DNA of 64,000 bases, taken from positions 62,001 through 126,000 of the forward strand of contig CACAWY010000003.1 in the NCBI GenBank assembly GCA_902536385.1, given 5' to 3'. Below the pieces are notes generated by a model, which ran no database searches, was not told where the DNA came from, and worked only from the letters and a program-made list of their open reading frames with translations. This document shows positions 1 through 64,000 of the stretch, piece by piece. The translations under genes were made by a program, and so were the position numbers. This DNA is from an uncultured Pelagibacteraceae bacterium (lineage in GTDB: Bacteria > Pseudomonadota > Alphaproteobacteria > Pelagibacterales > Pelagibacteraceae). Each line of letters starts with the position of its first letter. The first letter of the stretch is position 1.

Positions 1-2
1 AT

Positions 3-326
3 ATAAATTTGATAAAACAGATTGGTAGAGTAAATAATGTTCTTACAACGAAGATAAGAGATAAAAATTCAATAGATATCTTGGTTCTTAGGGAAAAACT
101 TTCATTAAATTTTAATGAGGATGTAAATTTAGGATCTCAAAAAGAAAGGATTTTACAAAAAATTGAGACAATTAATAAACAAATAACTAGTTTAAATAAT
201 AAGCTTAAAAATAAGGCTTATGTGACAAATGCACCCAAAGAAATAGTTCAAAATGATAAAAATTTAGTTAAAGAATTAACTATTGAAGATGGAAAATTAA
301 GAAGTATTGTGTCTAGTATTAATTAA
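3..326 (+). CDS. valS: Valine--tRNA ligase, C-terminal end (partial, cut by window edge)
   Basis: This is the tail of valyl-tRNA synthetase, which charges tRNA-Val in the cytoplasm. The frame is open to the left edge, so the TTG listed in the ORF track is not a real start. The visible ~107 residues match the ValS C-terminal coiled-coil arm: a charged helix, then 'LNNKLKNKAYVTNAP' and 'EIVQNDKNLVKE', equivalent to the family's LxxKLxNxxFvxnAPxxVV pattern. The stop codon is directly followed by the ilvD ATG, suggesting co-transcription. The catalytic domains lie outside the window. The family call rests on this arm pattern alone. Confidence 0.82.
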   Translation: MNLIKQIGRVNNVLTTKIRDKNSIDILVLREKLSLNFNEDVNLGSQKERILQKIETINKQITSLNNKLKNKAYVTNAPKEIVQNDKNLVKELTIEDGKLRSIVSSIN

Positions 327-2045
327 ATGTCTAAAATTGATAAAAAAAAACTACCCAGTCGTCATACTTCTTTAGGCCCAGATAGAGCTCCACATAGATC
401 TTTTTACTATGCAATGGGAGAAACTGAACAGGATGTGGCGAAGCCGTTTGTCGGAGTAGTATCCACTTGGAACGAAGCTGCACCCTGCAATACAGCTTTA
501 ATGCGACAGGCGCAATCAGTTAAAAAAGGAGTAAAACAATCTGGTGGAACGCCTAGAGAATTTTGCACAATAACTGTAACAGATGGTATTGCCATGGGTC
601 ATGAAGGAATGAAATCATCTTTAATTTCCAGAGAAGTCATAGCTGACTCAGCAGAACTGACAGTGAGAGGACATTGTTATGATGCACTAGTTGGTATCGC
701 TGGATGTGATAAATCTCTTCCAGGCTTAATGATGTCTATGTTGAGATTAAATGTACCTAGTGTATTCATTTATGGGGGATCAATTTTGCCAGGAAAATTT
801 AAAGGAAAAGATGTTACAGTTGTAGATGTGTTTGAAGCAGTAGGTAAACATTCTTCAGGCAAAATGTCTTCTGAAGAGTTAAGAGAATTAGAATTAGTAG
901 CTTGTCCAAGTGCTGGGGCTTGTGGAGGTCAATTTACAGCTAACACAATGGCGTGTGTATCGGAGGCGATAGGATTGGCTTTACCTTATTCAGCTGGTAC
1001 GCCAGCCCCTTATGAGGAAAGAGATAAATACGCTTATGAAAGTGGCCGAGCGGTAATGAATTTATTAGAAAAAAAAATTAAACCAAGAGAAATAGTTACT
1101 AAAAAATCTTTAGAAAACGCAGCAACAATTGTGGCTGCAACTGGAGGCTCCACTAATGCAGCTCTTCATTTACCTGCACTAGCTAATGAGATAGGTGTAA
1201 AATTTGATTTAATGGACGTTGCAAAAATATTTAAAAAAACTCCTTATCTTGCTGATTTAAAACCTGGAGGAAAATACGTTGCAAAAGACATGTGGGAAGC
1301 TGGTGGCGTTCCTATGTTATTAAAAACTTTATATGACGGAGGATATATTCATGGGGAGTGTATGACAGTTACAGGTAAAACTATGAAAGAAAATTTATCC
1401 AATATTAAGTTTGATACTAATCAAAAAGTTTTAAGAGAATATAACAAACCACTTTCTCCAGATGGTGGAGTTGTTGGATTAAAAGGTAATTTAGCTCCAG
1501 ACGGAGCAATCGTAAAAATTGCAGGATTAAAAAAATTACAATTTACAGGTAAAGCCAGATGTTTTGATAATGAAGAAGATGCAATGAAAGCAGTGCAGAC
1601 AAAAAAATATAAGGACGGAGATGTAATAATAATCAGGTACGAAGGTCCAAAAGGTGGACCTGGAATGAGGGAAATGCTCTCAACAACTGGAGCTATTTAT
1701 GGACAAGGCAAAGGTGAAAAAGTTGCACTTATAACAGATGGAAGGTTTTCAGGAGCTACTAGAGGTTTCTGTGTTGGTCACGTTGGGCCAGAAGCTGCAA
1801 TGGGCGGGCCAATTGCACTTCTTAAAAATGGAGATGTAATTGATATAGACGCAAAAAAAGGATCAATTAATGTAAGGCTTACTCGAGCACAATTAAAAGC
1901 TAGAAGAAAAAAATGGAAAGAAAAAAAATCAAGTTTTGGATCGGGAACAATTTGGAAATATGCTCAAACAGTAGGACCTGCTTATCTCGGCGCTCCTACA
2001 CATCCAGGTAAGAAAAAAGAAGTTAAAGAATATTCGAAAATTTAA
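327..2045 (+). CDS. ilvD: Dihydroxy-acid dehydratase
   Basis: IlvD dehydrates 2,3-dihydroxy-3-methylbutanoate and its ethyl homologue to the 2-keto acids that precede valine and isoleucine (leucine through valine). At 572 aa it is full length for the IlvD/Edd family. The three Fe-S cysteines are visible at about residues 54 (APCN), 127 (GCDKSLPG) and 199 ([11 protein letters not shown]). The lysine after Cys127 is the one carboxylated to bind Mg in characterised members. The C-terminal swivel domain carries '[11 protein letters not shown]' and '[14 protein letters not shown]'. The ATG abuts the valS stop, and its own TAA overlaps the manC ATG by one base. Edd (phosphogluconate dehydratase) is the main alternative, but motifs and length favour IlvD. 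Confidence 0.96.
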
Positions 2046-3247
2046 TGAAAATACGTCCAGTAATTTTATGTGGCGGATCTGGTACAAGACTCTGGTCTGA
2101 TAAAAAGCATCATCAACCAAAGCAGTTTATTGATTTTGGAAATTGGACGTTATTCGGAAAAACTCTAGAGAGGATAAAAAATTCTATATTTGATTATCCA
2201 ATTATAAGTACCAATAAAAAATATATAAGTGAAATTAAAAAAAATTTAAGATTTAAAGGTTTTAAGAAATATAAGATTATTCTTGAACCAGCAAAAAGAA
2301 ATACTGCTCCTGCTATACTCAGTTCAGCATTAATAAAAGAAATTCCTGAAAACCAACCCTTAATTTTTTTAACAGCAGATCATTTAATTGAGAAGGTAAA
2401 TCTATTTAATAAATCGATTAAAAAACACCAAAAATACCTAACTGATAAAAATATCTTTATATTTGGCATTAAACCTTCTTACCCTTCATCTGAGTTTGGT
2501 TATTTTTTATCAAAACGAGTTAGTAATAAATACAAGGTTTCAAAATTTATTGAGAAACCAAATTTAGAAAAAGCAAAAAAAATCTTAAAAAAAAATGCTT
2601 ATTGGAATTCAGGAATGTTTTTCCTTACTAAAAAATCAATAATTAATAATTTCAAGAAGCATCAAAACAAAAACTTTAATTGTTGTTTAAATTCTGTAAA
2701 TAAATCAAAATTTAAAAATAAAGTTTATTTTCTTAATAAAAATAACTTTTTAAAATGTAAGACAATTTCTTTTGATAATGCGATATTAGAAAAATCAAAA
2801 GATATATATGCTATAAATTTAAATATACCTTGGTCTGATCTAGGTAGTTGGAAAGAAATTTGCAAAATTTTTAATAAATTAAAAGCTAAATATCAAAAAA
2901 AGAAAAATATTTTTTACAGACCTTGGGGCAGGTATACAAATTTGTACAACGGTAAAAATTTTTTAATTAAAGAACTTTATGTAAAACCTAAAGGAGTTCT
3001 AAGTCTTCAAAAGCACTTTCATCGTTCTGAACATTGGGTTGTAACTCAAGGAACTCCAAAAATAACTCTCAACAGAAGAAAATTTTTTTTAAAGACTAAT
3101 GAAACTATTTTTATACCAGTTAAATCTATTCACAGAATAGAAAACCCTTATAAAAAACCGGTAAAAATAATTGAAGCTCAACTAGGATCAATTTTAAAAG
3201 AAACTGATATAGTTAGATATCAAGATATATACGGTAGAGTTAAATAA
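2045..3247 (+). CDS. manC: Mannose-1-phosphate guanylyltransferase / mannose-6-phosphate isomerase
   Basis: This enzyme makes GDP-mannose from mannose-1-P and GTP. The N-terminal nucleotidyltransferase domain shows 'GGSGTRLW' at residues 9-16 and 'EPAKRNTAPA' near 87. The C-terminal cupin (type II phosphomannose isomerase) starts at 'FYRPWGRYTNLYNG' and keeps the metal-binding 'KHFHRSEHW'. At 400 aa it is shorter than the usual ~470, mostly in the linker between the domains. The ATG overlaps the ilvD stop (TAATG). Its product is the substrate of Gmd at 43.8-44.8 kb, so the two probably feed the same surface glycan. Its 3' end overlaps the convergent xth gene by 8 bases. Confidence 0.88.
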   Translation: MKIRPVILCGGSGTRLWSDKKHHQPKQFIDFGNWTLFGKTLERIKNSIFDYPIISTNKKYISEIKKNLRFKGFKKYKIILEPAKRNTAPAILSSALIKEIPENQPLIFLTADHLIEKVNLFNKSIKKHQKYLTDKNIFIFGIKPSYPSSEFGYFLSKRVSNKYKVSKFIEKPNLEKAKKILKKNAYWNSGMFFLTKKSIINNFKKHQNKNFNCCLNSVNKSKFKNKVYFLNKNNFLKCKTISFDNAILEKSKDIYAINLNIPWSDLGSWKEICKIFNKLKAKYQKKKNIFYRPWGRYTNLYNGKNFLIKELYVKPKGVLSLQKHFHRSEHWVVTQGTPKITLNRRKFFLKTNETIFIPVKSIHRIENPYKKPVKIIEAQLGSILKETDIVRYQDIYGRVK

Positions 3248-4016
3248 TTTCAAGTTCGATTGGGGTGTGATCGGATGGTTTTTCTTTGGATCTTGGTTTT
3301 TTATTTATATTAATTGATTTGATGTTTTCAATTAAACTGTTTGAAAGTAAAAAATGATCTATCCTCATACCATAATTTTTTTGCCAGGAACCTGCAAAGT
3401 AGTCCCAAAAGGTATACTCTAGTTTTGTTTTATTTTTAAATCTATAAACATCTTTAAAACCTAAATTAATTAATTCTCTATATTTTTTTCTTATTTCTAA
3501 TCTACCTAAAGCATCGTTTTCATATTTTTTAAAATCATGAACATCTATTTCTTCAGGAATAATATTAAAATCCCCGGCGATAATTATATTTGAGTTTTTT
3601 TGAATTTTCTTTTTAACATTTGATATAAATTTTTTTAACCACTCTTTTTTATATTCATATTTTTCTGTATCTACAGGATTTCCATTTGGAACATAAATGT
3701 TAATAATTTCTATCTTTTTATTTTTTAATTTTAACTCAGCCGTAATTATTCTAGATTGTTTTAAATCATCTTTAATAAAGCTATTGTTAATTTTGTTTAA
3801 TTCTTGTTTAGATATTATAGCAACACCATTGTAACTTTTTTGACCGAAAACATAAGAATTATATCCAATAATTTTAAAATCTTCGTAAGGAAAACTAATA
3901 TCTTGTGTTTTAATTTCTTGGAGTAATAAAATATCAGGATTTGATTGTTTGATATAATCTAAAATGTTTGTAATTCTTGCTCTAACTGAATTCACGTTCC
4001 ATGAAATTATTTTCAT
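3240..4016 (-). CDS. xth: Exodeoxyribonuclease III (AP endonuclease family)
   Basis: This 258-residue Mg-dependent AP endonuclease / 3'-5' exonuclease belongs to the EEP superfamily and acts in base-excision repair. Motifs in order: 'ISWNVNSVRAR' at the N-terminus, 'LLLQEIKT' (metal-binding Glu), 'INIYVPNG', 'GDFNI' and, near the end, 'RIDHFLL' and 'SDHTPIELEI'. The ORF track extends it 10 residues upstream, but the ATG at 4016 is preferred. It begins at the family-typical MKIISWNVNS and overlaps the upstream gene's TAA by one base (TAATG), the junction style used throughout this window. The stop region overlaps the convergent manC gene by 8 bases. Confidence 0.93.
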   Translation of the reverse strand: MKIISWNVNSVRARITNILDYIKQSNPDILLLQEIKTQDISFPYEDFKIIGYNSYVFGQKSYNGVAIISKQELNKINNSFIKDDLKQSRIITAELKLKNKKIEIINIYVPNGNPVDTEKYEYKKEWLKKFISNVKKKIQKNSNIIIAGDFNIIPEEIDVHDFKKYENDALGRLEIRKKYRELINLGFKDVYRFKNKTKLEYTFWDYFAGSWQKNYGMRIDHFLLSNSLIENIKSININKKPRSKEKPSDHTPIELEII

Positions 4017-4330
4017 TAAACTGAAAAAGAAAGACCACAACCGCATGAAGCCGAAGCTTTAGGATTATTTATAGAAAAAGACTCACCAATCATTTCTTTT
4101 TTAAAATCTACTGTTGAGCCTGCTATAATATCAAGTGACTGTTTATCTATTACAGTTTTATTAAATAAGATATCATCTTTCTCTACTTTATGATCAAAGC
4201 TAAAATTATATTTAAATCCAGAACACCCACCCCCTTGGACAGAAATTCTAAAAAATTTTTTTTCTTCACTTTTAGTGATTTTTTCTATCTGGTTTTTTGC
4301 CCTATCAGTAAATTCTAATTTTTTTTCCAT
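4016..4330 (-). CDS. A-type iron-sulfur carrier protein (ErpA/IscA/SufA family)
   Basis: This small (104 aa) HesB/IscA-type protein delivers Fe-S clusters to apo-proteins. The three conserved cysteines are present: Cys36 in 'GGGCSGFKY', and Cys96 and Cys98 in the C-terminal 'SCGCGLSF'. Length and spacing are normal for the family. No other Fe-S assembly gene is adjacent, so ErpA, IscA and SufA cannot be separated; an orphan location is common for ErpA. It is the first gene of a two-gene minus-strand unit with xth and is divergent from dgt across about 30 bases. Confidence 0.92.
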   Translation of the reverse strand: MEKKLEFTDRAKNQIEKITKSEEKKFFRISVQGGGCSGFKYNFSFDHKVEKDDILFNKTVIDKQSLDIIAGSTVDFKKEMIGESFSINNPKASASCGCGLSFSV

Positions 4331-4361
4331 AATTTTCTAGTATATAATCTATATAGTAAGC

Positions 4362-5501
4362 ATGCAAAAAAATTCAATCGTTTCATTATCTAATTTAGCT
4401 GTTCCTTTGATTTCAAAAGGACGGTTTTTTAAAGAGAATAAAACTCATTTAAGATCAGATTTTCAAAGAGATAGAGATAGAATTATTCATTCGACTGCTT
4501 TTAGAAGACTTAAACACAAAACACAAGTATTTGTAAATACTTCTGGAGATCATTTTAGAACGAGAATTACCCATTCTTTGGAAGTCGCTCAAATAGCGAG
4601 AACTCTATCAAAATATTTTAATTTAAATGAGGATTTGTGTGAGACACTAAGTTTAGCACATGATCTTGGTCATACACCCTTTGGTCATGCTGGAGAAGAA
4701 GCTTTAAATAGCTGTATGAAAAAATCTGGAGGTTTCGATCATAATATCCAAACTTTGAGAACAATTTTATTTTTAGAAAACAGGTATTATGAATTTAAGG
4801 GTTTAAATCTTACTTATGAAACATTAGATGGACTATTGAAACATAATGGTCCTATTAATAATTCAGAAAAGTACAATAAGATTTTGGGAACAAACTATTT
4901 TAAAAATAAAATAGTATTTTCATCCAGTCCATCATTAGAAGCTCAGATAGCATCTATTTCAGATGATATTGCATATAATAGTCATGACCTAGAGGATGGT
5001 TTGAAATCTAATCTATTTAAACTTAAAGATTTAGAAAATATTCCAATTTTAAAAAAAATTATTTCAAAGCATAAAAAAAAAACAAAAAGATTTTCTTTAG
5101 ATTTGATTATTAGACAAATAGTAAGAGAAATTATAAATGAAATGGTGAAGGATATTATTAATACAACAAAAAATAATATAGAAGATTATAAAATCAAAAA
5201 CCTAAATGATGTTTATAAATGTAAACGTGTAATAGTAACCTTTTCAAAAAAAATGAAATTATTTGATTATAAAATAAAAAATTTTTTAAGAAGGAAAATG
5301 TATTATCATAAAAAAGTAAAAACTAATACCAATAAAGGAAAAAAGATTATTTCAAAATTATTTATATTGATAAGAAGAAATCCAAAAAGATATTTAAATG
5401 TTAGTAAGTATGATAAATTAAATATTGATAGATCAATATGTGATTTTATAGCTGGAATGACTGATAGATATGCAATAAATTTATATAATAAAATTAAATG
5501 A
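4362..5501 (+). CDS. dgt: dGTPase-like HD-domain triphosphohydrolase
   Basis: This HD-domain protein of the Dgt family hydrolyses dNTPs to nucleosides and triphosphate. The metal-binding set is visible: His71 ('THSLEV'), His100-Asp101 ('AHDLGHTPFGH') and the downstream 'SISDDIAYNSHDLEDGL'. The N-terminal 'FQRDRDRIIHSTAFRRL' is a family hallmark. The length (379 aa) fits the shorter, Dgt-like (type 2) proteins usual in alphaproteobacteria rather than E. coli Dgt (~505 aa). It overlaps argS by 4 bases (ATGA). A Dgt-like gene next to an A-type carrier, xth and argS is a common alphaproteobacterial arrangement. Confidence 0.92.
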   Translation: MQKNSIVSLSNLAVPLISKGRFFKENKTHLRSDFQRDRDRIIHSTAFRRLKHKTQVFVNTSGDHFRTRITHSLEVAQIARTLSKYFNLNEDLCETLSLAHDLGHTPFGHAGEEALNSCMKKSGGFDHNIQTLRTILFLENRYYEFKGLNLTYETLDGLLKHNGPINNSEKYNKILGTNYFKNKIVFSSSPSLEAQIASISDDIAYNSHDLEDGLKSNLFKLKDLENIPILKKIISKHKKKTKRFSLDLIIRQIVREIINEMVKDIINTTKNNIEDYKIKNLNDVYKCKRVIVTFSKKMKLFDYKIKNFLRRKMYYHKKVKTNTNKGKKIISKLFILIRRNPKRYLNVSKYDKLNIDRSICDFIAGMTDRYAINLYNKIK

Positions 5502-7222
5502 ATATATTTGATTATTATTTAACAGAAATAAATAAAGTTCTTTTTGACAATAAAGATATTTTAAATTTAAAAAATATTGATAATTTAAACAGTACAAATC
5601 TGGAAGTTCCACCCAATCATGTTAATTATGATCTATCATCCAACATCTCATTAGTTTTATCAAAAAAAAATAATATAAATCCAAATTCCTTGGCAAATTC
5701 TATCAAAGATTTATTATTAAAAAAGATTGTTCACTTTGAAAAAATAGAGATAGCTGGACCTGGCTTTTTAAACATAAAATTATCTAAAGAAGGATTAGTA
5801 AATAATATTAACATGATTTTAGAGAACAAAAATTCATATGGTTCAAAAAAATCAAATAAAACATTTAATATAGAATTTGTTTCAGCTAATCCAACTGGGC
5901 CCATGCATGTAGGGCATTGTAGAGGAGCAATTTTTGGAGATGTTTTGTCTAATCTACTATTATTCAATGGTAATAATGTAGTTAAAGAATATTATATAAA
6001 TGATTATGGTAATCAAATTAATAACTTTGTAAAATCAGTTTATCTTAGAATAAGAGAAATTAAATTTAAAGAGAAATTCATTTTAAATGAAAATTTATAT
6101 CCTGGAGATTACATAAAAGAAATTGCCAATAATATAATAAAAAAAAATAAACAAATTGAACTAAAGAGTTTCAATGAAAGTTTTGAAGAATTAAAAAAAC
6201 TTTCTTTGGAAGGTTCAATGTCCCTAATAAAAAATGATTTGAAACAACTTGGTATCACTCATGATAATTTTTTTTCTGAAACCGAACTTGTTAAACAAAA
6301 ACTAGTTAGCAAAGTGGTAGAAAATCTTAAGAATAATAATTTAGTTGTAGAGGGTTTTCTAGCCCCACCAAAAGGTGAGCAATCTAAAAATTGGAAAAAG
6401 GTAAAAAGGCTTATTTTTAAATCAACAAATTTTGGAGATGATTCTGATAGAGCTTTACAAAAAGATGATGGGTCATGGACTTACTTTGCAAATGATGTAG
6501 CCTATCATTCTCATAAAATAAATAGAAAATTTAATAACTTAATAAATATTCTCGGTGCAGATCATACCGGATATATAAAAAGAATCTCTGCAGCTGTATC
6601 AGCGTTATCAAATGAAAAAGTAAAACTTAATTGTAAAGTTTGTCAATTAGTTAAACTCTATAAAAATGGTAAACCTTTCAAGATGTCTAAAAGAGCAGGG
6701 GAATTTATTTCAGTTCAAGATCTATTAAATGAGGTAAGCAAAGATTCAATTAGATTTATGATGTTAAGCCGAAGCAATGATATGGAATTAGATTTTGATT
6801 TTGAAAAAGTAAAAGAAAAAACTAAAGATAATCCAGTTTTTTATGTTCAGTACGCTTATGCGAGAATAAATTCTATTTTAAGAACACTTAAGAAAAATCT
6901 AAATGATAAAATATCGGTCAACCTTGAGTCATTTTCTCCAAATGAATACGAAATTAAGATTTTAAGAAAGATATTTGAATGGCCAAAAGTAATAGAGTCG
7001 GCCGCCTACAAGCTAGAACCTCACAAAATTCCTTTTTATTTATATGAACTCTCAACGCTATTTCATTCATATTGGAGCAAAGGAAATGAAGATAACAAAT
7101 TTAAATTTATTGAAAAAGGTCAAGTTAAAAGAGTCGAATCCCTAGCTTTTATTTATCTTATAGCCACAGTTATTAAGAATGGCTTAAATATTCTTGGCGT
7201 TTCACTGCCAGAAAAAATGTGA
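5498..7222 (+). CDS. argS: Arginine--tRNA ligase
   Basis: ArgS attaches arginine to tRNA-Arg. It is a class I synthetase of 574 aa, normal length. An N-terminal additional domain (about 1-115) recognises the tRNA. The HIGH-type signature is 'NPTGPMHVGH' at 131-140, and the KMSKS-type motif is 'FKMSKRAGEF'. The C-terminal DALR anticodon-binding domain begins around 'PVFYVQYAYARI'. The start ATG overlaps the dgt stop by 4 bases, and the stop TGA overlaps the ATG of the next small gene by one base. This places argS in a run through nagZ to scpB. Confidence 0.97.
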   Translation: MNIFDYYLTEINKVLFDNKDILNLKNIDNLNSTNLEVPPNHVNYDLSSNISLVLSKKNNINPNSLANSIKDLLLKKIVHFEKIEIAGPGFLNIKLSKEGLVNNINMILENKNSYGSKKSNKTFNIEFVSANPTGPMHVGHCRGAIFGDVLSNLLLFNGNNVVKEYYINDYGNQINNFVKSVYLRIREIKFKEKFILNENLYPGDYIKEIANNIIKKNKQIELKSFNESFEELKKLSLEGSMSLIKNDLKQLGITHDNFFSETELVKQKLVSKVVENLKNNNLVVEGFLAPPKGEQSKNWKKVKRLIFKSTNFGDDSDRALQKDDGSWTYFANDVAYHSHKINRKFNNLINILGADHTGYIKRISAAVSALSNEKVKLNCKVCQLVKLYKNGKPFKMSKRAGEFISVQDLLNEVSKDSIRFMMLSRSNDMELDFDFEKVKEKTKDNPVFYVQYAYARINSILRTLKKNLNDKISVNLESFSPNEYEIKILRKIFEWPKVIESAAYKLEPHKIPFYLYELSTLFHSYWSKGNEDNKFKFIEKGQVKRVESLAFIYLIATVIKNGLNILGVSLPEKM

Positions 7223-7485
7223 TGTATAAGATTTTTCAATTTCTATCTATTATAATTATTATTTTATTTATATTTAATATTTTTAAATATTATTTATCAA
7301 GTAAAAATATAAGTAATAAAAATTTTACACGTTCAAATATTGACCAAATTTTAAAAAAAAAAATTAAGGAATTACCTATTTTATACAATGATACAAATAA
7401 TGTAATTCAATTTAATGATACTTTTGAAATCGAGACAAAAAGTGAAAAAAAAAGAAGTTTTTGGAATTTGTTAAAAAATAAATGA
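7222..7485 (+). CDS. Small single-pass membrane protein in the position of a SPOR-domain gene
   Basis: I do not recognise a domain. The protein (87 aa from the ATG at 7222) has one N-terminal hydrophobic segment at about residues 3-27, then a short charged polar tail (about 60 aa). In many alphaproteobacteria the gene between argS and nagZ encodes a membrane-anchored SPOR-domain protein that binds denuded septal glycan. Here the anchor remains, but no SPOR domain follows. It could be a shrunken relic that kept only the anchor and linker, or an unrelated small protein. ATG 7222 is preferred over the track's GTG at 7219 because it gives the TGATG overlap with argS. It overlaps nagZ by 4 bases. 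Confidence 0.6.
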   Translation: MYKIFQFLSIIIIILFIFNIFKYYLSSKNISNKNFTRSNIDQILKKKIKELPILYNDTNNVIQFNDTFEIETKSEKKRSFWNLLKNK

Positions 7486-8426
7486 AACGAAAAGCTATAA
7501 TTATTAGCATTAATGGAACAAAACTTTCTAAAAGAGAAAAAATTCTTATATCAAAAGAGAAACCTTGGGGTGTTATTCTTTTTAAAAGAAACCTTAAAAA
7601 TTTAAGTCAAATTAAATCTTTAACATCGGATATTAGGAAACTTTCAAAAAATAAAAGATTTCCAATTTTAATTGATGAAGAGGGTTCAAATGTATCAAGA
7701 TTAAGCAACATAATTAAAAATAATTTATCCTCGAATTTTTTTGGAATTTTATTTAAAAAAGACAAAGTTCTCTGCTTAAAAATTTTACTTTATTATATTA
7801 ATTCAATTAGTGAAATTCTCCGTGATTTGGGAGTTAACATTAATACTATTCCTGTACTTGATGTTCTAAGAAAAAATACAAATAAAATCATTGGTAATAG
7901 AAGTTTTTCCAATGATAGAAAGGTTGTTAGTGAATTAGGTAAATATACTATTAAATATTTACACCAAAATAATATAGTTGGAATTGTAAAACATATTCCA
8001 GGTCATGGCCCCGCAACTTCTGATAGTCATTTAAAAATGCCAAAAGTAAATCTAACCTTTAACGAATTAAATCTAATTGATTTTTATCCCTTTAAATTAT
8101 CACAGGCGAAATTAGCAATGACTGCTCATATACTATATACAAAAATTGATAAAAGATATGTTGCTACTTTATCTAAAAAAATTATCAAAAACATAATTAG
8201 AAAAAAAATTGGATTTAAAGGAATTTTGATATCAGATGATATTTCAATGAAGGCCCTTAAGTATGATTTAGTTACAAACGCAAAAAAATCTCTGAATGCT
8301 GGGTGCAATTTAGTATTGTATTGTGCGGGAAATACAAATGACAACTTTAAATTGATAAAATCTCTTCCCTATATTGATAAATTCACGTCCAAAAAAACTT
8401 CAGAAATTTATAAAATTTTAAGGTAA
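7482..8426 (+). CDS. nagZ: Beta-N-acetylhexosaminidase (GH3, peptidoglycan recycling)
   Basis: NagZ removes N-acetylglucosamine from muropeptides in the cytoplasm during cell-wall recycling. GH3 signatures are present: 'LIDEEGSNVSRL' near residue 64, 'KHIPGHG' at 170-176 followed by 'DSH' at 181-183 (the His-Asp general acid/base loop of NagZ), and 'ISDDISMKAL' near 250, holding the nucleophile Asp. At 314 aa it is close to the usual ~335. It is translationally coupled to the upstream membrane protein (4-base overlap) and leads into scpA, the usual alphaproteobacterial order. Confidence 0.93.
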   Translation: MKRKAIIISINGTKLSKREKILISKEKPWGVILFKRNLKNLSQIKSLTSDIRKLSKNKRFPILIDEEGSNVSRLSNIIKNNLSSNFFGILFKKDKVLCLKILLYYINSISEILRDLGVNINTIPVLDVLRKNTNKIIGNRSFSNDRKVVSELGKYTIKYLHQNNIVGIVKHIPGHGPATSDSHLKMPKVNLTFNELNLIDFYPFKLSQAKLAMTAHILYTKIDKRYVATLSKKIIKNIIRKKIGFKGILISDDISMKALKYDLVTNAKKSLNAGCNLVLYCAGNTNDNFKLIKSLPYIDKFTSKKTSEIYKILR

Positions 8427-8434
8427 AATTGATT

Positions 8435-9169
8435 ATGGAATCAAAAAAAACTAATCAAATTTCAGTTGAGATTCCCAATTTTAGCGGACCTTTAGAAGTT
8501 TTGCTAGATTTAGCTAAAACCCAAAAAGTTGATTTAGCTGAAATTTCAATTGCAAAACTAGCTGACCAATTTCTTGAATATATTAAAAAAAATAAAGATT
8601 TAAATTTAGAGACGGCATCAGAGTTTTTATTAATGGCGACATGGTTAGCCTATTTAAAATCGAAGTTGCTTTTGCCAGATGATAAGGACGATGATTTTAA
8701 AGCCCTTGAAGTTGCAGAAAGATTAAAGTTACAATTAAAGAAATTAGCATTAATAAGAATTTTATCAGATCAAATGCTTCAAAAAAAACGATTAGGAGTA
8801 CATATCTTTACAAGAGGTATGAAAGGTGGAATTAGATCAATAAATACACCGATATATGATATTTCACTTTATGAACTTCTTAAAACTTACTCTAATATTC
8901 AAATGCAAAAAACTTTTCAAAATATTAGTATTCCAAAGTTACCTGTTTTTACAACTGAAGAAGGAATTAAACAAATTAGGAATAATCTAGAAAATATTAA
9001 AGATTGGAAAAATCTAATTGACTTAATTCCAAATTTTTATTCAGATAATAAAATGAAAAGAACAGGAATAGCCGGTATATTTGCAGCAAGCCTTGAATTA
9101 ACAAAAGAAGGAATTGTATCAGTCCAACAAGATAAAATTTTTGAAAAAGTAATGATTAAAAAAGTTTAA
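8435..9169 (+). CDS. scpA: Segregation and condensation protein A
   Basis: ScpA is the kleisin subunit that bridges SMC heads with ScpB in bacterial condensin. The N-terminal pattern 'FSGPLEVLLDLAKTQKVDLAEISIAKLADQFLEYI' and the following 'LMATWLAYLKSKLLLP' are typical of the SMC-binding domain. The winged-helix C-terminus is at about residues 170-244. Start: the track's TTG at 8429 gives an extra Met-Ile; the ATG at 8435, nine bases after the nagZ stop, is preferred. The stop directly abuts the scpB ATG. No smc gene lies in the window. Confidence 0.94.
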   Translation: MESKKTNQISVEIPNFSGPLEVLLDLAKTQKVDLAEISIAKLADQFLEYIKKNKDLNLETASEFLLMATWLAYLKSKLLLPDDKDDDFKALEVAERLKLQLKKLALIRILSDQMLQKKRLGVHIFTRGMKGGIRSINTPIYDISLYELLKTYSNIQMQKTFQNISIPKLPVFTTEEGIKQIRNNLENIKDWKNLIDLIPNFYSDNKMKRTGIAGIFAASLELTKEGIVSVQQDKIFEKVMIKKV

Positions 9170-9856
9170 ATGAAAAATAAGAAAAAAAATAATGTTATTG
9201 ATTTCCCAACTTCACCTTCCAAACTCGAAAGACAAGTCGAAGCAATTTTATTTTCTGCATCTGAGCCTTTAGATGTTGAAACTATTGAGAAAAGAATACA
9301 AACTTCTTCAAATTTAACTAAAATTCTTGAAGGACTTCAATCAATATATAGAAAAAGAGGTATTAATTTAGTTTGTATAAAGAATAAGTGGTCATTTAGA
9401 ACTGCTGATGATTTATCAAAGTTGATGGCATTACAAAAATCTTCTCAAAAAAAATTATCTAAAGCTACTGTTGAAACTTTAGCTATAATTGTTTACCACC
9501 AACCTGTAACAAGATCTGAGATAGAAGAGATACGCGGAGTTTCATTTGCTTCTAATACTTTAGAAATTCTCCTTGAGTTAGATTGGGTAAGGCCTGCTGG
9601 TCGTAAGGATGTACCAGGAAAACCTATTCAATACGGTACAACTGAAAATTTTTTAAATCATTTTAATATTCAAAAACTATCAGACTTACCTACAATCGAA
9701 GAACTTGGCTCTGCTGGACTTATTGATACATCCAATATTGATAAATCTATTTTTGGAACTGGCAAATTCTTTAAGGAACAGTCAATTTCTGAAAAGCAGA
9801 ATATTTATGAAGATATAGATGAAGCTATAAAAAAAGCTCCTGAAGATGAAAAATAA
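9170..9856 (+). CDS. scpB: Segregation and condensation protein B
   Basis: ScpB dimers bind the ScpA kleisin in the SMC-ScpAB complex during chromosome segregation. The 228-residue protein has the two winged-helix domains of the family. The first starts at 'LERQVEAILFSASEPLDVETI'; the second contains 'ETLAIIVYHQPVTRSEIEEIRGV' and ends at 'GRPxxY'-like 'GKPIQYGTT'. A poorly conserved acidic tail follows. The ATG begins immediately after the scpA stop (no spacer), so translational coupling is likely. TatA follows after about 40 bases. Confidence 0.94.
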   Translation: MKNKKKNNVIDFPTSPSKLERQVEAILFSASEPLDVETIEKRIQTSSNLTKILEGLQSIYRKRGINLVCIKNKWSFRTADDLSKLMALQKSSQKKLSKATVETLAIIVYHQPVTRSEIEEIRGVSFASNTLEILLELDWVRPAGRKDVPGKPIQYGTTENFLNHFNIQKLSDLPTIEELGSAGLIDTSNIDKSIFGTGKFFKEQSISEKQNIYEDIDEAIKKAPEDEK

Positions 9857-9897
9857 TTATATTTATTTAGCGATTTTTATTGTATATATTTAAGTCT

Positions 9898-10095
9898 ATG
9901 GGAATTAGTTTTTGGCAAATAGCAATAGTTGTTGTTCTAGTTGTTTTGCTCTTTGGTAGAGGAAAAATATCTAGTCTAATGGGGGATGTAGCAAAAGGAA
10001 TAAAAAGTTTTAAAAAAGGCATGTCAGACGATAACCCAACTAGCAATAATGAAGACAATTCTAAGTCAGATAATTCTGACTCTGAAAATAAATAG
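9898..10095 (+). CDS. tatA: Sec-independent translocase protein TatA
   Basis: TatA forms the oligomeric pore-like component of the twin-arginine translocase. The 65-aa protein starts '[11 protein letters not shown]', with a single short N-terminal membrane helix, then '[25 protein letters not shown]', the family's FGxxKLPxLgxxlGxaIkxFKkg amphipathic helix, then a polar acidic tail. The ORF track starts six residues earlier at a TTG; the ATG at 9898 gives the normal TatA N-terminus. It heads a tatA-tatB-tatC run. Confidence 0.95.
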
Positions 10096-10100
10096 TCAAA

Positions 10101-10328
10101 ATGCCTCAAATTGGTTGGTTAGAGATTTTATCGGTAGTTATTATTGCAATATTAGTTTTAGGACCAAAACAATTTCCCATCGCACTTAAAAAAATTGGAT
10201 CTTACATAGGAAAATTAAAAAATACATTAAATAATTTTCAAAAAGAAGTATCAAATGTTACTGAAGAAATTGATTTAGAAAAAGATATTAATTCTAAAAG
10301 TGGCAATAATAAAAAAGATGTAAAATAA
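10101..10328 (+). CDS. tatB: Sec-independent translocase protein TatB
   Basis: TatB pairs with TatC in recognising twin-arginine signal peptides. The N-terminal 'MPQIGWLEILSVVIIAILVLGPKQFP' contains the conserved E8 in the membrane helix and the LGPxxLP hinge, followed by an amphipathic helix. At 75 aa it is much shorter than E. coli TatB (~170 aa), but short TatBs are usual in streamlined alphaproteobacteria. It lies five bases after tatA and one base before tatC. Confidence 0.93.
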   Translation: MPQIGWLEILSVVIIAILVLGPKQFPIALKKIGSYIGKLKNTLNNFQKEVSNVTEEIDLEKDINSKSGNNKKDVK

Positions 10329-10329
10329 A

Positions 10330-11097
10330 ATGGGCGATAATAACTCTTTTACGAGTCATTTTGTTGAATTACGTTCTAGACTACTTAACTCTATCATTTT
10401 CATTTTTATCGCTTTTGTTATCTCATATATTTTTGCTGAGAATATTTATAATTTTTTAGTAGAGCCATATGCTAAAGCTGTAAAAGATGATCAAAACTCT
10501 CGTAGATTAATTTTTACTGCGTTACATGAAACATTTATAACTTATATAAAAGTAGCTTTTTTTTCCGCAATTTTTTTAGGAAGCCCAGTTCTATTGATAC
10601 AAATTTATAAATTCATTGCTCCAGGATTATATAAAAATGAAAAAAAAGCTATTCTTCCATATCTTGTATCTACACCAATACTTTTTTTATTAGGAGGTTT
10701 ATTAGTCTATTATTTAGTAATGCCACTAGCTATAAAATTTTTTTTATCATTTGAAAGCCTAGGTTCTAATACAACTCTACCAATTCAACTTGAAGCTAAA
10801 GTAAACGAATATCTGTCTCTAATCATGAGACTAATTTTTGCGTTTGGAATAAGTTTCCAGTTACCTATACTTCTTAATTTATTAGCTAGAATTGGAGTAG
10901 TCAATTCGGAGTACCTTAAAACAAGAAGAAGATACGTGATAGTAATTATTTTTGCTTTAGCAGCTATTCTGACACCTCCTGACCCTATTACACAAGTAGG
11001 ACTAGCAATCCCTTTGTTATTACTTTATGAATTATCTATATTTACTGTAAGATTCATCGAGAAAAAAAAAGATAAAGATAATTTAAAAGATGCATAA
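10330..11097 (+). CDS. tatC: Sec-independent translocase protein TatC
   Basis: TatC is the polytopic receptor of the Tat pathway for folded proteins. At 255 aa it has six predicted membrane segments. The N-terminal 'SFTSHFVELRSRLLNSII' is the family's HLxELRxRL signature that contacts the RR motif; 'FIAPGLYKNEKKAI' is the conserved second cytoplasmic loop. The C-terminal region has 'AILTPPDPITQ', also typical. It overlaps serS by 8 bases. The M48 lipoprotein at 24-25 kb, with an RRKFLG signal, is a candidate client within the window. Confidence 0.96.
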   Translation: MGDNNSFTSHFVELRSRLLNSIIFIFIAFVISYIFAENIYNFLVEPYAKAVKDDQNSRRLIFTALHETFITYIKVAFFSAIFLGSPVLLIQIYKFIAPGLYKNEKKAILPYLVSTPILFLLGGLLVYYLVMPLAIKFFLSFESLGSNTTLPIQLEAKVNEYLSLIMRLIFAFGISFQLPILLNLLARIGVVNSEYLKTRRRYVIVIIFALAAILTPPDPITQVGLAIPLLLLYELSIFTVRFIEKKKDKDNLKDA

Positions 11098-12337
11098 TAT
11101 TAAAGATTTAAGAAAAAACTTAAAAGAATACAAAAAAAAATTTCTTGAAAGAAATTTTAATTTTCAAATTGATGTTTTTAACGATTTAGACAGCAACAAT
11201 AGAAAATTAATAAATGAAAAAGAAAAATTAGAACAAGAGAAAAAAAAATTATCAAAATTAAAAGATACGTCAAATTTTGAAAAATCAAAAAAAATATCAG
11301 AAAAAATATTAGAAATATCTAATTTGCAAAACAAAACACAAATTAAACTTAATGAATTTTTAAATATTTTACCAAATTTAGCCCTTGAAGAAGTTCCTGT
11401 TGGTAAAGATGAAAAAGCAAATAAACTGATAAATCAGTCTGGGATTAAAAAAGAGTATTCTTTTGAACCCAAATCTCATATCGAAATTGGATCGAAAGGC
11501 AATATGATAGATTTTGATACGTCGATCAAATTATCTGGTTCAAGATTTGTAGTTCTTAAAGATAAAATTGCATTATTGGAGAGAGCTTTAATTAATTTTA
11601 TGATGGATATTCATACCAATGAATTTGATTATATGGAGATCTCTCCCCCTTTAATTGTAAATGAGGATGTAATGTTTGGTACAGGGCAACTCCCAAAATT
11701 TGAAGAAGATCAATTCGAAATTAAATTTGAAAACACTGATCAAAGAAAGTTTTTAATACCAACTGCTGAAGTAGTTTTAACAAATTTAGTTAGAAAATCT
11801 TTAATAAATAAAGATCATTTACCATTAAGATTTGTGGCTTCAACACCTTGTTTTCGAAAAGAGGCCGGTAGTTATGGAAAAGACACAAGAGGAATGATTA
11901 GACAACATCAGTTTTATAAAGTTGAGTTAGTAAGTATTGTTGAACCTATAGACTGCAAACAAGAATTAGATCGTATGTTAAATTGTGCAAAAAGTGTCCT
12001 AGATAAATTAGAAATTCCTTATCAAATAGTTTTATTATCTTCAGGTGATATGGGATTTAGTTCAGAAAAGACATTTGATATCGAAGTATGGATACCCTCT
12101 GAAAAAAAATATAGGGAAATCTCAAGTTGCTCATCATGCGGATCTTTTCAAGCAAGAAGAATGGGTGCTAAATATAAATCTAGTAATGGCAACGATTTTG
12201 TTGGCACATTGAATGGTTCAGGTCTAGCTGTAGGAAGACTTTTAATAGCTTTATTAGAAAATAATCAAAATAAAGATGGCTCTGTTACTATACCAAATGT
12301 TTTAAAAAAATATATGAATAATCTAGATAAAATTTGA
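11090..12337 (+). CDS. serS: Serine--tRNA ligase
   Basis: SerS charges tRNA-Ser, and tRNA-Sec where present. The 415-aa class II synthetase begins with the antiparallel coiled-coil arm (about residues 25-100, very Lys/Glu-rich), which binds the long variable arm of tRNA-Ser. Class II motifs follow: 'TPCFRKEAGSYGKDTRGMIRQHQF' (motif 2) and 'NGSGLAVGRLLIALLEN' (motif 3). Position after tatC is the standard alphaproteobacterial order. The usual downstream surE and pcm genes are absent; yajC comes next after a 47-base gap. A tRNA-Ser gene is also in the window. Confidence 0.96.
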   Translation: MHNIKDLRKNLKEYKKKFLERNFNFQIDVFNDLDSNNRKLINEKEKLEQEKKKLSKLKDTSNFEKSKKISEKILEISNLQNKTQIKLNEFLNILPNLALEEVPVGKDEKANKLINQSGIKKEYSFEPKSHIEIGSKGNMIDFDTSIKLSGSRFVVLKDKIALLERALINFMMDIHTNEFDYMEISPPLIVNEDVMFGTGQLPKFEEDQFEIKFENTDQRKFLIPTAEVVLTNLVRKSLINKDHLPLRFVASTPCFRKEAGSYGKDTRGMIRQHQFYKVELVSIVEPIDCKQELDRMLNCAKSVLDKLEIPYQIVLLSSGDMGFSSEKTFDIEVWIPSEKKYREISSCSSCGSFQARRMGAKYKSSNGNDFVGTLNGSGLAVGRLLIALLENNQNKDGSVTIPNVLKKYMNNLDKI

Positions 12338-12384
12338 TAAAATTTAACTTGTTTATCTAATACATTTATTATATTTGTCTCCTC

Positions 12385-12669
12385 ATGAGTGGTCAAGGCA
12401 TAGCACAATTTATACCCTTAATACTAATATTTGTAATTTTTTACTTTTTTCTAATAAGACCTCAGCAAAAAAGGGTAAAAGATCATAAAGCAATGGTAGA
12501 GGCTTTAAAAAAAGGTGATGAGGTAATTACTTCAGGAGGAATAATTGGGGTTGTAGATCGTGTCATGGAGGATGATAGAATTGAAGTGATAATAGGTGAG
12601 GGCACAAAAGTCCAAATTATACGATCGACAATTACAAGCTTGCTTAAAAAAGAAGAAGTAAAAAAATAA
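12385..12669 (+). CDS. yajC: Preprotein translocase accessory subunit YajC
   Basis: YajC is a small single-pass inner-membrane protein that joins SecD and SecF in the holotranslocon. The sequence has an N-terminal membrane helix ending in 'FLIRPQQKRVKDHKAMVEALKKGDEVITSGGIIGVV', which is the family signature (RPQxKrxkexxxmlxxLkkGDeVvTxgGi.G.V). At 94 aa the length is normal. It is followed nine bases later by secD, then secF, as in most proteobacteria. Confidence 0.95.
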   Translation: MSGQGIAQFIPLILIFVIFYFFLIRPQQKRVKDHKAMVEALKKGDEVITSGGIIGVVDRVMEDDRIEVIIGEGTKVQIIRSTITSLLKKEEVKK

Positions 12670-12678
12670 TTCTTTTTC

Positions 12679-14223
12679 GTGTTAAATTTTTCTAAAATAA
12701 ATATTTTACTCATATATTTAATTTTTTTTATTACATCAATTTTTTCATTTTTAAATCTTCAAAAAAACGAAAATATAATAATAGATAAGAAAGTAAATTT
12801 AGGTTTAGACCTTCAAGGAGGATCTTACTTATTATTAGAAATAAACTCAGAGTCTCTTATTAAAGAAAAAATTCAATCAAAAGTTATTCCAATCAAAAAA
12901 TTATTGAAAGATAATAATTTGAATTATAGTGATTTTAAAATTGATAAAAAAAAATTAATTTTTAAGATTAATGATTTTGATAAATTAGAATTAATATTAT
13001 TTTCAAAAAAAGATAATTTAATAAACCCTTATATTGATCAATATAGATCTTTTGAATTAGATTATAAAAAATTAAATGATAATTATGTAGAAGTTTCTCT
13101 TTCAAAATTTGGAATTTTGACTATTAATAACGCTGCATTAAAACAGTCAATTGAAATTGTAAGACGCAGAATAGATGATGTTGGAACGAAGGAGCCAACT
13201 ATATTACAAAGAGGAGAGAAAAGAATTTTAGTAGAATTACCTGGTTTAAAAGATCCAGAAAGAATTAAAAAACTTTTAGGCAAAACAGCACAATTGAATT
13301 TTAGGCTTGTTAGTGAAAATTCTGAATTTGGTATTGATGAACTTATTTCAGAGGATGGCGAGACTTTAAAGATAAGTAAAAGAATTGTTATGAGTGGAGA
13401 AAACTTAATGGACGCACAACCAAGTATACAAAATCAACAAAATGAACCAGTAGTTTCTTTTACTTTAGATAGACTTGGTGCACAAAAATTTGGTAGAGCC
13501 ACTACCGATAATGTTGGTAAGAGATTAGCAATTATTCTCGATGGTAAAATAATTAGTGCGCCAAATATAAATGAACCCATAACTTCAGGAAACGGAATGA
13601 TATCAGGAAATTTTACTTTTCAAGAAGCTACGGATTTGGCTTTACTACTTAGATCTGGTGCCTTGCCAACCCCATTAGAGGTTGTCGAAGAACGGACAGT
13701 TGGTCCTGATTTAGGAGAAGACTCAATTAGATCAGGGATCACCTCACTTATAGTTGGATTTATTTTAGTAATATTTTTTATGTTTTATAAGTATAAAATA
13801 TTTGGATTAATTGCTAATACAGCTTTAATTGCTAATTTATTAATGCTAGTAGGAATTTTGACAATTTTAGAGGCAACATTAACGTTACCAGGTATTGCAG
13901 GAATAATTTTAACAGTAGGAATGGCTGTGGACGCAAATGTTTTAATTTTTGAGAGAATTAAGGAAGAATTAAAAACAGAAAAATCAATAATACATGCATT
14001 TGACACAGGATATTCTAAGGCGAAAATCACTGTTCTTGATGCAAATATAACTACACTTATCGCAGCTGTAATATTATTTGCTTTTGGATCAGGACCAGTA
14101 AAAGGATTTGCAATAACTTTGGGTATAGGAATCATAACCACTTTATTTACTGCATACTTTTTAGCAAGACATTTAACGTCAATTATAGTTTTAAAGAACG
14201 ATAGGAAAGAAATAAAAATTTAA
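12679..14223 (+). CDS. secD: Protein translocase subunit SecD
   Basis: SecD, with SecF, uses the proton gradient to help pull exported proteins through SecYEG. The 514-aa protein has an N-terminal membrane helix, 'LGLDLQGGSYLLLEI' (D1 motif), periplasmic P1 domains with 'RRIDDVGTKEPTI', and 'SGALPTPLEVVEERTVGPDLGEDS' before five C-terminal membrane helices with 'GMAVDANVLIFERIKEE', the RND-type motif. The start is GTG at 12679; no ATG gives a complete first helix. It overlaps secF by one base (TAATG). Confidence 0.95.
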   Translation: MLNFSKINILLIYLIFFITSIFSFLNLQKNENIIIDKKVNLGLDLQGGSYLLLEINSESLIKEKIQSKVIPIKKLLKDNNLNYSDFKIDKKKLIFKINDFDKLELILFSKKDNLINPYIDQYRSFELDYKKLNDNYVEVSLSKFGILTINNAALKQSIEIVRRRIDDVGTKEPTILQRGEKRILVELPGLKDPERIKKLLGKTAQLNFRLVSENSEFGIDELISEDGETLKISKRIVMSGENLMDAQPSIQNQQNEPVVSFTLDRLGAQKFGRATTDNVGKRLAIILDGKIISAPNINEPITSGNGMISGNFTFQEATDLALLLRSGALPTPLEVVEERTVGPDLGEDSIRSGITSLIVGFILVIFFMFYKYKIFGLIANTALIANLLMLVGILTILEATLTLPGIAGIILTVGMAVDANVLIFERIKEELKTEKSIIHAFDTGYSKAKITVLDANITTLIAAVILFAFGSGPVKGFAITLGIGIITTLFTAYFLARHLTSIIVLKNDRKEIKI

Positions 14224-15128
14224 TGATAAAAAATATTAATTTTGTTTCAAAATTCAAAAAAGCAAATGTTGCCTCGATCTTAATTTTTGTTTTTAGTGTG
14301 TTTTTTATTACCTTAAAAGGCTTAAATTATGGTATCGATTTTAAAGGTGGAACTTTAATAGAGTTAAGAACAGATATTTCTGTTAATGCATCTTCAATAA
14401 GAGACTCATTAAATAGTATGAGCTTAGGTGATGTTAATGTAAAAAAATTTGGAAGAGACGGTGATTATTTAATAAAAGTAGAGCAAAAAAATACTAATAA
14501 TAGTAATTTAATTCCACAAATAAAAAAAACATTATCTGATAGCCTAAACTCAGAAGTTGATTTCAGAAGAGTCGAGAATGTTGGTCCTAAAGTAAGTTCT
14601 GAATTATTAGAGTCATCAATAATTGCAATTTCACTAGCTTTAGCTGCTATGCTTTTTTATATATGGATAAGGTTCGAATGGCAGTTTAGTGTTGGTTCAA
14701 TCATTGCTTTATTTCACGATGTAATAATTACTTTAGGTATTTTTTCGATATTATCCTTAGAAATAAATTTATCAATAATTGCAGCAGTGCTTACAATAGT
14801 TGGTTATTCAATGAATGACACAGTTGTAATATATGATAGAATAAGGGAAAATCTATTCAAATATAGTAAAATAAGTATAAGTGATATTGCCAATCTTTCT
14901 ATTAATGAGACATTGGCGAGAACAATTATTACATCAGTTACTACATTGTTAGCATTACTATCTATTTTTATTTTGGGAGGTGAAATTTTAAGAGGGTTTT
15001 CTTTTGCAATGATTTTAGGTGTTTTAATTGGCACTTACTCATCTATTTTCGTAGCATCACCAATATTAAAGTTTTTTAAAGTGAGTTCTAAAACTTTAGA
15101 AAAAGATGAGGAAAAAATTGTCCCTTAA
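14223..15128 (+). CDS. secF: Protein translocase subunit SecF
   Basis: SecF is the six-helix partner of SecD. At 301 aa it has 'GLNYGIDFKGGTLIEL' after the first membrane helix, 'RVENVGPKVSSEL' in the periplasmic domain, and 'YSMNDTVVIYDRIREN' in the cytoplasmic-facing motif, all typical. The start overlaps the secD stop by one base. Its stop is immediately next to the stop of the convergent PuuD-like gene, with no spacer for separate terminators. Confidence 0.95.
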   Translation: MIKNINFVSKFKKANVASILIFVFSVFFITLKGLNYGIDFKGGTLIELRTDISVNASSIRDSLNSMSLGDVNVKKFGRDGDYLIKVEQKNTNNSNLIPQIKKTLSDSLNSEVDFRRVENVGPKVSSELLESSIIAISLALAAMLFYIWIRFEWQFSVGSIIALFHDVIITLGIFSILSLEINLSIIAAVLTIVGYSMNDTVVIYDRIRENLFKYSKISISDIANLSINETLARTIITSVTTLLALLSIFILGGEILRGFSFAMILGVLIGTYSSIFVASPILKFFKVSSKTLEKDEEKIVP

Positions 15129-15731
15129 TTAATAAAGGTTTTGTGCAGCTACCATTGAAAGCAACATAGGAAAAGATAACAAGGTATTTGCTCTTGAAAA
15201 TAACATTGCAGTTTTTGCAGATTTAGCTTTTTCTTCAGTAGAACAATCAACTATACCTAATGCTTTTTTTTGGTTAGGCCAAATTACGAACCACACATTA
15301 TAAGCCATTATTATTCCTAGCCACATTCCTATACCTATTGCTGTAGTTTTCGGATCTCCACTGCCAATTCCAAGGATCATTGCTTGATGAACGTATCCTT
15401 GTAGATAAGATACAACTAGTCCAGTAATTATTGTTCCTAAGGCCGCCCACCTGAACCAGAATAAAGCTTTAGGAGCAATAACTTTACCTATAGCTGGCTT
15501 CTGCTCATCAGGTATGTTTGGCATAGAAGGAATTTGGACAAAATTAAAATACCACAATAGACCGATCCACATTATGCCCGTAAGAACATGGAGATATCTA
15601 AACAACCAACTAAAAAAATACCTATCTAAAACAAATCCATCACCAAAAAAGTGCAAACCTATTAATAATAAAATTGCAATACCAAGTGAAAGATGAACAG
15701 TTTTTGATAACGATTGTAAGATATTAGTCAT
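15129..15731 (-). CDS. PuuD-like urate hydroxylase membrane-domain protein (no cytochrome c domain)
   Basis: This 200-aa integral membrane protein has about five to six hydrophobic segments. It resembles the membrane domain of PuuD (DUF989), an inner-membrane urate hydroxylase that in characterised form is fused to a C-terminal cytochrome c. Cues are 'RYLHVLTGIMWIGLLWYFNFVQIPSMP', 'ALFWFRWAALGTIITGL' and 'GIGMWLGIIMAYNVWFVIWPNQKKALG'. No CxxCH haem motif is present, and no other purine-degradation gene is nearby, so urate as substrate is unproven. The conserved His and Trp could support haem b binding. It sits between convergent secF and divergent-side uvrA. Confidence 0.7.
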   Translation of the reverse strand: MTNILQSLSKTVHLSLGIAILLLIGLHFFGDGFVLDRYFFSWLFRYLHVLTGIMWIGLLWYFNFVQIPSMPNIPDEQKPAIGKVIAPKALFWFRWAALGTIITGLVVSYLQGYVHQAMILGIGSGDPKTTAIGIGMWLGIIMAYNVWFVIWPNQKKALGIVDCSTEEKAKSAKTAMLFSRANTLLSFPMLLSMVAAQNLY

Positions 15732-15757
15732 TATTTTTTATATCATAAATTATACTT

Positions 15758-18637
15758 TTAAGCAGTCTTTTTCATTGACCCGTTTCCAATTAATTCTCTA
15801 ATAAATTTACCTGTGTAACTGCCTTTTATGCTTGAAACTTTCTCAGGAGTGCCTTCTGCAATAATTTTACCACCATTTATACCTCCTTCTGGACCCATAT
15901 CAATTATATGATCAGCAGTTTTAATTACATCTAAATTATGTTCTATAACGACTACAGTATTACCAGTATTTGCAAATGCTTGTAATATTTCTAACAATTT
16001 TTTGATATCATGAGAATGTAATCCTGTTGTAGGCTCGTCTAAGATATACAAAGTTCTTCCAGTTGGCCTTTTCGATAATTCTTTCGCTAATTTAATTCTT
16101 TGCGCCTCACCTCCAGATAAAGTGGTAGCTTGTTGACCAATTTTCATATATCCAAGTCCTACATGTTTTAGAGTTATTAATTTAGATTTAATGCTTTGAA
16201 TATTCTCAAAAAATACACAACCCTCATCAACTGTCATATCTAAAACATCAGCTATATTCTTATTTTTAAATCTTATTTCTAAAGTTTCTCTATTATATCT
16301 TGCGCCTTTACAAGTATCGCAAGGTATAAAAACATCAGGTAAGAAATGCATTTCATAAGTTAAAACACCATCTCCCTCACAAGTTTCGCATCTTCCACCT
16401 TTAACATTAAAAGAATATCTTCCAACTTTGTAACCTCTCGCTTTTGACTCAGGAAGACTTGCAAACCATTCTCTTATCGGTCCGAATGCACCAGTATATG
16501 TTGCAGGATTTGACCTTGGCGTTCTTCCAATAGGTGACTGATCAATATCAATAATTTTATCTATTAATTCATTTCCTTTAAATCCGGTAAAAGCTTTAGG
16601 TACTTTTCGACTTTTATTTTTGTTTAGTATTAAGTTAAAAGCATTGTACAGCGTATGCAAAATTAAAGTTGATTTACCACTTCCAGATACACCTGTTACA
16701 CATGTAAATGTTCCTACAGGTATTTTTAAATTCACTTTTTTTAAATTATTTCCACTAGCTCCACTGATTTCAATAAATCTTCCGTTTTTTGCGGACCTTC
16801 TTTTTTTGGGGATTGGAATAAATTTTTTACCCGATAAATAATTTCCAGTTATACTTTTTTCATTTTCAATTATTTTTTTTACTTCACCCTCTGCAACAAT
16901 TTTCCCACCATTTAATCCTGCTTCTGGACCAATATCAATTATATGATCTGAATTTTCCATTGTCTCAATATCATGCTCAACAACAATGACTGTATTTCCT
17001 AAGTCTCTTAATCTTTTTAAAGCTGAAATTAATTTTTTATTATCTCTTTGATGTAATCCTATTGAAGGTTCATCTAAAACATATAATACACCAGTCAGCC
17101 CCGATCCAATTTGAGATGCAAGTCTTATTCTTTGAGCTTCTCCTCCTGATAAAGTTCCAGACTCTCTTGATAAAGTTAAGTAATTTAAGCCAACATTCAA
17201 AAGAAAGTTTAATCTTTCGTTAATCTCTTTTAATATATGTTGTGAAATTTTTTTTTCTTTTTCGTTCAAAATACCTTCTAAATCGGTAAACCATTTTTGT
17301 GCAATATCTATTGACTTTTCCGTCACCTGACTAATATTTAAATTATTTATTTTTACACAAAGAGCTTCATCTTTTAATCTCATCCCTTTACATTTTTCAC
17401 AGTTAGACTCGCTTTGATATTGAGATATTTCTTCTCTTTTCCATTCACTATCAGTTTCTAAATATCTTCTTTCTAAATTATTAATAACACCTTCAAAAGT
17501 CTTTTTGGTACTATAAGCTTCATATCCATCATCGTAAGAAAACTTTATCTCATCTTCGTCTGAACCATATAAAATTATATCTTGGATATTTTTTGGGATT
17601 TTTTTCCATGGGTCTGATAATGAAATTTTGTAGTGCTTAGCTAAAGACGCTAAGGTTTGAGCATAGTATAAAGATGTTGATTTTGACCATGGTTCAATTA
17701 CTCCATCTTGTAGGCTTTTTTTGGGATCTGTCACTACAAGATTTGGATCTACGTTAAGGTTGTGTCCTATGCCCTCACATTCTTCACAAGCACCATAAGG
17801 AGAATTAAATGAAAATAATCTTGGTTCAATTTCCTCAATAGTGAAACCACTTTCAGGACAAGAAAATTTAGATGAAAAGGTAATTGACTCCATTTTTCTA
17901 AATTTTTTTGGCAAAGTCTCATTCTCATATTCTACTACCAACAAACCATCAGATAAATTTACAGCTGTTTCTACACTGTCCGCAAGCCTATTTCCTAAGT
18001 TTGAATTTAATATAATTCTATCAACTATTATTGAAATATCATGTTTAACTTTTTTATTTAAATTTGGAAATTCATCTATATTTAAATATTTTCCATCAAC
18101 CTTAATTTTAGAAAATCCTCTTTTTTTATAATTTAAAATTTCTTTCTTATATTCTCCCTTTCTTCCTCTTACTATAGGAGCTAAAATATAAATTGTATTG
18201 TTTTTTGGAAGTTTTTTTATTTTATCTACCATTTCGCTTATTGACTGAGATTTTATTGGTTTCCCTGTGAAAGGCGAATATGGAATACCAATTCTGGCAA
18301 ACAGTACTCTCATATAATCGTAAATTTCGGTTACTGTAGCAACTGTTGACCTCGGATTTTTGGACGTATTTTTTTGTTCAATTGAAATTGCAGGACTTAA
18401 ACCCTCAATAAAATCCACATTGGGTTTTTTCATTTTATCTAAAAATTGTCTTGCATAAGAAGATAAACTTTCTACGTATCTTCTTTGTCCTTCAGCGTAA
18501 ATTGTATCAAAAGCCAAAGAGGATTTGCCAGAACCAGAAAGTCCTGTTATCACAACTAGTTTCTCTTTTGGAATTTCAAGAGAAACATTTTTTAAGTTGT
18601 GTTCTTTGGCCCCTTTTACAACGATTTTTTTCAACAT
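15758..18637 (-). CDS. uvrA: UvrABC system protein A
   Basis: UvrA is the damage-recognition ATPase of nucleotide excision repair. The 959-aa protein has two ABC modules with Walker A motifs 'GLSGSGKSS' (~residue 31) and 'GVSGSGKST' (~650), signature '[12 protein letters not shown]' and '[12 protein letters not shown]', and Walker B '[10 protein letters not shown]' and '[10 protein letters not shown]'. The C-terminal zinc module is intact (CETCEGDG...CDTCKGARY). In the first zinc module the leading CxxC reads CPES, a Ser replacement I recall from other alphaproteobacteria. It is divergent from ssb across about 100 AT-rich bases, the usual uvrA/ssb arrangement. Confidence 0.97.
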
Positions 18638-18738
18638 TTTTTTTAAACTAAATAATTATCACCTTATATTTACTTATCAAATATGATATAAATAAAAGAC
18701 TTTAAATAATATAAAATCAACTTTAATTCAAAAATATT

Positions 18739-19194
18739 ATGGCTGGAAGTTTAAATAAAGTACAATTAATAGGTCGTTTAGGCGCAGACCCTGAGATTAA
18801 ACAAATGGTTAATGGAAAAAGTGTAGCAAGACTTAGTATTGCTACAAGCCAATCTTGGAAAGATAAATCTAGCGGAGAAAAAAAAGAAAAAACTGAATGG
18901 CACAGAGTTGTAATATTCAACGAAGGTCTAGTAAATGTTGTTCAACAGTACGTTAAAAAAGGAGCAAATGTCTATGTTGAAGGTCAATTAAGCACTAGAA
19001 AATGGAAAGATGAAGCCAGTGGTCAAGATAAATATTCTACTGAAGTAGTCTTACAAGGTTACAATTCTAGTCTAACAATGCTTGATAGTAAAAATAGTAA
19101 TAGCTCAAATTTAGTTTCAGAAAATAAAAGTTCACTTCCAAATGATAATATTAATCAAGATAATTCTGATTTAGACGATGAAATTCCTTTCTAA
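18739..19194 (+). CDS. ssb: Single-stranded DNA-binding protein
   Basis: SSB coats single-stranded DNA in replication and repair. The 151-aa protein has an N-terminal OB fold (about 1-110) starting 'MAGSLNKVQLIGRLGADPE', with 'TEWHRVVIFNEG' and 'VYVEGQLSTRKWKD'. A Ser/Asn/Asp-rich disordered linker follows, ending in the conserved 'DDEIPF' tail that docks partner proteins such as RecG, RecJ and Pol III, of which recG and recJ are also in this window. It sits divergent from uvrA and six bases before gyrA. Confidence 0.97.
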   Translation: MAGSLNKVQLIGRLGADPEIKQMVNGKSVARLSIATSQSWKDKSSGEKKEKTEWHRVVIFNEGLVNVVQQYVKKGANVYVEGQLSTRKWKDEASGQDKYSTEVVLQGYNSSLTMLDSKNSNSSNLVSENKSSLPNDNINQDNSDLDDEIPF

Positions 19195-19200
19195 ATTTCC

Positions 19201-21774
19201 ATGGAAAAAAATACCCTAGAAAATAAAAAAATATTTAAACCTATTTTTGTTCAAGATGAAATGAGTTCATCCTATTTATCTTACGCAATGAGTGTAATTG
19301 TAAGTAGAGCATTACCAGACGTAAGGGATGGATTAAAACCAGTTCATAGAAGAATTATTTACGCTATGTACAAAGGTGGTTATGATTGGTCTAAGCCTTT
19401 TAGAAAATCAGCTAGAATAGTTGGTGACGTTATTGGTAAGTACCATCCTCACGGGGATCAATCAGTTTATGATGCATTAGTTAGATTAGTACAAGAATTT
19501 TCAATGAGTGTTCCGTTAATATCAGGCCAAGGAAATTTTGGATCAATCGATGGAGATCCGCCTGCTGCCATGAGATATACAGAGACTAAACTTGGAAGAA
19601 TTTCACAATTTTTAACTGAGGACTTAGAAAAAAACACAGTAAATTTTAGAAGTAATTATGATGAAACAGAAAAAGAACCAGAAGTTTTACCTTCTCAATA
19701 CCCCAATATACTAGTAAATGGAGCTGGAGGCATAGCTGTAGGGATGGCTACTAGTATACCTCCACATAATCTAGGTGAGATTATCAACGCTACAATTGCA
19801 TATATAAATAATAAAGATATTACCATCTCTCAATTAATGAAACACGTCCCAGGTCCTGACTTCCCTACTGGCGGAGTAATAATTGGCAAAGAAATTATTA
19901 AACAAGGTTACAATAAAGGTAGAGGATCTTTTAAGATAAGAGGGGAAATAGATTTAGAAGAAAAAAAAGGAGGACGAGAAAAATTAATTATAAAATCAAT
20001 TCCTTATCAGGTAAATAAATCAATTCTAATTGAAAAAATTGCACAGTTAGTCAGAGATAAAAAAATTGAAGGCATTAGAGATTTAAGAGATGAGTCAAAT
20101 AGAGAGGGAATTAGAGTAGTAATAGAACTTAGAAAAGGAGTTGAACCTGAAACTATTAGAAGACAATTGTTTAAATTGACTAGTATAGAAAGTTCTTTTG
20201 GTTTTAATACTCTAGCAATTGTTAACAAGAAACCAAAAATTCTTAATCTAAAAGAATTTATTTCAGAATTTTTATCCTTTAGAGAGGATACAGTTATAAA
20301 AAGAGTAAAATTTGATCTAAATAAAGCTGAGGAAAGAGCTCATATTTTAATTGGTTTAGCTGCAGCAGTAGAAAATATAGATGAAGTAATAAAAATAATA
20401 AAAAATTCTAAAGACGCAGGAATAGCAAAAAAAAACTTGTTATCAAAAAAATGGAGAATCAAAAAAAGTTTAAAATTAATTAATTTGATTGAAAACAAAA
20501 AAAGTATTTCAGGTTACCAATTATCAACAAATCAAGTTGACGCAATTTTAGAATTAAGACTTCAAAAATTAACTGCTTATGGAATAGGTGAAATTGAAAG
20601 CGAAATTACAAAACTTTCCGAATTGATTACTCATTATAATAAGATTATTAATTCAAAAAAAACATTATATAGTTTGATAATTGATGAACTAGAAAAAATT
20701 AAAGATAAATTCTCTACACCAAGGAGAACTAAAATTATTGATGCAGTATTAAATTATGATATTGAAGAAACTATTCAAAAAGAATCAGTAGTAATTAATA
20801 TTACAAATCAAGGTTATATCAAAAGAGGACCTTTAAGTTCTTTAAAAACTCAAAAAAGGGGAGGTAAAGGTAAAACAGGGATATCAACCAGAGAAGATGA
20901 TTTTGTCGTACAGATCTTTACTGCTAACACGCATACACCGGTTTTATTTTTTTCAACACAAGGATTAGTTTATAAAATCAAGGCTCATAAAATTCCTGAG
21001 GGAACAGCTGCATCTAAAGGTAAATCAATATTTAATTTGTTACCACTCAAAAGCCACCATTCAATTAGTTCAATAATGCCTTTACCTGAAGATGAGTCAG
21101 AGTGGAAAAATCTTATGGTTATTTTTGCCACTTCTAAAGGAAATATAAGGAAAAATACATTAGAAGATTTTGTTAATATAAATAACAGTGGTAAAATTGC
21201 TATGAAACTTGATCAAGATGATAAAATAATCGGAGTAAAAATTTGTAATGATAATCAAGACATATTACTTAGTACTCAATTTGGGAAATGTATAAGGTTT
21301 AAGTCAAAAAAACTAAGATTATTTAAAGGTCGATCATCTAAGGGGATTAAAGGTATTCAACTCAAAGAGAAGGATAAAGTTATTTCGCTTTCAATTTTGG
21401 ATAATACACAAATTGATAACAAAATTTTAAATAAGGATAAAAAAATCAAAAGCGCAGTTGATAAATTTATTTTATCAGTCTCTGAAAATGGATTTGGAAA
21501 AAGATCTTCATGTAATGATTATAGGGTTACTAACAGAGGAGGAAAAGGCATTATAGGAATAATTAACTCTCCAAGAAATGGAAATATTGCATCTTCTTTA
21601 GTAGTAAGTGAAACTGATGAAATACTTTTGTCAACAGGTAAAGGAAGCATAATGAGATGTCCTGTAAAAGAAATCAGAATAGCAGGTAGAAACACTCAAG
21701 GTGTAAGAATAAAAAAATTAACAGGATCTGAAAAAGTAGTATCAGTAATAAAAATTGAAGATAATATCCAATAA
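19201..21774 (+). CDS. gyrA: DNA gyrase subunit A
   Basis: GyrA is the DNA-cleaving subunit of gyrase. The 857-aa protein has the breakage-reunion domain with active Tyr126 ('AAMRYTE') and the C-terminal beta-pinwheel with a GyrA box 'QKRGGKG', which separates it from ParC. In the quinolone-resistance region ('[12 protein letters not shown]'), the position equivalent to E. coli Ser83 is Gln and Asp87 is kept; non-Ser residues there are known in alphaproteobacteria. The ATG lies six bases after the ssb stop, and the stop abuts coaD. The order ssb-gyrA-coaD is typical of alphaproteobacteria. Confidence 0.96.
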
Positions 21775-22263
21775 ATGAAAGTAGCAGTCTATCCAGGCAC
21801 CTTTGATCCAATGACTTACGGTCATATAGATGTAATAAAAAAATCTTTAAAAATTTTTGACAAACTTATTGTAGCTACAACAGACAATAATGATAAAAAT
21901 TATTTTTTTTCTGTTGCGGAAAGAATAGATATAATTAAAAATTCTTTATTTAATGATTTGAATTTTGATAAAAAAAAAATAAAGATCATTTCTTTCAATA
22001 ATTTAACTATTCAACTCTGTAAAAAATATAAAGCCTCAGCAATTGTCAGAGGCTTAAGAGCTGTCTCAGATTTTGAGTATGAATTTCAATTAGCAGGAAT
22101 GAACAAAAAACTTAATTCGAAAATTGAAACAATGTTCTTAATGTCGGATGTAGAGAATCAAATTATTTCATCTAAATTTGTAAAAGAAATAGCAAATTTA
22201 GGAGGTAATTTAGACAGATTCGTTACCAAATCGACTGTGAAAATGTTAAAAAACAAATATTAA
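21775..22263 (+). CDS. coaD: Phosphopantetheine adenylyltransferase
   Basis: CoaD transfers AMP to 4'-phosphopantetheine, the penultimate step of coenzyme A synthesis. At 162 aa it has the nucleotidyltransferase signature 'VYPGTFDPMTYGHIDVIKK' (T/HxGH) at the N-terminus, 'IVRGLRAVSDFEYEFQLAGMN' in the middle and 'ISSKFVKEIANLGGN' near the end (the ISSTxVR-like motif). The ATG directly follows the gyrA stop, and its TAA overlaps the next ATG by one base. Confidence 0.96.
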   Translation: MKVAVYPGTFDPMTYGHIDVIKKSLKIFDKLIVATTDNNDKNYFFSVAERIDIIKNSLFNDLNFDKKKIKIISFNNLTIQLCKKYKASAIVRGLRAVSDFEYEFQLAGMNKKLNSKIETMFLMSDVENQIISSKFVKEIANLGGNLDRFVTKSTVKMLKNKY

Positions 22264-22817
22264 TGAAAAAATTTATTTATTTATTTATAATTTTTTTTAG
22301 TTTAGTAAATACAGATCTAATGGCAGAAAATAAAATGATATTAAAACTTTCATATGGAGAGGTAGAGATTGAACTTTATCCAGACAAAGCTCCAAATCAT
22401 GTAAAACGATTTGTAGAACTTTCAAATAGTGGCAAATATGATGGTGTAGTTTTTCACAGGGTTATAGATGGTTTCATGGCACAGACTGGTGATGTTAAGT
22501 TTGGAAATTCTAAAAGTTCAGAATTTAACTTAGCACTTGCTGGCACAGGTGGTTCAGACTTACCTAACTTAAAAGCAGAGTTTACTGATATTGCTCACAC
22601 AAGAGGAACTTTATCAGCCGCAAGATCTGCAGATCCTAATAGTGCAAACAGTCAATTTTTTATATGTTTTGAATCTGCCCCACATTTAGATAGACAATAT
22701 TCTGCTTTTGGGAAAGTAGTTAAAGGAATGGAATTTGTAGATAGTATAAAAAAAGGAGACCCCAATACCGGCGCTGTTTCTGATCCTGACAAAATAATAT
22801 CTTTAAGATCAAAATAA
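22263..22817 (+). CDS. Periplasmic cyclophilin-type peptidyl-prolyl isomerase
   Basis: This cyclophilin catalyses proline cis/trans isomerisation. The 184-aa protein starts with a signal peptide (about residues 1-21, 'LFIIFFSLVNTDLMA'), so it should act in the periplasm. The core shows 'VVFHRVIDGFMAQTGD', 'TRGTLSAARSADPNSANSQFFICF' and 'YSAFGKVVKGMEFVDSI', the standard cyclophilin pattern. It is coupled to coaD (TAATG) and precedes tgt by four bases. In related genomes one or two cyclophilins and then queA usually stand here; queA is missing. Confidence 0.94.
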   Translation: MKKFIYLFIIFFSLVNTDLMAENKMILKLSYGEVEIELYPDKAPNHVKRFVELSNSGKYDGVVFHRVIDGFMAQTGDVKFGNSKSSEFNLALAGTGGSDLPNLKAEFTDIAHTRGTLSAARSADPNSANSQFFICFESAPHLDRQYSAFGKVVKGMEFVDSIKKGDPNTGAVSDPDKIISLRSK

Positions 22818-22821
22818 TTAA

Positions 22822-23937
22822 ATGCCTAAAACCAAATTTTTTTTTGAGTTAATAACTCAAAGAGGAAAAGCTAGAGTCGGTAAGATAATTACTTCAAAAG
22901 GTGAAATAGATACTCCTACATTTATGCCAGTAGGGACTCAAGGAACTGTCAAAGGAATTTTCTTAGAGGATATTATTAAGACTAAAACACAAATAATTTT
23001 AGGCAATACTTATCATTTATTACTCAGACCGGGGTTAGAAATTTTAAAAAAATTTAATGGTCTACATAATTTTATGAATTGGAACCATCCAATTCTAACA
23101 GACTCGGGTGGTTATCAAATTATGTCATTATCAAAATTCAATAAAATTGATAAAAAATTGGGTGCAATTTTTAAATCTCATTTAGATGGTAAAAAAATTA
23201 TTTTAAGTCCAGAAAAAAGTATACAAGTCCAAAAAATAATCGGATCTGATATTTTGATGGTCCTTGACGAATGTCCAAAGTTAACTAGTGATAAAAAAGT
23301 TTTGCATAACGCAATTCAAGTATCAACAGAATGGGCTAAGCGAAGCAAAATTGAATTTGGAAATGATAAATACAAAGCATTGTTTGGAATAGCGCAAGGA
23401 GGGTTAAGTAAGGATCTGAGAATCGAAAGCATAGAAAAATTAGTGGAAATAGGCTTTGATGGTTACGCGATGGGTGGTCTTGCAGTAGGTGAAAAACAGT
23501 CAGAAATGTTTAAAATTTTGAAAGAGACAGTAAATTTTTTACCCAGAAATAAGCCAAGATATTTAATGGGAGTGGGCACTCCATCAGATATATTAGGAGC
23601 AGTAAATGAGGGTATTGATATGTTTGATTGTGTAATGCCAACAAGATCAGGAAGAACAGGCTTAGCTTTTACATGGGAAGGTAAATTAAATCTGAAAAAT
23701 TCAAAATTTAAAAAAGACAAATCACCTTTAGACGACAACTGCGACATAAGAGATCTAAAAAAATATTCCAAAAGCTATCTTCATCATTTAATCAAATGTG
23801 ATGAAATACTTGCATCAATGCTTATTTCTCTGAATAATGTTTATTTTTATCAACAATTTATGCGAGAAATTAGAAAGAATATTAAAAAAGGGACTTTTGA
23901 GAAATTTTATAAAAAATATATAAATTTTTTTGATTAA
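22822..23937 (+). CDS. tgt: tRNA-guanine transglycosylase with degenerate zinc site
   Basis: Tgt exchanges guanine 34 of GUN-anticodon tRNAs for preQ1 in queuosine synthesis. The catalytic parts are intact: 'LTDSGGYQIMSL' with the N-terminal Asp, 'LDECPK', 'MGGLAVGE' (bacterial substrate pocket) and 'GIDMFDCVMPTRSGRTG' with the nucleophile Asp. The C-terminal zinc site is not. The CxCxxC segment reads 'CDIRDL', and the His of the 'IHN' motif is Asn ('SLNNVYFY'), so three of four ligands are replaced while flanking residues ('YLHHL') still align. At 371 aa the length is normal and there is no frameshift. A tRNA-Lys gene follows 44 bases downstream. Confidence 0.93.
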   Translation: MPKTKFFFELITQRGKARVGKIITSKGEIDTPTFMPVGTQGTVKGIFLEDIIKTKTQIILGNTYHLLLRPGLEILKKFNGLHNFMNWNHPILTDSGGYQIMSLSKFNKIDKKLGAIFKSHLDGKKIILSPEKSIQVQKIIGSDILMVLDECPKLTSDKKVLHNAIQVSTEWAKRSKIEFGNDKYKALFGIAQGGLSKDLRIESIEKLVEIGFDGYAMGGLAVGEKQSEMFKILKETVNFLPRNKPRYLMGVGTPSDILGAVNEGIDMFDCVMPTRSGRTGLAFTWEGKLNLKNSKFKKDKSPLDDNCDIRDLKKYSKSYLHHLIKCDEILASMLISLNNVYFYQQFMREIRKNIKKGTFEKFYKKYINFFD

Positions 23938-23981
23938 TTATTTGAATTTTTAACAATATGTATATAAAAGATCCATTCTAA

Positions 23982-24057
23982 GGGCCCTTAGCTCAGTTGG
24001 TAGAGCACCTCCCTTTTAAGGAGGGTGTCGATGGTTCGAGTCCATCAGGGCTCACCA
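23982..24057 (+). tRNA. tRNA-Lys (UUU)
   Basis: This is a complete cloverleaf of 76 bases with encoded CCA. Acceptor stem GGGCCCT/AGGGCTC (one G-U), D-arm GCTC...GAGC, anticodon stem CCTCC/GGAGG with loop CTTTTAA giving anticodon TTT, and T-arm loop GTTCGAGTC. It lies between tgt and the convergent M48 gene. A weak promoter-like TTGAAT ... TATAAA pair stands just upstream (23942-23968, 15-base spacing). Confidence 0.97.
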
Positions 24058-24063
24058 TAAAAT

Positions 24064-24897
24064 TTAAATTTTAATTGGTGGGTATTTAATAATTACTTCG
24101 TCGATCCAATTACTTAAACTTTCAATTCTTTTTTTACTACTAGGATGAGTACTTAAAAAAACAGGTGGTTCTTTACCTTTATTTTTTTCAGACATTCTTT
24201 TCCACAAATTTACTGACTCTCTAATATCGTATCCAGATAACGAAGAAAAAATTAATCCTAAATAATCTGCTTCGCTTTCTTGTTTTCTTCCGAAAGGGTT
24301 CATTATACCCAACTGAAAAATATCTAATCCAGTGTTTTGACCAACTGTATTTCTTGTTCTATTGATAGCACCACCCAAAAAAATATCAGCAACTGTTGTG
24401 CCAAGGTTTATTGTCATGGCGTGACTCATTCTTTCAACAGAGTGTCTAGCAACTGCATGAGCAATTTCATGCCCCATAACAATTGAAAGCGCATCAGTAT
24501 TTTGAGTTACTTTTAATAGTCCAGTATAAACAGCAATTTTACCTCCAGGCATACACCAAGCATTTACGATCTTATCATTATCTACTAATATATAATCCCA
24601 CCCAAAATTTTTAGTTGGATCATTTTTACCTTGATTAATAAAAAAAGCGCTAACAGACTTTTCCATTCGTTTTCCAATTTTTCTTATTTCTTCTAGTTTT
24701 GAACCATTTGTTACTAATTTGGATTTATTTCTAAAATTCTCATACGCTGCTGCTGCTTGTTGATTGATTCTTGACTCAGGGATTATACTTAATTGTTTTC
24801 TCTCTGTAATCGGAACTGTTGAACAAGATGGTAAAAATAGTGAGCAACACCCACAACCAAATAAGCCAAGAAATTTTCTCCGGTTTGTGTTATACAT
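24064..24897 (-). CDS. M48-family metalloprotease, lipoprotein with twin-arginine-like signal
   Basis: This 277-aa zinc protease resembles LoiP/YcaL-type M48 lipoproteins, which act in envelope quality control. The active-site HExxH is 'HEIAH' at residues 143-147, and the third ligand is in 'QESEADYLGL'. The N-terminus 'NRRKFLGLFG' has a twin-arginine-like motif, followed by a short hydrophobic, Cys-rich stretch and a lipobox 'LPSC' (Cys25). Together these suggest Tat export and lipidation, which fits a metalloenzyme and the tatABC genes here. The motif is not perfect (Asn before RR), so Sec export remains possible. The gene ends six bases from tRNA-Lys. Confidence 0.88.
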   Translation of the reverse strand: MYNTNRRKFLGLFGCGCCSLFLPSCSTVPITERKQLSIIPESRINQQAAAAYENFRNKSKLVTNGSKLEEIRKIGKRMEKSVSAFFINQGKNDPTKNFGWDYILVDNDKIVNAWCMPGGKIAVYTGLLKVTQNTDALSIVMGHEIAHAVARHSVERMSHAMTINLGTTVADIFLGGAINRTRNTVGQNTGLDIFQLGIMNPFGRKQESEADYLGLIFSSLSGYDIRESVNLWKRMSEKNKGKEPPVFLSTHPSSKKRIESLSNWIDEVIIKYPPIKI

Positions 24898-24905
24898 ATA
24901 GACTC

Positions 24906-24983
24906 ATGATTTTAAATAATAAATTATTAATTGCAATTTTTATATTAATCATATTATTTATAGTTTATTCAAGCTATTCTTGA
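24906..24983 (+). CDS. Possible 25-residue membrane micropeptide
   Basis: This reading frame is too short for the track. ATG at 24906 opens 25 codons, of which residues 7-20 (LLIAIFILIILFIV) form one uninterrupted hydrophobic helix, and it stops three bases before the DUF502 gene. It fills nearly all of the space between the divergent M48 gene and DUF502. Nothing identifies a function. In AT-rich DNA such hydrophobic frames arise easily, so it may simply be the DUF502 leader. Confidence 0.3.
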   Translation: MILNNKLLIAIFILIILFIVYSSYS

Positions 24984-24986
24984 TTT

Positions 24987-25601
24987 ATGGAAAGTAAAAA
25001 TATTAAAAAATCAATATTTGCAAAAATTAGGAATAATTTTATAGCTGGAGTTGTGGTTCTTATCCCTATCGGTATAACTTTATATCTAACTCTTTTTTTT
25101 GTAAGAATATCTGGGAATATAATACCAAAAGAAATCAATCCTAATAATTATCTTCCATTCAATATCCCTGGCCTTGAAATTTTAGTGGCACTAATATTTA
25201 TTACGCTGACAGGATGGTTATCTCTTTCTTTTCTGGGTAAAAAATTTTTTGAAATATTTAATAATATTCTAAAAAAAATACCTATTTTGAGAACAATATA
25301 TTCTGCAATAGGCCAAATGACAGAAAGTTTTACAAAAACTGATAATAAGCAAAAAAGTGTCGTTTTATTAGAATACCCAAGAAAAGGTATCTGGGCGGTA
25401 GGCTTTGCGACTAAAGAAAATCAAGGTATTATTAAAGATAAAGTTCAACAAGAATTAGTAAACGTATTCGTTCCAACAACACCTAATCCTACTAGTGGTT
25501 TTTTGCTTATGGTACCTAAAAAAGATGTAATTTATTTAGATATATCATTCGAACAAGCTTCTAAATTTATAGTATCTGCGGGCACTACAAATATAAATTA
25601 A
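24987..25601 (+). CDS. DUF502 family membrane protein
   Basis: This 204-aa protein belongs to the DUF502 family, whose function is unknown. It has two N-terminal hydrophobic segments (about 17-40 and 58-80). 'FIAGVVVLIPIGITLYL' opens the first, and then 'IPILRTIYSAIGQMTESF' and 'VPTTPNPTSGFLLMVPKKDV' follow; these are the family's most conserved stretches. The cytosolic tail is probably soluble. In alphaproteobacteria DUF502 is often a neighbour of recG, as here. Its TAA overlaps the recG stop on the other strand, with four bases shared. Confidence 0.88.
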   Translation: MESKNIKKSIFAKIRNNFIAGVVVLIPIGITLYLTLFFVRISGNIIPKEINPNNYLPFNIPGLEILVALIFITLTGWLSLSFLGKKFFEIFNNILKKIPILRTIYSAIGQMTESFTKTDNKQKSVVLLEYPRKGIWAVGFATKENQGIIKDKVQQELVNVFVPTTPNPTSGFLLMVPKKDVIYLDISFEQASKFIVSAGTTNIN

Positions 25602-27652
25602 TCCTCATTTGAATTTATTATTTCTGCTTTATCAAATAATTTTAAAAGAAAATGATATTTCTTATGATTAATTTCTTTATTAATATTAAATATTAAATTT
25701 TCTGCCATTTTAAATAAATCATCGTGTACAAAGGGGTCAGCAAATCTAAAATTTTTTTCTCCACTTTGTTGGTATCCGGTTAAATCTCCAAAACCTCTTA
25801 ATTTAAGATCCTCTTCAGCAATGAAAAAGCCATCTTCGGATTCTTTTAAAATCTTTATTCTTTTAATAGCATTTTTACTTAGTCCATCTTTAAATAATAA
25901 GATGCAAATTCCTTGTTTATCACTTCTCCCAACTCTACCTCTCAGCTGATGTAATTGTGACAAACCGAATTTATTTGCATTTTCAATTATTATTAAATTT
26001 GCATTGGGAAAATCTATCCCAACTTCAATAACCGTTGTTGAAACTAATATACTTATTTTTTTGTTTAAAAAATTCTTAAGGACTTCATCTTTTACTTCTT
26101 TCTCAAGAGATCCATGAATTAAACCAACTTTACCAGGAAACTTTTTATTTATTATTTCAAATTTTTCATTTGCAGATGAATAATCCAAAAATTTAGACCC
26201 CTGAATTAATGGACAAACCCAAAATATTTGATTTTTTTTTTCGATTTGTTCCTTTAAAAATGTCCATAATTCATTTATTTTTTTTTCTGGCTTGCTTAAA
26301 GTTATAATCTTTTTTCTTACTGAGGGTTTCTCAGTAATTTTTGATATATCCATATCACCATAAAGAGACATCATCATTGTTCTTGGTATTGGAGTTGCAG
26401 ACATTAGCAAAACATCACAATTTTTTCCGCCTTTTTTTGCTAAATCAGATCTTTGTTTTACACCAAATTTATGTTGTTCATCTATAACTACAAATCCAAG
26501 ATTTTGAAAATCAATTTTTTTTTGAAATAAAGCATGGGTTCCTATTAAAAAATCAATTTTCCCATTGTATATTTTTTTTAAAATTTCTTTTCTTTTTTTC
26601 GAATCTGTTTTTCCTGATAAAAATTCAATGTTTATATTATAATTTTCAAAGATTTTTTTAGCTAACTTAAAATGTTGTTGGGATAGTATTTCTGTTGGAG
26701 TCATCAATGCGCATTGATATCCATCACTAATTACGTTTGCAATAGTCAAAAGCGATATTATAGTTTTACCTGAACCGACATCACCTTGGAGTATTCTAAA
26801 CATCCTTTCATCACTTTTTAAATCTGAGTTAATTTCTTTTAAGACTTTTTCTTGACTATCTGTGAGACTGAAAGGTAAATGACTTATTATTTTTTTTTGA
26901 AAATTTTTATTTATTTGTTTAGAAATTTTTTTTCTTTTTAATCTTTTTCTATTTTCCGACAAAGTGATAAAATTTGCACAAATCTCATCAAAGACCAGCC
27001 TTCTATAACTTATTGATTTTTTATTTTTACTATCATCTGAGTTATGTAATCTTTTAATTGCCTCATTCCAATTCATCAATTTATTTTTTCTTTTAAAGTC
27101 TTCATCTAACCAATCTTCTATTTTTGGTAAATTTTCAATAATTTGTTCACTTATAAATCTATATTTTTTTTCATTAATACCTTTTGTTAATTTATATTTT
27201 GGAATATTTTTTACAACGTATCCCCGATTTTCAATAGGAGTAACGTAATCAGGATTTGTTATTTTCAATTTGTTTTTAAAATAACCTACTTTCCCACTAA
27301 TGATTACTATTTGGTTAAGAGGATAAATCTTTCGTAAATATCCTTCAAAACTATTAAAATAGCTGATATCAATTTTACCAGTTTCATCTTCACATTGAAT
27401 TGTATTAGGAAGATTTTTAATTCTTGGAAAGTTAAGTTTTTTGACTACTACTTTGATTGTTTGAATCTTTCCTGCTTCTAATTCATTGATGTTTGAAATT
27501 TGTGACCTATCTGTTTCAGAATAAGGTAAATTTAATATAATGTCTTTAATTTTTTCAATTTTTCTTACCTTTAAGTATTTTGATAATGTTGGACCAACGC
27601 CTTTTAGTTTCTTTACATTTTCAAATATAAAATATTTTTTAACTAGAGTCAT
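25598..27652 (-). CDS. recG: ATP-dependent DNA helicase RecG
   Basis: RecG remodels stalled forks and branched DNA. The 684-aa protein has an N-terminal wedge/OB domain (about 60-160), then SF2 helicase motifs: 'LQGDVGSGKT' (I), 'MTPTEIL' (Ia), 'VIDEQHKFGV' (II, DEQH), 'MSATPIPRT' (III), 'STTVIEVGIDFPNA' (V) and 'QLRGRVGRSDKQG' (VI). The C-terminal 'DLKLRGFGDLTGYQQSG' is the TRG-type motif shared with Mfd. Length is normal. It is divergent from sdhE across only 23 bases. Confidence 0.96.
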   Translation of the reverse strand: MTLVKKYFIFENVKKLKGVGPTLSKYLKVRKIEKIKDIILNLPYSETDRSQISNINELEAGKIQTIKVVVKKLNFPRIKNLPNTIQCEDETGKIDISYFNSFEGYLRKIYPLNQIVIISGKVGYFKNKLKITNPDYVTPIENRGYVVKNIPKYKLTKGINEKKYRFISEQIIENLPKIEDWLDEDFKRKNKLMNWNEAIKRLHNSDDSKNKKSISYRRLVFDEICANFITLSENRKRLKRKKISKQINKNFQKKIISHLPFSLTDSQEKVLKEINSDLKSDERMFRILQGDVGSGKTIISLLTIANVISDGYQCALMTPTEILSQQHFKLAKKIFENYNINIEFLSGKTDSKKRKEILKKIYNGKIDFLIGTHALFQKKIDFQNLGFVVIDEQHKFGVKQRSDLAKKGGKNCDVLLMSATPIPRTMMMSLYGDMDISKITEKPSVRKKIITLSKPEKKINELWTFLKEQIEKKNQIFWVCPLIQGSKFLDYSSANEKFEIINKKFPGKVGLIHGSLEKEVKDEVLKNFLNKKISILVSTTVIEVGIDFPNANLIIIENANKFGLSQLHQLRGRVGRSDKQGICILLFKDGLSKNAIKRIKILKESEDGFFIAEEDLKLRGFGDLTGYQQSGEKNFRFADPFVHDDLFKMAENLIFNINKEINHKKYHFLLKLFDKAEIINSNED

Positions 27653-27675
27653 TTTAATGTATATATAATATTTTT

Positions 27676-27933
27676 ATGGTTGAAAAATTAGAATTATTTA
27701 AAAAAAAACTTTTATACAGATCTTTATATAGAGGCACTAAAGAAATGGATATTTTATTAAGTTCTTTTGTAAAATCACATATTGATGACTTTAATGAGCT
27801 TCAATTACAGGCACTTAGTGATTTTTTAGATTTTGAAGATGATATAATCTTAAATTTTTATAATCATAATGTTGTAAAAAAAAATATTGATCAAAACGAA
27901 ATTTCTAAAATTTTTAAAAAATTTAAAATCTAA
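27676..27933 (+). CDS. sdhE: SdhE-type flavinylation factor (DUF339)
   Basis: SdhE promotes covalent attachment of FAD to succinate dehydrogenase subunit SdhA. The 85-aa protein shows the defining RGxxE motif in 'SLYRGTKEMDILLSSF', followed by 'LQALSDFLDFEDDIILNFY', matching the family's F..LL..dD.dL..W region. Alphaproteobacteria typically have recG, sdhE and mfd together; here recG and sdhE remain divergent, but mfd is not adjacent. Its TAA is immediately followed by the CCA end of the convergent tRNA-Ser gene. Confidence 0.87.
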   Translation: MVEKLELFKKKLLYRSLYRGTKEMDILLSSFVKSHIDDFNELQLQALSDFLDFEDDIILNFYNHNVVKKNIDQNEISKIFKKFKI

Positions 27934-28023
27934 TGGCGGAGAGGGTGGGATTCGAACCCACGAACGAGTTGCCCCGTTGCTGGTTTTCAAGACCAGTGCT
28001 TTCAACCGCTCAGCCACCTCTCC
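27934..28023 (-). tRNA. tRNA-Ser (UGA)
   Basis: On the minus strand this 90-base class II tRNA begins GGAGAGGTGGCTGAG. Acceptor GGAGAGG pairs with CCTCTCC, the discriminator is G and CCA is encoded. The anticodon stem CTGGT/ACCAG carries loop CTTGAAA, giving anticodon TGA. A long variable arm and T-arm GTGGGTTCGAATCCCAC complete it. The 70-aa ORF 27887..28099 over it is an artefact. Confidence 0.96.
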
Positions 28024-28041
28024 TGTGAAAATCGCTTCTAT

Positions 28042-28070
28042 TTATTACTATCAAAGTAACGAAATAACAA
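28042..28070 (-). promoter_or_regulatory. Candidate sigma-70 promoter for tRNA-Ser
   Basis: Reading the minus strand, TTGTTA (28070-28065) and TAATAA (28047-28042) are separated by exactly 17 bases and lie 18 bases before the mature tRNA 5' end. It is a plausible -35/-10 pair in the short gap between mltB and the tRNA; AT-rich DNA makes chance matches common. Confidence 0.42.
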
Positions 28071-28115
28071 TAAATAAGTATACAGATTTCTTATGCTAGT
28101 TAATAAATATTAAAT

Positions 28116-29129
28116 ATGATAATTAAAAAAATGATTAAAAAAATTAGTTTTATTACAATAATATTTATTCTTTCTATCATAAAAGTATTTGGTTCAGAGA
28201 AAAATTTTGATAGTTGGGTAAATGATTTTAAAATTCAAGCTATTGACTCAGGAATTTCAAAAAATGTTGTAGAGGATATAATGTCAAAAGTGAGGTTTTT
28301 ACCAAAAGTTATAGAATATGATAGATATCAACCAGAATTCTATGAAGATACTTTTACATATATAAAAAAAAGATCCTCTAAAAAAAAAGTAAAAGAAGGA
28401 TTAAGATTATATAAAAAAGAAAAAATTATAATTGATAAAGTTGAAAATGAATTTCAAATTGAAAAAGAACTATTGCTTGCACTCATGGGGATTGAAACTA
28501 ATTTTGGTAAATATTTAGGAAAAATGGATATCGTATCCTCATTAGCAACGTTGAGTTATGATAAACGAAGAAGTGAATTTTTTACAAAAGAATTAATAAT
28601 TTTACTTAAACTCGTAGACAATAAAATTATAGATAAAAGTATTTTATTTGGTTCATGGGCAGGTGCTTTTGGTAATTTTCAATTTATGCCTCGTACAATA
28701 AGAAATTATGCGATTGATTTTAATAATAATAAAACAATAGAATTAAAAAAAACAGAAGACTCATTTGCTTCAGCAGCAAACTATTTAAAAAAGATAGGTT
28801 GGAAAAAAAATCAGCCATGTTTTTATAAGATTGATTTGAGAAATAATATTCCAAAAAAATATTTAAATTCTTCAGCTAGAAATATTAAAAATAAAAAAAA
28901 GGCATTTTTTTTTGAAAAGTATATTCTTAATTTTAAAAATTTAGAAATTGATAAAAACTCAAATGTAGCAATAATAATACCAGATAAAGATATAATACCA
29001 GGAGCGGAAACATTAGCTCCAGCATTTATAGTATTTGAAAATTATGAAAAAATCCTTAAATGGAACAGATCTTTAAGATTTGCACTGGCAGTTTGTACTT
29101 TAAAAAATCAATTTAAAAATGAAATTTAA
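28116..29129 (+). CDS. mltB: Lytic murein transglycosylase, MltB family
   Basis: This 337-aa protein cleaves peptidoglycan glycan strands with 1,6-anhydro product formation. A signal peptide lies at about 1-26 (hydrophobic 'FITIIFILSIIKVFG'); no lipobox is seen, so it is likely soluble periplasmic. The catalytic Glu127 is in 'LALMGIETNFGKYLG', the family's ExxG/S-xFG pattern, with 'GSWAGAFGNFQFMPRTIRNYA' downstream, also diagnostic. The C-terminal putative peptidoglycan-binding domain of longer homologues is absent. It overlaps the rlpA-like gene by 11 bases and opens a run through metG. Confidence 0.9.
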   Translation: MIIKKMIKKISFITIIFILSIIKVFGSEKNFDSWVNDFKIQAIDSGISKNVVEDIMSKVRFLPKVIEYDRYQPEFYEDTFTYIKKRSSKKKVKEGLRLYKKEKIIIDKVENEFQIEKELLLALMGIETNFGKYLGKMDIVSSLATLSYDKRRSEFFTKELIILLKLVDNKIIDKSILFGSWAGAFGNFQFMPRTIRNYAIDFNNNKTIELKKTEDSFASAANYLKKIGWKKNQPCFYKIDLRNNIPKKYLNSSARNIKNKKKAFFFEKYILNFKNLEIDKNSNVAIIIPDKDIIPGAETLAPAFIVFENYEKILKWNRSLRFALAVCTLKNQFKNEI

Positions 29130-29856
29130 TTTATTAATTTTAATTCTATTGTTAAGTTCTTGTACAACCAATTATACTAAAATTGATAATCGTAAGCCTT
29201 ATTATGCCAAGGGTTTCGCTTATATTTACAGTATTAAAGATTACGAAAATAAATTGATTAAAGTAAAATTGGATAATAATTTGCTTCAAATCTCACATTC
29301 AAATCTTAAATTAGGGGCAATGGTAAAATTAATAAATCCAAAAACAAAGGAACAATTAACAATTAAAAATACTAAAAAAATTAACTATCCAGATTTTTAT
29401 AAAATTCTTATAACTAAGAAAGTCGCTGATGAATTAAATATTGATGATCAATTACCCTTAGTTGAAGTTTTAGAAATAAGAAAAAATAAATCATTCATTG
29501 CTGAAAAAGCAAAGATTTATCAAGAAGAAAAAAAACTTCCTGAGAAAGCTCCAGTTGCGTCCGTACAAATTGATAACATCTCAAAAAAAAAAGATAAAAC
29601 TAAGAAAATAAAAGATAAAGAAATTTTTATTCTTGTAGGTACTTTTTATTTAATTGAATCAGCTGAATTTTTAAAGCAAAGAATCGCAAAAGAAATAGCG
29701 AACTATGATAGAAACAAAATAAAAATTAAAAGAAAAAATTCAAAGGAAATTGAAGTAATATCAGGACCTTATAAGTCTGTTAATTTACTTAAAAATGACT
29801 ACATTAAACTTAAAAATATAGGTTTTGAAGAAATGGATATTTTTATAAATGACTAA
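29119..29856 (+). CDS. rlpA: RlpA-like lipoprotein with SPOR domain and degenerate double-psi barrel
   Basis: RlpA proteins act at the division septum on peptidoglycan. This 245-aa protein has a lipoprotein signal ending 'LLLSSC' (Cys15), a central region resembling the RlpA double-psi barrel ('HSNLKLGAMVKLINP', then 'KILITKKVADELNI'), a Lys-rich linker, and a C-terminal SPOR-like domain (about 170-243, 'EIFILVGTFYLIESAEFLKQRI'). The catalytic barrel signature (usually VRVNDRGPF) is not present; the aligned stretch reads 'LTIKNTKKINYPDF'. It is therefore probably a glycan-binding, non-catalytic form. Gene order mltB-rlpA-dacC supports the identity. Confidence 0.72.
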   Translation: MKFNLLILILLLSSCTTNYTKIDNRKPYYAKGFAYIYSIKDYENKLIKVKLDNNLLQISHSNLKLGAMVKLINPKTKEQLTIKNTKKINYPDFYKILITKKVADELNIDDQLPLVEVLEIRKNKSFIAEKAKIYQEEKKLPEKAPVASVQIDNISKKKDKTKKIKDKEIFILVGTFYLIESAEFLKQRIAKEIANYDRNKIKIKRKNSKEIEVISGPYKSVNLLKNDYIKLKNIGFEEMDIFIND

Positions 29857-30997
29857 AAAAATTTTTATATTGCTTACATTTTTATCTTTGAATTTTAATC
29901 TTCTAGCTAATCCGAATATTCAAGCGCGGACTGGTATTTTAGTTGATTTTCATTCTGATGAAATTCTATTTGAACTAGATGCCGACTCCGTAATATATCC
30001 TGCGTCTATGACTAAAATTATGACTGCAATTATAGCATTTGACCTTTTACAAAAAAATAAACTCTCGTTAGATGATAAATTTGTAATATCTGAAAATGCT
30101 TGGAGACTATCTCAAGCTGGTTATTCATCAATGTTTATAATGATAAATGATCAAGTTTCAGTAGAAAATTTACTAAAGGGAATTATTGTTGCTTCAGGTA
30201 ACGATGCCTGCATTGCTTTAGCAGAGGGAATTGCAGGATCAGAGGAAAATTTTGCTCAAATGATGAACGAAAAAGCAATAGAAATCGGGATGACATCTTC
30301 AAACTTTACAAACTCTTCTGGAATAAATGATCCTGATAATGTTTCAACTGTTCGAGATATAGCTTTAATGTCAAAATATTTAATTCAGAATTATCCAAAT
30401 TATTATGAACTATTCAAGGAAACAACTTTTACCTGGGATAGGACAGGCGGCGATCCAATAAAGCAGGGAAATAGAAACCCACTCCTTTATAAAAATGTTG
30501 GGGTAGATGGAATTAAAACTGGTTATTTAGCAGTTGAAAAATATTCTCTTGCTAGCACAATGAAAAAAAATGACAGACGGGTAATAGCAGTTGCGTCAGG
30601 CTTTCAAAATAAAAATCAAAGAAGCAAAGAGTCGCTCAAATTATTAAACTGGGGTTTTAGAAATACTAATACTTTTGAAATATCAAAAAAAGATGTAACA
30701 TTTTTTGAATTAGAAACTTGGCTTGGAAAAGATGAAAAAATTAAAGCTATATCAAATGATGATTTTTATTTAACTATAAATAAAAAAGATATAAGACATT
30801 TAAATATATTTCTACAGTATGATGGTCCTATTAAAGCACCTATCTCTAAAGGCGAAAAAATAGCAGATTTAGTTATAAAAAAAAAAGATCAAATTATCAA
30901 AACTTTACCGCTCTTTGCTTCAACAGATTTAAAAAAAGTAAATTTCTTTAAAAGTCTTGTAACCTCAATAAATTATTTAATTTGGGGTGATGTATAA
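29849..30997 (+). CDS. dacC: D-alanyl-D-alanine carboxypeptidase (PBP5/6 family)
   Basis: This enzyme trims the terminal D-Ala of peptidoglycan stem peptides. It is a 382-aa protein with a signal peptide (about 1-20, ending 'NLLA'). The penicillin-binding motifs are Ser53-xx-Lys56 in 'YPASMTKIMTA', SGN in 'IVASGNDACIALAEG', and KTG in 'GVDGIKTGYLAV'. The C-terminal ~100 residues form the PBP5_C domain and an amphipathic end suited to membrane attachment. It overlaps rlpA and tmk by 8 bases each. Confidence 0.93.
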   Translation: MTKKIFILLTFLSLNFNLLANPNIQARTGILVDFHSDEILFELDADSVIYPASMTKIMTAIIAFDLLQKNKLSLDDKFVISENAWRLSQAGYSSMFIMINDQVSVENLLKGIIVASGNDACIALAEGIAGSEENFAQMMNEKAIEIGMTSSNFTNSSGINDPDNVSTVRDIALMSKYLIQNYPNYYELFKETTFTWDRTGGDPIKQGNRNPLLYKNVGVDGIKTGYLAVEKYSLASTMKKNDRRVIAVASGFQNKNQRSKESLKLLNWGFRNTNTFEISKKDVTFFELETWLGKDEKIKAISNDDFYLTINKKDIRHLNIFLQYDGPIKAPISKGEKIADLVIKKKDQIIKTLPLFASTDLKKVNFFKSLVTSINYLIWGDV

Positions 30998-31637
30998 AAA
31001 AAAACCTTATTTTATTGTTTTTGAGGGTGTTGAAGGTTGCGGAAAATCTTACCAGAGTAAAAAACTTTTTTTTAAGTTAAAACGAGCAAATATTAGTGCA
31101 TTACTAACAAGAGAACCAGGGGGCACAAAAAGTGCTGAATTAATTAGAAATTTAATTCTAAAGGATTATTTTAATAAATCTAAAAAAGAAAAATTCGACA
31201 AATATACAGATACTTTGTTGTATTTAGCAGCAAGAAACGAACATGTTAAAAATAAAATATTTCCAGCTTTGAAAAAAAAACAAATAGTAATTTGTGATAG
31301 ATTTATAGACTCTACTATTACTTATCAAGCAATTGGAAAAAAAGTAAATTTAAATTTTATAAACTCTATACATAAATATATATTAAAAGGACTTAAACCA
31401 GATTTAACTTTTGTTTTGAAAGTATCTGCAAAATCATCTAAAAAGAGATTATTAAAAAGAAAATCAAAAAACAGATATGATAATTTTCCACAATCTTTTT
31501 ATAACAAAGTTCAAAGATCGTTTCTTAATTTAGCAAAAAATAAAAAAAACTATTATATTTTAGAATCATCAAAAAATGATAGATTTTTAGAGGAAAAAAT
31601 TTTTAAAATTACGTCAAAACACTTAAATTTAAAATGA
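30990..31637 (+). CDS. tmk: Thymidylate kinase
   Basis: Tmk phosphorylates dTMP to dTDP. The 215-aa protein has the P-loop 'FEGVEGCGKSYQSKKL' at the N-terminus, then 'LTREPGGTKSAELIR', 'YLAARNEHV' and 'ICDRFIDSTITYQ', the family's DRY/FxDSxxAYQ motif. The ATG at 30990 is used rather than the GTG at 30987 in the track. It sits between dacC and holB, the standard alphaproteobacterial order, and overlaps holB by 4 bases. Confidence 0.95.
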   Translation: MYKKKPYFIVFEGVEGCGKSYQSKKLFFKLKRANISALLTREPGGTKSAELIRNLILKDYFNKSKKEKFDKYTDTLLYLAARNEHVKNKIFPALKKKQIVICDRFIDSTITYQAIGKKVNLNFINSIHKYILKGLKPDLTFVLKVSAKSSKKRLLKRKSKNRYDNFPQSFYNKVQRSFLNLAKNKKNYYILESSKNDRFLEEKIFKITSKHLNLK

Positions 31638-32560
31638 AATTATCAGAATATTTTGATCCTAGGAAAAGCATCAAATTAATTGGACATTATAATGAATTTA
31701 ACTTGTTAAAGAACTTAATTGATAATGATAAAATTCCTAGAGTTATTATGTTAACCGGTGATAAAGGAATAGGCAAAGCAACTTTTATAACTCATATTCT
31801 ACACTATTACTTTGATAAAAATAATTACGACTTACCAAATAATATGATAGTAAAAAAAGATAATTTTAAAAACTTATTTTTAAATAATTTATATCCTAAT
31901 ATTAATTACTTGAATAATGATACTTCTGTAAATATCGGTATAGATAATGTACGAGATCTAAAAAAAAGACTTACAAAGACTTTAATGAATAATAAAAAAA
32001 GATTTATAATTTTGGATAGCATTGAAACTTTAAATATTAATACTTTAAATGGTTTGTTAAAAACTATCGAGGAACCAAGCGAAAAAAATTTTTTTATATT
32101 AATAAACAATAAATCTAAACCAGTTTTAGAAACCATAAAATCAAGGTCTTTAGAAATACATATGAACTTAAATAAAGATGAAAGAATAAAAACTATTAAT
32201 TATTTATTGGAATTATTTGATCAAGATTTAAATTTTAAAAAAGATCTTCTGAAAGTTTCTCCAGGAAATTTTATAAAATTCAACTATATTTTTAAAGAGA
32301 AAAAATTAGTGTTAGAAGAAAAACTTTTAAAAAATATTGACTTAATTTTAAATCTTTATAGAAAAGAAAAAGAAACATTTTACAGAGACTTTCTTTTATT
32401 TTTTATAGATTATTTTTTACAAATAAACTTTATTTCTAAAACTATTAATAAAGATGAACTTATTAAAAATAGAACTTTTTATATCAAAAAAATAAATGAA
32501 TTTTTTTTATATAATTTAAATCAAAATACTTTATTGAACTCATTAGAGAGAAGTTTTTAA
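31634..32560 (+). CDS. holB: DNA polymerase III delta' subunit
   Basis: HolB is a clamp-loader subunit. The 308-aa protein keeps the AAA+ fold: 'LTGDKGIGKATFITHI' (P-loop like), 'VNIGIDNVRDLKKRL', 'FIILDSIETLNINTLNGLLKTIEEP' (Walker B region and sensor 1), and 'TIKSRSLEIHM'. The four-Cys zinc module of E. coli delta' is absent, and the C-terminal collar domain is short. Gene order tmk-holB-metG confirms the call. It overlaps tmk by 4 bases and metG by one. Confidence 0.85.
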   Translation: MKLSEYFDPRKSIKLIGHYNEFNLLKNLIDNDKIPRVIMLTGDKGIGKATFITHILHYYFDKNNYDLPNNMIVKKDNFKNLFLNNLYPNINYLNNDTSVNIGIDNVRDLKKRLTKTLMNNKKRFIILDSIETLNINTLNGLLKTIEEPSEKNFFILINNKSKPVLETIKSRSLEIHMNLNKDERIKTINYLLELFDQDLNFKKDLLKVSPGNFIKFNYIFKEKKLVLEEKLLKNIDLILNLYRKEKETFYRDFLLFFIDYFLQINFISKTINKDELIKNRTFYIKKINEFFLYNLNQNTLLNSLERSF

Positions 32561-34101
32561 TGAGTAAAAATTTTTATATTACAACGCCTATCTATTATCC
32601 ATCGGGTAAACCTCATATGGGTCATGCATATTCAAGTATTGTTGCAGACATTTTTGCTCGTTTTAAAAGAATAGAGGGTTCTAATGTTTTATTTTTAACT
32701 GGAACTGATGAACATGGGCAAAAAATTCAAAAAGAGGCACAAAAAAAAAACAAAGATCCAAAAATATTTTGTGACGAATTATCAGAAAAATTTCGATCAT
32801 TAACAAAAATATTAAACTTAACTAATAATGACTTTATTAGAACTACAGAAGATAGACATTTTAAAGCAGTCAATGAAATTTGGAACAGATTAACCAAGTC
32901 TGGTGATATATATCTCGACAAGTATAGTGGGTGGTACTCTGTTTCAGACGAGGCTTACTATGATACAGACGAGATTGAAGAAGTGAATGGAAAGAAAATT
33001 TCAAAAATTTCAGGATCACCAGTCGAATGGGTGGAGGAAGAGTCTTATTTCTTTAAGTTATCAGCATGGCAAAAAAAACTACTTGAGTATTATAATAGTA
33101 ATAAAGAATTCATACTTCCAGTTTCAAGAAAAAATGAGGTTATAAAATTTGTTGAAAAAGGTTTGAAAGATTTATCAATAAGTAGAACTTCTTTTTCATG
33201 GGGCATACCTGTACCCAATAATTCTAAGCACATAATTTACGTTTGGTTAGATGCACTTACAAATTATTTAAGTGCACTTAACTTTCCTGATATTAATAAT
33301 GATAAATATAAAAGTTTTTGGCCAGCCGATGTTCATATTATTGGAAAAGATATTCTAAGGTTCCATGCAATTTATTGGCCAGCATTTCTTTTAGCTGCGA
33401 ATCTTCCATTACCAAAAAGAGTTTTCGGGCATGGTTGGATTTTATCAGATGAAAAAAAAATGTCTAAATCATTAGGAAACATATTAGACCCATTAGAAAT
33501 AATAAATAAATATGGAATTGATCAGTTGAGATATTATTTAGTTAAAGAAGTGTCTTTAGGTAATGATGGTAGCATATCGATGGAAAACTTAAAAAATTGT
33601 ATTAATAACGATTTAGCAAATAATTATGGAAATTTATGTCAAAGAGTTTTTTCTTTTATAAAAAAAAATTGTAATAACAAAATTCCATTTTCAAAAAATT
33701 TAATGAAAAATGATCTTAATTTAATAAATAATATTAAAAAAAAAATACCTGAATTAATCAAATTAATTGACAAGCAAAATTTAAATGAATACATAAAATT
33801 AGTAGTTAGTTTCTCATTCGAAGCCAACAAATACTTTAATGACTCAGAACCTTGGTCTTTCAAAAAAAAAGATCCAGATAGAATGAATGCTGTTTTGTTT
33901 ACTATTTCAGAACAAATAAAAAATATATCTATACTTTTAAATCCAATAATTCCTATATCGACAAAAAAAGTTTTAGAGGCGATGAATTTAAATGAAAAAG
34001 ATATATCTATTGATACAATTAAAAAAGAAAATGTCTTTGATAATACAAAAGAATTAAAGATGTTAGATATTCTTTTTAGAAAGATAGATGATGATAATTG
34101 A
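32560..34101 (+). CDS. metG: Methionine--tRNA ligase
   Basis: MetG charges initiator and elongator tRNA-Met. The 513-aa class I enzyme has 'TPIYYPSGKPHMGHAYSSIVADIFAR' (HIGH-type) at the N-terminus and 'EKKMSKSLGN' (KMSKS) near residue 300, with the connective peptide and anticodon-binding helical domain in order. The zinc-knuckle region contains no cysteines ('YSGWYSVSDEAYYDTDEI'), as in other alphaproteobacterial MetGs. It is coupled to holB by a TAATG overlap and overlaps tatD by 14 bases. Confidence 0.96.
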   Translation: MSKNFYITTPIYYPSGKPHMGHAYSSIVADIFARFKRIEGSNVLFLTGTDEHGQKIQKEAQKKNKDPKIFCDELSEKFRSLTKILNLTNNDFIRTTEDRHFKAVNEIWNRLTKSGDIYLDKYSGWYSVSDEAYYDTDEIEEVNGKKISKISGSPVEWVEEESYFFKLSAWQKKLLEYYNSNKEFILPVSRKNEVIKFVEKGLKDLSISRTSFSWGIPVPNNSKHIIYVWLDALTNYLSALNFPDINNDKYKSFWPADVHIIGKDILRFHAIYWPAFLLAANLPLPKRVFGHGWILSDEKKMSKSLGNILDPLEIINKYGIDQLRYYLVKEVSLGNDGSISMENLKNCINNDLANNYGNLCQRVFSFIKKNCNNKIPFSKNLMKNDLNLINNIKKKIPELIKLIDKQNLNEYIKLVVSFSFEANKYFNDSEPWSFKKKDPDRMNAVLFTISEQIKNISILLNPIIPISTKKVLEAMNLNEKDISIDTIKKENVFDNTKELKMLDILFRKIDDDN

Positions 34102-34867
34102 TTCTCATTGCCATTTAACTTATGAACCCATGTCTTTATCATTAAAAGAAACAATTCATAGAGCAAATAATGACGGTGTTAAATATATGCTTACAATTTC
34201 AACAGAAGATAAAAGTTTTGAAAAAATTCTTAAAATTGTTGAAGAATTCAAAAGTGTATACGGCACATATGGAATTCATCCTCATGAAGCTAAATTTCAT
34301 AAACACATTAAAAGCAATGTTATAATAAACAAAATTAATTCTAACAAAAAAATAATTGGGATAGGGGAAACTGGTTTAGATTTTTATTATAATCACTCTG
34401 AAAAAAAAGATCAAATAAAATGTTTTGAAGAACATATATTAGCAGCGCAAAAAAATAATATGCCATTAATTGTTCATTCAAGATCTGCTGAAAATGAAAC
34501 ATTTGAGATTTTAAAAAAATTTAAAAAAGACAAAGATTTTAAGATATTAATTCATTGTTTCACAGGAACAAGAAACTTTGCATTTAAACTCCTAGATTTA
34601 GGAGCCTATATTTCAGCTAGTGGTGTTGTGACCTTTAAAAAATCAGCGGAACTTGCAAATGTATTTAAAGATATTCCAAATCAAAAAATTTTGGTTGAAA
34701 CAGATTCTCCTTACTTAGCTCCGGTACCTTTGAGAGGTAGACCAAATGAACCTAGCTATATTATACATACAGTTAAATTCTTATCTGAACTCAAAAAATT
34801 AAAATTTGAAGAATTCTCTTCTATTACATCTAAAAATTTTTTTAATTTGTTTGGTAGTTTAAATTGA
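34088..34867 (+). CDS. tatD: TatD-family metal-dependent deoxyribonuclease
   Basis: TatD-type enzymes are metal-dependent 3'-5' exonucleases of the amidohydrolase fold with roles in DNA repair and turnover. The 259-aa protein carries 'IDSHCHLTY' at the N-terminus (HxH), 'GIGETGLDFYYNHS' (Glu ligand), 'PLIVHSR', 'ILIHCFTG' and 'LVETDSPYLAPVPLRGRPNEP'. All expected ligands are present. It belongs to the conserved metG-tatD-MBL string and overlaps both neighbours. Despite the name it is not part of the Tat export system. Confidence 0.93.
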   Translation: MMIIDSHCHLTYEPMSLSLKETIHRANNDGVKYMLTISTEDKSFEKILKIVEEFKSVYGTYGIHPHEAKFHKHIKSNVIINKINSNKKIIGIGETGLDFYYNHSEKKDQIKCFEEHILAAQKNNMPLIVHSRSAENETFEILKKFKKDKDFKILIHCFTGTRNFAFKLLDLGAYISASGVVTFKKSAELANVFKDIPNQKILVETDSPYLAPVPLRGRPNEPSYIIHTVKFLSELKKLKFEEFSSITSKNFFNLFGSLN

Positions 34868-35631
34868 GCAACAAGTTTACAATTTTAGGCTGTGGAAGTT
34901 CACTTGGTTCTCCTTGGATTACAAATTATATAGGTAAATTAAAAAGAAATACAAAAAATACAAGATCAAGGTGTTGTGCTCATATACAAAAAGGGGATTT
35001 ATCTGTACTAATAGACACATCTCCTGATATTAGAAATCAACTATTAACAAATAAAATATCAAAATTAGATGCAATTTTATATACGCATGAACATGCAGAT
35101 CAAACATCTGGTATTTTTGAAATAAGACCCTTTTATTGGAAAAATAAAAAAAAAATACCAGTTTATGGAAGTAAAAGGACAATTAATGAATTAAAAAAAA
35201 AATATACCTTTTGTTTTAAAGAGAAACATGGATACAAGCCAATAATGAAAGCAAATATTTTAAGTGGAAATTTAATTTTAAAAAAAAAAAATAATTTCCT
35301 TAAAATTAAATCATTTAATGTTTTTCACGGAATGATAAAAGCTACAGGATTTATTATAGATAAGATTGGTTACATAAGCGATTGTAATAAAATACCAAAA
35401 AAAAATTTAAAATATTTATTTAATTTGGATTATTTGATTATAGACTGCCTTAGAAAAGAGAAGCATCCATCTCATTTTAATTACGAAGACGCAATGGACT
35501 TGATTAATTTAGTTAATCCAAAAAAATCAATACTAACTAACTTGCATGTTGATTTAGATTATCACAAACTTAAAAAGCAACTGCCAAAAAATATAATTCC
35601 TGCTTTTGATGGCTTAAGCTTTAAATTTTAA
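34864..35631 (+). CDS. MBL-fold metallohydrolase (PhnP-like)
   Basis: This 255-aa metallo-beta-lactamase-fold hydrolase is likely a phosphodiesterase of the PhnP-like group. Visible features are 'ILGCGSSLGSPWI' at the start, 'RSRCCAHIQKGDLSVLIDTSPDIRNQ', 'YTHEHADQTSGI' (HxHxD, with Gln replacing the usual next His), 'YISDCNKIP' and 'TNLHVDLDY'. The start is a TTG overlapping the tatD stop (TTGA); no nearby ATG retains the 'FTILGCGSS' strand. The physiological substrate is unknown. It converges on the glutathione peroxidase gene with a 4-base stop overlap. Confidence 0.83.
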   Translation: MSNKFTILGCGSSLGSPWITNYIGKLKRNTKNTRSRCCAHIQKGDLSVLIDTSPDIRNQLLTNKISKLDAILYTHEHADQTSGIFEIRPFYWKNKKKIPVYGSKRTINELKKKYTFCFKEKHGYKPIMKANILSGNLILKKKNNFLKIKSFNVFHGMIKATGFIIDKIGYISDCNKIPKKNLKYLFNLDYLIIDCLRKEKHPSHFNYEDAMDLINLVNPKKSILTNLHVDLDYHKLKKQLPKNIIPAFDGLSFKF

Positions 35632-36164
35632 ATCAATTTTTCGATAATTTTGATAAATTTTTTAGATGATGGTTTAGTAAATGAATTGAATGTATCGATG
35701 ATTTTACCATTTCGGTCAATAATAATTTTGTGGAAATTCCATTTAGGAATAGCTCCCATTCCATAACTATTTTTAGCCCATTTATAAAAAGGATGAGAAT
35801 TATTTCCGATTACATTAATTTTTTCAGTCATTGGAAATGAGATACCAAAGTTAGTCTCGCAAAAATTTTTAATTTCTTTATTTGAACCAGGTTCTTGCCT
35901 AAAATTATTTGTAGGAACTCCTATAACAATTAAATTTTTTTCTTTATATGTTGACCAAAGATTTTGAAGATCTTCATATTGAGGAGTATAACCACATCTA
36001 CTTGCAACATTTACAATTACAATCACTTTATCTTTAAATTCACTCAATTTAATAAGACCTCCATCTAGACCATTAAATTCATAATTGTAAGCTGTCTTAT
36101 TTTCCGAAGCAGCGACTTTTGTGAGAAAACTGAACATAAAAAAAAGTATTGTTATTTTTTTCAT
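35628..36164 (-). CDS. Periplasmic glutathione peroxidase-like protein
   Basis: This thiol peroxidase of the glutathione peroxidase family detoxifies peroxides. The 178-aa protein begins with a signal peptide (about 1-19, 'ILFFMFSFLTKVAAS'), pointing to the periplasm. The catalytic motif is 'NVASRCGYTPQYEDL', with Cys rather than selenocysteine; 'GVPTNNFRQEPGSN' (Gln of the catalytic triad) and 'WNFHKIIIDRNG' (Trp-Asn) follow. In the family, Cys-type enzymes usually use thioredoxin. It overlaps the SufU-like gene by 4 bases in a three-gene minus-strand unit. Confidence 0.9.
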   Translation of the reverse strand: MKKITILFFMFSFLTKVAASENKTAYNYEFNGLDGGLIKLSEFKDKVIVIVNVASRCGYTPQYEDLQNLWSTYKEKNLIVIGVPTNNFRQEPGSNKEIKNFCETNFGISFPMTEKINVIGNNSHPFYKWAKNSYGMGAIPKWNFHKIIIDRNGKIIDTFNSFTKPSSKKFIKIIEKLI

Positions 36165-36562
36165 AATTTAAGTGCTTTTATTACTGCATCAAAAGGTAAA
36201 AATATACATTTTAATCTACTAAAATTGTCGCTATTTAATAATCTTTTAAAATCAGAGTATTTTTTTGGTAATCGAATATTTTTGTGTTTAGAAATCCTTT
36301 TTAATTCTGCAAAGTCATTCTTTATATCCTCTATATATAATTTCTTTATTTTTCGAGAAAGCAAGCTAGCTGATGCTTCACAATAAATACATGACTCTGT
36401 TTCATAATTCATTGAGCTTATTTTTTTTTTATTAGCAACTATTTCTAAAACTATCTTGTCACCACAAAAAACATTTTTTAAGGAAGCTTTATGTGAATAT
36501 TTATTTTTTAATCCAACATTGGATGTATTAGATGCTAATTTGAAGATTTCATCATTAATCAT
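36161..36562 (-). CDS. SufU/IscU-like iron-sulfur cluster scaffold protein
   Basis: This 133-aa protein has the NifU_N/IscU fold, on which Fe-S clusters are assembled or to which sulfur is relayed. The three ligand cysteines are recognisable: 'KNVFCGDKIVLEI' (xxCGD), 'TESCIYCEASASLLS', and 'RLKCIFLPFDAVIKAL' (RxxC, usually RxxCaxLpw.al). The arrangement is nearer to SufU than to IscU, as the IscU LPPVK motif is absent. The partners SufS/IscS are not in the window. It overlaps both nhaA and the peroxidase by 4 bases. Confidence 0.82.
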   Translation of the reverse strand: MINDEIFKLASNTSNVGLKNKYSHKASLKNVFCGDKIVLEIVANKKKISSMNYETESCIYCEASASLLSRKIKKLYIEDIKNDFAELKRISKHKNIRLPKKYSDFKRLLNSDNFSRLKCIFLPFDAVIKALKL

Positions 36563-37731
36563 TTTTTAGAGAATAATAGTAATAAAAAATATCCAAATAA
36601 TGTTGAAAGGAGTGAACCAGTTAATACACCAATTTTTACGCCGTCCATATACTCTAAGTTATTTGCAAAAGCTAAGTTTCCAACAAATAAGCTCATCGTA
36701 AAACCTATTCCAGTTAATATTGAAACGGCATAAAAGGCCGGCCAAGTTGAACCACTAGGTTTATCAGCTATTTTAAGCTTTACCGAAATATAAGAAAGCA
36801 CAAACACACCAATTTGTTTTCCAAAAAATAATCCTAATACAATACCTAGAGGAACAGGATTTAATAGCGTAGAAAAAGTTAACCCATCGAGCGATACACC
36901 AGCATTAGCAAAAGCAAAAATCGGCATTATCCCAAATGCTACGTACGGTGACAATCCATGTTCTAATTTAAGAAGCATTGATTTTTTACTATCTTTAGTA
37001 TTATGAGGTATAGTAAGAGCTAGTAATACACCGGCTATAGTAGCATGAATTCCTGAATTATGCGTAAAGTCCCACAAAAGAATTCCTACTATTAAAAAAG
37101 GAAAAAAGTTTTTAACTTTAAATTTATTTAATAAAATTAAACTTATTACTGATATTAACATTAAAATTAGATATTTTATCTCAATATTTCCTGAGTAGAA
37201 GAATGCAATTATTACTATAGCTCCTAAGTCATCTATAATAGCTAAAGCTGTCAAAAAAACTTTTAAAGAAACAGGAACTCTTTTACCTAAAAGAGATAAG
37301 ACTCCTAAAGAAAAAGCAATATCAGTAGCAGATGGTATAGCCCAACCATTAAGTGTTGTGCTGTCAGAATAATTAATTACAATATAAAATAATGCAGGGA
37401 TAGCCATACCACCAACTGCACCTATTATAGGTAACATCGCTTGCTTTGGATTAGAAAGTTCACCTTGAACAAATTCTCTTTTAATTTCCAAAGAAACAAA
37501 AAAGAAAAATATAGCCATTAAAACATCATTAATCCAATGTAGAACACTTAGTTTTAATCCAAAATTTTTTGTACCAAGAACAATATATTTTTCTAGAGTT
37601 GAGAAATAATATTCACTTAAATCACTGTTACTAATAAAAAGAGCTAGTATCGCTGCAAACAGTAAAACTAATCCAGAAGCAGCCTCAAGTTTAAAAAAGT
37701 ATTTAAATGGTTTTGTAATGTACTGGATCAT
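36559..37731 (-). CDS. nhaA: Na+/H+ antiporter NhaA
   Basis: NhaA exchanges two protons for one sodium ion across the inner membrane. The 390-aa protein has about 12 membrane helices. The paired aspartates of the transport site are in 'LTALAIIDDLGAIVIIAFFYS' (E. coli Asp163/164), the preceding 'IPSATDIAFSLGVLSLLG' is the unwound helix IV motif, and 'GIGFTMSLFVGNLAF' contains the conserved helix X-XI region. Length is normal. It is the first gene of the minus-strand nhaA-scaffold-peroxidase unit and is divergent from tRNA-Pro. Confidence 0.95.
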   Translation of the reverse strand: MIQYITKPFKYFFKLEAASGLVLLFAAILALFISNSDLSEYYFSTLEKYIVLGTKNFGLKLSVLHWINDVLMAIFFFFVSLEIKREFVQGELSNPKQAMLPIIGAVGGMAIPALFYIVINYSDSTTLNGWAIPSATDIAFSLGVLSLLGKRVPVSLKVFLTALAIIDDLGAIVIIAFFYSGNIEIKYLILMLISVISLILLNKFKVKNFFPFLIVGILLWDFTHNSGIHATIAGVLLALTIPHNTKDSKKSMLLKLEHGLSPYVAFGIMPIFAFANAGVSLDGLTFSTLLNPVPLGIVLGLFFGKQIGVFVLSYISVKLKIADKPSGSTWPAFYAVSILTGIGFTMSLFVGNLAFANNLEYMDGVKIGVLTGSLLSTLFGYFLLLLFSKK

Positions 37732-37766
37732 TGGTATTATTTACTTGTATAGAGACTATCTTTCAA

Positions 37767-37795
37767 TTGCCAAAATCACTTAATTAACCTATAAA
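37767..37795 (+). promoter_or_regulatory. Candidate sigma-70 promoter for tRNA-Pro
   Basis: TTGCCA (37767-37772) and TATAAA (37790-37795) are separated by exactly 17 bases. The -10 box ends nine bases before the mature tRNA 5' end, so transcription would begin at or just before the tRNA. This is the best placed sigma-70-like pair in the window. Confidence 0.55.
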
Positions 37796-37804
37796 AAAGA
37801 TGTT

Positions 37805-37881
<77 letters not shown>

Positions 37882-37890
37882 TTAAATATT

Positions 37891-38175
37891 ATGAAAAAGG
37901 CTAAAATTTATATACCTTCAAAAACTGCCATGCAGTCGGGTAGGGGTAAACAAAAAGATTGGATACTTGAGTTTGAAACTAAAGATACTTCAATAAATCC
38001 TCTTATGGGATGGGAAGCATCTTCAGATACTTTAGAAGAAGTTATTTTAAAATTTTCAAGTAAAGATAAAGCCATAGAATATGCTGAAAAAAATAATATT
38101 TCTTTTAAAGTTATTGAACCAAAAAAAAAAGAATTTGTTATCAAATCGTACGCTGACAATTTTCTTAAAAATTAA
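37891..38175 (+). CDS. NDUFS4-like Complex I accessory subunit
   Basis: This 94-aa protein matches the 'ETC complex I subunit conserved region' family, the bacterial relatives of mitochondrial NDUFS4, an accessory subunit of NADH dehydrogenase found mainly in alphaproteobacteria. Visible cues are 'KIYIPSKTAMQSGRGKQKDWILEFE', 'PLMGWEASSDTLEEVILKFSSKDKAIEYAEKNNI' and 'IKSYADNF', matching the family's W.leF......PLMGWtsS.D....v.l.F.s.e.Ai.yAe. pattern. It is soluble with no membrane segment. The nuo operon is not here. It begins nine bases after tRNA-Pro. Confidence 0.9.
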   Translation: MKKAKIYIPSKTAMQSGRGKQKDWILEFETKDTSINPLMGWEASSDTLEEVILKFSSKDKAIEYAEKNNISFKVIEPKKKEFVIKSYADNFLKN

Positions 38176-38177
38176 AA

Positions 38178-39182
38178 ATGTGGCGTAGTTATTTTACAGA
38201 AAAAAAATGGTTACTTTGGTCTTGGGGTGGTTTTACATTTATTATTCTTTCCCTACTTGCTCAAACGTATATAGATGTAAAAATTAACGAATGGTATAAA
38301 GGCTTTTATGATCTTCTACAAAAAGCTCCTGAAAGAGAATTATCTGAATTTTATGATGGCATAATCTTATTTATGAAATTAGCTATACCTTATGTGATAA
38401 TTTATACTGTAACTAATTATTTTACTAGACTCTGGGCTTTTAGATGGAGAGAGGCTATGACTTTCTCTTACATGCCTTACTGGAGAGCAGTTGATGCTAA
38501 AGTTGAGGGTGCATCTCAACGTATTCAAGAAGACGCAATGAATTTTGCTAAAATTGTTGAAAGCTTAGGTTTACAAATAGTCAGAGCTATTATGCTATTG
38601 ATTGCCTTTTTGCCAATTTTATGGGGATTGTCATCTAATGTTGTGATACCTTTTTTTAAAGATATTTCAGGATCGTTAGTATGGGTATCTCTGGTTGCTA
38701 GTTTAGGTGGATTAGTTATTAGTTGGATTGTAGGTATTAAATTACCAGGTCTTGAATACAACAATCAGAAAGTAGAAGCAGCTTTTAGAAAAGAATTGGT
38801 TTATGGTGAAGATGATAGAAGGAATTATGTTCAAGCTCCAACCATTCTTCAATTATTTACAGGCATAAAGTTTAATTATCACAGGCTTTTCTTGCATTAC
38901 GGATATTTTGATCTTTGGTTAATTATGTATAACCAAACAATGATAATTGTGCCATATTTATTAATGGGACCTGGTTTATTTACAGGAGCAATGACGTTAG
39001 GTGTATTAATTCAAACATCAAGCGCTTTTAGAGAAGTGCAAAGTAGTTTTTCTTTATTCTTACAAAATTGGACAAGAATTACCGAATTAAGATCTATTCA
39101 TAAGCGTTTAATGGAATTCGAAGAAGCTATTAACTTTAAAAACAAGTTGAGAAAACCGAGAAAATCTGATGTAAGAGTTTAA
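38178..39182 (+). CDS. SbmA/BacA-like membrane transporter
   Basis: This 334-aa protein resembles SbmA/BacA, proton-driven inner-membrane transporters with the transmembrane fold of ABC exporters but no ATPase domain, known for import of antimicrobial peptides and peptide-like compounds. Cues are 'YIDVKINEWYKGFYDLLQKA', 'FRWREAMTFSYMPYW', 'EGASQRIQEDAMNFAKIVE' and 'RRNYVQAPTILQLF'. It is somewhat shorter than SbmA (~400 aa). There is no Walker motif. It starts two bases after the NDUFS4-like gene and overlaps the next transporter by one base. Its natural substrate in this organism is unknown. Confidence 0.83.
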   Translation: MWRSYFTEKKWLLWSWGGFTFIILSLLAQTYIDVKINEWYKGFYDLLQKAPERELSEFYDGIILFMKLAIPYVIIYTVTNYFTRLWAFRWREAMTFSYMPYWRAVDAKVEGASQRIQEDAMNFAKIVESLGLQIVRAIMLLIAFLPILWGLSSNVVIPFFKDISGSLVWVSLVASLGGLVISWIVGIKLPGLEYNNQKVEAAFRKELVYGEDDRRNYVQAPTILQLFTGIKFNYHRLFLHYGYFDLWLIMYNQTMIIVPYLLMGPGLFTGAMTLGVLIQTSSAFREVQSSFSLFLQNWTRITELRSIHKRLMEFEEAINFKNKLRKPRKSDVRV

Positions 39183-40081
39183 TGGAACTCTACCTCAAAC
39201 TAATAGATGTAATCGCACCTGTCTTTTTTGTTATTGGAATAGGATATTATCTAGGAAAAAAAAATCCTGAAATAAGTACTGATTTCATAACTACATTTGC
39301 TGGAAACGTTGGAACACCAGCTATGATATTTTACACAATAACTACTACAGGGGTAACTTTAGCTGTTTTTATTGAATATTTTATTTACGCATTAATAATA
39401 ATTACTGGTTTTTCATTAGTTGGAATTTTATTTTTATTAATATTAAAGAAAGATTTTATCAGTGAGTTACCACCATTGATTTTACCGAATACTGGAAATA
39501 TGGGCATTCCGATTTGTTTATTTGCATATGGAACGGCTGGGCTAGGGGTTGCTTCAGCCATAGCTTCTGTAATTATTTTGCTTCACTTCACATTAGGTGT
39601 ATTGCTGGCCAAGAAAAGTTTTTCTGTAGAAATATTAATTAAAAATATGCCAATTTATGGAATAATAGTTTCTGTTATTTTTCTGTATTTTGAATGGGAT
39701 GTTCCTGGGTATCTAGAAAACACAACATTTTTACTTACATATGCTACAATATTTTTAGTTTTGATGTCACTTGGTATTGCCCTTTCACGAATGAAAGTAG
39801 TTTCATGGACTCATGCATCAATTCTAGGATCAGTAAGAGTCATTATTGGACCTTTAATAGGATTTGGATTAATAAAATTTCTTAATTTAGAAGGGTTCGC
39901 AGCTGGTGTTCTTCTTATTCAATCATGTATGCCAAGTGCAGTTCTAACTTATTTAGTTGGCTCAATGTACTCAGAAAAAAGGGTAGTAGACAGCGTAGCT
40001 AGTGTTATTGTTACCTCAACTGTTTTATCTTTTATCACCATTCCAATAGTAGTATTTTTAAGTCTCAAATATTTTCAATAA
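39182..40081 (+). CDS. AEC family transporter (auxin efflux carrier fold)
   Basis: This 299-aa integral membrane protein has about ten hydrophobic segments arranged as two five-helix repeats. 'LILPNTGNMGIPICLFAYG' and 'LIQSCMPSAVLTYLVGSMY' are the typical crossover motifs of the AEC/Mem_trans family. Members export or import organic acids such as malate and malonate, but substrates cannot be read from sequence. It is translationally coupled (TAATG) to the SbmA/BacA-like gene. It is the last gene before the accessory region; the long gap and terminator at 40.08-40.49 kb follow. Confidence 0.87.
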   Translation: MELYLKLIDVIAPVFFVIGIGYYLGKKNPEISTDFITTFAGNVGTPAMIFYTITTTGVTLAVFIEYFIYALIIITGFSLVGILFLLILKKDFISELPPLILPNTGNMGIPICLFAYGTAGLGVASAIASVIILLHFTLGVLLAKKSFSVEILIKNMPIYGIIVSVIFLYFEWDVPGYLENTTFLLTYATIFLVLMSLGIALSRMKVVSWTHASILGSVRVIIGPLIGFGLIKFLNLEGFAAGVLLIQSCMPSAVLTYLVGSMYSEKRVVDSVASVIVTSTVLSFITIPIVVFLSLKYFQ

Positions 40082-40493
40082 ATACAGTAACTTATTATAT
40101 ATTGTTAAAGTATAAAATTAATAAATAGGTAAATATTACTTATATATTTCATAGAAAATGTAAAAAAACATTGAAAAATAATGCTTATTTTAGATAAAAA
40201 GTTATTAAATTAGTTTAGAAAAGGGCTTAAAAGTATCTTTTTAGTTAAATGAAACTAGAAAATTAAAAAGTAAAAGGGCTAAAATTAAGCAAAATAGGTT
40301 ATTTTGGACAATTCTAAAAACAGCGATAATCAATAATTCTGCAAGCATTGCGTATTCGGAATATGCTATTTAAACGGCCATAGAGGTCGTTTTTTTTGCA
40401 ATCAGTGATTTTAGAGTACAACTGACTGGTGTGTGGGTAAAAAATACAATGAAATAGGGGGTAATAGACCCAATCGCCCGTCAAATAAGAATT
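40082..40493. other. 412-base gene-free gap, by far the longest in the window
   Basis: No reading frame, tRNA or recognised RNA family is seen here. The left 290 bases are AT-rich with scattered A/T tracts. The right 120 bases are visibly less AT-rich. Near the middle is 'AGCAT-TGCGT-ATTC-G-GAAT-ATGCT' (40345-40368), a bulged inverted repeat, directly before an intrinsic terminator. A small RNA ending at that terminator, or decayed mobile-element DNA next to the recombinase gene, are both possible. Confidence 0.6.
40372..40397 (+). terminator. Intrinsic (rho-independent) terminator
   Basis: Stem AAACGGCC / GGTCGTTT (eight pairs, one G-U), five-base loop ATAGA, followed by an uninterrupted run of eight T. 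It would end transcription from the AEC transporter operon or from an RNA encoded in the gap. It is about 290 bases after the AEC stop, which is far for a simple mRNA terminator. Confidence 0.8.
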
Positions 40494-40769
40494 CTAGAGC
40501 GTTATACCCTCTTTTTTTAGCAATAATTTCTTTGTTTTTAGACCTCCTTTGCCTGAATAGCCTCCAAGCGACCCGTCAGATCTTATAACTCTATGGCAGG
40601 GTATTTTGGGTGCATAGGGGTTTTTTCCTATCGCATTGGCCACAGCACGTACTGCAAGGGGTTTACCAATGGCTTTTGCTACCTGAGAGTAGGTTTTAAC
40701 GTTTCCACGAGGTATTTTCCTCAAATAAGCCCATACTTTTAGTTGAAATTTAGTACCTGCTAGCTTCAT
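40494..40769 (-). CDS. ogt: Methylated-DNA--protein cysteine methyltransferase (minimal C-terminal domain)
   Basis: This suicide alkyltransferase removes O6-alkyl groups from guanine. The 91-aa protein consists only of the C-terminal MGMT domain: 'TKFQLKVWAYLRKIPRGNVKTYSQVAKAIG' (helix-turn-helix and tyrosine), 'RAVANAIGKNPYAPKIPCHRVI' with acceptor Cys58, and 'GGYSGKGGLKTKKLLL'. Because the PCHR cysteine is retained it should be a true transferase, not an alkyltransferase-like protein. The N-terminal domain is absent. Its base composition is visibly less AT-rich than neighbouring genes, which suggests transfer. It overlaps the next upstream small gene by one base. Confidence 0.9.
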   Translation of the reverse strand: MKLAGTKFQLKVWAYLRKIPRGNVKTYSQVAKAIGKPLAVRAVANAIGKNPYAPKIPCHRVIRSDGSLGGYSGKGGLKTKKLLLKKEGITL

Positions 40770-40960
40770 TAGTCAAAAATTAAGTAAATTGTTAGAGATA
40801 TGCCTATTATAAGGGCTATTATTGAGCCTAAAGCTATCATTTTTTTTCCTTTTGAGCTTGAGTTAGTCCAGAAGTATGAAATTCCATACACAGCAGCTAT
40901 AAATACTACTATAGGAAGAATAAATTTAATCATCAGTTTTAAAATTATACGTATTGACAT
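40769..40960 (-). CDS. Small membrane protein upstream of ogt
   Basis: I do not recognise this family. The 63-aa product has two hydrophobic segments (about 10-28 and 42-61) separated by a short basic loop ('SSSKGKKM'), so it is probably a two-pass inner-membrane protein. An alternative ATG at 40933 would remove nine residues and leave the first helix intact; it would also free the promoter-like TTGACA at 40954-40959 on the other strand. It is coupled to ogt by a one-base overlap, so the two are likely co-expressed, but no functional link is evident. Confidence 0.55.
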   Translation of the reverse strand: MSIRIILKLMIKFILPIVVFIAAVYGISYFWTNSSSKGKKMIALGSIIALIIGISLTIYLIFD

Positions 40961-40982
40961 CTAAAATCACTTAATATATTAC
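40954..40982 (+). promoter_or_regulatory. Candidate promoter of the tyrosine recombinase gene
   Basis: A perfect consensus -35 box TTGACA (40954-40959) is followed after 15 bases by TATATT, or after 17 bases by TATTAC. The recombinase ATG lies about 38 bases further on. It overlaps the start of the divergent 63-aa gene, so the two may share this region. Confidence 0.45.
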
Positions 40983-41020
40983 TAATGATAATTAATGGTT
41001 ATCAATAGTAATAATAAAAT

Positions 41021-41974
41021 ATGAATGAGTTAGTTACAGATTTAAAAAAACTCCATGAGGATACTTTAAACAACCTCAAGTTATCTAAGGCTAATAATAC
41101 ACTGAGAGCTTATAAATCGGACTTTAAAGATTTCGGAGCGTTTTGCGCAAAACATGGATTTAATTCTATGCCAACAGAACCTAAAGTTGTGTCTTTATAT
41201 CTAACACATCTTTCTACTTACTCAAAAATAAGCACTTTAAGACGTAGATTAGTATCTATTGGAGTGGTTCATAAGTTAAAGGGACATTATTTAGATACAA
41301 AACATCCTGTAATTATTGAAAACTTAATGGGTATAAAAAGAAAAAAAGGAAGCATTCAAATAGGAAAAAAACCCTTATTAATCAATCATTTAAAACAAAT
41401 TATCAATGTGATAGAGGATCAAAAAATAGAAAAAATAAAAAAATTAAGAAATAAAACTTTAATACTTATAGGTTTTGGCGGAGGATTTAGAAGAACAGAA
41501 TTAATTTCTATTGATCATGAAGACTTAGATTTTGTCCATGAAGGTGTTAAAATATCTCTTAGAAGATCTAAAACAGATCAATTTGGAGAGGGTCTGATTA
41601 AAGCACTCCCCTACTTTGCTAATGAAAAATATTGTCCAGTAACAAATTTAAAAAATTGGTTGAACTTATCAAAAATTAAATCCGGTCCAATATTTAGAAG
41701 ATTTGCTAAAGGATCAATATTAACTACCCATAGATTAACAGATCAATCAGTAGTATTAATAATTAAGGATTGCTTAAAATTAGCAGGTATAGAAAATCAA
41801 AACTTTTCAGGCCATAGTTTAAGATCTGGTTTTGCAACTGTAGCTGCAGAGTCTGGCGCTGATGAAAGAAGTATAATGGCAATGACAGGACACAAAACAA
41901 CTCAAATGGTAAGAAGATATATAAGAGAGGCTAATTTATTTAATAATAATGCATTAAATAAGATAAAATTTTAA
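41021..41974 (+). CDS. Tyrosine recombinase / phage-type integrase
   Basis: This 317-aa site-specific recombinase has the full catalytic set: Arg157 or Arg158 in 'GGGFRRTELISIDHEDLD', Lys184 in 'RRSKTDQ', His265 and Arg268 in 'SGHSLRSGF', His291 in 'MTGHKTTQMV', and the nucleophile Tyr300 in 'RRYIREA'. The N-terminal ~115 residues form the SAM-like core-binding domain ('NTLRAYKSDFKDFGAFC'). The order is that of genomic-island integrases rather than XerC/XerD. It stands at the left edge of the polysaccharide island, one base before the FkbM gene, and follows the only long intergenic gap. It appears intact and may be active. Confidence 0.9.
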   Translation: MNELVTDLKKLHEDTLNNLKLSKANNTLRAYKSDFKDFGAFCAKHGFNSMPTEPKVVSLYLTHLSTYSKISTLRRRLVSIGVVHKLKGHYLDTKHPVIIENLMGIKRKKGSIQIGKKPLLINHLKQIINVIEDQKIEKIKKLRNKTLILIGFGGGFRRTELISIDHEDLDFVHEGVKISLRRSKTDQFGEGLIKALPYFANEKYCPVTNLKNWLNLSKIKSGPIFRRFAKGSILTTHRLTDQSVVLIIKDCLKLAGIENQNFSGHSLRSGFATVAAESGADERSIMAMTGHKTTQMVRRYIREANLFNNNALNKIKF

Positions 41975-41975
41975 A

Positions 41976-42665
41976 ATGATTAATTACTTTAAAAAAGTAT
42001 ATTACGAAAAATATTCAAAAAAATCTTATTCATTAAGTAATGTTGATTTAGTAATTGAAAGAATATTTAAAAAAAAAGAAAATGGAGTTTTTATTGATGT
42101 AGGATGCAATCATCCAATCAAGTATAATAATACATATTTATTATATAAAAAAGGTTGGCGAGGTATAAATATCGATCTAGATCAGGAATCTATAGATCAA
42201 TTTAATAAATTAAGATCTGAAGATGATAATATACAATCATTAGTTACATCATTTGATGATGAAGAAAAAGAATTGTATTTTTATCATAATAGATCAGCTA
42301 TAAATACAATAAGTAAAGAATTAGCTGAAAGTAGAAATAAAAAATTTAAAAAAATTAAAAAATTGAAAGGAAAAACTTTGAATAGTATTATTGAAAATTC
42401 AAAGTTCAAAGGTTCAAAAATAAATTTTCTATCTATCGATATTGAGAATTATGAATATGAAGCTTTAAAAAATTTTAATTTCAGCAAATATAATATTGAT
42501 ATTATTGTAACCGAAATAACAGATACAAGTATTAAAGATTTAGAGGTATACAACTTTTCATTAGAAAATGTTGTAAAAACTGATTTATATAAATTACTGA
42601 TTAAAAATAATTATAAATTAATAAATTGGATAAACGCTGATCTAATTTTCGCTAAAAATAACTAA
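41976..42665 (+). CDS. FkbM-family methyltransferase
   Basis: This SAM-dependent methyltransferase of the FkbM type (229 aa) is often found in surface glycan clusters, where members O-methylate sugars. Motif I is 'FIDVGCNHPIKYNNTYLLYKKGWRGINIDLDQESI', followed by 'AINTISKELAES' and 'INFLSIDIENYEYEALKNFNF', the family's conserved 'D.EG.E' region (here DIENYE). 'LYKKGWRGINID' is a hallmark of this subgroup. It begins one base after the recombinase stop, and converges with the GT9 gene. Confidence 0.86.
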   Translation: MINYFKKVYYEKYSKKSYSLSNVDLVIERIFKKKENGVFIDVGCNHPIKYNNTYLLYKKGWRGINIDLDQESIDQFNKLRSEDDNIQSLVTSFDDEEKELYFYHNRSAINTISKELAESRNKKFKKIKKLKGKTLNSIIENSKFKGSKINFLSIDIENYEYEALKNFNFSKYNIDIIVTEITDTSIKDLEVYNFSLENVVKTDLYKLLIKNNYKLINWINADLIFAKNN

Positions 42666-42682
42666 GTTTTAGTTCTTTAGAC

Positions 42683-42703
42683 GAAAGTACTCTTTCATTT
42701 TTT
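42683..42703 (+). terminator. Weak intrinsic terminator candidate after the FkbM gene
   Basis: A five-base stem GAAAG/CTTTC with loop TACT is followed by ATTTTTT. It sits in the 29-base gap between the convergent FkbM and GT9 genes. The stem is short and A/T-rich at its base, so activity is uncertain. Confidence 0.3.
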
Positions 42704-43720
42704 AATCTTTTTTAAAACATCAAATAATATCTTTTCTATTTTAAAATTTTTTTTATCATCGGACTTAAAGACAAATTGGTGAGATGTATTTTTAGGAACC
42801 CAACAACTATACCAGATCAAATCTCTCTTATTAATTATATCAATTATTTTGCTATTATTAGCTCCAGAAATTTGAACAAGAAAGCCTGAGTGACAACTAA
42901 TCGAAAATTTTGAATGATATATCAATCTTTCCGTTATTTCCAAACTACTATCTTCAAATAGTTCTATATTTTTATTCTTTTTATTTTTTAATTTCTTTTT
43001 AAAATTAACAAAATAATCAAAAGAATTCTTGAAAGAAGTAATTAATATTTTTCTTTTTATTTTTTTTTGAAAAATTACCAAATTTTCATATAAATTTTCT
43101 TTAATATCGTTTATATCCAGCCATTTTTCATCTAAATGAATAAGAATAAATTTCTCTTTATTCATCATATTTTTATATTGTTTTGATAATTTTTTAATTT
43201 TTTTAGGAGGTGAATAAAAATAACTGTCTTCTTTTTTAATTTTAAGTCCAAGATAATTTCCCAATTTAATAAATTTACTTGGCAAGTGTTCTATCTTTTC
43301 TAAATATTTCTTACTCGTAAATGTTTCATATTTATCGAAAAAGAGAAAATTTAAAATATTAGGTTTAAAAAAAGATAAACCTAAAAATTTAAATTTATAA
43401 AAAAGCCCAAATTTAAACTTTGACTTTAAAAAAAAATTACATAAAAAAGAAAATGATTTTCCATCAATCGCAAATGATGCGTAATATTCATTTTTAATTA
43501 TCTTTTTAAAAATTCTAATTTTTTTAAAAAGGTTAAAAGTTTTATCGTAAAGAATTACATTATCTATAATTTTGTATTTTTTAATAAAATGATTGTTATA
43601 TTTTGAAGAAATAACTGTAATTTTTGATTTTGGATACTTATCCTTTATTGCTTTTATTATATTAGTTATAATTAAAAAATCACCTAACCTATCACTTCTA
43701 AACAAAATAAATCTTTTCAT
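42695..43720 (-). CDS. Glycosyltransferase family 9 (heptosyltransferase-like)
   Basis: This 341-aa protein has the GT9 fold that transfers ADP-heptose or similar sugars to lipopolysaccharide core. The N-terminus 'RFILFRSDRLGDFLIITNIIKAIKDKYPKSKITVISS' is diagnostic (lGDxllttPxlralk...P.a.i.vl), and 'YHSKFSISCHSGFLVQISGANNSKIIDI' near the end matches the family's 'adl.i..dsg..hla.a.g'. It is very Lys/Phe-rich and AT-rich. Sequence does not decide whether it acts on LPS core or O-antigen. It lies in the same minus-strand unit as gmd. Confidence 0.82.
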   Translation of the reverse strand: MKRFILFRSDRLGDFLIITNIIKAIKDKYPKSKITVISSKYNNHFIKKYKIIDNVILYDKTFNLFKKIRIFKKIIKNEYYASFAIDGKSFSFLCNFFLKSKFKFGLFYKFKFLGLSFFKPNILNFLFFDKYETFTSKKYLEKIEHLPSKFIKLGNYLGLKIKKEDSYFYSPPKKIKKLSKQYKNMMNKEKFILIHLDEKWLDINDIKENLYENLVIFQKKIKRKILITSFKNSFDYFVNFKKKLKNKKNKNIELFEDSSLEITERLIYHSKFSISCHSGFLVQISGANNSKIIDIINKRDLIWYSCWVPKNTSHQFVFKSDDKKNFKIEKILFDVLKKIKK

Positions 43721-43764
43721 CTTAAAATCAATTCACTATTTTTATTAAAAAATATTTTAATTAT

Positions 43765-44811
43765 CTAATTATTAGAAATTTCAAAATCAATCATGTCATC
43801 AATTAATTCATCTGTCGATAAAGCTGGTTTCCATTTTAACAATTTTTTCGCTTTAGAAAAATCGCCTTTTAGGAAATCAACTTCTGAAGGTCTAAAATGC
43901 TTTGAGTTTACATCAATTATAATTTTTCCTGTATGTGTATCTATAGCTTTTTCGTTTAAGCCCTTCCCTTTCCATTTAAGTGAAATCTCCAATTTTTTTG
44001 CTACCATTGTAACAAATTTTTTTACAGTATATTCTTTGTTTGTTGCAATAACCCAGTCTTCGGGTTTTTTATATTGGAGAATTTTCCACATCGAAATAGC
44101 GTAGTCTTTCGCGTGCCCCCAATCTCTAATAGCATAAAGGTTTCCTAATGATAATTTCTTTTGCTGACCGTTTTTAATTCTTACTAATCCTTGTACAATT
44201 TTTTTTGTTACAAAGGTTGGTCCTCTCCTAGGCGATTCATGATTAAATAAAATACCATTGCAAGCAAATATTTTATATGCCTCTCTGTAATGTACAGCTG
44301 TATGGTACGCAAAAACTTTTGAAACTCCATAAATTGATCTTGGATGAAAATGAATTTTTTCATTTAATGATTTTCTTTTTTTTACTAATCCGTACATTTC
44401 AGAGCTAGAAGCTTGATAATATTTTGTTTTTTTAAGTTTAAGAATCTTAATGGCTTCCAATATTCTAAGCGCTCCTAAAGCAGTAATATCAGCTGTATAT
44501 TCAGGTATATCGAAAGAAACTCTGACATGGCTTTGTGCTGCCAAGTTATAAATTTCATCAGGTTTAATTTTATTTATAATATTAAGCGTGCTTGTTCCAT
44601 CGGATATATCTCCATAATGAATATAGAAGTTTTTATTAGTAAAATTTAAACTGTCAAATAGATGGTCAATTCTTTCTGTGTTTGCACTAGATGACCTTCT
44701 TTTAACACCATGAATAATATAATTTTTTTTTAATAAAATTTCTGCTAAATAAGAACCATCCTGTCCTGTAATTCCAAAAATTAAAGCAATTTTTTTTTTT
44801 ACTTTTCCCAT
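43765..44811 (-). CDS. gmd: GDP-mannose 4,6-dehydratase
   Basis: Gmd converts GDP-mannose to GDP-4-keto-6-deoxymannose, the precursor of GDP-fucose, GDP-rhamnose and GDP-perosamine. The 348-aa short-chain dehydrogenase-type enzyme has 'IFGITGQDGSYLAEILLKKNY' (NADP-binding), 'HGVKRRSSSANTERIDHLF', 'YQASSSEMYG' with the catalytic Ser/Thr-Glu, 'YGVSKVFAYH' (YxxxK) and 'NHESPRRGPTFVTKKI'. Its substrate can come from ManC at 2 kb. No GDP-4-keto-6-deoxymannose reductase, epimerase or perosamine synthase is in the window, so the final sugar is unknown. It overlaps the upstream glycosyltransferase by 13 bases. Confidence 0.94.
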   Translation of the reverse strand: MGKVKKKIALIFGITGQDGSYLAEILLKKNYIIHGVKRRSSSANTERIDHLFDSLNFTNKNFYIHYGDISDGTSTLNIINKIKPDEIYNLAAQSHVRVSFDIPEYTADITALGALRILEAIKILKLKKTKYYQASSSEMYGLVKKRKSLNEKIHFHPRSIYGVSKVFAYHTAVHYREAYKIFACNGILFNHESPRRGPTFVTKKIVQGLVRIKNGQQKKLSLGNLYAIRDWGHAKDYAISMWKILQYKKPEDWVIATNKEYTVKKFVTMVAKKLEISLKWKGKGLNEKAIDTHTGKIIIDVNSKHFRPSEVDFLKGDFSKAKKLLKWKPALSTDELIDDMIDFEISNN

Positions 44812-46928
44812 AAATAATCTTTTTTAAAATTTAATCCTAGTGTCTTTTTAATGATATAATCTGCAACAATATTCGAATTGAAGTATTTCATATATTTATC
44901 TTTACCATTTTTTGCAATCTTCTTTCTTAATTTTTCATCATTAGAAATTTTTAAGATTTTTTCAGATAAATCACTTATGTTTTTGTAAAAGACCATTTCA
45001 TTATCACTAAAAAAATTTTTATATTGAGTTTTTTCATCAATTAAGCAAACTAAACCATTACCAACAATTTGAGTTATTCTATCACTACTATAGTACTTTA
45101 TTGCATCACCCCTGCTTAAATTCAGACCCATTTTTGCATTTGATACAGTTTTGAAATAATGGTCAGCCCAAATTGGTTGTACTTTATCTACTCCATACAA
45201 ATCAAATTTTACATCAGGTGTTTTGTTAGTTAATTTTCTTAAAAAATTTATTCTATCATCAGTTTTGCCAGACTTTAAGACACCTCTATGAACTCCATGG
45301 CTAAGAGCAAAAAATACATCAACATTGCATGATCTTTTAAAATTATCTAAAATTTCAAAGGACTTATCGCTAGGGTTGGGGATATAAAAACTTTTATCTT
45401 TATCTAGAAAATTAAGTACATCCGGACTTGTTGTTAAAAAAGTTGCATCAACAACTTTATTTTTATCAAGTATTCTATCTTTATTTCTATAAAAATCTGG
45501 TCCATTTTTGTTAAGGGGATCTAAAAACCATTGTCCAAATCTAGTGTTCGGATAATCTTCTCTAAGTTCTGAGATTTGATCTCTAGATATAAGATCAGCA
45601 TGCCCCAGAATGATTAAATCTGGTTTATAATTATAACAAGTTTTTTTTAATTTATCATTAAGAGTTTTTGCACCTTTGAAATCATTAATAGATTTATAAT
45701 ATTTTTGTATATCTCTATCACTAAAACCTAAAACACTATGTCCAAGCCTGATAAATCCATTATTAATTCTTCTACCAGTGTTAAAAAAGAGTCTTCCATC
45801 TAACCTCTCATTAAAATTTGTAATATGTAATATTCTTAAATTATTAAGCTCTTTTTTTGTATTAAAATGATTTATAATTTGTAATTTTTCAGAACGATAA
45901 TTATCAATCTTATTGGTTATAAACTTGTGAGTTAAATAAAAATTCTTTAAAGATAAAATTTGCAATTTTTTCCTTAAAGTTTTATTTGTAATTAGAATTT
46001 TTATAGATTTTTCTAACTCAGTAGAATTTAATTTTTTTAAAATCTTTGCATTTGTAACTGTTTCTGGCAAACCTCCTTTGTTAGTAATAATAACAGCACA
46101 TCCATTTGCTGAGGCCTCTAAACTTGTTCTACCAAATGGTTCCTCCCACCTTGAACATGCCACAGCAATGCTAGATTTTTCGAATATTTTCAAAACTTTT
46201 TCGTGATTTAAGAATCCAAGTAAATCTGCATTTTTATGCTCAAGTTTTATTTTTTCTCTTTTCTCATCCCCTATAATTTTTGCTGTCCAATCAGGATATT
46301 TATCTAGTATTTTTTTAATAACTTTTGAAAAAACATCGTAACCTTTTGCATTATTTAATTTTCCAACAAAAGTAATCCATTTCTTTTTATTTTTTATTAT
46401 TTTTACATTTTTTTTCTTAGCAGACTGGAAAAAAACTAAAAGTTTATTACTATTAACAAATTTATTTTCGAGTCCTTCAAGAAATCTTTTCTTAGACCAA
46501 TTACTATTAAAAATTATTTTGTAACATGATTTGAGTAATTTCTTTCTATCGGCTATTGTTTTTGATCCATCCATAGATAGTGGATCATTATGAAAATAAA
46601 GCGAAATTACAACGTTTCTAATTTTATCTTTTAATAATGATATGTAATTTGGCCTATTATGTACCTCTATTAAAGCTAAATTATATTTTTTTTGAAGTTC
46701 GGAAAATTTATTTACATATGATTTTGTTTGACTTCGAAGAGGATTGTTAAATAAGGTTATATTTTCATATTTTATATTAAATTTTTTTTTAAAGTTAGTA
46801 TTTCCGAAAACTATAATATTCTTTTTAAATTTACTATTTTTACTAGTTTCGTTTACAAATAACGAAACAGCACCGGGATAATCAGGTGAAAAATTTTCCT
46901 TATATGGTAATAAAATTCCGATTTTCAC
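44799..46928 (-). CDS. Two-domain glycosyltransferase (GT4 fused to CgeB-like GT)
   Basis: This 709-aa protein looks like two glycosyltransferases in one chain. Domain one (about 1-350) is GT-B/GT4: 'KKWITFVGKLNNAKGYDVF', 'DLLGFLNHEKVLKIF', and the donor-binding 'EEPFGRTSLEASANGCAVI' with its E-x7-E pattern. Domain two (about 370-705) begins 'RILHITNFNERLDGRLFFNTGRRINNGFIRLGH' and ends 'RGDAIKYYSSDRITQIVGNGLVCLID', resembling the CgeB/DUF3880 plus Glyco_trans_1_2 arrangement. A bifunctional polymer-building role is likely, but donor and acceptor are unknown. It is coupled to the GIY-YIG gene (4-base overlap) and to gmd. Confidence 0.8.
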   Translation of the reverse strand: MKIGILLPYKENFSPDYPGAVSLFVNETSKNSKFKKNIIVFGNTNFKKKFNIKYENITLFNNPLRSQTKSYVNKFSELQKKYNLALIEVHNRPNYISLLKDKIRNVVISLYFHNDPLSMDGSKTIADRKKLLKSCYKIIFNSNWSKKRFLEGLENKFVNSNKLLVFFQSAKKKNVKIIKNKKKWITFVGKLNNAKGYDVFSKVIKKILDKYPDWTAKIIGDEKREKIKLEHKNADLLGFLNHEKVLKIFEKSSIAVACSRWEEPFGRTSLEASANGCAVIITNKGGLPETVTNAKILKKLNSTELEKSIKILITNKTLRKKLQILSLKNFYLTHKFITNKIDNYRSEKLQIINHFNTKKELNNLRILHITNFNERLDGRLFFNTGRRINNGFIRLGHSVLGFSDRDIQKYYKSINDFKGAKTLNDKLKKTCYNYKPDLIILGHADLISRDQISELREDYPNTRFGQWFLDPLNKNGPDFYRNKDRILDKNKVVDATFLTTSPDVLNFLDKDKSFYIPNPSDKSFEILDNFKRSCNVDVFFALSHGVHRGVLKSGKTDDRINFLRKLTNKTPDVKFDLYGVDKVQPIWADHYFKTVSNAKMGLNLSRGDAIKYYSSDRITQIVGNGLVCLIDEKTQYKNFFSDNEMVFYKNISDLSEKILKISNDEKLRKKIAKNGKDKYMKYFNSNIVADYIIKKTLGLNFKKDYLWEK

Positions 46929-47173
46929 TTGTATTTTTTTTTAATTTTGTTTCTTAAAACTCTATTTTTCTTTATATAATATTCTCTAGAAATTGCTTCT
47001 TTTTTTGTCTTATATTTTTCCATATAAATCAATTTCCATTTTCTACCTCTTGTAAACTTAGCCCCTTTACCAGTATTGTGAAGAATTATTCTGTTTTTCA
47101 AATTATTGGTAAATCCAACATATGTTAAATCTTTTTTGCTCTTAGCTTTGAGCATATATACATAAAATGTCAT
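46925..47173 (-). CDS. GIY-YIG nuclease-domain protein (UPF0213 family)
   Basis: This 82-aa single-domain protein has the GIY-YIG fold: 'FYVYMLKAKSKKDLTYVGFTNNLKNRIILHNTGKGAKFTRGRKWKLIY', with the YVYML/TYVGFT pair and the conserved Arg, and 'SREYYIKKNRVLRNKI' holding the Glu. The function of the stand-alone UPF0213/YhbQ group is not settled; DNA processing is inferred from the fold. Small GIY-YIG genes are often mobile, and this one marks the right edge of the polysaccharide island. Its 3' end is coupled to the two-domain glycosyltransferase. Confidence 0.88.
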   Translation of the reverse strand: MTFYVYMLKAKSKKDLTYVGFTNNLKNRIILHNTGKGAKFTRGRKWKLIYMEKYKTKKEAISREYYIKKNRVLRNKIKKKYK

Positions 47174-47179
47174 TAAAAA

Positions 47180-47971
47180 TTAGTAGCCTTCGGAGCTTGA
47201 GGTATTCTTTTTGCCTTTGATTTTTTCGATTGCATTTTTTGCCCCAGCACTCATAAATCTTTGATCAGATCCGACTGTGACCAAATCAAAACCCTTTGAA
47301 ATCATTTTTTCAGCATACTCAGCTGTCCCATTATGAATACCAGCTAACAAATTTTTCTTTTTTGTAAATTCTAGGATCCTTAAAATTTCCTTATATGCTT
47401 TAGTATTTTCTCCTTTATCAAATCCAGGTTTTTCTCCAACAGCTAAACTCAAATCTGCTGGACCTATATAAATACCATCAAGACTTTTGGTATTTAATAT
47501 TTCCTCTAATTTATCTAAAGCTTCTTTGGTTTCTATCATAGCTAACTTAAGAATTTCGTTATCAGCATGTTCTGCATAATCTTCTCCACTATAAAGCAAA
47601 GCCCTTACTGGTCCAAAACTCCTGTACCCTTTTGAAGGATATAAACACGCTTGCACAAAATTTTCTGCTTCATTTTTATTACTCACCATTGGACAAATAA
47701 TCCCGTAGCATCCTGCATCTAAAATTTTCATTATCTGCCCTGGTTCATTCCAGTTTACTCTAGCAAGTGGTGTTACATCTGTTGTAGATATTGCTTGTAA
47801 CATATTAACAGCGTTTGTGTAATCCACTACTCCGTGTTGCATATCAATAGTACATGAGTCCCATCCTTGATGAGACATTACTTCTGCTGAAAAAGCGCTA
47901 GGTATTTGTAACCAACCATTAATAATTGGTTTTCCTTCTTTAAACATTTTCTTTAATTTATTTTTTCTCAT
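47180..47971 (-). CDS. HpcH/HpaI-family class II aldolase
   Basis: This 263-aa metal-dependent aldolase cleaves 2-keto-3-deoxy (or related 4-hydroxy-2-keto) acids. Family cues are 'GWLQIPSAFSAEVMSHQGWDSCTIDMQHGVVD' with the catalytic His, 'PLARVNWNEPGQIMKILDAGCYGIICPMV' (conserved Arg), 'NEAENFV' and 'LAMIETKEALDKLEEIL', which supply the metal-binding acidic residues, and 'GIYIGPADLSLAVG'. It overlaps the aldehyde dehydrogenase gene by 4 bases, so the aldehyde it releases may be oxidised directly. In the inositol reading it would replace IolJ, but another sugar-acid route is equally possible. Confidence 0.9.
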   Translation of the reverse strand: MRKNKLKKMFKEGKPIINGWLQIPSAFSAEVMSHQGWDSCTIDMQHGVVDYTNAVNMLQAISTTDVTPLARVNWNEPGQIMKILDAGCYGIICPMVSNKNEAENFVQACLYPSKGYRSFGPVRALLYSGEDYAEHADNEILKLAMIETKEALDKLEEILNTKSLDGIYIGPADLSLAVGEKPGFDKGENTKAYKEILRILEFTKKKNLLAGIHNGTAEYAEKMISKGFDLVTVGSDQRFMSAGAKNAIEKIKGKKNTSSSEGY

Positions 47972-49413
47972 TCGTAAGAGATGCCGAAGTGAGTGTATTT
48001 TATGTTTAAATAATCTTTAATCGCCATTGAACCACCTTCTCTACCATACCCAGTTTGTTTAATTCCACCAAAAGGTGCCTCTGCTACTGCAACAACAGGA
48101 GTATTCACAGCTACACAACCTGTTTCTAGTTGTTCAGATGCTTTATTAGCCTTTTTTAAATCAGTTGTGTAAACATAACTACATAAACCTAGATCATTAT
48201 TGTTTGCTCTTTCCATCACTTCATCAAAATCTTTAAAAGTTAAAATAGGAACTATTGGGCCGAATGGTTCTTCTTTCATAACAGTAAAATTATCTTTTAT
48301 ATTATCAAATATTGTCGGTTCATAAAAATATCCTTTATTAAAATTTGCAGCTCTCTTTCCACCAAGTAAAACTTTGCCACCTTCTTTTTTTGTAGTTTCT
48401 ACTAATCTTTCAACACCTTCTAATCGTTGTTTAGTACATAAAGGACCAAGCAATGTATCCTTATCCATACCATTTCCAATTTTGAGTTTTTTTGTTTTTT
48501 CAACCATTAAATTTGCAAATTCATCTTTCTTCTTTTCGTGTATATAAAATCTATTAGGTGAAATACACACTTGCCCGTTATTTCTAAATTTTGAAGTTAT
48601 TGCCATATCAGTAACTTTATTTAAATCAACATCATCAAAAACTATAAAAGGTGAGTGACCACTTAACTCCATAGTAACTCTTTGAACTTTGTCTGCAGCT
48701 TGCTTTAAAATTAATTTACCAACTCTTGTTGATCCAGTTATTGAAATTTTTTTTATTATATCTGACTTTATCAATTCTTCAGAAATGCCAGCTGGATCGC
48801 CTGATAATAAATTAACTACTCCTGGAGGAACACCTGCCTCTCTACAAATATCAACTATTTCCATCACACTGCCCGGCGTTATTACATCTGGCTTCACTAT
48901 TACTGAACATCCAGCCGCTAAAGCGGTTGAAATCTTTCTTGAAGCAAGAATAACTGGAAAATTCCATGGAACCAAGGCTGCTACAACACCAACTGGTTGA
49001 TACATAACGTGGATTTGAGTATTAGGAAATCTACTTTGATTTATTTCTCCAAAAATTCTTTTAGTTTCCTCTGAATTCCACTCAAATATATCAGCCGCAC
49101 CACCTATTTCCCCTGGACCCTCTGTTAATGGCTTTCCTACTTCAAGTGTCAGCCATTTTGAAAGAACATTAACTCTTTTTCTTATTAAATCAGATATTTT
49201 TCTTATAATTTTAGATCTTTCCCAAGGAGATGTATTTTTCCAAATTTGTAAACCCTTTTCAGCTGATTTAAGAGCTTTTTGAACATCTGAACTATTTGCT
49301 TTAGATGCCTTCCCTATTACTTCTTCAGTCGCAGGATTAATGACATCATAAGTTTCACCACTTGCAGATTTTTGCCACTTTCCATCAATGAACTGTCCGT
49401 ATTTATCGTACAT
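47968..49413 (-). CDS. NAD(P)-dependent aldehyde dehydrogenase (semialdehyde dehydrogenase type)
   Basis: This 481-aa member of the aldehyde dehydrogenase superfamily is closest by motif to the succinate-semialdehyde / 2-oxoglutarate-semialdehyde group. 'VAALVPWNFPVILASRKISTALAAGCSVIVKP' is the cofactor site, 'MELSGHSPFIVFDDVD' includes the catalytic Glu, 'FRNNGQVCISPNRFYI' the catalytic Cys, and 'EEPFGPIVPI' the conserved C-terminal motif. It is not the CoA-dependent MmsA/IolA type, which usually reads NxGQRCMA. Divergent from iolD across about 50 bases and coupled to the aldolase. The true substrate is undetermined. Confidence 0.87.
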   Translation of the reverse strand: MYDKYGQFIDGKWQKSASGETYDVINPATEEVIGKASKANSSDVQKALKSAEKGLQIWKNTSPWERSKIIRKISDLIRKRVNVLSKWLTLEVGKPLTEGPGEIGGAADIFEWNSEETKRIFGEINQSRFPNTQIHVMYQPVGVVAALVPWNFPVILASRKISTALAAGCSVIVKPDVITPGSVMEIVDICREAGVPPGVVNLLSGDPAGISEELIKSDIIKKISITGSTRVGKLILKQAADKVQRVTMELSGHSPFIVFDDVDLNKVTDMAITSKFRNNGQVCISPNRFYIHEKKKDEFANLMVEKTKKLKIGNGMDKDTLLGPLCTKQRLEGVERLVETTKKEGGKVLLGGKRAANFNKGYFYEPTIFDNIKDNFTVMKEEPFGPIVPILTFKDFDEVMERANNNDLGLCSYVYTTDLKKANKASEQLETGCVAVNTPVVAVAEAPFGGIKQTGYGREGGSMAIKDYLNIKYTHFGISYE

Positions 49414-49462
49414 ATATTATTGTTGAATAAAGAATATTAATTAAATAGTTTATATTGAATTT

Positions 49463-51307
49463 ATGAAAAACATTCAACTTACTTGTGCTCACGCTTTAGT
49501 TAAATTCTTGATTGCTCAGAAAACTCTTATAGATGGAAAAAAAGAGCCTTTATTTCCTGGTGTGTTTGGAATTTTTGGTCATGGTAATGTTGCTTGCTTA
49601 GGTCAGGCACTTCAAGAAAATCAAAAAAACCTTCCTACTTGGCGAGGACATCATGAGCAAAATATGGCTCTAACAGGAATTGCTTACTCGAGAGCTAAAA
49701 GAAGAAAGCAGATTTTTGTTGCAACTTCTTCAGTTGGACCTGGATCAACAAATATGATTACAGCAGCTGCTGTAGCAATGAGTAATAGACTTCCAATACT
49801 TTTTTTACCCGGTGATACTTTTGCAAATAGAATGCCCGACCCAGTATTACAACAAGTTGAGCATTTCAATAACCCAGGGATAACTCAGAATGATGGGTTT
49901 AAATCTGTTGTGAGATATTTTGATAGAATTACTAGACCAGAGCAAATCATCTCAAGTTTACAACAAGCTATTCAGATAATGCTAGATCCAGCAGATTGTG
50001 GCCCAGCATGTATTTCATTAAGTCAAGATGTTCAAGGAGAAGTTTATGATTATCCAGATGAATTCTTTAAAGAAAAAGTTCATACGATTAGAAGACCTAG
50101 ACCAGACGATTTTCAAATCAAAGAAGCATCTGAACTTATTAAAAAATCTAAGAAACCAATTATCATTGCTGGTGGAGGAGTATTTTATTCAGATGCTACA
50201 GATGAATTGAGTGATTTTGCAAAAAAACATAATATTCCTGTAACACAAACCGTAATGGGTTATTCATCTATAAAAAAAGATCATACTCATTATTTAGGAA
50301 CTATTGGTGGTCTAGGCGGGAGAGCTGCAAACAATTTAAGTAAAGAAACTGATACAGCGATTGCTATTGGAACTAAGCTTGCGGATTTTACAACTGGATC
50401 TTGGGCTAATTTTGAAAATCCAGATTTTAAATTAGTTTCTATTAACGCAGCAAGATTTGATGCAAATAAACATATGGCTCAAGCTGTAGTCGGAGATGCT
50501 AAAGTATCTTTGAAAGAACTATCACAAGCATTAGGAAATTGGAAAGCAGATGACGATTGGTATAAAAAATCAAGAGTGGAATTAAAAAATTGGGAAGCAT
50601 ACGTTGAAAAAGAAAGTGGACCAACTAACCAAAAATTACCAAGCTACGCTCAAGTTATAGGAGCTTGTTATAGAAACTCAGACCCTTCTGACATAGCAGT
50701 TACAGCAGCTGGAGGATTAGTCGGTGAAGTGATACAGGTTTGGAAGCCCAGAGAATTAAATACTCATGAAACAGAATGGGGTTTTAGTTGCATGAGTTAT
50801 GAGATTTCTGGAGCGCTAGGAATTAAAATGGCTAACCCTGATAAAGAGGTAGTCTCATTTGTAGGAGACGGATCTTACCTACTTTACAATTCTGATATAT
50901 ATAGTTCAGTTATTACAAACAACAAATTAATACTTATAGTGTGTGATAATGGCGGCCACGCTGTAATAAATAGATTACAGTTATACAAAGGCGGTAAAGA
51001 ATTTAATTGCTTACTTAAGAGCTCTAAAACTCCAAACCTTGTACCTGTTGACTTTGCAAGTCATGCTAAAAGCATGGGAGCAGATGGTGAACACGTTAAC
51101 TCGATTGCTGAATTAGAGGAGGCTTTCAAACGGGCAAAAAAATCAAAAAAAACTTATGTAATTTCAATTCAAACAGATGGATATCAATGGTTAGAGGGCT
51201 CAGCCTATTGGGAAAGTCCAACTCTAGGCATAGCGTCTTCTGAAGAAAATAAAAAAGCCCTAAAAGAACACTTAGAAGGAAAGAAAAAGCAAAGAAAAGG
51301 TGTATAA
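49463..51307 (+). CDS. iolD: 3D-(3,5/4)-trihydroxycyclohexane-1,2-dione hydrolase
   Basis: IolD is the thiamine-diphosphate enzyme that opens the cyclitol ring of 3D-trihydroxycyclohexane-1,2-dione in myo-inositol breakdown. At 614 aa it has the three ThDP-family domains. 'GHGNVACLGQAL' and 'WRGHHEQNMALTGIAYSRA' (catalytic Glu) lie at the N-terminus, 'TSSVGPGSTNM' follows, and the ThDP-binding motif is 'SFVGDGSYLLYNSDIYSS' (GDGS...N). The stretch 'CDNGGHAVINRLQ' is typical of IolD. It is the strongest marker that this cluster concerns inositol. It is followed eight bases later by a Gfo/Idh/MocA gene. Confidence 0.92.
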   Translation: MKNIQLTCAHALVKFLIAQKTLIDGKKEPLFPGVFGIFGHGNVACLGQALQENQKNLPTWRGHHEQNMALTGIAYSRAKRRKQIFVATSSVGPGSTNMITAAAVAMSNRLPILFLPGDTFANRMPDPVLQQVEHFNNPGITQNDGFKSVVRYFDRITRPEQIISSLQQAIQIMLDPADCGPACISLSQDVQGEVYDYPDEFFKEKVHTIRRPRPDDFQIKEASELIKKSKKPIIIAGGGVFYSDATDELSDFAKKHNIPVTQTVMGYSSIKKDHTHYLGTIGGLGGRAANNLSKETDTAIAIGTKLADFTTGSWANFENPDFKLVSINAARFDANKHMAQAVVGDAKVSLKELSQALGNWKADDDWYKKSRVELKNWEAYVEKESGPTNQKLPSYAQVIGACYRNSDPSDIAVTAAGGLVGEVIQVWKPRELNTHETEWGFSCMSYEISGALGIKMANPDKEVVSFVGDGSYLLYNSDIYSSVITNNKLILIVCDNGGHAVINRLQLYKGGKEFNCLLKSSKTPNLVPVDFASHAKSMGADGEHVNSIAELEEAFKRAKKSKKTYVISIQTDGYQWLEGSAYWESPTLGIASSEENKKALKEHLEGKKKQRKGV

Positions 51308-51315
51308 CCTTTAAA

Positions 51316-52473
51316 ATGCAAAAAATTGCTAATATTGGATTAATTGGTTGCGGTCATATAGCCGAAACATATTTTAGAGCTCAAAAATATTTTAATAATT
51401 TTAAAATAATTAAGTGTGCAGATATAAATAAAAAAGCAGCTGAAAATTGTGCTAAGATCTATAAAATTGAGGCTGTCTCTGTAAATGATATCCTTAAAGA
51501 TAAAGAAATTGAAATAATTTTAAATCTTACAATTCCTACAGCACACTATTTAATTGCAAAAAAATCGTTATTGAATGGTAAACATGTATATTCAGAAAAA
51601 CCTTTGGCGGTCGACTTTAAAGATGGTTTAGAACTCATAAAAATTTCACAAAGAAAAAAACTCTTTATAGGTAATGCTCCTGATACATTTTTAGGAGGCG
51701 GTAATCAAAAAGCGAGGCAACTTTTAGATAAAAAAGTTATAGGTAAAATAAAATTTGGAACCGCAATATTTGCTTTCCCTGGGATTCAATCATATCACCC
51801 TAATCCAGAACCTTGGTTTAAAAAAAAGGGGGGTGGACCGGTTATTGATATGGGTCCTTATTATTTGACAGCATTAGTAAATCTATTAGGACCTGCAAGC
51901 TATGTAACTAGCACTTGTAATTATAATACAAAAAAAAGAATTATTGGCATTGGACCAAAAAAAGGGAAAAAAATTAAAGTAGAATGTCCTACTACATACT
52001 TTTCAACCGTTAGATTTCAAAACGGGACAATTATCAGATTAACATTATCATTTGATGTAATTTCTCACTTAAGAAATCATATAGAATTATATGGAGAGAA
52101 AGGATCTATGATAGTCCCAGATCCAAATATGTTTGGAGGATCTGTTTTATTGAGTACAAAATTAGGAAGCAAATGGAAAAATTATAAAACTAATAAAATG
52201 GTTTTAGGAAAAATTAATATTCGAACTCAAAGTTCTAGAGCTAATGAGTCACCTACTAATGCTAATTATAGAGGTGTAGGACTTGCAGAAATGATTTATT
52301 CTATTCAAAATAAGAAAAAACATAGATGTAATGGGAATTTATCTTTACACATTCTAAATATTATAGAAGGAATTCATAAATCAGCTAGAACAAAAAAAAA
52401 ATTTCATTTCAAAACGACATGTGAAAAACCCAAATTTTTTACTAATAAAGAAATAAATTCAATTATTAAATAG
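51316..52473 (+). CDS. Gfo/Idh/MocA-family oxidoreductase
   Basis: This 385-aa NAD(P)-dependent oxidoreductase has an N-terminal Rossmann domain ('IGLIGCGHIAETYFRAQKYF') and the family motif 'YSEKPLAVDFKDGLELI' (EKP), then a C-terminal alpha/beta substrate domain with 'GGGPVIDMGPYYLTALVNLLGPA'. The GGGPxxDmGpYyl motif supplies the conserved Asp and the usual His is Tyr. Substrates in this family include inositols, inosoles and sugar derivatives. Following iolD, it may oxidise or epimerise an inositol stereoisomer. It overlaps the convergent ROK gene by 8 bases. Confidence 0.85.
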   Translation: MQKIANIGLIGCGHIAETYFRAQKYFNNFKIIKCADINKKAAENCAKIYKIEAVSVNDILKDKEIEIILNLTIPTAHYLIAKKSLLNGKHVYSEKPLAVDFKDGLELIKISQRKKLFIGNAPDTFLGGGNQKARQLLDKKVIGKIKFGTAIFAFPGIQSYHPNPEPWFKKKGGGPVIDMGPYYLTALVNLLGPASYVTSTCNYNTKKRIIGIGPKKGKKIKVECPTTYFSTVRFQNGTIIRLTLSFDVISHLRNHIELYGEKGSMIVPDPNMFGGSVLLSTKLGSKWKNYKTNKMVLGKINIRTQSSRANESPTNANYRGVGLAEMIYSIQNKKKHRCNGNLSLHILNIIEGIHKSARTKKKFHFKTTCEKPKFFTNKEINSIIK

Positions 52474-53365
52474 AATTTTGCCTACTCAAAATAGCAGCAC
52501 CCCTCACCCCACTTGCGTCTCCATACTGTGGTTTTAAAAATACTGTTTTTAGATTAGGTTCATTTATATATGATGATGTTTTTTTTTTAATTTGATCTAA
52601 AAAATCTATTTCATTAGAGATTCCACCACCAAAAACAATAGCATCTGGATCAAGAGTTGTAATTATTATTACCAAACATCTTGCTAAAATATCCTTATAC
52701 TCATTTATAAATAAAGTGGAGTTAGAATCCTTTTTTCTATACCTGCTAAAAATTTCTTTTGCTGGAATGTTTTCATTAAATTGTTCATTAAATCTTTTCT
52801 CTATTGATTTACCAGATAGATAACCTTCAAGTCTATTTGAAAATTCTAAAATTTTATCAGATTTTAAGTTTGGTGTATTTGTAAGTGGCATTTGATTTAA
52901 ACTCCATTCTCCACCTAAACCATTTGCTCCAGATATTATTTTCTTATTTATTACTAGTCCACCACCACAACCTGATCCTAATATAATTCCAAAAACTGTA
53001 TCATAGTGACTAGCTGATCCATCAAACGCCTCTGATAGACAAAAACAATTAGCATCATTTTCTGTAAGAAAATTATTATCTATTTTTAATTTTAAATCTT
53101 TTATTAAGTTTTTATTATTTAACCATTGAGAGTTATGTGCATTTTTAATTAATCCTGTAGTTTTATCTACTGCACCGGGATGACATATACCTACATTAAA
53201 TTTTCCAGATTTATTTTCTAATTTTTTTACAATTTTAGTTATTGAAATAATTGTGTTTTCGTAATCTTTAGGTGTTTGAACTCTGTCTCTTTTTAATTCT
53301 ACATTATTATTATCTAGAAGAACGTACTCTATTTTTGTTGCCCCTAAATCTATTCCTATATGCAT
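52466..53365 (-). CDS. ROK-family sugar kinase lacking the zinc motif
   Basis: This 299-aa kinase of the ROK family phosphorylates sugars such as glucose, fructose, mannose or N-acetyl amino sugars. The phosphate motifs 'IGIDLGATKIEYVLLD' and 'FGIILGSGCGGGLVI' and the catalytic 'TENDANCFCLSEAF' (Asp in DAN) are present; 'GANGLGGEWSLNQMPL' is the conserved ExGH-like loop, but the His is gone (GEWSL). The family's CxCGxxGCxE zinc motif that should follow is missing entirely. There is no HTH domain, so it is not a ROK repressor. Placed between a dehydrogenase and the ABC importer, it could phosphorylate the incoming sugar or take the IolC step. Confidence 0.86.
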   Translation of the reverse strand: MHIGIDLGATKIEYVLLDNNNVELKRDRVQTPKDYENTIISITKIVKKLENKSGKFNVGICHPGAVDKTTGLIKNAHNSQWLNNKNLIKDLKLKIDNNFLTENDANCFCLSEAFDGSASHYDTVFGIILGSGCGGGLVINKKIISGANGLGGEWSLNQMPLTNTPNLKSDKILEFSNRLEGYLSGKSIEKRFNEQFNENIPAKEIFSRYRKKDSNSTLFINEYKDILARCLVIIITTLDPDAIVFGGGISNEIDFLDQIKKKTSSYINEPNLKTVFLKPQYGDASGVRGAAILSRQNSI

Positions 53366-54159
53366 TAATTAGCTGATGACCTATTCATTTCTTGAAGTTC
53401 TACTTCTAATTTATTTAATTCTTCACCGCCTGCCATCATACTTAAAAGTTTTTCTCTAGAGATATCTTTCTTTTCATATGTGCCTAAACTTTTCCCTCTA
53501 TTTAATACTGTAAAACTATTTCCAACTGGATAAGCATGATGAACGTTATGTGTTATTAAAATTACTGCTAATCCCTGAGAAGCGGCTTTGACTATATATT
53601 TCAAAACAACTGATGCTTGGTGAACTCCAAGTGCTGACGTTGGTTCATCTAAAACAAGTACTTTAGCTCCAAAATATATTGCCCTGCTGATTGCTAAACA
53701 CTGCCTTTCTCCACCTGACATAGTTCCAACCGCTTGGGATGGATCTCTTACATCAATTCCTATCTGCCCCATTCTTTCTGCTGCAATCTTATTTGCTTTC
53801 TCAATATCAAATGTCTTAAAAAAAGGAGGTCCTTTCATAGGCTCTCTGCCCATAAAAAAGTTTCTAGTTACGCTCATTAAAGACACCAAAGCTAAATCTT
53901 GATAAACAGTTGCTATGCCCATATCTAACGCATCTTTAGGACTATCAAATATAGTTTTTCTTCCTTCAACTATTATTTCTCCTTCGTCAGGCTTGTGAAC
54001 GCCAGCTAATGTTTTAATTAGAGTTGATTTACCAGCTCCATTATCGCCTAGAAGGCACATGATTTCACCTTTTCTTAATTTCATGGTCACGTCTTTTAAA
54101 GCAATTACTTTGCCAAAAAATTTACTTATATTATTAAATTGAACTAAGTAATCTGACAT
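53365..54159 (-). CDS. Sugar ABC transporter ATP-binding protein
   Basis: This is the ATPase of a carbohydrate importer (CUT2-like). The 264-aa protein has a single ABC domain, Walker A '[19 protein letters not shown]', signature '[15 protein letters not shown]' and Walker B '[11 protein letters not shown]'. '[13 protein letters not shown]' is typical of RbsA-like ATPases, but unlike RbsA/XylG it has one ATPase domain only, as in FrcA/IatA-type alphaproteobacterial systems, which would act as a homodimer. It is one base from the permease gene and shares an overlap with the ROK kinase gene (1 base). Confidence 0.93.
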
Positions 54160-55286
54160 TATTTGCTCTCTGTTACTTTTCTTCTTATGAAATTATTAAA
54201 TATTACAGCAATTAACATCATTGCTCCTAAAAAAACTTTAAACCAATCAGTATCAACATCTGTATAAAAAATTCCCATTGATACAGTACCAAATATTAAA
54301 GCTCCAAATGCTGCACCAATAGCTGACCCATATCCACCAGTTAACAAACATCCACCTACAACAGCTGCAGCTATAGCTTCTAGCTCTTTCAACGTTCCTC
54401 TCATTGTGTCTGCTGATCCAGCATCTAGAACTTGAATAGTAGCAAAAATTGTTGCTGCAACCGCCGTTCCAATAAATAAACTTATTTTCACTCTGCCGAC
54501 TGGCACACCTACGTTATTAGCACCATTCTTGTCTCCGCCTGACGCAAAAATCCAATTACCATATCTGGTTTTCATTAATATCCAGGTAGTTAAAATTGCT
54601 AATGCTATAAACCAAATAACTGAAGGAGGAATGCCCGTAGCTAAGGGGCTACCATCTGTTCTTAAAGCAATTAAATTCATTGAACCTAGCCATGTAAAAA
54701 CCCATTTAAACGAGTCTGTTGCAAATATCCAAGCTATAGGATCGTTTTCAATTAAAACTCTTAAACCTGGTACTTGTGTACGTCCTGTGATTAATCTTGT
54801 TAAAGCTAAAGTTGCTCCTCTTAAGATAAATAACATTGCCAGCGTAACTATAAAAGATGGTAAGCCAGTTCTGACTACGAGTATTCCATTAAAATAACCA
54901 ACTAATACTGCCATTGAAAAAGCAAATATAATACTCATCCATAAAGGCCACCCCCAATAGATAGCTGGAATAGCTATACAAATTCCTGCAAAACCAATCA
55001 TTGAACCGATTGATAAGTCAAATTCTCCACCAATCATTAACATTGCTGCTGCGATGGCAATAATTCCAAGATTAGCTGATACATCTAAAAAATTTAAAAT
55101 TCCGTAAGCGCTAAACATACCGGTATCACCAGCAACAATACCAAAAAAAATAAAAACTAAAATTGCTCCGCCTAGAGCTCCTAACTCAGGTCTATTTAAT
55201 AAAACTTTTAAATTTGAAACTTTTTTAAGTCGTTCGTCCTGATTAAAATCAGTTTTACTTTCTATACTTTTTGACTTTGTAGACAT
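54159..55286 (-). CDS. Sugar ABC transporter permease (RbsC/BPD_transp_2 type)
   Basis: This 375-aa inner-membrane protein has about ten hydrophobic segments. '[32 protein letters not shown]' and '[20 protein letters not shown]' are signatures of the RbsC-type (CUT2) permeases, and '[35 protein letters not shown]' is the conserved EAA-like cytoplasmic loop. The sequence '[17 protein letters not shown]' at the N-terminus is common in the inositol/fructose-type alphaproteobacterial systems. It is separated from the binding protein gene by a strong hairpin (55303-55336). It overlaps the ATPase gene by one base. Confidence 0.93.
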
Positions 55287-55302
55287 AATAAAAAAGCTTA
55301 AA

Positions 55303-55336
55303 AAAAAGGCCTAGTGAATTTGCACTAGGCCTTTTT
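55303..55336 (-). terminator. Strong hairpin (intrinsic terminator/attenuator) between binding protein and permease
   Basis: A perfect 14-base inverted repeat (AAAAAGGCCTAGTG / CACTAGGCCTTTTT) with loop AATTTG lies in the 60 bases between the binding-protein stop and the permease start. Read on the minus strand, the stem is followed by a T run. It should stop much of the transcription after the binding-protein gene or protect its 3' end. Confidence 0.88.
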
Positions 55337-55346
55337 GATATATTTT

Positions 55347-56273
55347 TTATCTATAACCTTGAGCAGCCCATTTAATTACACTCTTAGCATTTTTAGGTGT
55401 AACAAAACCAGGTCCTGTCATAACCACACCAGCTGGCATAGTTCCGTATCTCATATATTGAGAAAAGATAGCTATAGGTAAGTAACCTTGTAAGTACTGT
55501 TGTTGGTCAATTAAGAACTCAACTTTTCCTGCAGCGGCAGCTTTCAGCATTCCCGGTGACATATCGAATGTGCCAAGTTTAACACTTCCTACTTTACCAG
55601 CTGACTCTAAAGCTTTTAGAGCAGCTTCACCCGCAAGACCAGCTCCTAAAGTAAGAATAGTGTCATAGCCACCACCTAATTTAGCAGCTACAGCTTTCTG
55701 AATTTCAGTCGGGTCGTTTGATGTACCTAATATATCTACAGATCCACCAAAGCCTTTTTTGAAACCAGCACATCTTCTATCTAAAGCGACGTTACCTACT
55801 TCGTGGTTAACACATAGTGCTTTTTTACCACCAGCAGCCTTCATTTTTTGTCCGCCACCTACTCCAGCTTCAAATTCAGTTTGACCTACGTGAGCACTAA
55901 TTCCTAGTTTCATGTAGTCATCTGAACCAGAGTTCATAGATATTACTGGAATACCTGCAGATATTGCAGCTTTAACAGATTTACCTAAAGCGGCAGCATC
56001 TGGTAAAGTTATTACGATACCTTTTGGTTTTTGAGAAACAGCATTATCGATTAATTTTGCCATTTCAACCATGTCAAATGTTGCTGGAGCAGTATATTTG
56101 CAAGATACTTTCATATCTTTACAAGCTTTATCTACACCATTTTTTGCAACTGACCAGAAAGGGTCATTAGCTTGCCCGTGTGACACAACGATAATATCAA
56201 CTGCTAAAGCAGCCACTGATGTCATCGCCCATGTTAAAAGAGCAGCAATTGTTAAGTATACTTTTTTCATCAT
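55347..56273 (-). CDS. Sugar ABC transporter periplasmic substrate-binding protein
   Basis: This 308-aa binding protein has a signal peptide (about 1-25, ending 'SVAALA') and the Peripla_BP_4 (ribose/galactose-type) fold: 'IIVVSHGQANDPFWSVAKNGVDKACKDM', 'AKLIDNAVSQKPKGIVITLPDAAAL', 'AISAGIPVISMNSGSDD' and 'GTFDMSPGMLKAAAAGKVEFLIDQQQYLQGYLPI'. Two starts are possible (ATG 56273 or 56270); a GAGGG ribosome site suits either. Its codons and composition are less AT-rich than most of the window, as expected for a highly expressed gene. Ligand specificity cannot be read directly; the surrounding iol genes suggest an inositol. Confidence 0.92.
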   Translation of the reverse strand: MMKKVYLTIAALLTWAMTSVAALAVDIIVVSHGQANDPFWSVAKNGVDKACKDMKVSCKYTAPATFDMVEMAKLIDNAVSQKPKGIVITLPDAAALGKSVKAAISAGIPVISMNSGSDDYMKLGISAHVGQTEFEAGVGGGQKMKAAGGKKALCVNHEVGNVALDRRCAGFKKGFGGSVDILGTSNDPTEIQKAVAAKLGGGYDTILTLGAGLAGEAALKALESAGKVGSVKLGTFDMSPGMLKAAAAGKVEFLIDQQQYLQGYLPIAIFSQYMRYGTMPAGVVMTGPGFVTPKNAKSVIKWAAQGYR

Positions 56274-56278
56274 TATTT

Positions 56279-56283
56279 CCCTC
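56279..56283 (-). promoter_or_regulatory. Strong Shine-Dalgarno site of the binding-protein gene
   Basis: On the minus strand GAGGG stands five bases before the first ATG (56273) and eight before the second (56270). Most genes in this window have no clear Shine-Dalgarno sequence. Its presence here, with the hairpin after the gene, fits abundant production of the binding protein. The eight-base spacing slightly favours the second ATG. Confidence 0.6.
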
Positions 56284-56388
56284 TTTTATTGTTATTAAAA
56301 GTTGTGGCATTAAAACAAAAAAAAAGATTAATTTCAAAAAAAAATATTTTTATACAACCTGCAGTATGTAAAGAAAGTGTTGTATATA

Positions 56389-57381
56389 TTAAATTTTAAT
56401 TGTTTTTTTTAATTTTAAAGATTTATAAGCCGCATTAGCTAATTTTAAGGCAAAGTAACCATCTTCAAAAGTTGATCTAGATTTAATTTTATTTTTATGT
56501 AGAGAGATTAATTCTTTAAGTTGAATATTGTATGCATCATTATAACGTTCAATAAAAAAATTTAAGAAAGGTTTTTGAGAATTAGTCTGTTTAGAATTAA
56601 ATAACTCTGTTGAGTTTTCTCTCTTATTCCCAGAAATTAACATTCCTTTTTTGCCAAATAATTCAACTCTCTGATCATAACCAAAAGAGCAATGTCTTGA
56701 GTTAGTGATAACGCATATTACACCTTTTTTAGATTTCATAGTAACTACTGCTAATTCATGATCTTTTATTTTCTTATAAAAAGGTGTGAATGATGAAGTA
56801 AATGCATGAATTTCTGTAATTTCATCCTTGCCTAAATACAATCTGCACAAATCAAAGTCATGGATCATCATATCTCTAAAAATTCCACCTGAGGATTTTA
56901 GGTAAGATGTTGTTGGTGGAGCAGGATCCCTACTTGTAACGATAATTTTTTCTAATTTTCCTATTTTATTTTTGTCTAAATCTTTTTTTAATGAAAAATG
57001 CCCAGGATCATATCTCCTATTAAAACCTAATTGGATTTTAGGTTTAAGTTTTTTTACTTTTTTTAAAGTTTTAATAATTTTATTGATATTAAGATCTAAT
57101 GGCTTTTCACAAAAAATTGTTTTTTTTCTTTTTATTCCCTCTTCAATAAATTTTATGTGAGTATTCGTAGAGCTAGAAATAAAAACTAAATCAACTTTAT
57201 CATCATTGAATATTTTATTATAATTTTTTTCAATTTTGCATCCGTAAAGCTTTTTTGCTTTGTTGCTCAATTGATCAATTTTTTCGTTAACATATAGTAA
57301 TTTTATTTCTTTGTTTTTATTTAGATTTTCAGCATGCATTTGACCTATACGTCCAAATCCAAATAAAGCTACATTGATCAT
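56389..57381 (-). CDS. iolG: Inositol 2-dehydrogenase-like oxidoreductase (Gfo/Idh/MocA)
   Basis: IolG oxidises myo-inositol to 2-keto-myo-inositol with NAD. The 330-aa protein has the Rossmann start 'VALFGFGRIGQMHAENLNKN', the 'FCEKPLDLNINKIIKTLKKV' motif (EKP), 'QLGFNRRYDPGHFSLKKDL' and 'SGGIFRDMMIHDFDLCRLYLG', the last with the catalytic Asp-x-x-x-His pattern (DMMIHDFD). The NRRYDP/DPxH and 'RDMxIHDFD' motifs are the ones seen in inositol dehydrogenases. It is divergent from iolE across 54 bases and upstream of the ABC transporter genes on the same strand. Confidence 0.87.
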   Translation of the reverse strand: MINVALFGFGRIGQMHAENLNKNKEIKLLYVNEKIDQLSNKAKKLYGCKIEKNYNKIFNDDKVDLVFISSSTNTHIKFIEEGIKRKKTIFCEKPLDLNINKIIKTLKKVKKLKPKIQLGFNRRYDPGHFSLKKDLDKNKIGKLEKIIVTSRDPAPPTTSYLKSSGGIFRDMMIHDFDLCRLYLGKDEITEIHAFTSSFTPFYKKIKDHELAVVTMKSKKGVICVITNSRHCSFGYDQRVELFGKKGMLISGNKRENSTELFNSKQTNSQKPFLNFFIERYNDAYNIQLKELISLHKNKIKSRSTFEDGYFALKLANAAYKSLKLKKTIKI

Positions 57382-57435
57382 ATTTTTTGTATAAAGTTGA
57401 TATTTGTAATATAAACTTAGTACTTTATTGAAATT

Positions 57436-58341
57436 ATGTCTATAAAATTAGGTATAGCTCCCATAGCATGGAGCAATGATGATATGCCAGAATTAGGTGG
57501 CGAAACTACATTAGAGCAATGTTTATCAGAAGCAAGCAAAGCTGGTTTTACCGGAATAGAGTCAGGTGGTAAATTTCCTAAAAATTCAAAAGAATTAATA
57601 CCAAAATTAGAAAAAGAAAATTTACAACTTTGTTCTGGGTGGTATGGAGCAACACTTTTGAAGAATACTCCAAAAGAAGAATTTAAATTAATGCGTGAGC
57701 AGATGGATTTATTCAAAGATTGTAAATCTCCATGCATGGTGTTTGCAGAAGTAACAAATTCTGTGCAAGGAGATCCAAAAACACCATTATCCAAAAAACC
57801 TAAACTTTCAGAAGATGAGTGGAAATTGTTTTTATCTAGAATCAATGAAATAAGTAAAATGATGATAGATGAAAATATGCCTCTTGCTTATCATCATCAT
57901 ATGGGAACAGTTATTGAAACAGAAGATGAAACAAGGAGACTAATAGAAAGCACAAGTGATAGTGTAAAATTATTAATTGATACTGGTCACATGTTATTTG
58001 CTGGAGGCAACTCGATTAAACTAACCGAGGATTTTATGGAAAGAATAATCCATGTTCATTGTAAAGACATTCGTAAAAATATTTTAGAAAAATCATTAAA
58101 AAATGATAGCACCTTCCGACAAGCTTTTCTTGATGGAGCTTTCACAGTTCCAGGAGATGGATGCATTGATTATAAACCTTTCTTAACAGTTTTAAAAAAT
58201 AAAAATTATGAAGGTTGGCTTGTAGTTGAAGCAGAGCAAGATCCAGCAAAAGCTAATCCATTTGAATATGCAAAAATTGGTTATAACTATTTAAGTAAAA
58301 CTGCTAAAGAATGTGGATTTAATATAATTAGTCAACGATAA
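57436..58341 (+). CDS. iolE: myo-Inosose-2 dehydratase
   Basis: IolE dehydrates 2-keto-myo-inositol to 3D-(3,5/4)-trihydroxycyclohexane-1,2-dione, the substrate of IolD. The 301-aa protein has the xylose-isomerase-like TIM barrel fold: 'GIAPIAWSNDDMPELGGETTLEQCLSEASKAGFTGIE', 'PLAYHHHMGTVIET', 'LLIDTGHMLFAGGN', 'IHVHCKDIR' and 'FTVPGDGCIDY', all hallmark IolE segments including metal-binding Glu, Asp, His and Glu. Full length. It is divergent from iolG and converges on the membrane-anchored unknown with a 10-base overlap. Confidence 0.93.
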   Translation: MSIKLGIAPIAWSNDDMPELGGETTLEQCLSEASKAGFTGIESGGKFPKNSKELIPKLEKENLQLCSGWYGATLLKNTPKEEFKLMREQMDLFKDCKSPCMVFAEVTNSVQGDPKTPLSKKPKLSEDEWKLFLSRINEISKMMIDENMPLAYHHHMGTVIETEDETRRLIESTSDSVKLLIDTGHMLFAGGNSIKLTEDFMERIIHVHCKDIRKNILEKSLKNDSTFRQAFLDGAFTVPGDGCIDYKPFLTVLKNKNYEGWLVVEAEQDPAKANPFEYAKIGYNYLSKTAKECGFNIISQR

Positions 58342-58841
58342 GCTGACACAAGTTCGTTATTTCCAGCAGCTACACACGGTGACTTAACGCACGTGCCTAT
58401 CACCCACTCAGATCCTGCTTCTGACTCAAAATTGCTTTCTGAGACAAAGATAATACCTTTATCTGTGGATTGACCAGCTTTGCCTTCTGCTTGAATTCTA
58501 GGATCTTGCGATGTTTGTATTAAAGGCTTATCAATATTGTAAGGGTTATTAAGTTTTATGTTATTCGAAATATGATTTACAATTTTTGAAGATATCCAAA
58601 CTGAATTACAATTGTCACCCCATAAAGTAGTACCTTCTTCATTTGAACTACATTCATTTATTTGATTATTAATAAACTCTACAACTAGTTTATGATTAGC
58701 TTTAATATCATTAGCTTTTTGCACAACTGCGGATCGTGTGGACGCGGTCCAAATTAACATTATAACAACATAAGCAAGTGAACTTAAAACTAAAGTTTCA
58801 AGAGGACCAAAATTTTTTAAACTTCTTTTTAAATCAATCAT
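58332..58841 (-). CDS. Unknown membrane-anchored protein with cysteine-containing ectodomain
   Basis: I do not recognise this 169-aa protein. It has one N-terminal hydrophobic segment (about 14-33, 'LETLVLSSLAYVVIMLIW'), a helical stretch ('VQKANDIKANHKLVVEFINNQINE'), then a polar domain with cysteines near 63 and 76 and a C-terminal 'GTCVKSPCVAAG' pair, which could form disulfides outside the membrane. The overall layout (short basic start, helix, disulfide-containing globular end) recalls type IV pilin-like or other anchored periplasmic proteins, but the prepilin GFTLIE site is not present. It overlaps the upstream dehydrogenase gene by 4 bases and iolE by 10. Confidence 0.6.
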   Translation of the reverse strand: MIDLKRSLKNFGPLETLVLSSLAYVVIMLIWTASTRSAVVQKANDIKANHKLVVEFINNQINECSSNEEGTTLWGDNCNSVWISSKIVNHISNNIKLNNPYNIDKPLIQTSQDPRIQAEGKAGQSTDKGIIFVSESNFESEAGSEWVIGTCVKSPCVAAGNNELVSAYR

Positions 58842-59794
58842 AGTTTTACAATCATAGACTTATCTAATTTGTTTTCAAAAAAATTAATAATATTTTTTGT
58901 AGTTTCAATAGACATTCTAGACTTACATTCATTTGTGAAAGTAGCTGAATGCGGACTCAGCAAAACTTTTTTATTTTTTTTTAATGGATTATTTTCATCT
59001 ATAGGCTCTCTTTCAAATACGTCTAAGCCTGCACCAAAAATAATATTTTCATTCAATGCTTTATTTAAATCAGTTTCATTAATTATACCTCCTCTTGAAG
59101 TATTTATTAAAACAGCATTTTTTTTCATTGTTTTAAGCTTTGAATAATCTATCATATTTCTTGTTTTATCATTTAGAGGTGTGTGTAACGATAAATAATC
59201 ACAGCTGTGAATTCCCTTATCAAAATTTTCAATCTTATTTCCTCCAAAGCTTTTAATTACTTCGGTTGAAACATAAGGATCAAAAATGTTTACCTTCATT
59301 TCAAAGCCTAAACACCTCTTAATTAAATTTTTTCCTATTCGTCCGAAACCCACAATCAATATTTCTTTATTGTATAATTCTAAAGTTTCAATATTAGATG
59401 CATTTTGTTTAAAATTCCCAGATCTAACTTCATAATCATACGAACTTAAGCCTTTAGATAAAGCAAGCATCATGCAGATTACATGCTCAGCAACAGCTAC
59501 TGCATTGGCGGTAGCTGTAATTAAAAGCGAGATATTTTTTTTTTTAATATAGGCTAAATCTATATTATCATAACCTACTCCATGTCTTGAAATAACTTTT
59601 AATTTAGAACAGTGTTTAAGAATATTTTCACCGAGCTTTGAAACTCTTAATGTGCAGGCATCGAACTCTGGTAGTTTTTTTATTAAATTTTCCTCTGATA
59701 CATCTGTAATTAATTCATACTTAAAATCTTTATTTGTATTTAATAAATCCAAACCATCTTTATGAATATTTTCAATAACAGCAATTTTTTTCAT
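58838..59794 (-). CDS. D-isomer-specific 2-hydroxyacid dehydrogenase (phosphoglycerate dehydrogenase-like)
   Basis: This 318-aa NAD-dependent dehydrogenase has the split substrate domain and Rossmann core of the family: 'SRHGVGYDNIDLAYIKKKNI', 'VAEHVICMMLALSKGL' (VAE), 'EILIVGFGRIGKNLIKRC' (GxGxxG), 'LHTPLNDKTRNMID', 'NTSRGGIINETDLNKAL' and 'HSATFTNECKSRMSIET' with the catalytic His. It lacks the C-terminal ACT domain of long SerA. Substrate could be 3-phosphoglycerate, glyoxylate/hydroxypyruvate or another 2-hydroxyacid. It is coupled to the unknown membrane protein. A link to the inositol genes is not evident. Confidence 0.88.
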   Translation of the reverse strand: MKKIAVIENIHKDGLDLLNTNKDFKYELITDVSEENLIKKLPEFDACTLRVSKLGENILKHCSKLKVISRHGVGYDNIDLAYIKKKNISLLITATANAVAVAEHVICMMLALSKGLSSYDYEVRSGNFKQNASNIETLELYNKEILIVGFGRIGKNLIKRCLGFEMKVNIFDPYVSTEVIKSFGGNKIENFDKGIHSCDYLSLHTPLNDKTRNMIDYSKLKTMKKNAVLINTSRGGIINETDLNKALNENIIFGAGLDVFEREPIDENNPLKKNKKVLLSPHSATFTNECKSRMSIETTKNIINFFENKLDKSMIVKL

Positions 59795-59801
59795 AAATTT
59801 T

Positions 59802-59876
59802 TGGCGGTCCCAAGGGGAATCGAACCCCTCTTTGTTGGATGAAAACCAACTGTCCTAACCGATAGACGATGGGACC
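59802..59876 (-). tRNA. tRNA-Glu (UUC), overlapping the 3' end of recJ
   Basis: On the minus strand the 75-base tRNA begins GGTCCCATCGTCTA. Acceptor GGTCCCA/TGGGACC, anticodon stem GTTGG/CCAAC with loop TTTTCAT (anticodon TTC), T-arm GGGGTTCGATTCCCC and encoded CCA. Its first 22 bases are also the last codons of recJ, including the TAG stop in the D-loop. Confidence 0.97.
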
Positions 59877-61639
59877 ACATTTTTGAGTGTCTTATTAACA
59901 GAAATATCATCGATAATAAACTCTACATTTGATTGCCCCTTCCACTCATTTAGGGATAATTTTCCTGCAATATTAAATAGTTTTTTATCTTCCTTAAGTA
60001 AATATGCCCCAATATCATTTTCAACTGAATTAAATGCTATTGCTTTTATTACTGAACCCTCTTGTCCAACTAGAACAGATTTAATATGTTTTTCTTTTAA
60101 TATTTTATTATTTACTGATTTAACATTTTCAATCACAAATTTTGGCTCAGGGTTACCAGAACCAAAAGGAGCTAAAGAATTAATCTTATTATAAAAATCA
60201 ATATTAAGTGCAGTTGGAGCAATTATGCTATCTAAATATAAAGATTTTTGTTTGGATAAATTTTTATCAATTTTTTTAAATTTGGTAAAAATAAAATCTT
60301 TGAATTTTTCAATATTCTCAACTTTTATTGAAAAACCACCAGCCATTTTATGACCTCCTCCTTTAATTAAAATTTTTTTTTGAGTAGCAGCAATAATCGC
60401 CGAGCCAATATCAAAACCAATAATTGATCTTGCTGACGCCTTACCAATATCGTTTTCAATTGAAATGACAATTACAGGTTTATTAAATTTATCTTTTATT
60501 CTTGCTGCAGCTATTCCTATTACACCTTCATGTAAGCCTTTATCTGAAATAATTAACACTGGATCTGAAAGAGTGTTTTCAGCAACCTTTAATATTTTGT
60601 ATAAAACTTCTTTTTCGAGAAGTTGCCTCTCTTTATTAAACTCATTTAATTCAGTTGCAATTTTGAATGCGTCTTTAGGATTTGTATTAAGTAATAAGTT
60701 AGCACCATGAGAAGATTTACCTACTCTACCCCCAGCATTTATTCTCGGCCCTAATAAATATCCAATATCGCTGACATTTGGATGATTTTCCACGTTACAT
60801 ATATCTAATAAAGTCTTTATACCTAAATTTTTTTTTGATCCTAAAACTTTTAAACCTTGTTTTACTATAGCCCTGTTAAGACCTATCAAAGGGACAACAT
60901 CACAAATTGTTCCTAACGTGACGAGATCTAAATAATTTATTAGGTTTGGTTCCAGAATTTTATTTTTATTAAACCAATCGGTTGATCGTAATTCTTTATT
61001 TATAGAAACTAAAAACATAAATGTTACACCTGCGGCACATAAATAATTAAGTTCAGATTTATCATCCATTCTATTTGGATTAATTACAGAATGAGCTTTT
61101 GGCAAAGATATTTGTGATTGATGGTGGTCTAACACAATTACATCTATATTATTTTTATTTGCATACTCTATAGCCTTAAAAGATAATGTTCCGCAATCAA
61201 CAGTAAAAATTAAAGTAACTCCTTTATTAATAAGTTTTTTAAATGCATTCTCTGAAGGACCGTAGCCTTCACTTTTTCTATCAGGTATATAAATTTCATA
61301 CGGTTGATTAATTGCTGAAAAAAAATTTCCTAAAAGAGCTGTTGCTGACGCTCCATCAACATCATAATCTCCAAAAATTCCAATTTTTTCAACAGTATTA
61401 ATTGCTTTTATAGTTCTTAAGGTGGATTTCTTCATATCACTCAAAACTTCTGGGTTTGGTAAAAAATTTTTTATTGATGGTTTGAGAAAATTACTTATTT
61501 CATTTTTTTTAATTTTTCTTATTGATAAAAGTTTTGAAGTAATTTCATCTAAAAAAAAATTTTCTTTGAAAAAATCTATATCTTCTTGATTAAAATTTTT
61601 AAAAATCCAACTTTTCCTACTAATTGAAAGTGAATTCAT
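59855..61639 (-). CDS. recJ: Single-stranded-DNA-specific exonuclease RecJ
   Basis: RecJ degrades single-stranded DNA 5'-3' in recombination and mismatch repair. The 594-aa DHH-family nuclease shows 'IFGDYDVDGASATALL' (motif I), 'TVDCGTLSF', 'VIVLDHHQSQISLPKAHSVINPNR' (DHH, motif III), 'CAAGVTFMFL', 'LGPRINAGGRVGKSSHG', and the DHHA1 C-terminal 'GHKMAGGFSI'. Length is normal (~570-590). The last six codons and stop lie within tRNA-Glu. The ATG overlaps the glpX stop by 4 bases, giving the order hom-glpX-recJ common in alphaproteobacteria. Confidence 0.96.
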   Translation of the reverse strand: MNSLSISRKSWIFKNFNQEDIDFFKENFFLDEITSKLLSIRKIKKNEISNFLKPSIKNFLPNPEVLSDMKKSTLRTIKAINTVEKIGIFGDYDVDGASATALLGNFFSAINQPYEIYIPDRKSEGYGPSENAFKKLINKGVTLIFTVDCGTLSFKAIEYANKNNIDVIVLDHHQSQISLPKAHSVINPNRMDDKSELNYLCAAGVTFMFLVSINKELRSTDWFNKNKILEPNLINYLDLVTLGTICDVVPLIGLNRAIVKQGLKVLGSKKNLGIKTLLDICNVENHPNVSDIGYLLGPRINAGGRVGKSSHGANLLLNTNPKDAFKIATELNEFNKERQLLEKEVLYKILKVAENTLSDPVLIISDKGLHEGVIGIAAARIKDKFNKPVIVISIENDIGKASARSIIGFDIGSAIIAATQKKILIKGGGHKMAGGFSIKVENIEKFKDFIFTKFKKIDKNLSKQKSLYLDSIIAPTALNIDFYNKINSLAPFGSGNPEPKFVIENVKSVNNKILKEKHIKSVLVGQEGSVIKAIAFNSVENDIGAYLLKEDKKLFNIAGKLSLNEWKGQSNVEFIIDDISVNKTLKNVVPSSIG

Positions 61640-62577
61640 TTATTGTAAATGTTTTTTATTTTTTTATTTATCTTTTTACTTTTATGTAAAGCAAAAGTAT
61701 TTACCTCGTATTCGTTACCCAGATCTCTAACCCCATTTGCCAAATCTCCATCTGTTACTCCAGTAGCACAAAAAATCACATCACCTTTGACCATATCTTC
61801 TATATTATACTTTTTATTAAAATCTTTTATACCTAATTTCTTAGCTCTTATTTTTTCTTCCTCATTTAAAACTAGACGTCCCTGAATTTGTCCACCATAA
61901 CATGATAATGCAGCCGCAGCTAAAACTCCTTCAGGCCCACCTCCGGTTCCATAATAAATATCATTTTTTGGATTTTCACCAATAACACTTAATGCACCAG
62001 TGATATCACCATCGGTAATATAGTTAATAACAACTCCCATTTTTTCAAGCAAACTTACTATTTTGTCATGTCGGGGTCTTTTCATAATACAAGCGCTCAT
62101 GTCCGAAATTTTTTTCTTTTTTGCTTTAGCTAATAGTTCTATATTTTTTTCTACTCCATTATCTATATCTAAAAGATTTTTTGGAAGATTTGCTCCAATA
62201 ACAATTTTTTCCATATAAGTGTCAGGGGCTGATAATAAATCACCTCTTTTAGCAACTGCTAAAACCGAAAAAGCATTTGGTTCATTATTAGCCGTAAATT
62301 TAGTACCTTCCAATGGATCAACTGCAATATCAAATTTAGGTCCTTTTAGTGTTCCTAATCTTTCACCAATATAAAGCATGGGTGCTTCGTCCATTTCTCC
62401 TTCACCTATAACTATAGTTCCCTCCATATTTATTTTGTTAAGTTCTCTTCTCATTGGATCTACAGCACCTTTATCAGCAGCAATTTTATTTTTTTTTCCA
62501 ATAAATTTTGATGCTCCTATTGCCGCTTTTTCTGTTGCTTTTATAAATAAATTTAAGAACTTAGAGTCAATAGACAT
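61636..62577 (-). CDS. glpX: Fructose-1,6-bisphosphatase, class II
   Basis: GlpX hydrolyses fructose-1,6-bisphosphate in gluconeogenesis, and in some lineages also sedoheptulose-1,7-bisphosphate. The 313-aa protein has 'AAIGASKFIGKKNKIAADKGAVDPMRRELN', 'IGEGEMDEAPMLYIGERLG' with the metal-binding Glu cluster, 'AVDPLEGTKFTANNEPNAFSVLA' (DPLEGT) and 'YYGTGGGPEGVLAAAAL'. The motifs are the class II signatures and do not occur in class I (Fbp). It is coupled to hom (1-base overlap) and recJ (4-base overlap). Confidence 0.95.
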   Translation of the reverse strand: MSIDSKFLNLFIKATEKAAIGASKFIGKKNKIAADKGAVDPMRRELNKINMEGTIVIGEGEMDEAPMLYIGERLGTLKGPKFDIAVDPLEGTKFTANNEPNAFSVLAVAKRGDLLSAPDTYMEKIVIGANLPKNLLDIDNGVEKNIELLAKAKKKKISDMSACIMKRPRHDKIVSLLEKMGVVINYITDGDITGALSVIGENPKNDIYYGTGGGPEGVLAAAALSCYGGQIQGRLVLNEEEKIRAKKLGIKDFNKKYNIEDMVKGDVIFCATGVTDGDLANGVRDLGNEYEVNTFALHKSKKINKKIKNIYNK

Positions 62578-63863
62578 TAATTATCATCAATACGTATTAA
62601 TTTTGATTTTTTAATAATATAATTTTTTTTATCAATTTCTTTCACGATTTTGTTATAAGATTTATCTTTAGATGAATGAGTAACGATCACAATTGTAGAT
62701 TTGTCTTTATTCTTTTTTGGATTTTGAATTAATCTTTTAATAGATACTCTATTTTTTGAAAATACATTAGTAATATTAGATAAAACACCGTATTTATCAG
62801 CAACTTCAAATCTCAAATATGCAGAAAAAAATCTTTCAGAAATGTTTTTAAATTTAAGTTTTTTTCTATCCTTACTTGAAATTGAAAAAGGGAATTTAAT
62901 ATTTCCTCTCAAAATCGACGATATATCAGATACCAAAGCAGAAGTGGTAGCAGCAGGGCCGGCCCCTTCACCCTGAATTACACTTTGACCAACTGGCGAA
63001 CCATCAATAATTACAGCATTGAGCACTCCATCTATGCTAGCGACGTAAGAACTTTTTTTAATTAGTGTTGGATGTACCCTTTGATAAATCTTATTATTTA
63101 TAACTTCTGCATAACCTAAAAGTTTAATTTTATAACCGAGTTTATTGGCATTATCGATGTCATCTTTGTCAATATTGGCAATTCCTTCAACATGTATATT
63201 ATTGTTAAGAAAAGAGTTAAAACATAATGAGGATAATATTTTTAATTTTGCAGAAACATCATCACCATTTAAATCTGCAGATGGATTAGCCTCAGCATAC
63301 CCTAGTTTTTTAGCATTATTAAGAACATCAAAAAAATTTTTATCTTCTTTATCCATTGAAGAAAGTATGTAATTTGATGTTCCATTAAAAATACCATAAA
63401 TTTTTTTAATTTTATTCGCTATCAATCCTTCTTTTATAGATCTTATAATAGGTACACCACCACAAACAGATGCTTCAAATTCTAAGTTGACTTTATTTTT
63501 TTCTGCAATTTTAGCCAATTGATCACCATATTTTGCAATTAAAGCTTTGTTAGCCGTCACAACATGTTTCTTGTTTTTAAGAGCATTAAATACTAGTTTT
63601 TTAGCAGCTCCTTCTGATCCACCAATTAGTTCTACAACGAGATCGATATCATTTCTTTTTGTTGCATCTAAATAATTTTTTAACCATTTCTTTTTATTAA
63701 TACTAAAAGCTCTTTTCCTCTTTTTGTTTTTTGCAGAAACATACAAAACATTTGGAACACAATTATTTTTTTCTGATATTATCTTTTTATTTTTTTCTAA
63801 ATATCTATACAAATAACTTCCAATATTGCCCAATCCAACAATTGCTATATTTAAGTTCTTCAT
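62577..63863 (-). CDS. hom: Homoserine dehydrogenase
   Basis: Hom reduces aspartate-semialdehyde to homoserine on the way to threonine and methionine. The 428-aa protein has the Rossmann start 'NIAIVGLGNIGSYLYRYL', then 'LVVELIGGSEGAAKKLVFNALKNKKHVVTANKALIA', 'EASVCGGVPIIRSIKEGL', 'GIFNGTSNYILSSM', 'GYAEANPSADLNGDDVSAKLKIL' (catalytic Asp/Lys region) and a C-terminal ACT domain (about 345-420, 'FSAYLRFEVADKYGVLSNITNVFSKN') likely used for feedback control. It heads the hom-glpX-recJ unit in this window, with an unknown gene's end just upstream. Confidence 0.95.
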   Translation of the reverse strand: MKNLNIAIVGLGNIGSYLYRYLEKNKKIISEKNNCVPNVLYVSAKNKKRKRAFSINKKKWLKNYLDATKRNDIDLVVELIGGSEGAAKKLVFNALKNKKHVVTANKALIAKYGDQLAKIAEKNKVNLEFEASVCGGVPIIRSIKEGLIANKIKKIYGIFNGTSNYILSSMDKEDKNFFDVLNNAKKLGYAEANPSADLNGDDVSAKLKILSSLCFNSFLNNNIHVEGIANIDKDDIDNANKLGYKIKLLGYAEVINNKIYQRVHPTLIKKSSYVASIDGVLNAVIIDGSPVGQSVIQGEGAGPAATTSALVSDISSILRGNIKFPFSISSKDRKKLKFKNISERFFSAYLRFEVADKYGVLSNITNVFSKNRVSIKRLIQNPKKNKDKSTIVIVTHSSKDKSYNKIVKEIDKKNYIIKKSKLIRIDDN

Positions 63864-63871
63864 CGTATTTA

Positions 63872-64000
63872 CTATTCTCTTTCAGTTATATCAGGGAACT
63901 TCATTTTTTTTCCTTTTTTTACTAAGTATTTGGATATCTCATCAATACTACATTTATCTAGAATTGTACAAATATCAGTCGGATACATAATCTTTTTCTT
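63872..64000 (-). CDS. C-terminal end of an unidentified protein (cut by window edge)
   Basis: On the minus strand an open frame enters from the right edge and stops at a TAG (63874-63872), eight bases before the hom ATG. Only the last 42 residues are seen: charged, with two cysteines ('DICTILDKCSIDEI') and a basic stretch ('VKKGKKMKF'). In many alphaproteobacteria an aminotransferase gene precedes hom, but this tail is not recognisable as such. Frame openness and close spacing to hom support a real gene; no function can be given. Confidence 0.5.
   Translation of the reverse strand, partial: KKKIMYPTDICTILDKCSIDEISKYLVKKGKKMKFPDITERE

Follow-up and report, generated by a model that had tools for sequence, protein, structure and literature searches.

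The recJ reading frame of SAR11 bacteria ends inside tRNA-Glu and contains a candidate tRNA promoter

The recJ gene studied here lacks its own stop codon; the TAG that it borrows lies in the D-loop of a tRNA-Glu gene on the same strand. Comparison with relatives indicates that the overlap is more than chance, being real and conserved, and it looks like an ancient, conserved and space-saving arrangement. Moreover, sequence comparison reveals a strongly constrained DNA element in the last codons of recJ, which is a new result of this analysis and was absent from the first-pass annotation of the region. The reading that we prefer, at a probability of roughly 0.72, is that of an inherited packing overlap in which the tRNA is probably made from its own promoter inside recJ and the side effect is tolerated, with no regulatory device at work. 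What is most interesting is that the end of a coding sequence probably serves at the same time as promoter for an essential tRNA.

SAR11 are the most abundant heterotrophic marine bacteria. Among them, a comparison of some 90 species-level genomes documents the conserved overlap of a housekeeping protein gene with what is apparently the sole tRNA-Glu gene, suggesting that genome streamlining can strip a gene of its own stop codon and of an intergenic promoter. Literature searches on recJ with tRNA-Glu in SAR11 returned no relevant match and, as far as we searched, the overlap is previously undescribed.

The overlap and its gene neighbourhood

The window, by which we mean the whole stretch of 64,000 nucleotides that was analysed, carries on its minus strand, in this order, glpX, recJ, tRNA-Glu(TTC) and a D-2-hydroxyacid dehydrogenase gene, with glpX overlapping the start of recJ by 4 nt (ATGA). 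The features are listed in the direction of reading, with negative positions counted from the tRNA 5′ end.

61636..62577, minus strand: upstream gene glpX, fructose-1,6-bisphosphatase class II (Pfam FBPase_glpX)
59855..61639, minus strand: recJ, single-strand-DNA exonuclease, 594 aa (Pfam DHH/DHHA1/RecJ_OB)
59915..59923, minus strand: upstream invariant block GAGTTTATT, -47 to -39 from the tRNA, recJ codons 573-575, invariant in 92/92 genomes
59915-59920, minus strand: candidate -35 region TTTATT inside GAGTTTATT, putative promoter role
59892..59902, minus strand: downstream invariant block TCTGTTAATAA, -26 to -16, recJ codons 580-583, TCTGTTAWTAA in 92/92 genomes
59892..59902, minus strand: candidate (extended) -10 region TG-T-TAATAA within TCTGTTAATAA, putative promoter role
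59884, minus strand: possible transcription start of pre-tRNA-Glu, an A at -8 that is 98% conserved, suggested by its spacing to the candidate -10
59802..59876, minus strand: tRNA-Glu, anticodon TTC (UUC), CCA encoded (ARAGORN, Rfam and a DNA search of its own genome)
59855..59876, minus strand: recJ/tRNA-Glu overlap of 22 nt, coding for the tail (V)PSSIG and the stop
59855..59857, minus strand: recJ stop TAG, tRNA bases 20-22, in the D-loop
59795..59801, minus strand: gap AAAATTT, 7 nt, from the tRNA CCA end to the next start codon
58838..59794, minus strand: downstream gene, D-2-hydroxyacid dehydrogenase family, 318 aa (Pfam 2-Hacid_dh_C)

The recJ frame closes with ...AAT GTG GTC CCA TCG TCT ATC GGT TAG, and the tRNA opens with GGTCCCATCGTCTATCGGTTAGGAC. 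The tRNA takes the last G of GTG as its base 1; six whole codons and the TAG then follow within it, making 22 nt in total. The first-pass annotation had described a recJ frame ending inside a same-strand tRNA-Glu, with its TAG in the D-loop, at 59855-59876; this is borne out by the ORF and by ARAGORN, and the positions are exact. RecJ_OB, the last domain of RecJ recognised by Pfam, ends at residue 578, and therefore the tail encoded by the tRNA lies outside any domain. The tRNA itself has the cloverleaf, the UUC anticodon and the CCA, and scores 59 bits in Rfam. Three frames are able to enter it, of which just one meets an internal stop, the other two being open through the whole tRNA.

This is the sole full-length tRNA-Glu found among the 28 tRNA genes of a genome that is ~82% complete, and relatives likewise have one full-length copy. 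Since it is the only one found, the cell is unlikely to obtain the amounts that it needs from a low-level DNA-repair mRNA. The overlap is also singular among these 28 tRNA loci: no other is entered by a long upstream ORF, and the nearest other upstream stop falls 9 nt before tRNA-Trp. Annotation pipelines often forbid overlaps between coding sequences and tRNAs, and those that do will mis-call the ends of recJ.

On the other side of the tRNA, the dehydrogenase start codon follows the CCA by 7 nt, a gap that the first-pass annotation had not noted, and a gene start is similarly close in many relatives. If co-transcribed with the tRNA, the dehydrogenase mRNA would be nearly leaderless after tRNA 3′ processing (window 59794-59801).

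Conservation among SAR11 relatives

The search for recJ covered 247 genomes from the family and 147 from the order, and the 3′ ends were read with ARAGORN. Across two families, tRNA-Glu lies 3′ of recJ on the same strand in nearly every genome whose recJ end could be read. The genus of the window (g1) and its sister genus (g2) contribute 66 and 26 genomes respectively, 92 in all and ~90 at species level. The first-pass annotation had proposed comparing the recJ C-terminus across SAR11, and the comparison finds the overlap conserved: in 79 of these 92 genomes (61/66 in g1, 18/26 in g2) recJ terminates at one and the same base of the tRNA.

The remaining 13 depart from this state in four ways. 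Eight genomes, representing 3 events, have a TAG split by the tRNA boundary (TA/G), such that G1 of the tRNA is the third base of the recJ stop. Three more, from 2 events, have a full TAA directly before G1. One has its stop in a different frame, at tRNA bases 13-15, and one (G052) carries an insertion. In a RecJ tree built without the tail columns, g1 and g2 group together with strong support and the overlap prevails in this clade, with ~7 independent exits from it (3 TA/G, 2 TAA, 1 frame change and 1 insertion). Older lineages (g4, g5, g9, g12 and the sister family f2) keep the tRNA apart from the recJ stop by a spacer of ~38-81 nt.

A single genome of a third, deeper-branching genus, g8 (L224, G008), shows the same 22-nt overlap with partly different synonymous codons. 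The overlap there may be either ancestral or a second origin.

A constrained element in the last recJ codons

An alignment anchored on the tRNA 5′ end shows hardly any nucleotide change in the final recJ codons. The element GAGTTTATT-N12-TCTGTTAWTAA, 16-47 nt 5′ of the tRNA and inside recJ codons, is found in 92/92 genomes of g1 and g2. Synonymous differences are confined to its 12-nt middle, and the flanking blocks are invariant in all 92, synonymous sites included. Codons 573-582 have a mean excess synonymous-codon identity of 0.87 (92 genomes), as compared with a median of 0.07 for 10-codon windows of recJ; no such window outside the tail exceeds 0.25. In many cases the codons that are kept are rare ones (GAG 23%, ATC 10% and AAG 14% usage).

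The element is best read as TTTATT-N17-TAATAA, with the hexamers at -44 and -21 and a TG one base 5′ of the second. A strict scan for the sigma-70 -35/-10 consensus (9 of 12) gave no match on the minus strand and, the element being a poor match, a consensus sigma-70 promoter was rejected here; for this reason a promoter role is something that we infer. An Rfam search at the element returned no RNA family other than tRNA. The two-block constraint could also come from a conserved RNA element or from another DNA-binding site.

Relatives in which the tRNA has moved away from recJ help to assign the element. In g3 and g11 the tRNA-Glu lies about 0.7-1.7 kb or more beyond recJ, 1.6 kb in one genus, and the 14 recJ ends from these genera lack synonymous constraint of the kind seen in g1 and g2. 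Just 5′ of the tRNA-Glu in these genera there is a free-standing promoter-like sequence, in most cases TTGAAA-N17-TAAATA, which in g3 lies in a similar register. In the g1+g2 genome with the insertion, G052, recJ and tRNA-Glu are separated by 941 bp that include a NeuB-family ORF (L052 3255-4193, in recJ orientation). The G052 recJ has an ending of its own, DISVRSA and stop, and a non-coding duplicate of the recJ end adjoins the tRNA, with the 50 nt before the tRNA kept. In this single case the element within the duplicate is intact, with 32 nt identical to the intact copy, and the duplicate has decayed farther upstream through stops and indels. Given that the element is kept at the tRNA in G052 and that the constraint is gone in g3 and g11, the element most likely belongs to the tRNA rather than to RecJ.

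Outgroups that bear a spacer have TTGATT-N16-18-TAWAWA, starting at -42 to -38, in 9/9 genomes checked, and the recJ element is in a similar register. The family f2 (L062-L075, L176-L195) has a strongly conserved recJ/tRNA-Glu spacer, TTGATT...TATATAAAT, which is a candidate free-standing tRNA promoter and a useful comparison.

Fate of the recJ and tRNA-Glu transcripts

Comparison shows that the spacer was lost in the ancestor of g1 and g2, whereupon the recJ frame ran into the tRNA and captured the TAG of the D-loop. Intergenic distances in SAR11 are small, with a median of 3 nt (PMC2704228), which makes packing a natural cause of the overlap. Transcription of tRNA-Glu would most likely start from a promoter lying within the 11 recJ codons that precede the tail, where the constraint is observed and the function is proposed. 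This promoter would comprise the candidate -35 within GAGTTTATT and an extended -10-like TGTTAATAA situated 16-24 nt before the tRNA. A start near -8 would give a 5′ leader of ~8 nt, presumably trimmed by RNase P. RecJ would be translated from longer glpX-recJ transcripts that start upstream and extend 22 nt or more into the tRNA. Any recJ molecules cut by RNase P would become non-stop mRNAs, and may be cleared by tmRNA-SmpB, both components of which are encoded in the genome. An ArfB-sized RF-1 protein was not found in this genome; ArfB was rejected as an alternative means of rescue, since only two RF-1-domain proteins turned up, with frames of 344 and 360 aa, the size of release factors. mdRNA-Seq of SAR11 has been published (PMC5069720).

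The first-pass annotation had offered two alternatives, a promoter of the tRNA's own inside recJ or post-transcriptional regulation of the pair. The two-block constraint, its loss in g3 and g11 and the G052 copy all argue for the former, and the latter is without support. Given this comparative evidence, most tRNA molecules probably do not derive from the recJ transcript, against the premise of the first-pass argument.

The element could instead act in RNA, directing where RNase E or RNase P cuts a recJ-tRNA transcript, as a leader or as a processing signal. Its position directly 5′ of the tRNA would suit such a role, and a hairpin can form in the sense RNA, followed by an acceptor stem that folds correctly. 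However, this hairpin is weak and mostly missing from the centroid, and was rejected as a candidate on that account. Moreover, the element looks like a promoter, with invariant blocks ~17 nt apart, a variable middle and the register of the relatives' TTGATT-N16-18-TAWAWA. We therefore regard an action in RNA as doubtful.

A regulatory switch has also to be considered. It is sound to reason that RNase P, in cutting a read-through transcript where the tRNA begins, would part recJ from its stop, and mutual exclusion of tRNA and RecJ is possible for transcripts from the recJ operon promoter. A recJ transcript would then yield either tRNA or full-length RecJ, keeping RecJ low or coupled to tRNA demand, and the same model has been proposed for selB/selC (PMC8124441). 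The cut would destroy the recJ stop in 88/92 genomes of g1 and g2 (offsets -19 and -12 and the TA/G class), and tmRNA-SmpB is present. In the 82 genomes with the standard tail length there is no in-frame stop in the four codons before the tRNA (584-587). However, this avoidance of stops is not robust: in simulations on the recJ tree for these codons, p was 0.013 under a uniform model and rose to 0.22 with site-specific (column-specific) composition, and it was rejected as evidence of a selected switch. The shift to 0.22 leaves no robust sign of selection for the overlap, and the repeated exits agree with this, the 22-nt overlap having been left ~7 times and twice by way of a complete TAA just before the tRNA. 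Further, a promoter-like element serving the tRNA alone is more constrained than the overlap, and the older lineages manage without the overlap. Neither stop avoidance nor the overlap exits thus gave any sign, within g1 and g2, of selection for a regulatory switch, which we judge to be improbable.

A further reading, in which one and the same transcript either matures into the cell's only tRNA-Glu or serves to make full-length RecJ, as decided between RNase P and the translating ribosome, seems to us slightly more improbable still. If true, the level of the exonuclease would be tuned to tRNA processing or growth, and the overlap would be maintained by selection in the most abundant bacteria of the ocean. 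The genomes form a natural set (overlap, TA/G, TAA before the tRNA, displaced) that is suited to asking whether non-stop mRNAs made by RNase P matter.

Lastly, a sequencing or assembly error hiding a recJ that truly stops before the tRNA, the objection that the first-pass annotation had itself raised, has a negligible chance of being correct: some close relatives do end recJ immediately ahead of the tRNA and 13/92 genomes differ from the main state, but the same overlap recurs in 79 independently assembled single-cell and metagenome genomes and the tRNA bases are fixed by tRNA function, so that this conservation rules out a base error.

The closest precedent is the overlap of selB with selC (tRNA-Sec), described from Alphaproteobacteria, Gammaproteobacteria and Nitrospirae (Mukai 2021, PMC8124441). 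There, selB frames run through or into tRNA-Sec and a non-stop-mRNA consequence of processing was proposed; in the gammaproteobacterial Dyella/Luteibacter selB terminates within the tRNA, at a base that is conserved, and in close relatives of the overlap genomes selB stops before it (PMC8124441). Similarly, recJ enters a same-strand tRNA in frame, has a conserved internal stop and has relatives that stop earlier. The selB/selC tRNA, however, is a specialised one (Sec) and is tied to SelB, which carries Sec-tRNA, whereas recJ runs into the sole housekeeping tRNA-Glu found. No functional tie of that kind emerged between RecJ and tRNA-Glu: the Pfam domains of RecJ are only DHH, DHHA1 and OB, and the protein is not known to be linked to, or to act with, tRNA-Glu. 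The recJ overlap ends in the D-loop, and comparative constraint points to a candidate embedded tRNA promoter, whereas PMC8124441 describes no same-strand embedded promoter.

Overlaps of tRNA and protein genes are also found in compact animal mitochondria, for example Armadillidium cox1/tRNA-Lys (cited in PMC8124441). The recJ case shares with these genome compaction, bases common to mRNA and tRNA, and processing that decides the fate of a transcript. Mitochondrial transcripts are polycistronic and without individual promoters, whereas the tRNA-Glu beside recJ seems to have its own. In dense bacterial genomes, promoters may be embedded in the 3′ coding end of the upstream gene, and here too a coding sequence doubles as a likely promoter that is visible as synonymous constraint; unlike embedded bacterial promoters generally, the recJ stop also lies inside the promoted tRNA.

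Downstream of the tRNA-Glu, many g1 genomes carry 1-3 fragments of its 3′ part (bases ~40-75), each of which closes a block of 0.8-3 kb of mostly unknown small genes (L305-L314; for example L305 396-4004, L307 435-3630 and L309 333-2426). An integrase was not identified in these blocks when their ORFs were read by eye. The fragments look like att repeats of small cassettes integrated in tandem, and we take the blocks to resemble small mobile elements that target tRNAs, of a tycheposon-like kind. In L309, the 2-hydroxyacid dehydrogenase gene resumes directly after the tRNA fragment.
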